Position numbers and translations under genes: made by a program. The notes below the pieces were generated by a model. It worked only from the letters and a program-made list of their open reading frames with translations, had not been told where the DNA came from and did not search any database. Shown here piece after piece: positions 1 to 32,500 of a stretch of DNA of 32,500 bases (the first letter of the stretch is position 1; each line of letters begins with the position of its first letter). Location: NCBI GenBank assembly GCA_937876055.1, contig CALEIW010000150.1, forward strand, positions 1 through 32,500, given 5' to 3'. The DNA is from an uncultured euryarchaeote (GTDB taxonomy: Archaea; Thermoplasmatota; Poseidoniia; Poseidoniales; Thalassarchaeaceae).

Positions 1-2
1 AA

Positions 3-1130
3 TTCTACAGAAGATTCAGGAAAGAAACTGGAATACTGATGGATGGTAAGGCTCCTGTAGGGGGTAAATACAGTTTTGATTCAGAGAATCGTATGTCGTG
101 GAAAGGTCAACCCATTGCACCAGAAGAACCTACATTTGAGGTTACAGACTTAGATAGAGAGGTTGAGGAATTAGTGAATACAGCGTTCAACGACAATCCC
201 GGAAAAATAGATTTGAGTAAAATTCCAACAAATCATTCACAAGCCCTAGAGGCGCTTGATTTTGCAATGCTACATTTGCCTAATTTTGGCCCGTATGAAG
301 ATGCAATGTCAACACAAAGTAAGGGTCTTTTCCATAGCAGATTGGCTTCATTGGTAAATATACACAGGATTATGCCCGCAAATTTGCTTGAATCAGTCTT
401 GAGAACACCAGCTCCAATGAACAGTACTGAAGGATTCGTACGACAACTAATTTGGAGAGAATATGTGAAACATGTTCATGACATTACTGATGGATTCGAG
501 AATATCTCAGTCAATCGGACATTAACTCAGGTTAGAGATGCAATGTGGTACGGCGGAGGGTCTTCCGACCCCCATCCTGGGAAAAATAGACATCCTAATC
601 ACTTAACTCAAGAAAATAATCTACCAATGGCTTACTGGAATGCAGATTCCGGGTTTAATTGTCTGGATACAGTTGTAGAATCTGTAATTGAAGATGGTTG
701 GACTCATCACATCCCTCGCTTGATGGTTTTGGGAAACATTGCCTCACTACTAGACGTTAATCCGCGACAATTGACTGATTGGTTCCATGCCGCATTCATT
801 GATGCCTATGACTGGGTAGTTGAGCCTAATGTCTTGGGGATGGGTACTTTCGCTCTAGGAGAATCGATGATGACAAAACCGTACATCTCTGGCGCCGCAT
901 ACATCAATAGAATGAGCGATTATTGCAAAGAATGTCAATATGATCCAAAGAAAAACTGTCCAATCACAAATCTATACTGGGACTTTATTTCAAGACACTC
1001 AGAATCTTTCATTGGCAATCATAGGATGTCAATTCCAATGCGAAATTCATTACGTCGAGATGAGGATAAAAAGAATATTGATAGACAAACGTTTGAAGCA
1101 TGGACTCGCCGGTTGTGTAAATCAACCTGA
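3..1130 (+). CDS. FeS-type (FeS-BCP/CryB-like) cryptochrome/photolyase family protein, 5' truncated by window edge
   Basis: Frame is open upstream of the listed ATG (FYRRFRKETGILMDG...), so the true start lies outside the window. PVGGKYSFDSENR, GFNCLD, YINRMSDYCKECQYDPKKNCPITNLYWDF and NHRMSIPMRN match FeS-BCP photolyases, including the four expected cluster Cys. Confidence 0.92.
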   Translation, partial: FYRRFRKETGILMDGKAPVGGKYSFDSENRMSWKGQPIAPEEPTFEVTDLDREVEELVNTAFNDNPGKIDLSKIPTNHSQALEALDFAMLHLPNFGPYEDAMSTQSKGLFHSRLASLVNIHRIMPANLLESVLRTPAPMNSTEGFVRQLIWREYVKHVHDITDGFENISVNRTLTQVRDAMWYGGGSSDPHPGKNRHPNHLTQENNLPMAYWNADSGFNCLDTVVESVIEDGWTHHIPRLMVLGNIASLLDVNPRQLTDWFHAAFIDAYDWVVEPNVLGMGTFALGESMMTKPYISGAAYINRMSDYCKECQYDPKKNCPITNLYWDFISRHSESFIGNHRMSIPMRNSLRRDEDKKNIDRQTFEAWTRRLCKST

Positions 1131-1139
1131 GGATATTTC

Positions 1140-2222
1140 CTAGACTGAAGGCGTCCAACCAAAGGTGTCTGCAGCGCGGCCTTCTTGAATTGAAGTTAGA
1201 GCATCGTAGAGTTGCTTTGTGACAGCACCAACTTCTCCGTCACAATATGTTGCGATACTACCACCGTGTTCAATTGAACCAATAGGGGAGATAACAGCAG
1301 CGGTCCCTGCACAAAATGCTTCATCGGAATCCATTGCAAAATCGATATCCACTTTGGTCTCGAGAACTTGGTAGCCGAGACTTCGAGCCAATTCAATTAC
1401 CGATAGGCGAGTAATTCCGGGAAGGATAGTTCCGGTTAACTCTGGAGTGTAGAGGACTTTGTCTTTGATACAAAAGAAATTGGCCGCTCCAACTTCTTCG
1501 ACATAGCGATGGTTGACTGCGTCAAGATAGATAATCTCAGCATATCCATCGGCTTTTGCGTTCTTTGAAGGCATCATTCCGGGTGCATAGTTTCCGATTG
1601 CCTTTACTCCTCCAGAGCCACCTGGTGCGGCTCTATGATATTCGTCTGATACCTTGAGCGAAATCGGATTCAATCCTCCTTTGAAGTATGGTCCAACCGG
1701 AACCACGTAGACCAAGAATGTGTATTCTGGTGCTGGTGCTACTCCGAGGATTGGGCCACTTCCAAACACGAGTGGCCTGATGTATAATTCTCCTCGGCCA
1801 TTAGGTGGTAGCCATCTGAGATTCTCTTGGACAACGAGGTGAACAGCATCGAGGAACATTTCTTCCGGCACGACAGGCATTCCTAGTCGCTTACAACCAT
1901 CTTGAGCGCGCCTAGCATTCAATTCTGGACGGAATAATAGAACTCTACCATCTTCGGCTCTTCTAGCCTTCATTCCTTCGAATAATCCCTGTCCGTAGTT
2001 AATTACTCCAGCAGCGGGTGATAGCGAGAGATCTTGGAAATCTTGCATAACCCCAGGTTCCCATTCCTCTCCTTGTTTGCAGGTTGCAATATACATCCTG
2101 TCAGTTTCGGTGAAGCTGAAAGTAAGGCTGTCCCAATCAATAGAAGGCTCGTCGTCAGACTCGGTCTCCTCCATCATTGGCTCACCATCCGATGTAGAGG
2201 GGGACGACTCGGCTTTCAACAA
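1140..2222 (-). CDS. ilvE: Branched-chain amino acid aminotransferase (fold-type IV PLP enzyme) with acidic N-terminal extension; start uncertain (TTG at 2222)
   Basis: LFEGMKARRAEDGRVLLFRPELNARR, GGVKAIGNYAPGMMPSKNAKADGYAEIIYLD and VEEVGAANFFCIKD are characteristic IlvE motifs. Confidence 0.93.
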   Translation of the reverse strand: MLKAESSPSTSDGEPMMEETESDDEPSIDWDSLTFSFTETDRMYIATCKQGEEWEPGVMQDFQDLSLSPAAGVINYGQGLFEGMKARRAEDGRVLLFRPELNARRAQDGCKRLGMPVVPEEMFLDAVHLVVQENLRWLPPNGRGELYIRPLVFGSGPILGVAPAPEYTFLVYVVPVGPYFKGGLNPISLKVSDEYHRAAPGGSGGVKAIGNYAPGMMPSKNAKADGYAEIIYLDAVNHRYVEEVGAANFFCIKDKVLYTPELTGTILPGITRLSVIELARSLGYQVLETKVDIDFAMDSDEAFCAGTAAVISPIGSIEHGGSIATYCDGEVGAVTKQLYDALTSIQEGRAADTFGWTPSV

Positions 2223-2310
2223 TTTCTAACAAATCACCTCAAACTGTCGTTCCAAGCCACCACACAAGGGTTGATTGCTTACTCTATTTCCCTCTGAGCA
2301 AGGTGTCACA

Positions 2311-4926
2311 ATGCGATGGGATGGAGAGGTTTGTATCGTCTCTGGTTCTTATCAAGCGGTGGCTTCTACACCGCCGCGCACAGTTGTCGAGTTATGGTGT
2401 CGTGCTCGAGAAGGCCATTCCGTGGTACTGCTAGTAGATGGCCTAAGTCCATTCCTAGAGATTGCTCCCTCCGGTAAAGCAGGCCGAGATAGGGATTTGA
2501 AAGACCATCTCGAAATCGTTCAGGAGATGGATGAGGTTGTATCAATCGCAGAGCCGATTGACAAGTGGACTCCATTTGGAGTAAAGCCGCATTATAGAGT
2601 CGAAGTTGAACAGCCATATGTAGTTCCGAGGCTAAGGAAACGACTCGAGGCAGAATGGGAAGTTTCCAGCGCAGACATTCTCTTTGTTCAGCGCTTATTG
2701 TTGGACTTAGACCTAGGGCCCCATATCGCAAGCGGTGGAGAGGTTCTGTGGGCAGGACCTCGCGCACCTTCTAAATTAGCCAGTGAATTTGATGGCAAGA
2801 GGGTCGAGGCCGCAGAGAAGATTCGCGACTTCGGCGGTTCTGGCCTATATCCGTGTGATATGGTGGTAGCCTGCAATATCGCAGATCTATCTCGCACAGA
2901 CCCATTCCCGACTCCCTTTGTCACTCTTTCATTAGACCTAGAGACAAGCGTTCAACACAATACAATACTTTGTGCAGCGGTTATAATTGCAAGAGGTGAA
3001 TCTCGAACCGAGCACGAGTTCCGCGGTTCAGAAAAAGAGATTTTGGAAGGTATGACCAGACTTGTTCGAGATGAAGATCCAGATTTCATCACTGGATATA
3101 ATATTGATAATTTCGATCTACCTAGGATTATTGAACGCGCTGAGGAAAATGCAGGTAAGTCAAAATTTGAACAGGCTGCATTATGCGGTTGGGGAAGAGT
3201 TCCAGCGATTGAGAGTGAATCAAAGCGGCTTAGCCCAGACCGAGCTAGAAATCGAGTTTGGCGATTAACTGGTCGAATACCAATGGATGCTTGGTGGCAG
3301 GTTCGCCAAACCCTCCGTCCTGAGAGAGAATCTCTTCGCTTTGTTGCAAACATGTTGTGGCCAGAGTCTGAAGATAAACAAAAACTCGACATCGATGCAA
3401 GCAAAATGGATGAGGAATGGGCTGCTAGACCAGACGAAGTCATGGAATATTGTGTCAGAGATACCCATCTTCCTCTCGATATACTCGGTCACTTACAATC
3501 GGTAGCGCGTAAAGAAGCCCTAGCGGCGGTTGCAAACACTACGGTTGAGACCGCCGCAGCCGGAACCACCAGTCAATGGATTGACTCACTGGTCATTCGC
3601 TTAGCAGATAAAGAAAAAATCGCTGTTCCAATGACTCAATCCGGTCCACGCCGCCGCGACCAAATCGCGGGAGGCTATGTCCACGAAGTCGAACCAGGAC
3701 TCAAACCATGGGTGGCTGTACTCGATTTCAAATCGATGTATCCATCAATCATGATTTCCCAGAATATTTGCTCAACAACTCTGGTCAGAGATGAGAGCAA
3801 GGAAGAATCTCACAATGTATCTCCCGAAGGCACAGCACGATACGTTTCTTCAGATGAGCGTCGAGGCTTAGTGCCTCGTTTGTTGAGTGAATTAATGGAG
3901 CAACGGGATTATCACAAATCCGAGTTGAAAAAGGCTAGAGAATCTGGTCAAGAAGAAGCCGCTTTCCTTCACGACCAATTACAATATGCGGTTAAGATTC
4001 TGATGAATTCTTTCTATGGAGTATTCGCCTCCTCATTCTACCGTTTCACCCATCCAGATTTGGGCGCGAGTATTACTGAATGGGCTCGACACAATATTCG
4101 CACGATTATCAATAATGTCGAGACCGACGGACATGATGTTGTATATTCGGACACGGACTCAATTTTTGTCAAAGCACCCGTTCAGCCAGATTCACCGATT
4201 AATCGACCGCCGGAGAACTCCTTGGTCTTTGAAGACTGGAAAAATGCTAGGAAAGAGACTTTGGATTTTGGCAATTCACTGGCTGATAGATTTACCAAAG
4301 AAGGCGCTGAATTAGAATTTGAGACCGCCCTCTCGGCCTTCTTTTCACATGGTGCAAAAAAGCGCTATGTCGGCCGAGTAGTTTGGCCCCGTGAAGAGAT
4401 GTTGATTCGAGGCTATGAGGTCCGTCGCACGGATTCATTCCGCCTCCTTACTAGCACCATGACCGAGATGTTTGAATTGATTCTATCTAACGAAGAATGG
4501 TCTGCTGTAGAGATGTCAAAATCGGTAATTGATGATATCAGGGCAAAACGGGTAGAAGTGGCCGACCTTGTGATTTCTAGATCATGCAAAGGAAGTCTAA
4601 GGAGGGATGGAACTGTGGATTTCCATAAGACCTACAAGAATCCAGATTCCCTACCTTACGTGCGCGCGGCTAGACAAAGAATAGAGGCGGGACTTGGGTT
4701 CACACCTGGCATGAAAGTAGGTTGGATAGTAACCAACGGGAAAACATCGCCTATGACAGTTCAAGCTTGGATGGTAGATGAATTAGGCGTAGAATCTCCC
4801 GAGTACGATCCAGAGTTCTACGCTAAGCGATTGGCAACTGCACTAGGTAGAATTACCGAAGCCTTTGGATGGAACGAGAAAGAATTACTGCAAGGCACTA
4901 GACAACAAACTCTCTTTGATTTCTAG
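2311..4926 (+). CDS. polB: Family B DNA polymerase
   Basis: Exo motifs DLET, GYNIDNFD and YCVRDTHLPLD; polymerase motifs DFKSMYPSIM, KILMNSFYGVFAS and YSDTDSIF. ATG at 2311 (MRWDGEV) preferred over the ORF-track start at 2275. Confidence 0.96.
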   Translation: MRWDGEVCIVSGSYQAVASTPPRTVVELWCRAREGHSVVLLVDGLSPFLEIAPSGKAGRDRDLKDHLEIVQEMDEVVSIAEPIDKWTPFGVKPHYRVEVEQPYVVPRLRKRLEAEWEVSSADILFVQRLLLDLDLGPHIASGGEVLWAGPRAPSKLASEFDGKRVEAAEKIRDFGGSGLYPCDMVVACNIADLSRTDPFPTPFVTLSLDLETSVQHNTILCAAVIIARGESRTEHEFRGSEKEILEGMTRLVRDEDPDFITGYNIDNFDLPRIIERAEENAGKSKFEQAALCGWGRVPAIESESKRLSPDRARNRVWRLTGRIPMDAWWQVRQTLRPERESLRFVANMLWPESEDKQKLDIDASKMDEEWAARPDEVMEYCVRDTHLPLDILGHLQSVARKEALAAVANTTVETAAAGTTSQWIDSLVIRLADKEKIAVPMTQSGPRRRDQIAGGYVHEVEPGLKPWVAVLDFKSMYPSIMISQNICSTTLVRDESKEESHNVSPEGTARYVSSDERRGLVPRLLSELMEQRDYHKSELKKARESGQEEAAFLHDQLQYAVKILMNSFYGVFASSFYRFTHPDLGASITEWARHNIRTIINNVETDGHDVVYSDTDSIFVKAPVQPDSPINRPPENSLVFEDWKNARKETLDFGNSLADRFTKEGAELEFETALSAFFSHGAKKRYVGRVVWPREEMLIRGYEVRRTDSFRLLTSTMTEMFELILSNEEWSAVEMSKSVIDDIRAKRVEVADLVISRSCKGSLRRDGTVDFHKTYKNPDSLPYVRAARQRIEAGLGFTPGMKVGWIVTNGKTSPMTVQAWMVDELGVESPEYDPEFYAKRLATALGRITEAFGWNEKELLQGTRQQTLFDF

Positions 4927-4947
4927 GGATTACGGGAATCCGTAGGG

Positions 4948-6156
4948 TTGATGACGACCACCATCACACCCATGGCTATGAGAGGAGCGGGTGGATTGGC
5001 CCCGATGGTCGTATTACTATTGCTCAGCGCGGCATTTGCAGGATGTTTGGAGACCTTCAGTTTGAATGGAGCTCCAAGTGCAAAAATGAGTATTGATCCT
5101 GACGGGTCAGTGCGAGCTGGTGATTCGGTTACCTTCAGCGCAGTAGGCTCTTCTGACCCAGACGCAGATGCTCTAACCTTCACATGGGATTTCGGCGATG
5201 GAGACCTCGGCGACGGCCTAACAACCAGCCACTCCTATTCACAAGCGGGAGAATATATGGTAACTCTAACCGTAAGCGATGGAAATTACGAGACATCTGT
5301 AAGTGACACAATTTCTGTAATCGACTCCTCAGCTAGGGAACCAAAAGCAGAGATAACTACTGCAAAGGACGATGATTGTGATGGTGAGGATGCACCAGCA
5401 GGCTCCTTTGTACTAGTATGGGTGTGTGAGGATAAGGAAGAAGATGACAGAAGCATTACTGTAGAAACCTCAGTTACACTAGATGGTTCTGATTCTTGGG
5501 CAGGATGTAATCCAGATAATTCGGATTGTTACGCAGAAGAATATCTAGTGTCTTGGGAATGGGATTTGGACTTAGATACCGACTCCGATGAAGATGGCGA
5601 TCCAGAGAACGATGTCGATGCGACTGGAGAAACCATTACTCTCGAAGATATGCCGGCCGGTTCATGGGACATCAAGTTGAAAGTTACAGACAACAATGGC
5701 CTAACGGACTCTGACGAATCAACTCTCTACATTAACTACAGAGGGACTTGGACTGACTTTGTCATCGACCGAAGATATCAGGATCCGGTAATCATGACTT
5801 GGGATTACCCGGTGACCTACGATAATGATGGACAGAATAAGATTAGATACCTTAGGACCAAACTAACTTACCCCGCAGAGGATGGTGACCAACCATTTGG
5901 CGGGGTTGATACTGAGAATAAACTCGACCTATTCATCTTCAATGAGACCGATGAAGAGGTCGCAAACACTACCGGCGTTGGTGATGATAACCGAAACGCC
6001 GGTGATTGTCAATCGGATGACCGCTGTGTTTGGCTGGTAATTGGTGGCTCAACAGTAAGAGGATTTGATCCTGGCACTTGGACCGTCGACCTGCAGAATG
6101 AGAAAACGCACAACACAGAGGTCAAGAGTTTGATGATTGAATTGCAATATCGATGA
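4948..6156 (+). CDS. Secreted/lipoprotein-like PKD-domain protein with Asp-rich segment
   Basis: N-terminal hydrophobic signal followed by Cys (LLLLSAAFAGC); PKD signature (SSDPDADALTFTWDFGDGDLGDGLTTSHSYSQAGEYMVTLTVSD) and a second PKD-like unit (WEWDLDLDTDSDEDGDPEND...IKLKVTDNNGLTDSD). Confidence 0.8.
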   Translation: MMTTTITPMAMRGAGGLAPMVVLLLLSAAFAGCLETFSLNGAPSAKMSIDPDGSVRAGDSVTFSAVGSSDPDADALTFTWDFGDGDLGDGLTTSHSYSQAGEYMVTLTVSDGNYETSVSDTISVIDSSAREPKAEITTAKDDDCDGEDAPAGSFVLVWVCEDKEEDDRSITVETSVTLDGSDSWAGCNPDNSDCYAEEYLVSWEWDLDLDTDSDEDGDPENDVDATGETITLEDMPAGSWDIKLKVTDNNGLTDSDESTLYINYRGTWTDFVIDRRYQDPVIMTWDYPVTYDNDGQNKIRYLRTKLTYPAEDGDQPFGGVDTENKLDLFIFNETDEEVANTTGVGDDNRNAGDCQSDDRCVWLVIGGSTVRGFDPGTWTVDLQNEKTHNTEVKSLMIELQYR

Positions 6157-6265
6157 ACTGCGACGAAGAATTAACCCTCAAATTCAGTTGAATTGACGCC
6201 TCCCCTATGGGGAGAGATTCAAATAGGCATCATTGGTCGGCGGGCCACACTTAGAGGTGGATATT

Positions 6266-7549
6266 ATGGGTTCACAGTGGGAAGATAAGAGCAAGCCGCA
6301 CCTAAACATCGTGTTCATTGGGCACGTCGATCATGGAAAGTCAACAACCGTAGGACGTTTACTGCTAGACACAGGTCACATCGAAGAACACATTATTGAG
6401 AAGAACGAACAGTTAGCATCCGAGGCAGGAAAGGCTGGATTCGGTCTTGCTTACGTTATGGATGGTCTGAAGGAAGAGCGCGAGCGTGGTATCACTATCG
6501 ATGTCGCGCACAAGGAGCTTTTCACTCCAAACTATTACTTCACAATCATCGATGCTCCAGGGCACCGTGACTTCGTGAAGAACATGATTACAGGAACCAG
6601 CCAGGCTGATGCCGCTGTTCTACTATGTGCGGCTAACGACGGTGTTAACGCGCAGACTCGTGAGCACGCTTTCCTAGCAAAGGTTCTGGGAGTCAAGCAA
6701 CTGATTGTTAACGTCAACAAGATGGACATCAGTGGTGTAGACTACTCCGAGGACAAGTACAATCAGACAGTCGCAGAGGTAGATAACCTACTCAAGCTAT
6801 CAGGATTTAACCCGGATGATGTACCAAAGATTCCTTGTTCCTCTTTCAATGGAGAGAATCTATTCAACAAGTCCGACAACATGCCTTGGTACAAGGGTCC
6901 TACCCTATTCGAAGCAATTGACGGAATTCAGATGCCTCCAAAGCCTGTTGACAGGCCACTCAGGCTACCTGTACAAGACGTCTACAAGATTAGCGGAATT
7001 GGAACTGTACCAGTCGGTAAGGTAGAGACTGGTGTTCTAGAAAGAGGCAAGACAGTTGTATTCAACCCAAGCCAGAAGTCTGCTGAAGTAAAGGACATTG
7101 AGATGCACCACACCAGCCACGCAAAGGCTGAGCCTGGTGATAACGTTGGATTCAACGTTCGTGGACTAGCAGCTAACGACATCCGAAGAGGAGACGTAGC
7201 AGGTTACTCGGACAACGAGCCAATGTTCGTACGTCACGATGAGACATTTGTTGGCCAGATCCAACTTATGGAGATTCCAAAGGCAATTGGCGCAGGATAC
7301 ACTCCTGTATTCCACGCACACACAGCTCAGGTAGCAGTTAGATTCGTAGAACTTCTAGAGAATTCCAAGACTAAGGAAGCAAACCCACCGTTCCTAAAGA
7401 CCGGTGACGCTGCTCTAGTTCGCTTCGCTCCAACAAAGCCAATGGCAATTGAGCAAATGGATACATTCCCTGAGTTGTCAAGATTCGCTATCCGTGACAT
7501 GGGTAAGACCGTGGCTGCTGGCGTTTGCTTGAAGATTGACAAGAAGTGA
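6266..7549 (+). CDS. tuf: Translation elongation factor 1-alpha (archaeal EF-Tu)
   Basis: [38 protein letters not shown] and NVNKMD. Start at ATG 6266 ([14 protein letters not shown]) preferred over 6233. Confidence 0.97.
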
Positions 7550-7586
7550 ATTTGGTAACATAGGCTGAGGACTCGGAGAGGGTACT

Positions 7587-7916
7587 ATGGCCGTTATCAC
7601 CAAAATCAAGCTGACTGGTGAAAACCACGAAGATGTCGACATGGTATGTGGGCAGATTAAGGCAATTTGTGACGAGACAGGCGTTGACCTACGCGGGCCA
7701 ATTCCCCTCCCAACTCGCAAATTGGTAGTTCCATGCCGCAAGAGCCCAGATGGCGAAGGCGCTGAAACATGGGATCATTGGGAAATGCGTATTCACAAGC
7801 GACTTCTGGAACTTGTGACATCTGCTGCTAAGGACGAAAAGGCACTACGCCGAGTCCTGCGCCTAGACTATCCTGACTCGGTTACAATCGAGTTGTCTCT
7901 AAGGCACCTAGGTTGA
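7587..7916 (+). CDS. rpsJ: 30S ribosomal protein S10
   Basis: IKLTGENHEDVDMVCGQIK...GVDLRGPIPLPTRKLVVPCRKSP...WEMRIHKRLLEL; located downstream of EF-1alpha as is common in archaea. Confidence 0.96.
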   Translation: MAVITKIKLTGENHEDVDMVCGQIKAICDETGVDLRGPIPLPTRKLVVPCRKSPDGEGAETWDHWEMRIHKRLLELVTSAAKDEKALRRVLRLDYPDSVTIELSLRHLG

Positions 7917-7921
7917 TTCCA

Positions 7922-9274
7922 TCACTGGAACGCTTCGTCTTTTGCTAGACTCCCCATTGGGTCCCAAGCTGGAAGCACGACTGGTTCAGTCATCATACCG
8001 GCCTTCATCTCATCAGAGAGATATTTGCTTGGACATGCAATCTCGAACATGTGTTCGTCATACCATGAATCGTTCATCGTGTAGAATCCCTTTCTGCCAG
8101 ATTGCTCAGCTCCCCATGAATTTTCAACACGCCACCTTCGTGGTTTCCCATCTACTACATCGACACCGGTAAACAGCATAGCGTGCGTCATCATAGTCTG
8201 GCTATACCTAAGTCGGTCGGCTTTATTCATGCCAAATTCAGCGCCGTATAAGGCTCCGAAATCGAATAACTTGGCGTCCCAAAGACCTCTCTTTCGGTGC
8301 ATTTGCTTCCCTACATCACACCCCATCCAAACAGGTAATCCATCCTCCAATAGGCTCTGAGTGATGCCTTTCATCTCCTCACTTGGAACATTCAGATAAA
8401 CCACTGGTGGTCCTCCAGCAACATTTTGCAAATAGTCAACAGTGTAGGTTTGGTAGTATTCGTTCCTTGGATCGTTTACGATGCAAACATAGTCTTCCCA
8501 ATCGATTTCAACGAAATCTTTCGCGAATTCTTGAGGAGTCATTGTTCCTCTACGATGCAACTTGCCGTCTTTGTCCTCCCATTGCCAATCGAACTTTTCT
8601 GGCGGAGTTCCCAGGTGGATGCAAAGAATTCTCCAGATGTCTGCAAGCCGCGAATCTTTGTGCGCACGAGCCTCTGCAGTACTACCACCGGAATCGAGGA
8701 TTTCACGAATCTCACAAGCTCCAGTTCTCAATATGTCCTTGAGATTTGCATTCATGTAGCGAGTACTGGATGAAGATCGAGATTCAGGATAAGCCGATTT
8801 TGGAACTAGTCCGTGCTTTCTAATCAGATTCATCGCCATATTCCATTGCCCACCATCTCCTATTGGGTCACCTAGTAGGAAACCGATTGTGCGATCATCG
8901 ACAGGGCGTTCGGCGGTCTCAATAATCGCTTCATAGAAGTGGTTGGCCCGCTCAAATTTGTCCCAGAAGTGAATGTGAGCCTGACTAAACTCGAAATTTT
9001 TCACATTCATCTTCTTCATTGTGCTTGGCCGAAATAAGTTCAGTGTGGCGAATAGCCAACAACGACCGCTTCTCTTTTGATGAGTCACCTTCCATTTGTC
9101 CAATTTAATTGAGAATGAAAAATCAATTTCTTGAACTAAATCTCTATCCAAAGCCACTTCCAACAATTCGTTGTTTGAGACCGCGTTTTGAGCTAATTTT
9201 GCTGAGGGGTCAGCATCGAATGTTTTGCGTAATTCTTTGACTCTATTTTTGCTAATCGTCTTACCCATGGCCAT
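7922..9274 (-). CDS. Bleomycin hydrolase / aminopeptidase C-like peptidase (family C1B)
   Basis: Catalytic Q/C (THQKRSGRCWLFATLN), H (QTMMTHAMLFTGVDV) and N (RWRVENSWGAEQSGRKGFYTMNDSW); C-terminal LPAWDPMGSLA arm. ORF extends to 9343; likely start MAMGKT at 9274. Confidence 0.92.
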   Translation of the reverse strand: MAMGKTISKNRVKELRKTFDADPSAKLAQNAVSNNELLEVALDRDLVQEIDFSFSIKLDKWKVTHQKRSGRCWLFATLNLFRPSTMKKMNVKNFEFSQAHIHFWDKFERANHFYEAIIETAERPVDDRTIGFLLGDPIGDGGQWNMAMNLIRKHGLVPKSAYPESRSSSSTRYMNANLKDILRTGACEIREILDSGGSTAEARAHKDSRLADIWRILCIHLGTPPEKFDWQWEDKDGKLHRRGTMTPQEFAKDFVEIDWEDYVCIVNDPRNEYYQTYTVDYLQNVAGGPPVVYLNVPSEEMKGITQSLLEDGLPVWMGCDVGKQMHRKRGLWDAKLFDFGALYGAEFGMNKADRLRYSQTMMTHAMLFTGVDVVDGKPRRWRVENSWGAEQSGRKGFYTMNDSWYDEHMFEIACPSKYLSDEMKAGMMTEPVVLPAWDPMGSLAKDEAFQ

Positions 9275-9326
9275 GCACCGCAGGTATGACTTCGTTGAAA
9301 GGCGCTGGATAATCATTGGCGCGTGT

Positions 9327-10211
9327 TCAGAGTGGCGCAGCAACTGCCAATCCAGCGGCGATTAGAGTCTCTGCAATCAGGCTTGGACAAGACTCCACAT
9401 CGCCTTCGACCAATGTAATCTCCGAACCATCTTCGGCGATTATTGGGTCTGATAAATCTTGTAAAATTCTAATTCTCATCAAATCTCCACCAATGGTATC
9501 TGAAACACTAATTTCTTCGGGTGGATGAGGGTCAGCACCTGTCGCTCGATCAGGGAACCCATCCATTGCTCGAATCCGATCTTCCTCGTCAAATTCTGGA
9601 TCATCCCAAGTTTCGTTGGGTTCGGTCATAGGTGCTGGAGGTGGAGATTGTAGTTCTGGTTCTGGAGTAGGTTCAGTGAACTCGGTAAGAGAAGCATCTG
9701 GGCTAGGTGCCGGAGGCGAAGCGGAGTTAGTTCCTCCGTTACTTCCGTTGACTAATTCTTTCCAAGCGACATCGTGCTTGTATTTGTCAACCAAGTGACC
9801 CAGACTCTGATAGTAGGCCCTCTCGGTAGGGTCATGCCTCTCCCAATCGATTACGCTGAGGTGCTGCAAGGCGGCTGCGGCCTCTGCTCCTCCACCTTTC
9901 ATCAGATTGACTAAAACCGCGTGCTGGGTAAATGCGTTCAAGCGGATACGTGTTAGGTCGGTGACCAATGTTCTGACATTGCCGAGCCTACGAGTTTGCA
10001 ATTGCGCCTTTGCTGTCATTCCTTCGGATTGAACAGTCTCAGAGAGTTCGGCCTCCAAACTCGCGGTCAATTGGCCTACAGAAGCCCAGAAGTCCGGTAA
10101 TGGAAGTTCTACTGGGCCGGCAGATGACTTCTGCTTTCGAGCCACCTCAAAGAGGGCCTTTTCGACCGCCTGTAGTTGGTTTTTGCCTAACCTCATAGCC
10201 TCTGCCTCCAT
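9327..10211 (-). CDS. GINS complex subunit (Gins15/51-like: A domain, long Pro/Glu linker, C-terminal B domain)
   Basis: Helical N-terminus with LGNVRTLVTDLTRIRLNAFTQHA and PTERAYYQSLGHLV; C-terminal LMRIRILQDLSDPIIAEDGSEITLVEGDVESCPSLIAETLIAAGLAV resembles the GINS B domain. Confidence 0.75.
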   Translation of the reverse strand: MEAEAMRLGKNQLQAVEKALFEVARKQKSSAGPVELPLPDFWASVGQLTASLEAELSETVQSEGMTAKAQLQTRRLGNVRTLVTDLTRIRLNAFTQHAVLVNLMKGGGAEAAAALQHLSVIDWERHDPTERAYYQSLGHLVDKYKHDVAWKELVNGSNGGTNSASPPAPSPDASLTEFTEPTPEPELQSPPPAPMTEPNETWDDPEFDEEDRIRAMDGFPDRATGADPHPPEEISVSDTIGGDLMRIRILQDLSDPIIAEDGSEITLVEGDVESCPSLIAETLIAAGLAVAAPL

Positions 10212-10342
10212 ACTCCCGAAGCGGTTCGTATGGGAGCGTGCCGAGTCGCTAAATCAACCATTCCGTCAGACTCGCTGCTGAGGCCACATAGAGTGCGGTT
10301 CGAGCCGCTGGAATCAAGAGGGTATTGCGCCTCCGATATTGT

Positions 10343-10427
10343 GCAGGTGTACCCGAGTGGTCAAAGGGGGAGGGCTCAAGATCCTCTGCGTAGTGCTTCG
10401 CAGGTTCAAATCCTGCCGCCTGCACCA
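10343..10427 (+). tRNA. tRNA-Leu (anticodon CAA), CCA encoded
   Basis: Acceptor GCAGGTG/CGCCTGC, anticodon stem GAGGG-CTCAAGA-TCCTC (anticodon CAA), long class II variable arm, T arm GCAGG-TTCAAAT-CCTGC, 3' ACCA. Confidence 0.95.
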
Positions 10428-10429
10428 AC

Positions 10430-10672
10430 TTATTCCCACTTCTCTGTGAACTCCCAGTTGTAGGTATATTCGTTGAGAGAGAAAGCCTCGTTTTCTGTAC
10501 GCCACTTCTTCTCTTCCATTTCGGCTGCTAAGTTTTTGTTGTCTTCTTCTAGCCAAGTTAGCCATGCTTCAAGGCACCTAACTAACAAGTCTAGTATGTC
10601 GTCTTGTTTTCGTTCCATAATCAGATCGGAATCAACGTAACACAAACCTTCGGTCAACTCAGGGTATTTCAA
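10430..10672 (-). CDS. Small hypothetical protein, Glu/Trp-rich
   Basis: 80-aa ORF whose start overlaps the 3' end of the downstream-oriented HAD gene (10659..11384 -) by 14 bp, suggesting coupling; no family recognised. Confidence 0.55.
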   Translation of the reverse strand: MKYPELTEGLCYVDSDLIMERKQDDILDLLVRCLEAWLTWLEEDNKNLAAEMEEKKWRTENEAFSLNEYTYNWEFTEKWE

Positions 10673-11384
10673 CCGCTTGGATAAATTGCTTGAGGAATTC
10701 GATTGTTCCAGAAGTTCCTTTTTGTTGTGTAATAATATCCGCAGCCTCAGCTACTCCGTCATGTTCGTTATTGACCGCTACTGCAAATCCACACAACTCA
10801 AACATTGGAATATCATTAGCTGCATCGCCCACCGCGATAACCTTAGATGGGTCAATGCCTCTCTGTTCCAAGGCAAATTCAACACCTGTACTTTTGTCAA
10901 GCCCAGGAGTGCAAATATGGATTGCAAATCCGGTTGGCACAATCGATAATTCGTTATACTGAGAGCCTGCTATTGCATCTCGAATGGCCTCGTAATTATC
11001 AACTTCTTTCAAACACCATTCGGTTTCTCGCCAGCGGTTTGACTCGATTCCAGCAGGATCTAATCCATCTATTTGGCTGGCCAACCAATTCGCGGCCTCA
11101 CGTGTCCGCTCTCCATCTGCAAGAGCGCGAATAGGAAATCCGGCATGTGTGTCCCACACCATTCCCCCATTTTCTCCTACTACAAATCCGGACACAGCCA
11201 AGCTTTGCTGAATCGGAGTAACGTTGGGTAGAGTTCTCCCACTTGCAAGTGAGATAGTATATCCGAATTGTTCGATTTTTCTAATTAGAGGAATTAATTC
11301 TTCTTGGAAGCCTTCGATATCTAGTAAAGTTCCGTCAATATCGAAGATAATCATCTCGAAGTTGCTCAACTCGGGTAATTCCAC
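10659..11384 (-). CDS. HAD-superfamily phosphatase (archaeal phosphoglycolate phosphatase / Cof-like)
   Basis: IIFDIDGTLLD, LASGRTLPNVTPIQQSL, GENGGMVWD, and VIAVGDAANDIPMFELCGFAVAVNNEHDGVAEAADIIT. Confidence 0.9.
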   Translation of the reverse strand: MELPELSNFEMIIFDIDGTLLDIEGFQEELIPLIRKIEQFGYTISLASGRTLPNVTPIQQSLAVSGFVVGENGGMVWDTHAGFPIRALADGERTREAANWLASQIDGLDPAGIESNRWRETEWCLKEVDNYEAIRDAIAGSQYNELSIVPTGFAIHICTPGLDKSTGVEFALEQRGIDPSKVIAVGDAANDIPMFELCGFAVAVNNEHDGVAEAADIITQQKGTSGTIEFLKQFIQAVEIP

Positions 11385-11428
11385 GTCGTTTCGGTTGGCT
11401 CAACATTGATGATTCCACCGTCGAAGCG

Positions 11429-14239
11429 TTGTCTTCTTCCCCTCAGGTTGATGTGTCTCCATCTCTTGCATCAATTGTGAATGAGGACGAGTTTCTCATC
11501 TTAGATGATGAGGACGATGATTCGACTCAGGCAAAGCCTGAGTCGCCGAAGCCATCTGAAGTTCAATCAGGAAGCGATAATTCAGCCACGATCGGTTCAC
11601 TAGGCAGTGCAATTTCTGGTATACAGGGATTGCTTGGTGAAGGAGTTAGTAAAATTCGTTCAAGTATTTCTGGTGCCGGTAAGAAAAAAATTGCAAAAGC
11701 AGAATCTGTAGAAGAATTGGTTCTTGATGATGGCTCTCTTGAGGAAGTTAGGCCAATTGCAGGAGAGGAAGCAGATTCTGCGGACTTGATGGAAGCCGAA
11801 TTAGTAGTCGACGGAGTTGAGCAATTCGAGTGGCAAATACGAGGTATGGATTGTCCGGATTGTGCAATGAAGGCCACCCGTGCAGTCAATCGATTACCAG
11901 GAACAACTGAAGTCGTAGTTTCGGCAACAGAAGGTAGCGTTAGAGTCAATCTTGATTTAGCTAGAGGAAGAATTTCAAGAGTCTCATCAGTTCTAGACAG
12001 CCTCGGCCACTCCCCCGATATTGAATGGCGTTTAGTTCAGGGAAAGACAGCAGGCGAAGTATCTAATCGGTTGGGAATCGATCGCAAGGGTCTACGAAAT
12101 GCCTTGCTTGAGGTTCCAGGAATTTTGAACGCTAGTCTCGACGATGGTCGAATCGAATTACAACGAGTTCCCACCGATTCGCTAAAGGTTGCTGAAATGA
12201 CCGAAGAAGGTCTACGCAGATTACTAGGAGAATATACCCTTGTAGAGTCGAAAAACAAGCGATTGCGGCCCGACCAGGTACAATTGATTGGTGCCGTAAT
12301 GACAATTCCACTATTGTTCGCTGTATTCGCAATTGAAATGGCAGAAATGCATTGGTGGGTTGCCGCTGCAATCACTGGTGTGGGGATTTTATTCGCTGGT
12401 ATGCCTATGTTTCAATCCGCAATCGCCAGTATACAAAACCGAGTATTAGGGTTCCAAGTTCTAACCTCTTTAGCGGTTCTTGGTGCGCTATACCTCAAGG
12501 AATGGCCTGAGGCTTTGATTGTAACAGGATTAGTCGCTCTTGCAGGGCATTTGGAAGAGAGCGCCCTAGTACGTGCCCGAGAAGCGATGCAAGGAGGCTT
12601 GGATAGACTTCCAAGGCGGGCTAGATTGGTGGCTGAAGGTCAGAATATCGACAACCCACATCATGATGAGTGGACTCCTGTTGCCGCCTTAGAACCCGGG
12701 GATATAGTAGAGGTTCGGTCTGGAGAAGTTGTGCCAGTTGATGGAACCGTGGTCGATGGCACAGGAGCAATCGACAAAGCCCCACTCACTGGAGAACCGA
12801 TGCCAGTTTCAGTAAGTTCTGGCTCATTTGTTGAAGCCGGTCTGACAATTACACGCGGTCCTCTGCATGTAAAGGCAGAGGCGACCGGCCAAGATACTCG
12901 ATTGGCCGACCTAATTGAATTAGTCAGGAAATACCGAGAACGACCCACAAGGACTCAAACAATAATCGAGAGATTCACAGCCATTTGGGTTCCGCTCGTG
13001 TTGGTGGGCTCAGCAATTTACGGAGCGATTACTGGGGATATAGTAGGAATGCTAGTTCTATGGGTTGTATCATGTCCATGTTCGCTTCTTTTAGCGGCTC
13101 CTGTTCCACATGCTACGGCCCTATCTAGTGCCTCAGCAATAGGGTTAGTCGCCCGTGGAGGAGATGTGATTGAGGCAGCCGCTGGGATTGAGTTAGCACT
13201 TCTTGACAAGACTGGAACACTTACCAGCGGCCGCCCTAGATTGGTTTCAATCGCAGTAGCCGGTGATGAGACAGAAGAGAGTGCACTACGAATTGCTGCG
13301 GGACTTGAACAGCGTAGCAATCACCCGTACGCGACTACAATAATCGAGGCGGCAACTGAGCGTAGTAAGGCGATTACGAAAATTACTGAAATCGAAGATG
13401 GCGATGCTGGAGTTAGAGGCTCTATGCGTGGATTATCTGTTATTCTTGGCCGAGCTGACTGGCTAATGTCGGAGGGTATCAAGATACCATATGAAATCGA
13501 TTCTGCTCTTGCAGATAGCCGTCATGCTGGCTATGGAGCCAGTGTATTGGCGATTGACGGCGAGGCGGTTGCAGCATTCACATTCGCCCACGATGATGCG
13601 CGAGAAGGCGTTCACGAAATGGTAGAGAAATTACAGCAACAGGGAATCAGTGTTGAGATACTTAGTGGCGACGAGCAAGCATCGGTGGAGGCCTTTGCAG
13701 AAAGACTAGGAATTAATCCAGAAATTTGTCGCGGTAATGTTGATCCTGAAGGTAAGGCTTCATGGGTTGCAGAGCGAGCAAAACTGAGTCGTACTCTGAT
13801 GGCTGGAGATGGATTCAATGATTCTGGAGCGCTTGCTGCAGCAGATATTGGAGTCGCGGTGGGAAGTGGAGAACAGGTAAATTTGGACGCTGCAGATGTT
13901 CTAATTCCAGGAGAAGACCCTAGAGCCCTAGCAAATCTCATTCAACTATCAAAGAGAACTCGACGTGTAGTCAATGCCAATATTGCAGTATCAGTACTGG
14001 TTACATTGGTGCTAATCATCACCGCTTTAGCCGGAATCAACACTAGTATTGCAGCAGGAATAGCAATCCACGAAGCCAGTGTGTTCCTAATCATACTCAA
14101 TGGGATGTTTGTAGCTGGCGCGGGAGGAAGGAGAATCGGTGTTTTACTCGACCTAGCAAAAGATTTGCTGCTTGATATTCGCGAGGCCTTTGGGGTGCTA
14201 TTTTCCGGCGGAGAAGGAAGCCCACCATCGACCGCTTGA
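11429..14239 (+). CDS. Heavy-metal P1B-type ATPase with acidic N-terminal region, one HMA domain and a second degenerate HMA-like segment; start uncertain (TTG at 11429)
   Basis: HMA GMDCPDCAMKATRAVNRLPG; TGEP (APLTGEPMPV), CPC (VVSCPCSLLLAAPVPHA), DKTGTLT, HP (QRSNHPYA), GDGFNDSGAL. Confidence 0.94.
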   Translation: MSSSPQVDVSPSLASIVNEDEFLILDDEDDDSTQAKPESPKPSEVQSGSDNSATIGSLGSAISGIQGLLGEGVSKIRSSISGAGKKKIAKAESVEELVLDDGSLEEVRPIAGEEADSADLMEAELVVDGVEQFEWQIRGMDCPDCAMKATRAVNRLPGTTEVVVSATEGSVRVNLDLARGRISRVSSVLDSLGHSPDIEWRLVQGKTAGEVSNRLGIDRKGLRNALLEVPGILNASLDDGRIELQRVPTDSLKVAEMTEEGLRRLLGEYTLVESKNKRLRPDQVQLIGAVMTIPLLFAVFAIEMAEMHWWVAAAITGVGILFAGMPMFQSAIASIQNRVLGFQVLTSLAVLGALYLKEWPEALIVTGLVALAGHLEESALVRAREAMQGGLDRLPRRARLVAEGQNIDNPHHDEWTPVAALEPGDIVEVRSGEVVPVDGTVVDGTGAIDKAPLTGEPMPVSVSSGSFVEAGLTITRGPLHVKAEATGQDTRLADLIELVRKYRERPTRTQTIIERFTAIWVPLVLVGSAIYGAITGDIVGMLVLWVVSCPCSLLLAAPVPHATALSSASAIGLVARGGDVIEAAAGIELALLDKTGTLTSGRPRLVSIAVAGDETEESALRIAAGLEQRSNHPYATTIIEAATERSKAITKITEIEDGDAGVRGSMRGLSVILGRADWLMSEGIKIPYEIDSALADSRHAGYGASVLAIDGEAVAAFTFAHDDAREGVHEMVEKLQQQGISVEILSGDEQASVEAFAERLGINPEICRGNVDPEGKASWVAERAKLSRTLMAGDGFNDSGALAAADIGVAVGSGEQVNLDAADVLIPGEDPRALANLIQLSKRTRRVVNANIAVSVLVTLVLIITALAGINTSIAAGIAIHEASVFLIILNGMFVAGAGGRRIGVLLDLAKDLLLDIREAFGVLFSGGEGSPPSTA

Positions 14240-14266
14240 TTAACCGAAACTTGGGAGCATGGAATA

Positions 14267-14656
14267 ATGGACAAGGTCGAGATAGAGTCGAAACACGCTC
14301 CTCCACTCGCCGAATGCGCTCACTGCGAGCACATGTTGCCGCCTGGGCTAGGCGAGATTGAGTGCGAGGTTTGTGGTGCTGTATGCAAGGTCAGCCATCA
14401 GCCAACAATTGACGCACTCAAAGAGGAGAAGGTACCTTGTCCTCACTGTCACACTATTCTAGTCGCTGGCACTGATGAGCGCCCAATCGAATTAACCTGC
14501 GGCGCCTGTTCTGGTGGCTTCACATTGACTGAGAAAGTGGTCAAGGTAGAGATAGAATGTCCCGGCTGTGATCGAACACTTCGAATACGCCCTAAACCCG
14601 GAAAGAGACAACTCACTTGCCCAGCCTGTGAGACAGGATTTAACGTCACTTTCTGA
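14267..14656 (+). CDS. Multi zinc-ribbon protein (repeated CxxC pairs)
   Basis: CAHCEHM, CEVCGAVC, CPHCHTI, CGACSGG, CPGCDRT and CPACETG in a 129-aa protein. Confidence 0.82.
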   Translation: MDKVEIESKHAPPLAECAHCEHMLPPGLGEIECEVCGAVCKVSHQPTIDALKEEKVPCPHCHTILVAGTDERPIELTCGACSGGFTLTEKVVKVEIECPGCDRTLRIRPKPGKRQLTCPACETGFNVTF

Positions 14657-14665
14657 TTGAAACTG

Positions 14666-14737
14666 GCAATTTCCTCAAGCCTATCGAAATTGCAGCCTAC
14701 GGCTGTTTCTGACCCTGCGCTCTCAAATAGGGGTCAG
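14666..14737. promoter_or_regulatory. Cluster of three consecutive perfect stem-loops
   Basis: GCAATTTC(14666-14673)/GAAATTGC(14686-14693); CAGCC(14693-14697)/GGCTG(14701-14705); CTGACCC(14709-14715)/GGGTCAG(14731-14737). Confidence 0.6.
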
Positions 14738-14762
14738 ATACCGTCCAAATGGGGATGGGAAG

Positions 14763-15863
14763 TTGAGCGAGAGCAAGTCTCCTGCCGATAATGACGCCGA
14801 AGGCGTCGATGAATTAGCGGCTCTCAGAGAGGCCCATGTCCGTTCCGCTGCCTCTGCAATCGATACACTGGGCCGCGCTCGTGACCGTTTGGACGATGAG
14901 AGCAAGTTACGCTCAGCAATGCGAAGAGAGCGCAGAAGGCGAGTCGCAGAAATGGGAGAAAGAGTCGAAGGAATGCGAGGAGCCCTTCGCAAGGCCAATG
15001 ATATCCTGTTTGAAGAGGAATTACATCGAATCGAAGCCGATATGAGGGCAGAACTGGAAGTCGAGATGGAACGTCTCGAAACCGAGGCTCTTGAGCGAGA
15101 AGAGCGACTTCTAAGAGAAGAAATGCTACACAGGCTACGTCGAGAAGAAAATCGGCTTCGTGAACAATTAGATCTAGAGCGTGACCGAAGGATAGAGGAA
15201 CACACTGGAAAACTTCGAGAACGCTTGAAGGGAGAGATGGAAACTGAATTTGAGCGACGCAAAGCCTTCCTCAATGACCGCCTCGAATTAGAGGCGGCTC
15301 AAGATATGGAAAGGATGGAGCGTCGGGTTGAGATGGACCTTAGGGAAGCATCTGAGTCCAAGGTCCATCGTCAGGTTGAATCATATCGGCTTGAGCAAGA
15401 AATTGCTATGCGAGACAGATTAGCAAAGACTCGAAAGGAGAGAGAGAAGGAACTCGAAAAGCAACTTGCTAGTGAAACTAAGTCTCTCGAAAAGGGTATG
15501 ATTGCTGATGTTGATGTCCGACTTAAATCACTAGAAGAAGAAGCTGAAGCAGGTCTTCTAGCCGAGTTAGACCGCTGGTTTGCCGCAGAGCGAGAGACAA
15601 TGGAAGCAGCATTGTTACTCAAGCGTCAAGAGATGGCATTAGAGAAAGAAGTCGAGATGGAACAAAAGTTGGCCGAGACTCGTAAAGAGCGAGAGAAGCA
15701 GTTGTTTGAGAAATTGGAGAATCAATTCGCCAAGCGGGAGGATCTCTCAAAGAAGGAAATCAAGGAGATGCTGAAAGCGCTTGAATCTGAATTGAAGGTA
15801 AAGTGGGAATCAATACTCGTCGAGGCACGTCAAAGTGCTTTGGAAAGGTCCAACGGTAACTGA
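14763..15863 (+). CDS. Long charged coiled-coil protein (Glu/Arg heptad-rich); TTG start
   Basis: Almost uninterrupted helical Glu/Arg/Leu sequence (LEREERLLREEMLHRLRREENRLREQLDLERDRRIEEH...); starts at TTG (LSESKSPADND). Confidence 0.8.
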   Translation: MSESKSPADNDAEGVDELAALREAHVRSAASAIDTLGRARDRLDDESKLRSAMRRERRRRVAEMGERVEGMRGALRKANDILFEEELHRIEADMRAELEVEMERLETEALEREERLLREEMLHRLRREENRLREQLDLERDRRIEEHTGKLRERLKGEMETEFERRKAFLNDRLELEAAQDMERMERRVEMDLREASESKVHRQVESYRLEQEIAMRDRLAKTRKEREKELEKQLASETKSLEKGMIADVDVRLKSLEEEAEAGLLAELDRWFAAERETMEAALLLKRQEMALEKEVEMEQKLAETRKEREKQLFEKLENQFAKREDLSKKEIKEMLKALESELKVKWESILVEARQSALERSNGN

Positions 15864-15880
15864 TATATTTTGTTATCAGT
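15859..15880. terminator. Putative hairpin overlapping the coiled-coil gene stop codon, between convergent genes
   Basis: Perfect 7-bp inverted repeat ACTGATA(15859-15865)/TATCAGT(15874-15880) with 8-nt T-rich loop, between convergent genes. Confidence 0.35.
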
Positions 15881-15917
15881 GCCTAAAAGAATCTCAATAC
15901 AAAGAAATTTGGGCGAT

Positions 15918-16826
15918 TCAAGGTGATTCCTGAATACGATTGATACGTTTGCTCGCCTCTTGGGCCAACTCCCAGTAAGCAGTACTTCCTGGATTCGACT
16001 TATTCGGTTTCTGACCGATAACAATGGGTGCTCCATCTAGAGGGGATTCGGCGATTGCTACAAGTCGAGGAATTTCAGTCTCGAATAATCTGTCTCCGAA
16101 ATGTTTGCGAGCCTGTTCTGCAACAGTTCCTGACAATTTACTTCTCTGAACCATAGTCAATGTAATTCCGAATAATCTTAGATTTGGATTCACGGCTTGT
16201 TGTACATCACTTACAGTATTCATCAGTTGACTCATATTTTCCAGAGCATAGAATTCAGCCTGCACAGGAATTAGGACCCAATTTGAAGCAACTAATGCGT
16301 TCACCGTAAGTAATCCTAGTGAGGCTGGAGTGTCTATGATTACTACATCAAAATGGCCTACTGCGCCTTGAATCGCTCTCTGTAAACGATTCTCTCGCCC
16401 AATTCTTGTTGCTAAATCAATTTCAATTCCAGCCAAATCTAAATCCGCTGGAAGTAACCAGAGATTGTCTATTTCCAATCCCTTTGGAGGCCCTCTTTTC
16501 CGTTCTGGATTTTGTCGAACAAATGCTTCCTTCATCGACTTTGTAAGTTGCTTTGGACCGATGATACATTCCTCAATCCTGACTTCTGGACCATCAATTC
16601 CAGCTTTGAATAACTCATTCATAGTCGCCCCGAGTGATTTTTTATCGACACCAAAAGTGGTAGCAATGTTTCCTTTTGGATCGAGATCAATCATCAGAAT
16701 TTTGCGAGGTTCAATTCCAAATTCCTCGTTACCCATAGCAAGGGCAGCACCTAAATTGACTGCGGTGGTAGTCTTACCACACCCTCCTTTATGATTGACA
16801 ACTGCAATCACCACAGGTCCAGCCAT
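15918..16826 (-). CDS. ParA/Soj family ATPase
   Basis: Deviant Walker A NHKGGCGKTTTAVNLGAALA, ILMIDLDPKGNIATTFGV, VVIIDTPASLGLLTVNALVASNWVLIPVQAEFYALE. Confidence 0.94.
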   Translation of the reverse strand: MAGPVVIAVVNHKGGCGKTTTAVNLGAALAMGNEEFGIEPRKILMIDLDPKGNIATTFGVDKKSLGATMNELFKAGIDGPEVRIEECIIGPKQLTKSMKEAFVRQNPERKRGPPKGLEIDNLWLLPADLDLAGIEIDLATRIGRENRLQRAIQGAVGHFDVVIIDTPASLGLLTVNALVASNWVLIPVQAEFYALENMSQLMNTVSDVQQAVNPNLRLFGITLTMVQRSKLSGTVAEQARKHFGDRLFETEIPRLVAIAESPLDGAPIVIGQKPNKSNPGSTAYWELAQEASKRINRIQESP

Positions 16827-16852
16827 ACGGCTCGGCTTGACCCTTCAGCCTA

Positions 16853-17527
16853 TCAGTCATCGCTTGGCTCACCGAGCCTACCTGCCATATTCAGACAGAT
16901 TGCGACACACGGACCGATAAGAATCGCGAATAGAATAGTACCAATACCAAACTTACCCCCTAAGGTCCATCCAATCGCGATAACGAATATTTCTATCCCA
17001 CTACGGATTCTTCCTATCGGAATTCCAGTCACTTTGGTCAAACCAGTCATCGTACCGTCTCTTGGACCTGGTCCTAGGTTTGCGGTGAGGTATAGACCGC
17101 TTCCAATAGCGACCAGAACTATACCAACAAGAACCTGAATAATTTGTAATGAAAACGCCTCTGGTGTTGGTAAAATAGGCAGTAAAAACTCGATAGTTGC
17201 TGCGATTAAGATTGCATTCAAAATGGTTCCAATTCCAGGTTTTTCTCTCAATGGAATCCATAATAGTAAGACCATGAAACTAACAAAAAATGTTGATTCT
17301 CCAATCGACCATCCTAGATTTTTTGCAATTCCCTCAGCTAAAACCGTCCATGGAGTATTCCCCAGTCGTGCTGAGATAAGGACAGCATCCCCTGCTCCAA
17401 AAATAATCAGTCCCACGATTAGTAAAATCATGGTGGAAAAGCGTGGCTTTAGCGTCCAAGGGTCGTCAGCGCTCCACCAAGTCGTAGGGACATTCTTCGC
17501 CGGTCGAAGAAACTCCATCAACCCCAT
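16853..17527 (-). CDS. YczE/YitT-like polytopic membrane protein
   Basis: Multiple TM segments with LIIFGAGDAVLISARLGNTPWTVLAEGIAKNLGWSIG and GSGLYLTANLGPGPRDGTMTGLTKVTGIPIGRIRSGIEI, typical of the YczE family. Confidence 0.85.
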   Translation of the reverse strand: MGLMEFLRPAKNVPTTWWSADDPWTLKPRFSTMILLIVGLIIFGAGDAVLISARLGNTPWTVLAEGIAKNLGWSIGESTFFVSFMVLLLWIPLREKPGIGTILNAILIAATIEFLLPILPTPEAFSLQIIQVLVGIVLVAIGSGLYLTANLGPGPRDGTMTGLTKVTGIPIGRIRSGIEIFVIAIGWTLGGKFGIGTILFAILIGPCVAICLNMAGRLGEPSDD

Positions 17528-17578
17528 CCGACAAAGCGAAGCCTAAGGAGTTCATAATCACAGGCGGCGATTAGCCGA

Positions 17579-18583
17579 TTATTGGATTACAGGTACTGGC
17601 ACTTCTGAGAGAATCTTCCTCATGATGTGCTGTCCGGTTACGCCACGAATCTTTGATTCTGGCTTAAGTACGATTCTGTGGCTGACAACTTGCAGTGCAA
17701 CAGCCTTGATATCATCTGGAATCACATAGTCACGACCATCGATTGCTGCACTTGCGCGTGCGGTCTTGAATAGTGATTGGCTAGCACGCGGTGAAGCACC
17801 TGTAATCACACGGTGGTCTTCACGAGTACGGTGGACTAATTCTACGATGTAGGAAAGGATTGCAGTATCAACATGCACTGTCTCAAGGGCCTTCTGCATG
17901 GCTACAACTTTCTTTGGGGAGGTGATTGTCTCTATGTCGTGGTCATCTTTACCGCGAAGTTTTCTGCGTTGAAGGATAGATTTCTCTTCCTGACGATCTG
18001 GGTAACCCATTGACATCTTCATCATGAATCGGTCCATTTGTGCTTCAGGAAGTGGGTATGTTCCTTCTTGCTCGATTGGGTTTTGTGTTGCCATTGTGAT
18101 GAAAGGTGCAGGTAATTTGTGGGTAATACCCTCAATGGTAACCTGCTTTTCTTCCATAGCCTCTAACAAAGCGGCCTGAGTCTTTGGAGGCGCACGGTTA
18201 ATTTCGTCAGCGAGAAGAACGTTGGTGAATAGTGGACCTGGGCGGAGTTTGAACTCTCCAGCCTGTTGGTCATACATGTATGTCCCCATGATATCTGCTG
18301 GCAGCAAATCGGGAGTAAACTGAACACGCTTGAATTTACAACCCAGAGCGGTTGCGAAAGTGTTCGCCATCAATGTCTTTGCCAGACCCGGATAATCCTC
18401 AATTAGCATGTTTGCATTTGATAGAATTCCAATGCTTACCTTTCGTAGGTTTTCTTGCTTTCCAATGATAACTTTCGCCACTTCTCCCATCAGACCATTG
18501 GAGATCTGTGATACGGTTTGGATAAGTTCTCGGGACTTAGGGTCACTTGCAGCCATTGTCATCTGAGACACCTGAATATTCAT
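17579..18583 (-). CDS. MoxR-family AAA+ ATPase
   Basis: ANMLIEDYPGLAKTLMANTFATALGCKFKRVQFTPDLLPADIMGT, ADEINRAPPKTQAALLEAMEEKQVTIEG, TQNPIEQEGTYPLPEAQMDRFMMK. Confidence 0.95.
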   Translation of the reverse strand: MNIQVSQMTMAASDPKSRELIQTVSQISNGLMGEVAKVIIGKQENLRKVSIGILSNANMLIEDYPGLAKTLMANTFATALGCKFKRVQFTPDLLPADIMGTYMYDQQAGEFKLRPGPLFTNVLLADEINRAPPKTQAALLEAMEEKQVTIEGITHKLPAPFITMATQNPIEQEGTYPLPEAQMDRFMMKMSMGYPDRQEEKSILQRRKLRGKDDHDIETITSPKKVVAMQKALETVHVDTAILSYIVELVHRTREDHRVITGASPRASQSLFKTARASAAIDGRDYVIPDDIKAVALQVVSHRIVLKPESKIRGVTGQHIMRKILSEVPVPVIQ

Positions 18584-18644
18584 CCTGCTAAATTTTTGAT
18601 ACTTAAGCGCTGGGTGTCTATGAACGCTTAGTGATTCAAACCCT

Positions 18645-20423
18645 TTAGAGACCCCAGAAATGCGAATCTTTACGATGAATCGCAGTTAATTCCTCTAGCA
18701 CTTCTAATTCTGCACTTGTTAAGTCCATCTTTCTCAACTTCTTTGCGTGTGATTCTGGTATGTCCACCAAGAGCACATCATCCTCGTCTATTTGCCTTCC
18801 AACAGTGACTCCATCGATGGCAACGGCGACCTCTGAGCCTTGCTTTGCTTCCTTCATAGAATCTTGACCAGATCGTATGGATTTGATTTGCCCAACGCGT
18901 TCACCATTTTTCAATAAGCGTTGACCAACGTGAATTCTTCCAGCAAGCACTCTAACTCCGACTACTGCAGGTTTTGAGACACGGAATGTGTGATCTGGAA
19001 GTAATAGAATTCGACCTGGATATACGACTTTTTCGCGACTAGCTTCTTCAAGTTCGCGAGTACGTTGTTCGACCCATTCTTCTCGCTCTTCGAGAATGTG
19101 GTAAATGATGTCTGAACCGAGATATTTGACTCCATTTTCTGAGTTTTCAATCTCTTCTTCTGCATCCGGTAGAATTTCTGTAGCGAATGCTAGAATGATT
19201 CTATGAAGTGGATCGTTAGAGTTCTCTGCAGATCTAACATCACGGCGATTTACCTTACCGATGCTGGCGTGGCGAATTGGCACCTCTACTGCTCGCAACT
19301 CCTTGGCAAGAGCCTCTAGGCCACCAACTGTATCGGCCTTGATGGTAACGCCTTCTTCGTCCAATTCAACTGAAAGGTTGGCTTCTGCATCAGCTTGTGA
19401 AATGGCTTCTTGGCGTTCAGCATCATTTGATACAACCCTAAGGGTAGTTCCCGCGAGAACACCGTCTAAATCCGGAGCCGAGATTTTCAGACCTGAAGCT
19501 GCGTGTGCTGCTTCTGTGTCGTCCCATCGATTACCCGCGTCTCGCATTTCTGACATTCCACGCGGCGCAAACATTCCACGCACGTGTGTGGATACTCCAC
19601 CTTCGTCTGTAACGAGAACGATTTCGTCGCCTTTCTTGACCGATCCACGATAGAGGATAACATCGAGAGTCTTTCCGAGTCCTCTCTCTTCTTTCATTTC
19701 TAAAACGGTGCCTTCACCAGCACCTTCGATGTCGGTTAATTTGTCTTCCAAATATCGTTCCGCAAGACCGATTACGACGGCTAATAGATCTTGGATACCT
19801 TCCCCCTCACGAGCTGAAATAGGAACAAGGGCGATTTCTTGGGTGAAATCCTTGACTTTGGAGTACATTTCTATGTTGAATCCATGTTCCGCAAACTTAC
19901 CGACTAAATCCCAGTACCTCTGCTCAAACAAGGCTTGAGCATCTTTTGTTTGTTCTCTAACTGCCTGGGCCATTGAGCGTCCGTGAACCGAATCCCATCC
20001 ATGGATTCGGTCGACTTTGTTTGCAGCGATTACGAAAGGTGTCTTTGCTTGCTTTAGGATTCGTATAGATTCGATAGTTTGAGGTCGGACACCTTCCATC
20101 ACATCGACCATTAAGATAGCAATATCCGCTAGAGCGCCACCTCGCGAGCGAAGCGTGGAGAATGAATGATGTCCTGGTGTATCTATGAAAAGTAAGCCAG
20201 GGGAATCAAACGACTTGTCACCAAGAAGAGGTCCACACAATTCGTTTAGGAGGTTTGCTGGGACTTCTGTTGCACCGATGTGTTGAGTGATTCCACCAGC
20301 CTCTCTATCCATTACACTGGCTTGTCGGCCAGACCCCAACCCTCGAATGTGATCTAGAAGCGAGGTTTTACCGTGATCTACATGCCCTAAAACAGAGACA
20401 ATTGGTTGGCGGCGTCCGGACAT
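18645..20423 (-). CDS. infB: Translation initiation factor aIF5B / IF-2
   Basis: PIVSVLGHVDHGKTSLLDHIRG, GGITQHIGATEVP, FIDTPGHHSFSTLRSRGGALADIAILMVD, ANKVDRI; ends LEELTAIHRKDSHFWGL. Preferred start MSGRRQ at 20423. Confidence 0.95.
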   Translation of the reverse strand: MSGRRQPIVSVLGHVDHGKTSLLDHIRGLGSGRQASVMDREAGGITQHIGATEVPANLLNELCGPLLGDKSFDSPGLLFIDTPGHHSFSTLRSRGGALADIAILMVDVMEGVRPQTIESIRILKQAKTPFVIAANKVDRIHGWDSVHGRSMAQAVREQTKDAQALFEQRYWDLVGKFAEHGFNIEMYSKVKDFTQEIALVPISAREGEGIQDLLAVVIGLAERYLEDKLTDIEGAGEGTVLEMKEERGLGKTLDVILYRGSVKKGDEIVLVTDEGGVSTHVRGMFAPRGMSEMRDAGNRWDDTEAAHAASGLKISAPDLDGVLAGTTLRVVSNDAERQEAISQADAEANLSVELDEEGVTIKADTVGGLEALAKELRAVEVPIRHASIGKVNRRDVRSAENSNDPLHRIILAFATEILPDAEEEIENSENGVKYLGSDIIYHILEEREEWVEQRTRELEEASREKVVYPGRILLLPDHTFRVSKPAVVGVRVLAGRIHVGQRLLKNGERVGQIKSIRSGQDSMKEAKQGSEVAVAIDGVTVGRQIDEDDVLLVDIPESHAKKLRKMDLTSAELEVLEELTAIHRKDSHFWGL

Positions 20424-20463
20424 ATCAAACACCTCATGCTCAATCCTCTTTCAAGTCGTAATT

Positions 20464-20916
20464 TCACTCGTAAATCTGGCTCTCTGCATCACGAGTCCAC
20501 TCGATGACACCTTCTGGGAACCATAGTCCCAATTCGAATGCAGCGGTGTCTTCACCGTCTGAGCCGTGGATTATGTTGTGACCAATATCCATTGCGAAAT
20601 CTCCGCGAATGGTTCCCGGAGCAGCCTCGCGCCCATTGGTTGGTCCGATGATGTTTCTAGCCACCGAAATGGCATCGACACCAGTCCAAGCCATAGCGAC
20701 TACTGGACCAGATGTGATGAATTCGATTAGACCGGAGTAAAATGGGCGCTCGGAGTGAACTGCATAATGACTCTCAGCAAGCTCCAGAGAAGGTGTTATT
20801 TGACGTAGAGCAACAAGGCGCAGTCCCTTGTTTTCGAAGCGTTGGATGATGTTTCCAACTAGGCCTCTTTGTACTCCATCTGGCTTTACCATTACGAACG
20901 TCGTCTGCATTCCCAT
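20464..20916 (-). CDS. ndk: Nucleoside diphosphate kinase
   Basis: [86 protein letters not shown] track starts at 20946. Confidence 0.96.
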
Positions 20917-21016
20917 GGTGCGGGCGACCCTCCCCTCCTTTTTCAATCAAACTCGTTCGGAAAATTCAGACGATTGATAGACTAACTCAAGAAGGGTTTC
21001 CTTATCGCAAGCCTAG

Positions 21017-23041
21017 ATGGGAGAGGACTGCTGTGACCACGACCATGGCCCAGAGGGCCATGTGCATGTAGGTGCTAATGTCACGAAAGCCCCTGTATTG
21101 GAGGCAGAATTAGTCCTAGAAGACGATTCTCCCGAAATTCCTTCTAGCGAGATTCCCCCAGTTGGAGAGGTCATCGGGGAATTACTAGATTCAGCAGGAA
21201 TAGACAAGCGAGGCTTAGCACTCGCCGCGGGTGCATTAGCAGTTGTTGGTATTCTCTTAGCAGTAATACTTCAATCCGTAATTTTCGATGAAATTGTTGA
21301 CGAGGTTAAGCAAGAACTCGGAATATACGAGAGGGTTCCGGTATGGGAACGAAGTGAGTGGCCATACATTACAGACCAACCATATTCCTTCGTAATGGAG
21401 TTTGGTCCATACAGTTTGAAGGAAACCGAGAATGATTGGAACTCCAGCCATCACTTCGTTGAATTTGATTTACCTCTCTCAGAAGGAGGTGCTGCTCCGA
21501 ATGGCAAGGTCAGCCTCGGACTTTGGCTTCCGGATGTTCCGGAAGGAGTCAAAGTACCAGTAATCGCAGAGTTCGGTCCTTATTTCGATGAAGCTTCGGT
21601 TCAAACTGGTCCGGTTGAACAACCAGGAACATGGCTCGGTAGTATGATAATTGATCAGATATTACCCCATGGTTATGCATTTGCTCAAGTTTCTGTGATG
21701 GGTACAGGCCGTTCAAATCACTGTATGGATTTGATGGGTAATGCTGAGCAACTAGGAGTTGATGCAGCGGTCACTTGGCTTGGCACGCAGGATTGGTCGA
21801 ATGGACGCGTCGCCATGATTGGAAAGTCATACGATGGCTCAACCCCTTGGCAAGCGGCAACATTCGGTAATGAGCACCTTGCGACAATTGTTCCAATCTC
21901 AGGGCTCATTGGTGTCATGGAGTTAATGTGGAAGAATGGTTCCTCTGAAGCCCGAGCTCCAATAATGCACAATGGAGTATATGGCTCGTATGGAATTGAT
22001 GGAGATACAGAAGATATTGGCAATATGTGTCCCGATTACATCATCGGTCCGGGAACCGGCGTGGCTGCTTGGATGTGGGGTGGTGAAGCAGCGGGAACAT
22101 ATTGGAAGGAACGATATTTCCTAGACCGAGTTTTAGCTAATTACGAAGGTTCAGTCTACTTAATCCAAGGGATGCATGACTGGAATGTCGACCCACACAT
22201 GGCGGTTCCAGTAATCAATCAGCTCAAAGATGCGGGAATCGAAGCCAAAGGCCTGTTTGGACAATGGGATCATGATTATCCCGACCGACCCGATTACCAC
22301 TTCGATAGGTCGGGAGAAGGTCGAGGCCGTGAGGGGTACCCTCAAATGACTCGATTTGATTGGATGCAAGACCTTCTAGAATGGTTTGATTACTATCTCT
22401 TAGACAAGGGAGAGAAACCTGGTCTATGGGTTGAAATTCAAACTAACCAAGGACAGTGGCGTCTAGAGGATCGATATCCACCAGAAGGAATGACAACCCT
22501 TGCCCTTGACCTAGGTGGTGGTCTGATGAATGTTGCAGGCACTACTACGATTCTTCCAAACGGAGCCACAGGACCTGTCTATGAGACCGAACCTTTGGAA
22601 GAAGACATCTGGATTGCTGGACTTCCAAGACTCCATATCGATGTAACTACGGCAACTGTTGGAGGACAAATTTACGCATTACTAGAAGACTGTAATGAGA
22701 ATGGCTCATGTATCCATATTGGTCATGCAATCATGGACCTGCGCTACCACGAAGGTGGCACAGATGAGCAAACATGGTTGCCAATAATTGAGACAATCAA
22801 CGCCAAGATGGAATTTTTCACATTGGATGCTCAAATCTCCGCTGGTCACACGATAAAACTCAGTCTAGCCAGCACTGGAGAGGATTATCTTCCGGCCTCT
22901 ACTAGTTCTGTTGTAACCATTCAAGAGGGGGCCGGTTCAAATCTTCTGCTAGATTTAATCGACCCTAGTGAAAAGATTCTATTTGATCCGCCAAAGTGTA
23001 CACACACTGCTTGTACTGATTGGACCAATCAAACAATCTGA
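21017..23041 (+). CDS. Membrane-anchored S15-family (CocE/Xaa-Pro dipeptidyl-peptidase-like) hydrolase with Cys/His-rich N-terminus
   Basis: Nucleophile elbow RVAMIGKSYDGSTPWQAA, LIQGMHDWNVDPHMA, GQWDHDYPD, C-terminal galactose-binding-like region (LPRLHIDVTTATVGGQIYALLEDC); N-terminal TM GLALAAGALAVVGILLAVILQSV. Confidence 0.85.
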   Translation: MGEDCCDHDHGPEGHVHVGANVTKAPVLEAELVLEDDSPEIPSSEIPPVGEVIGELLDSAGIDKRGLALAAGALAVVGILLAVILQSVIFDEIVDEVKQELGIYERVPVWERSEWPYITDQPYSFVMEFGPYSLKETENDWNSSHHFVEFDLPLSEGGAAPNGKVSLGLWLPDVPEGVKVPVIAEFGPYFDEASVQTGPVEQPGTWLGSMIIDQILPHGYAFAQVSVMGTGRSNHCMDLMGNAEQLGVDAAVTWLGTQDWSNGRVAMIGKSYDGSTPWQAATFGNEHLATIVPISGLIGVMELMWKNGSSEARAPIMHNGVYGSYGIDGDTEDIGNMCPDYIIGPGTGVAAWMWGGEAAGTYWKERYFLDRVLANYEGSVYLIQGMHDWNVDPHMAVPVINQLKDAGIEAKGLFGQWDHDYPDRPDYHFDRSGEGRGREGYPQMTRFDWMQDLLEWFDYYLLDKGEKPGLWVEIQTNQGQWRLEDRYPPEGMTTLALDLGGGLMNVAGTTTILPNGATGPVYETEPLEEDIWIAGLPRLHIDVTTATVGGQIYALLEDCNENGSCIHIGHAIMDLRYHEGGTDEQTWLPIIETINAKMEFFTLDAQISAGHTIKLSLASTGEDYLPASTSSVVTIQEGAGSNLLLDLIDPSEKILFDPPKCTHTACTDWTNQTI

Positions 23042-23045
23042 ATAT

Positions 23046-23237
23046 TCAGTTAGTTTTCTTGACATTGACTGCGTTTGGACCTTTTGGCCCTTCACCAATT
23101 TCGTATTCAACGGTATCGCCGTCATTGATTTCTCCTTCCACCTGACTCTTGTGGACGAAGAGGTCCTCTCCATCTTCTTGCTCTATGAATCCGTAACCCT
23201 TTATTCTGTTGAACCACTTAACTGTACCTTCAGCCAT
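23046..23237 (-). CDS. Cold-shock domain protein
   Basis: MAEGTVKWFNRIKGYGFIEQEDGEDLFVHKSQVEGEINDGDTVEYEIGEGPKGPNAVNVKK; ATG at 23237. Confidence 0.95.
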   Translation of the reverse strand: MAEGTVKWFNRIKGYGFIEQEDGEDLFVHKSQVEGEINDGDTVEYEIGEGPKGPNAVNVKKTN

Positions 23238-23303
23238 AATCCACTGCCGGAAAATCATACTACTTGATGTAGAGGGTTAGGAATTCTACCCCAAGGGCAG
23301 TAT

Positions 23304-23495
23304 TTACTTGATTCCGCCTTTTTCGTATCGACGAGTCCACTTTAATCGGCGTGGATTACGCTTGAGATTCAAGTGGTTCTTGCGTGCCTTACTATCCTTG
23401 AACCAAAAGACAGTACCATCGCGCTTGATGAACATCATTCCGGTGCCCGGTTCGATTTCTTCGTGAGTGAAATTACAGACTCTTCGCTCTGGCAT
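23304..23495 (-). CDS. rpl24e: 50S ribosomal protein L24e
   Basis: MPERRVCNFTHEEIEPGTGMMFIKRDGTVFWFKDSKARKNHLNLKRNPRRLKWT; start ATG 23495. Confidence 0.94.
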   Translation of the reverse strand: MPERRVCNFTHEEIEPGTGMMFIKRDGTVFWFKDSKARKNHLNLKRNPRRLKWTRRYEKGGIK

Positions 23496-23505
23496 TCCAA
23501 TCACC

Positions 23506-23727
23506 TCATCGAGCACTGAGGCGACGGGCCTCACGGCCTGTATCCTTCAGCATCAGAATATCGCCGATCCTTACTGGACCGACTACGTTACGAGTAATTA
23601 TGCGACCAACGTCGCGCGGGTTAGGTGCATCATTTACGCGCACCTTGACTTGTGTAGCCTCACCGGTCATACCGGTGCGGCCAACAATTTCAACGACCTC
23701 TGCGGGCCATGCTTCGACTTCTGCCAT
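23506..23727 (-). CDS. rps28e: 30S ribosomal protein S28e
   Basis: [55 protein letters not shown]. Confidence 0.95.
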
Positions 23728-23760
23728 TTGACTTCCTCCGTTATTTCCGATTCAGTTACT

Positions 23761-24141
23761 TCAGGCAGACAGAGTCTCGAAGTGTCCTTTGACTTCATTG
23801 AAGCGCTCAGCGCCATCCTTGCTAACGTCCATGACTGCTATTGCAGCTGTACGGGTACCTGTTGGCATTCCAGCAGCCTCAGCCAAATAGGCTTGGTCTT
23901 CTACGTAGATGAATGGGATTTCCTTTTCTTTGCAAATCATTGGGATGTGTGCTAAAAGTTCACCAGGGTTGACGTTTTCTGCCATAACTACCATCTGCGC
24001 TGTTCCGCGCTCGGCAGCCTTGGTTACTTCGTTAGCACCTCTCTTTAGTGCGCCGCGTCCGTCCTTTCCTAGGGCCTTTACCATCTCGTAGACTTGCTCT
24101 TGCACGTCTTGTGGGGTCTCATATGCTATGTGTACACTCAT
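23761..24141 (-). CDS. rpl7ae: 50S ribosomal protein L7Ae
   Basis: LKRGANEVTKAAERGTAQMVVMAENVNPGELLAHIPMICKEKEIPFIYV; preferred start MSVHIAY at 24141. Confidence 0.95.
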   Translation of the reverse strand: MSVHIAYETPQDVQEQVYEMVKALGKDGRGALKRGANEVTKAAERGTAQMVVMAENVNPGELLAHIPMICKEKEIPFIYVEDQAYLAEAAGMPTGTRTAAIAVMDVSKDGAERFNEVKGHFETLSA

Positions 24142-24206
24142 TGGATTCACTCCTCATGTGGGGTAGTCCGGCGCACGGCGTGGCTGATATAAACGCAGCG
24201 GATTAC

Positions 24207-24788
24207 CTACGGTAATTGTTCAACGCTCTCAATCATGGAACGCAAACGCACTGATGAGGGCTTCTTTGGCGGCTCACTGAATCCAAAACAAGCGTTGATT
24301 TCGAAATTTGAGGGATTTCCTAAATCTACTCCATTACATACTGCAGATGCATGTTTGATTTTCGAAAGAGAATAGATACAGTACCATTCCCTTAACCCAT
24401 TACAGGTCAATCCATGTGTACTAGTTCCGAAGAATGCCTTGGCAAACCATTGTTCCACTGTTGAGATAAACCATCTTGGTCTTGGAATGGGCAATCCAAA
24501 TTCCATCCCCCAGCGTAATTTGATATTCAATGGTGGTGCTTTAATTTCGACACTTTTTGATTGCCTAATTACTTCTATTGGGACGATATGAACTTCTTCA
24601 AAATTGTACAAAGCCGAGACGTAGTCTGCGTGTTTTTGGCTTGGAGAAAGTAATACTCGGGCGCCATCCGGTTTAGCCCACATTACATTAGTGAAGGAAC
24701 CTAGTGGTGATTTCTTCCAATCTCCAACTACAATTCTGTCGCCACTGGCGAAACCAGAAGAAGAAATTCTACCCTCAAAGACATCCAT
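24207..24788 (-). CDS. Conserved-looking hypothetical protein
   Basis: 193-aa ORF ending 2 bp upstream of prs, same strand, starting DVFEGRISSSGFASGDRIVVGDWKKSPLG...; no family confidently recognised. Confidence 0.7.
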   Translation of the reverse strand: MDVFEGRISSSGFASGDRIVVGDWKKSPLGSFTNVMWAKPDGARVLLSPSQKHADYVSALYNFEEVHIVPIEVIRQSKSVEIKAPPLNIKLRWGMEFGLPIPRPRWFISTVEQWFAKAFFGTSTHGLTCNGLREWYCIYSLSKIKHASAVCNGVDLGNPSNFEINACFGFSEPPKKPSSVRLRSMIESVEQLP

Positions 24789-24790
24789 GA

Positions 24791-25720
24791 TTATCCCATG
24801 AGGTTCTTCAGACCACGAGCGAGAGCGGGAGCTGAACTTACTACAGCCCTTGGGTTTGGAAGAGAATCTGTGCTGTGAACTCCATCAACATGATTGGAGA
24901 GACGAGAAATCGCACCTGCAGTGAACAAACCATGGGTACAGGCGGCATGAACTTCTGTAGCGCCTTGTCTGTGAAGGGCATCACTTGCTCTACAAATTGT
25001 ACCACCAGTACTAATCATATCATCGACAATCGCAACAATCTTTCCGTTTACATCGAGATCTTTGGGTGTGTGTTCAATTGTATGGGCATCGATTCTAGTC
25101 TTCTCGAGATAACTGAAATCCCATCCACCAATTGTCGCTACTTCGGTTGCCCGATCAATAGCTCCCTTGTCAGGGCTTAAGATGAAATCAGGATCGACTT
25201 CTTTAGATAATCTAGCCGCAATCTCTGGCATCGCGCTAACAAACTCAACAGGGACGGATAAATCCTCGAGGATTGCGGGTGCATGAAGGTCGAGAATAGC
25301 GATTCCATCACAACAGCGTGCTAGCATCTCTCCAATAACTCGCGCACTTACAGCCTCACCAGGCGAGAATCTCTTGTCTTGACGAGAGTATCCAAAGTAT
25401 GGTATCGCCAAAAAGATGCCAGGGCCGACATCAGGGAGACTTTGTGGCTCCTCATTCTTGTAATTTGAAAGGTCTCCTGCTCTTACAGAAGCAATAGCCT
25501 CCAATAGTAGGATAGTTTCGAGCACACCTGAGTCTGGATAGGTGTTTGATACTAATACAACAGGCTCGCTACGGACCGATTCTATGGATTTGGATGGTAC
25601 TCTAACATAGCCCTCTCCATCGGGAAATCTTCGAGTGATTAATTCGACATGTTGCATTCCCAATAACGGGGCCAAAGCCTCTGCAATCGCTCGGCCTGAG
25701 GAACCACTCACAACCGGCAT
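24791..25720 (-). CDS. prs: Ribose-phosphate pyrophosphokinase
   Basis: RRFPDGEGYVRV, IPYFGYSRQDKRFSPGEAVSARVIGEML, AILDLHAPAI, GKIVAIVDDMISTGGTICRASDAL, ACTHGLFTAGAISRL. Confidence 0.96.
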   Translation of the reverse strand: MPVVSGSSGRAIAEALAPLLGMQHVELITRRFPDGEGYVRVPSKSIESVRSEPVVLVSNTYPDSGVLETILLLEAIASVRAGDLSNYKNEEPQSLPDVGPGIFLAIPYFGYSRQDKRFSPGEAVSARVIGEMLARCCDGIAILDLHAPAILEDLSVPVEFVSAMPEIAARLSKEVDPDFILSPDKGAIDRATEVATIGGWDFSYLEKTRIDAHTIEHTPKDLDVNGKIVAIVDDMISTGGTICRASDALHRQGATEVHAACTHGLFTAGAISRLSNHVDGVHSTDSLPNPRAVVSSAPALARGLKNLMG

Positions 25721-25833
25721 GAGTGAACTGCGCGAGTAGCGAGTCCTTCATGACTTCTCCGATTGGCATTCAACAAGGAATAAAGCCAGATGGGCATATT
25801 CAAAATGGGTACGCTTCTCGCGAGTTTGCTCAA

Positions 25834-25911
25834 GGGCGTGTAGCTTAGCTTGGCTGGAGCACCCGGCTGATAACCGGGAGGCCGCAGGTTCAAATCCTGC
25901 CATGCCCACCA
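25834..25911 (+). tRNA. tRNA-Ile (anticodon GAU), CCA encoded
   Basis: Acceptor GGGCGTG/CATGCCC, anticodon arm CCCGG-CTGATAA-CCGGG, T arm GCAGG-TTCAAAT-CCTGC, 3' ACCA. Confidence 0.96.
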
Positions 25912-25948
25912 TTCCAACTTCCACAGTGGAAGTAAGATTCAGTGATAT

Positions 25949-26527
25949 TTACTCAGAATCGCCGTTTAACTGTAAATAACTGGGTAAAGTAACCAATCTT
26001 TTGAGAGTACAGCGCAGAATCAATTCGTCCAAGAAGGCGGTAGTTCTGGCCAATTGCTTGACGGGAATAATCAGTTGTTCAGGCAGGTTATACTTGCGTC
26101 GCAAGATAGCGTGGGTATTGATAACAACACCACGGTATGTTCGTTTAACTTTGACAAATCCTGCAACATTCCCGAGGTCGATACCATCATTGTCCATGAC
26201 AGCACGGTCGACCAATTCATCAGGCGCCCAAAGTTGTTCGTCGATACGAATAGTATTACGCCACCTGCGTTGCAATTCTCTCATTGACTTCGAGAGTTTT
26301 ACTCCTCCATCTGGCCTTATGCTGTGCACCAACTCTTTCGATAATGGTGCATGTTCAGCTGGCTTTCGCATATATTCGCCCGCGACATCATCTACGACTT
26401 CAAGCCGCATTGATTTAACAAATTCATCTCGCGGATGAGATCTCTCTCCGGTAATCACGCCAACAAGTGTATCTCCGACGTAAACCTCTCTCTGAAGCAA
26501 TTCCTGGATTCGGTATTCTTCGCTCAT
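25949..26527 (-). CDS. PRC-barrel-like domain protein
   Basis: Two PRC-barrel-like strand patterns (REVYVGDTLVGVITGE... and VMDNDGIDLGNVAGFVKVKRTYRGVVI). Family assignment tentative. Confidence 0.6.
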   Translation of the reverse strand: MSEEYRIQELLQREVYVGDTLVGVITGERSHPRDEFVKSMRLEVVDDVAGEYMRKPAEHAPLSKELVHSIRPDGGVKLSKSMRELQRRWRNTIRIDEQLWAPDELVDRAVMDNDGIDLGNVAGFVKVKRTYRGVVINTHAILRRKYNLPEQLIIPVKQLARTTAFLDELILRCTLKRLVTLPSYLQLNGDSE

Positions 26528-26624
26528 TTTTTTCCCTCAATTTTGCGTTGGGCTAGTGCATCCCCCGTGCTTGTCCCTAGGTTGCCTTCTGCGGATTAGC
26601 ACTTATACTATCTGTTAACTAAGA

Positions 26625-26710
26625 CTGATAATCCAATTAAAAATTTCACTCTAAAATTAAAATTTCAATTGAAAAATTAAAGTCAGTTTGATTTTTTGTA
26701 TGATTATCAG
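26625..26710. repeat. Inverted repeat CTGATAATC/GATTATCAG nearly concentric with a central 12-bp palindrome
   Basis: CTGATAATC 26625-26633 and GATTATCAG 26702-26710; TTTCAATTGAAA palindrome 26663-26674 centred 1 bp from the outer repeat's axis. Confidence 0.7.
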
Positions 26711-26775
26711 AACTTCAAAATTGAACAATTCTTGAATCAAAGATCAGCAGAAATCGTACCGATTCCAATATCATC

Positions 26776-26793
26776 CAGAATCTTTAGATTCTG
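26776..26793. promoter_or_regulatory. Perfect stem-loop upstream of the aminotransferase gene
   Basis: CAGAATC (26776-26782) TTTA GATTCTG (26787-26793). Confidence 0.55.
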
Positions 26794-26850
26794 AATTTTA
26801 ATGAAGAATTCATTGAGAATATTGATGAGGCGGCCCTCGTTGGGATATTG

Positions 26851-28359
26851 ATGGCTGGGGCGTACGACCTACTTGCCGACATACGAGCAAATTCCGGAAA
26901 TGTCCGAACGGTTGGTTTGGATGATTCAGTGATACAACAATTCGTAAACAAAGATTCAGATTTGGTAAGGGCAATATCTGAAGCTCATGAGAACCATTCT
27001 GCTTTGAGGCACGAAGTTGGAGTAGCAACGATGATGTTAGATGAATCAGATCTCATCACTAAACTTCAGGAGGATTATGTCAACTTCTACAAACCAGAGA
27101 CCGTAAATCCCTACATTCCAATCGCTGCTAGAGGACCTTGGATAATCACATCACATGGTAGAGTTATTCATGACAACGGTGGATATGGTATGCTTGGCGC
27201 TGGACATGGCCCTGACCAAATTATCGATGCAATGAGCAATAACTGGGTTATGGCCAACGTAATGACTGCTTCATTTAGCCAAAAAAGATTAGCCGATGCA
27301 TTGCGAAAGGAGGTTGGGTACACAAGAGGAAGTTGTCCATTCTCTCGATTCGTGTGTCTCAATAGCGGTTCTGAATCTGTCACCATCGGAATGAGGATTG
27401 CAGATGTTAATGCTAACGAGATGACTGGAAAAGGCGGTCGCCATGAAGGTAAACCAATCAAATTGGTAGCACTTAGACAGGCATTCCATGGCCGTACTCA
27501 ACGTCCAGCTACGATTTCGGACTCATGTAAAGATGGATACCGAACTAATTTAGCAACATTCAGAGATGATAACGTACTCATTGTCGAACCTAACGATATC
27601 TCTGACTTACAAGCAACCTTTGCTCGCGCTGATGAAGAGGGCTTCTTTATCGAAATGATGGCTATGGAGCCAATCCAAGGAGAAGGTAGTCCTGGTCAAT
27701 GCATAACCCGAGAGTTCTACGATGAAGCTCGAAGATTGACTAAAGAACACGGCTCACTACTTCTAGTCGACTCCATCCAAGCAGGTTTGCGAGGCCAGGG
27801 TTGCCTATCTGTAGTCGACTACGATGGCTTCCAAGATGCAGAGGTGCCTGATTTAGAGACGTGGTCAAAGGCACTCAACGCTGGTCAATATCCTCTCTCA
27901 GTTCTAGGATTAAGTGAGCGTGCTGCTGAATTGTATGTTGTAGGAATTTATGGAAACACTATGACAACCAATCCACGTGCTCTTGAGACTGCAGTTGCAG
28001 TTTTGGATCGAATAACTCCAGGAATGCGTCAGAATATTCGTGACTCCGGTGATGAATTCCTCTCAAAATTGAGAGAACTGCAAGCGGACTATCCAGATTG
28101 CATCTCCTTAGTACAAGGCACCGGCTTATTGCTGTGCGCCGAATTAGATCCGGATAGATTCCCAGTAGTGGGATTCGGCGGAATCGAAGAATGGTGCCGA
28201 GAACAGGGATTGGGTGTAATTCATGGAGGTCAAAATGCTCTACGATTTACGCCCCATTTCGGTTTAACAAGTCCAGAGATAGATATGATTGTGGAAATTG
28301 TTCGTAATTGTCTGGATCACTTCATTGCAAAAGAGCAAGCAGCGGTTACAACGGCTTGA
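26851..28359 (+). CDS. Class III-like PLP-dependent aminotransferase with N-terminal extension
   Basis: GYGMLGAGHGPDQIIDAMSN, CLNSGSESVTIGMRIA, AFHGRTQRPATISDSC, MAMEPIQGEGSPGQCITREFYDEARRL, LLLVDSIQAGLRGQGCLS, ETWSKALNAGQYPLSVLGL. ATG at 26851 preceded by TTG at 26848. Confidence 0.88.
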   Translation: MAGAYDLLADIRANSGNVRTVGLDDSVIQQFVNKDSDLVRAISEAHENHSALRHEVGVATMMLDESDLITKLQEDYVNFYKPETVNPYIPIAARGPWIITSHGRVIHDNGGYGMLGAGHGPDQIIDAMSNNWVMANVMTASFSQKRLADALRKEVGYTRGSCPFSRFVCLNSGSESVTIGMRIADVNANEMTGKGGRHEGKPIKLVALRQAFHGRTQRPATISDSCKDGYRTNLATFRDDNVLIVEPNDISDLQATFARADEEGFFIEMMAMEPIQGEGSPGQCITREFYDEARRLTKEHGSLLLVDSIQAGLRGQGCLSVVDYDGFQDAEVPDLETWSKALNAGQYPLSVLGLSERAAELYVVGIYGNTMTTNPRALETAVAVLDRITPGMRQNIRDSGDEFLSKLRELQADYPDCISLVQGTGLLLCAELDPDRFPVVGFGGIEEWCREQGLGVIHGGQNALRFTPHFGLTSPEIDMIVEIVRNCLDHFIAKEQAAVTTA

Positions 28360-28406
28360 TTTTTTAGCCATCACAACCATGAGGCAACGCCTACCCGGCG
28401 GTTTTG

Positions 28407-29102
28407 ATGACAAAGGTGGTGCGCCTTCTTGGGGACCAAGATGCAGTATATCTAGCGCTTGCCGACCGATTAGAACGAGCAGGTGCAACCTTTACTCAGA
28501 ATAAAGAAGATTCAGATTTGATAATCGCCATAGGGGAAAATGCTCCTCCAATGTCTGAAATTGATATTGCAGTTATTCCAGCCCAAATTTCTAATCCAAA
28601 TGCTAAACTAATTTTTCGAATTCATGATATCCTTGTTCCTCAACAGGTAAATGGTTGGGGTGTTGAAATTATCTCCGATTGGATAAATTGGGTCAAAGGG
28701 GGTTCGCAAGGCAGCCCTCCAGAAGATATCGAGGCCCGTCACTGGGTACACATTCGTGACGCTACAGATGCAATCGTACAGATTTCATTGACCGACGGGG
28801 ATATCCCAAGCGGAGTCATTGATTTGGCAGGTCGTCGGGCTTGGAGTTCAGATGCGGTCTTAGAGGAAATGAAATTGCTATGGAGGCGATATACTGACGC
28901 ACTGCAACTTAGCCATACTGTAGAATCTCTCACAAATATCCCTAGCCCTGCCTCACAGCAATTTGATGGGCAAATCTCTCGGCCTAATCTAGTTCCATTG
29001 CATAATGCAATGCTAGCATCTGGTCGAGAAGAGGGATGGAGGCCTCTAACTGCTATGCGCGTGGGGTTGATGGAATTGTTCGCTCATTCGCAGGGCGAAT
29101 GA
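28407..29102 (+). CDS. Degenerate Rossmann / NAD-dependent epimerase-like hypothetical protein
   Basis: HWVHIRDATDAIVQISLTDGDIPSGVIDLAGRRAWSSDAVLEEMKLLWRR resembles the C-terminal part of extended SDR epimerases; the canonical N-terminal glycine motif is absent. Confidence 0.55.
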   Translation: MTKVVRLLGDQDAVYLALADRLERAGATFTQNKEDSDLIIAIGENAPPMSEIDIAVIPAQISNPNAKLIFRIHDILVPQQVNGWGVEIISDWINWVKGGSQGSPPEDIEARHWVHIRDATDAIVQISLTDGDIPSGVIDLAGRRAWSSDAVLEEMKLLWRRYTDALQLSHTVESLTNIPSPASQQFDGQISRPNLVPLHNAMLASGREEGWRPLTAMRVGLMELFAHSQGE

Positions 29103-29126
29103 AAACAATAGATCGTAATCTAATGT

Positions 29127-29303
29127 TCAGGAGCGGTCTGCTTGGACTTGCTTCCTAACGTCCTGTGCTGCAGCCTTAATGCTCTGCATAGTCTTGCGGA
29201 CTCGTGTTCCAGCTGCGTTCACGCCCTTGTCGTGCTTTGCAGCATCTTTCATAGCGTCGGTCAATTCATCAATCATGTTCTGCATCATTGCCTCTACGGA
29301 CAT
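29127..29303 (-). CDS. Small Hc1/histone-H1-like basic protein
   Basis: 58-aa MSVEAMMQNMIDELTDAMKDAAKHDKGVNAAGTRVRKTMQSIKAAAQDVRKQVQADRS; the KGxxAAGTRVRKxMQxIKxxAQxxRKxV pattern resembles bacterial Hc1-type H1-like proteins. Confidence 0.65.
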   Translation of the reverse strand: MSVEAMMQNMIDELTDAMKDAAKHDKGVNAAGTRVRKTMQSIKAAAQDVRKQVQADRS

Positions 29304-29401
29304 GAAGCACGGCGCAACGCAGACACCACTTAAGCAATATCCCGTCCTATGCAAGACAAAGCGACTCAGAATAGTCAATGGAAAACGCCGAGAACAGCAA
29401 T

Positions 29402-30412
29402 TCATGAGAATAGGTCTGCGCCCAATAATGGAAGCAATACACTAGCATCTCCTTCTACCACAACATGTGGCGCCTCAGGTCTTACCTTGCCCCAAGAAAT
29501 CGCTTCCTTAAGCCGAGCACCGGATAGAGATCCATCGTGTTCGGGAGCGGTTGTAATTCCAACTGCGGAATCTAACCCATCTCGATATTGATTCCACCAA
29601 ATTACGTGGTGCTTCGAAATTCCTCCCCCGACCATCAATGCATGAGATTCCTCCGCAGTCCAAGTCAGGTCGGAGAGAATTTGCTCATCAGCGAGGAAAT
29701 CCACCATGAAGTTCGGATTCTTCTGCCGATGCATGAATAATTGTGCCCCGATTGATCCATCCGAAAGTCCAGGTATAACCATCGGTATGCGATGTTTTGC
29801 AATCCAGTAAAGAAGAGAGGTTTCGTCTTCGATTCGATCTCCAATAGCCCAGCAGAGTTCCACAGATCCAAATCCTAGCCACGGATTATCTGGATTAGCC
29901 GCTAACCTTTCTTCTTCGATTTCATCCAGCCATGGAAGTACAACTCTTTCGAGAATTTCTCCATAGCATTCGTTTGGTACGATGACGTTACCTAGGCGAT
30001 TTAATCCCTCTTCTCCAAGAGCAATATCGTCGAGATTGAAATCTCCATGAAAGTAGTCTTGGTAAGTTCTTGCGATATCATGATCCAAGGTACCACAAGT
30101 TGTGATAATGACGTTGAATGACTTTCGCTTTACGGCCTCAAGGAAAAATCCTCGAGTTCCTGTAGCGCACAGGCAAGCAGGGAATGAGAGCCAATTCAAA
30201 ACCCCATCATGATTTGTTTTTGCTATTGATTCGCTAAGAATATCTCGCGCGTGAGCGAGTTTAGTCGCAGTGAAGCCTCCCGCCCGCGCCATTTGGTCGA
30301 TGAGATCGCGTGGACTATCGACAGAACCGAAGTCATAATCCTCGACAGGAGCCGAGAAGTCATCGCGGGAGTATGCGGTCACGAATCCTCCGGCTCGCTC
30401 TTTCGTATTCAA
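29402..30412 (-). CDS. dys: Deoxyhypusine synthase
   Basis: TTCGTLDHDIARTYQDYFHGDFNLDD, GLSDGSIGAQLFMH, LMVGGGISKHHVIWWNQYRDGLDSAVGITTAPEHDGSLSGARLKEAISWGKV (contains the catalytic-Lys GGGxxKHH motif). Confidence 0.95.
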   Translation of the reverse strand: MNTKERAGGFVTAYSRDDFSAPVEDYDFGSVDSPRDLIDQMARAGGFTATKLAHARDILSESIAKTNHDGVLNWLSFPACLCATGTRGFFLEAVKRKSFNVIITTCGTLDHDIARTYQDYFHGDFNLDDIALGEEGLNRLGNVIVPNECYGEILERVVLPWLDEIEEERLAANPDNPWLGFGSVELCWAIGDRIEDETSLLYWIAKHRIPMVIPGLSDGSIGAQLFMHRQKNPNFMVDFLADEQILSDLTWTAEESHALMVGGGISKHHVIWWNQYRDGLDSAVGITTAPEHDGSLSGARLKEAISWGKVRPEAPHVVVEGDASVLLPLLGADLFS

Positions 30413-30454
30413 TTCAACTAAGGCTATTCCAAAGGATTCCGTTTACAGATTGTA

Positions 30455-32500
30455 TTACTCTGCGGTCTCAATCTGATAAATTCTATCTCGAATCGCGGCA
30501 GCTCGTTCGAAGTCAAGTCTAGCCGCTGCCTGCTTCATTTCTTTCTCGAGACGTTCAATCAATTTGCTTCGCTCACTATCATCAATTGGAGTATCTTCCA
30601 CATCATCTTCAGTCAATGCCTCGTATGCAGCATCAACCCATTCTGGTTGGCTTATGTTATCCAGAACAGAATCTGTAGAATTCCACGCACCAGCGCCGAG
30701 TCCGTATTTCTTGACAATTCCATCGAGGCCTTTCTTTCCTGGTTTGCGAGCGACCAATCTTCGACCGCCCCCCTTTCCTTTTCCAGCTGCTCCAGCCATC
30801 AAATCTTCAACTTCTGCCCCCATTACAGGTAGTGCTTTTTGAATTGTCTTCGGGATGATTCCATTAGCCGCGTTGTATGCTTCTTGCCTGCGTCTTCTAG
30901 CGGTTGTTTGCCCTATTGCCGCCTCCATCGAAGGAGATACAGAATCGGCATACAAAATCACCTTTCCATTCTCGTTTCGACTCGCTCTACCAATCGTCTG
31001 TAACAATGAACGCTCGTTCCTTAGGAATCCCTCGCGTTCCGCATCAAAAATTGCAACAAGTGAAACCTCTGGGATATCGAGCCCTTCCCTAAGAAGGTTG
31101 ATTCCAACAATTACATCGATATGACCTAGTCTTAACGCTTTGATAATTTCAGTCCTCTCTATCGTATCAATTTCGGAGTGAAGATAGTGCGCTTTTACAT
31201 TCATCTTGAGTAAATACTCTGCAACTTCTTCAGCGAATTTGATCGTCATCACAGTAACTAATACTCTCTCGCCTCTCTCAACACATTGGTTGATTTCGCT
31301 GAGTAGATCGTCGACCTGACCCTTGGTAGGTCTTACTTCGATATCAGGGTCTAACAACCCAGTAGGGCGAATCTCCATTCTCACAACTTCGGGCAGGTCA
31401 ACAAGAATTTCTTCCATAGGATAGCGTGCAATTTTCTTAGGCACATCTGCTTCTCCCGCTCCACCCCCAGCCGGTGCATGTAGCAACCCCTCGTGTACGT
31501 TTTTTCCAGAAATTTCTGCCAGATGGCGCAACTCCCTCTCTCCAGGGGTTGCGCTGACATAGAGCATCTGAGGAATCAACTCTTGGAATTCAGCGAGTTT
31601 CAGAGGACGGTTATCATGAGCGCTGCGAAGTCGGAATCCGTACTCGACTAGATTGGCTTTTCTCGACCAATCTCCACCAAACATTCCACCTACTTGTGGT
31701 AGTGTAACATGACTCTCATCCATGATTACCAGATATTTCTCCCCACCACCATGATATGACTCGGCGCAATATCGGTAGAAATCAAGCAAACAGTATGGTC
31801 GCTCTCCCGGTTGCCTGCCATCGAAGTGCATCGAGTAATTCTCTACACCCTTGCAGGAACCGGTTTCGCGTAGCATCTCTAAATCGAACTTAGTTCTCTG
31901 TTCTATTCTATGAGCCTCTAAATCTAGACCCTTTCTCTCATAGAAATTGATTCTTTCATCTAATTCATCTTCGATATCCTCAATCGCTTGCAGAAATCTT
32001 TCTTCACTGGTCATGTAGAATTCCTTAGGGTGAATCCACGCTTCTTCAAAATCGTCAAGCGGCTCCCATGATACAGCTTCACAAACTGTGATTTTTTCTA
32101 TTCCATCCCAGCCGAATCGAATTCTAATTGGGTCATCTCGGCTGGGCATCCAGACATCGAGGACCTCACCTCTAAGTCTGACATCCCCTCTAGCAATATC
32201 TCCGGTTGTTCTTCGATATTGCATCTCAACCAAGGCGCGCATGACATCCTGTGGTTCTAGCGCTTCTCCAACCTGCAAATGCAAATAGGATTCTTGGAAT
32301 GCTTCTGGAGGATTCAAACCATAAATTGCGCTAACAGTTCCAACAGTAATTACATCAGGACGAGTAACAAGACTAGCAACAGTCGAGAATCGTTCTTGTT
32401 CGATTCTCTCATTCATCTGCAATTCTTTATCGATGTATAAATCTCGATTAGGAAGGTAAGCCTCTGGTTGGTAGTAATCATAGTAACTAACGAAGTATTC
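30455..32500 (-). CDS. uvrB: Excinuclease ABC subunit B, N-terminal part lies beyond the window edge
   Basis: Frame continues to the window end (EYFVSYYDYYQPEAYLPNRDLYIDKELQMNERIEQER). HLQVGEALEPQDVM, YLVIMDESHVTLPQVGGMFGGD, LYVSATPGERELRHL, RPTGLLDPDIEVRPTKGQVDDLLSEI, INLLREGLDIPEVSLVAI, C-terminal UVR motif. Confidence 0.96.
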   Translation of the reverse strand, partial: EYFVSYYDYYQPEAYLPNRDLYIDKELQMNERIEQERFSTVASLVTRPDVITVGTVSAIYGLNPPEAFQESYLHLQVGEALEPQDVMRALVEMQYRRTTGDIARGDVRLRGEVLDVWMPSRDDPIRIRFGWDGIEKITVCEAVSWEPLDDFEEAWIHPKEFYMTSEERFLQAIEDIEDELDERINFYERKGLDLEAHRIEQRTKFDLEMLRETGSCKGVENYSMHFDGRQPGERPYCLLDFYRYCAESYHGGGEKYLVIMDESHVTLPQVGGMFGGDWSRKANLVEYGFRLRSAHDNRPLKLAEFQELIPQMLYVSATPGERELRHLAEISGKNVHEGLLHAPAGGGAGEADVPKKIARYPMEEILVDLPEVVRMEIRPTGLLDPDIEVRPTKGQVDDLLSEINQCVERGERVLVTVMTIKFAEEVAEYLLKMNVKAHYLHSEIDTIERTEIIKALRLGHIDVIVGINLLREGLDIPEVSLVAIFDAEREGFLRNERSLLQTIGRASRNENGKVILYADSVSPSMEAAIGQTTARRRRQEAYNAANGIIPKTIQKALPVMGAEVEDLMAGAAGKGKGGGRRLVARKPGKKGLDGIVKKYGLGAGAWNSTDSVLDNISQPEWVDAAYEALTEDDVEDTPIDDSERSKLIERLEKEMKQAAARLDFERAAAIRDRIYQIETAE

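Follow-up and report, generated by a model that had tools for sequence, protein, structure and literature searches.

A conserved predicted promoter operator of a CdpB-like gene in Marine Group II archaea, with a box common to a family of palindromic sites

Genes and repeats at the locus

We analyzed a stretch of 32,500 nucleotides (the window) from an archaeon of the order Poseidoniales (Marine Group II), whose nearest named relatives are Candidatus Thalassarchaeum / Thalassarchaeaceae. In the window, a PRC-barrel-like gene (25949-26527, minus strand) and an aminotransferase gene (plus strand) are separated by 323 bp (26528-26850), the distance originally given. The two genes are head to head throughout the genus and in most of the family. 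The gap had also been called clearly the longest non-coding gap in the window, and this is not supported: the region from 23042 to 23760 is longer (~719 bp) and has no convincing ORF. That region, the longest apparent non-coding gap in the window, lies between convergent peptidase-like and L7Ae genes.

The PRC-barrel-like gene (PRC gene below) encodes a CdpB-like protein of 192 amino acids and is the predicted target of the element described here. It is conserved across the order, with an ortholog in 58 of the 59 relatives searched. We compared a predicted model of the protein (mean pLDDT 69) to known structures using Foldseek. The best matches were PDB entries 8qzo, 3htr and 8onw, consistent with a PRC-barrel fold, and the first of these was CdpB1/CdpB2 of Archaeoglobus (8qzo; E = 6.4e-4). 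The Pfam PRC match was below the cut-off (E = 0.16), and a search of the PDB with the protein sequence gave unrelated weak matches only. CdpB1 and CdpB2 are division proteins (reviewed in PMC12186497). The window protein is grouped with them by the fold search and is of the PRC-barrel type in sequence, but its sequence similarity to them is weak and the N-terminal half of its model is of low confidence. Based on the modelled fold, the gene is probably a cell-division gene, a role that is predicted only.

A gene for a ParA/Soj-type ATPase (15918-16826, minus strand; PF13614, E = 1.8e-44) is also present in the window. At each of the 31 places tested in two families, parA has the strand of the PRC gene and lies 6-10 kb downstream of it; these places comprise loci in genomes G004, G020, G022, G036 and G058 together with 26 in family f1. 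The ParA of the window's genus has an intact P-loop (KGGCGKT).

All of the repeats that had been described in the 323-bp gap are present. There is a 9-bp inverted repeat with arms at 26625-26633 and 26702-26710, a 12-bp palindrome at 26663-26674, and a pair of direct repeats at 26635-26648 and 26655-26667. The smaller arms (26714-26725) and the hairpin (26776-26793) are there as well. We compared the gap to dinucleotide shuffles of the same 323 bp. Of the shuffles, 14% had a perfect 12-bp palindrome and 40% had a perfect 9-bp inverted repeat, but only 0.4% had a near-concentric pair of the two, by a criterion chosen post hoc. Taken singly, the repeats are thus unremarkable, and it is their nesting that stands out, by a post hoc measure.

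At the other end of the gap, a short upstream ORF (26825-26851) encodes MRRPSLGY*, with a TGA that shares bases with the ATG of the aminotransferase (26851). Most species of the genus keep both this overlap and the start context GAGAAYRTTGATG. The real start of the aminotransferase is probably the ATG at 26851, and it is possible that the short ORF serves as a leader peptide or in translational coupling.

Conservation and layout of the promoter element

We found that much of the gap is strongly conserved. In an alignment of 16 genomes of the same genus, the sequence from 26545 to 26715, including 26613-26715, was 72-93% identical to the window. Two comparisons were made in the more distant species of the genus. 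Identity was 24-35% at fourfold sites of the PRC gene and 37-45% in the adjacent sequence from 26716 to 26824, which is without strong selection. Because identity in the element is far above both of these values, 26545-26715 is under strong purifying selection. Even in four genomes with a G+C content of 60-63%, the element is kept at 28-32%.

The repeats had been expected to lack conservation in related genomes if they were spurious. The 9-bp arms and the 12-bp palindrome proved to be strongly conserved, and we take these repeats to be real because this conservation settles the question. The smaller arms and the hairpin are outside the selected element and are kept in close relatives only. Among close relatives with alignable sequence, the hairpin arms (CAGAATC/GATTCTG) are invariant and the 4-base loop is free to vary; the hairpin is lost outside this subclade.

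The conserved sequence is made up of a series of boxes, read here in the sense of the PRC gene. The distal B box (26702-26710) is GATTATCAG on the plus strand and thus CTGATAATC in this sense, and it is the right arm of the 9-bp repeat. It is followed by a distal palindromic site, AAAATTTCAATTGAAAAATT (26659-26678), that surrounds the 12-bp palindrome, the core of the distal CAATTG box, and contains the 13-mer CAATTGAAAAATT (26666-26678). The proximal CAATTG box (26634-26639) is degenerate, reading TAATTG on the minus strand, and is exactly 32 bp from the distal one. It is followed by the proximal B box (26625-26633; GATTATCAG on the minus strand), the left arm of the 9-bp repeat, and then by the TATA-box region of the PRC gene (26599-26612, minus strand; GATAGTATAAGTGC), which is conserved in the genus. 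The last feature is a conserved block (26556-26577, minus strand; GGGACAAGCACGGGGGATGCAC) in what is presumably the 5' leader of the gene. The CAATTG boxes are therefore a short way upstream of the PRC gene's TATA box.

The spacing of these boxes is nearly invariant. Where a family locus has both B-box arms, they are 78 bp apart from start to start (49 of 49 loci). We also searched 48 Poseidoniales genomes from two families for pairs of CAATTG boxes 32-33 bp apart and at most 160 bp upstream of the PRC start. Such a pair was found in 48 of 48 genomes with up to two mismatches, in 44 with up to one, and in 29 with none; in shuffled upstream sequences the corresponding means were 1.34, 0.07 and 0.00 of 48. 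A TATA-like box is at a near-equal distance in both families, and the B box has the form ATTATnnGnC across the order. In the second family, the B box is mostly between the two CAATTG boxes and not beside them. The original prediction had regarded nested symmetry as the key to the region. Nested symmetry as such is less important than that: the arms and the CAATTG boxes are conserved as separate boxes, and their arrangement differs between families.

The element belongs to the PRC gene and not to the aminotransferase. Most members of the second family have the aminotransferase at another place, and in them the CAATTG pair remains with the PRC gene. In lineages of the window's type, each genome had one strong match to a family-wide profile of 134 bp, located at the PRC gene; matches in diverged lineages were weaker. 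A scan for further copies of the 12-bp palindrome, one of the checks initially proposed, returned a single occurrence of the 12-mer (TTTCAATTGAAA) in the whole assembly from which the window comes. The element thus has a fixed place with respect to a single gene's promoter and stays with that gene, as a gene-specific operator should. Among the functions first suggested, an operator is well supported by the fixed place relative to the minus-strand TATA box, the invariant spacing, the strong selection and the retention with the PRC gene.

We also considered a genome-wide regulon and rejected it: throughout the order, the PRC gene is where the CAATTG pair is found again and again, and other matches look scattered. 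Separately, in genus g3 (G019:C115, G029:C255, G062:C1 and G070:C62) the profile gave weak matches around the PRC gene at intervals of ~3.2 kb.

The conserved leader block just downstream raises the question of whether the conservation reflects a non-coding RNA instead of DNA-binding sites. The core of the block (AGCACGGGGGATGCACT), GGGGATGCA, is conserved family-wide and its flanking bases may pair. RNAalifold, run on a shortened input, gave no covariation for such a hairpin. Against an RNA, matches to Rfam were at chance level only, the boxes are palindromic, have fixed spacing and lie upstream of the TATA box, and what is preserved is identity rather than compensatory change. We consider an RNA very improbable. 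In the second family, a hairpin-like stretch ahead of the ribosome-binding region GGAGATGGG is found in place of the leader block.

A DNA-unwinding element had also been suggested, and it fared worst. The locus is AT-rich, its boxes are repeated and loosely resemble short origin boxes, and there is one such locus per genome, all of which could fit a replication origin with an unwinding element and initiator boxes. However, there was no switch in codon-corrected fourfold-site skew at the PRC gene in any of four large contigs, from G058 (296 kb), G022 (220 kb), G020 and G004. In the complete genome of a relative, G036, the sharp switch in skew lies elsewhere, at ~1.23 Mb, and a second, diffuse switch extends from 1.96 to 0.3 Mb. 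Neither of the cdc6 genes of G036 (at 0.70 and 1.83 Mb) adjoins the locus (PRC gene at 1.97 Mb). A minimum in raw GC skew near the locus in G036 vanished after correction for coding strand. We reject an origin on the basis of the strand-corrected skew; it is the least probable of the explanations that we weighed. The whole G036 contig has two replichores by T-A asymmetry at fourfold sites (coding-strand corrected), with almost no GC signal.

Related palindromes and an RHH-like gene in relatives

The CAATTG box is part of a wider family of palindromes, AATTTTYCAATTGRAAAATT, that is spread around this locus in relatives with an RHH-like gene (described below). Many genomes have the rare 13-mer CAATTGRAAAATT close to the PRC gene. 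We counted copies of the 20-bp palindrome with up to three mismatches, leaving out the sites in the PRC promoter. On the contig with the PRC gene we found 8 of 11 copies in G046, 3 of 3 in G045, 4 of 4 in G056, 4 of 6 in G037 and 7 of 13 in G030; in the complete genome G036, 4 of 6 were within 120 kb. For the six genomes together, 30 copies were on or near the PRC contig compared to 3.2 expected (combined p = 2e-20), using a consensus drawn partly from the regions that were then tested for clustering. In the three contigs examined, sites beyond the promoter region were almost all inside ORFs.

The relatives with these clusters, which span ~25-120 kb around the locus, carry a small gene next to parA. 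This gene encodes 80 amino acids (MTSVSVSYEVRRQLN...) and follows parA in the second family (f2), genera g3, g4 and g7 and one g2 genome. It was present in 30 of 59 genomes and was 7-8 kb from the PRC gene wherever one contig holds both. The protein has a short strand segment followed by two helices, a pattern that fits a ribbon-helix-helix (RHH) protein. Matches to protein families and folds were weak and sub-threshold (VapB-type antitoxins, RHH_1 and NikR). Matches in the PDB and with Foldseek were insignificant; the only Foldseek match was NikR, itself an RHH protein (E = 9.3). Based on its sequence pattern, we infer that the gene encodes an RHH protein, and refer to it as RHH-like. A third small gene (~86 amino acids, no family match) follows it in G058 (L306, G058:C5:72011-72271), G036 and G020.

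The dispersed sites go together with this gene. We found 102 dispersed copies of the 13-mer in the 30 genomes with the RHH-like gene and 14 in the 29 without it, an association whose p-value is overstated because the genomes are phylogenetically non-independent, a limit that applies to the other genome counts too. Dispersed sites were not seen in the window's genus, and the RHH-like gene is missing from 18 of 18 genomes of that genus although the element is intact there, which counts against the reading favored below.

These findings bear on a simpler explanation, that the element is a plain operator of the PRC gene, autoregulatory or for a pathway, with no history in segregation, and that the palindromes of relatives are unrelated AT-rich motifs of coding sequence. 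In its favor, the extended motif occurs only within 1 kb upstream of the PRC gene in 79 loci of family f1. In addition, some in-ORF sites are at conserved codons (QLENxQER), and one in-ORF site falls on matching codon positions of a conserved protein in several genomes. The strong concentration of sites on the PRC contig of six genomes and the association with the RHH-like gene argue against it, as does the recurrence in several genomes of tandem sites 20 bp apart. So do the sites in G036, where 4 in-ORF sites (up to four mismatches) lie within 25 kb compared to 6 in the remaining 1446 kb, and where synonymous-codon shuffles of the same 25 kb gave a mean of 0.18 and a maximum of 2. In G058 and G020, 4 in-ORF sites were observed against shuffle means of 1.39 and 0.78 (maximum of 4 in both), a marginal excess, although relative to the rest of the contig the sites were in large excess. 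Taken together, we think that a plain operator is unlikely, although it is the strongest of the competing explanations.

A nucleoid or partition site, another of the initial suggestions, gains indirect support from relatives. Those with the pair of parA and the RHH-like gene do cluster related palindromes at this locus, but the window's genus has neither the RHH-like gene nor the dispersed sites. A present partition role in that genus is unproven because both are missing there.

An operator with a possible origin in segregation

We estimate a probability of roughly 0.6 that 26613-26715 is a promoter operator of the cdpB-like gene that was derived from a segregation-type family of sites. A sequence-specific protein, probably a dimer, would bind the CAATTG boxes 32-33 bp (three helical turns) apart. 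So bound, it would adjoin the ATTATnnGnC boxes directly upstream of the TATA box, and it is predicted to set transcription of the PRC gene. In relatives with the RHH-like gene after parA, the palindromes spread around the locus are probably SegB/ParB-type sites for segregation or chromosome organization, and the RHH-like protein may be what binds them. The window's genus would have lost, or never had, the RHH-like gene and the spread-out sites, and kept the operator. For the window taken by itself, the evidence supports a deeply conserved predicted promoter operator of a CdpB-like gene with a box common to the palindrome family.

Alternatively, the element could work as a centromere (like parS or a SegB site) in the window's genus, as a single site bound by an unrecognised loader and moved by ParA. 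The CAATTG site is under strong selection, and the ParA encoded 10 kb away has an intact P-loop. Such a function is improbable given that the genus is without the RHH-like gene, a ParB beside ParA and dispersed sites; moreover, the tightly fixed place of the element ahead of the TATA box indicates a role in transcription. A search for PF02195 in 12 genomes found no ParB near the locus and one match at the cut-off, in a 150-amino-acid frame on another contig.

The closest known counterpart of the locus in relatives is SegAB. A 2025 study of Sulfolobales reports that SegB, an RHH protein and the partner of the ParA-type ATPase SegA, binds palindromes lying mainly within genes and concentrated around segAB (PMC12284271). 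Relatives of the window's genus similarly have a parA gene followed by a small RHH-type gene, and palindromes mostly in genes near the locus. There are several differences. The sites of relatives, AATTTTYCAATTGRAAAATT, are centred on CAATTG, unlike the SegB consensus TCTAGASTCTAGA. The segA and segB genes overlap, whereas parA and the RHH-like gene do not (the gap is ~110 bp in G036). Here the locus is always beside a CdpB-like gene, and no sequence similarity of the RHH-like protein to SegB was established. Compared feature by feature, the window has a ParA-type ATPase but no RHH gene downstream of it, no gene overlap and no SegB consensus, and clustered intragenic palindromes are seen in relatives with the RHH-like gene and not in the window's genus. 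By analogy, the locus may work like a SegAB locus. Given the different consensus, the non-overlapping genes and the lack of the RHH-like gene in the window's genus, we do not claim membership.

The resemblance to bacterial ParABS is looser. Bacterial parS is TGTTTCACGTGAAACA, and the core of the sites, TTTCA..TGAAA, resembles it; ParA is nearby, and the sites of relatives cluster in one region of the chromosome. However, the centre of the sites is AATT where parS has CG in the middle, and the partner of ParA would be RHH-like, with no ParB beside it. For control of division genes by an RHH protein there is an archaeal precedent in CdrS, which regulates cell-division genes in haloarchaea (PMC7439475, PMC8406309). 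The precedent is one of function.

We know of no account of how chromosome segregation and the timing of division are arranged in uncultured Marine Group II archaea, and in the literature that we searched we found no paper on a SegAB system in Thermoplasmatota. Tentatively, and with odds that we put somewhat below even, these archaea might have a SegAB-like system with its own CAATTG-centred sites, the best-conserved of which is in the promoter of a CdpB-type gene, such that a segregation protein also times division. Some lineages, including the window's, would have lost the RHH partner and kept the promoter switch. If so, a segregation-type site in the promoter of a division gene would link the two processes directly through DNA. 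One conserved locus provides a candidate set of DNA site, ATPase, RHH-like partner and division gene, and the consensus can be tested in vitro.

In several ParA orthologs from Thalassarchaeaceae (L293-L305; G022:C4:37571-38473), the lysine of the P-loop is changed to arginine (KGGC[SA]RT). It is possible that this change reflects decay of ParA after loss of the RHH-like partner.
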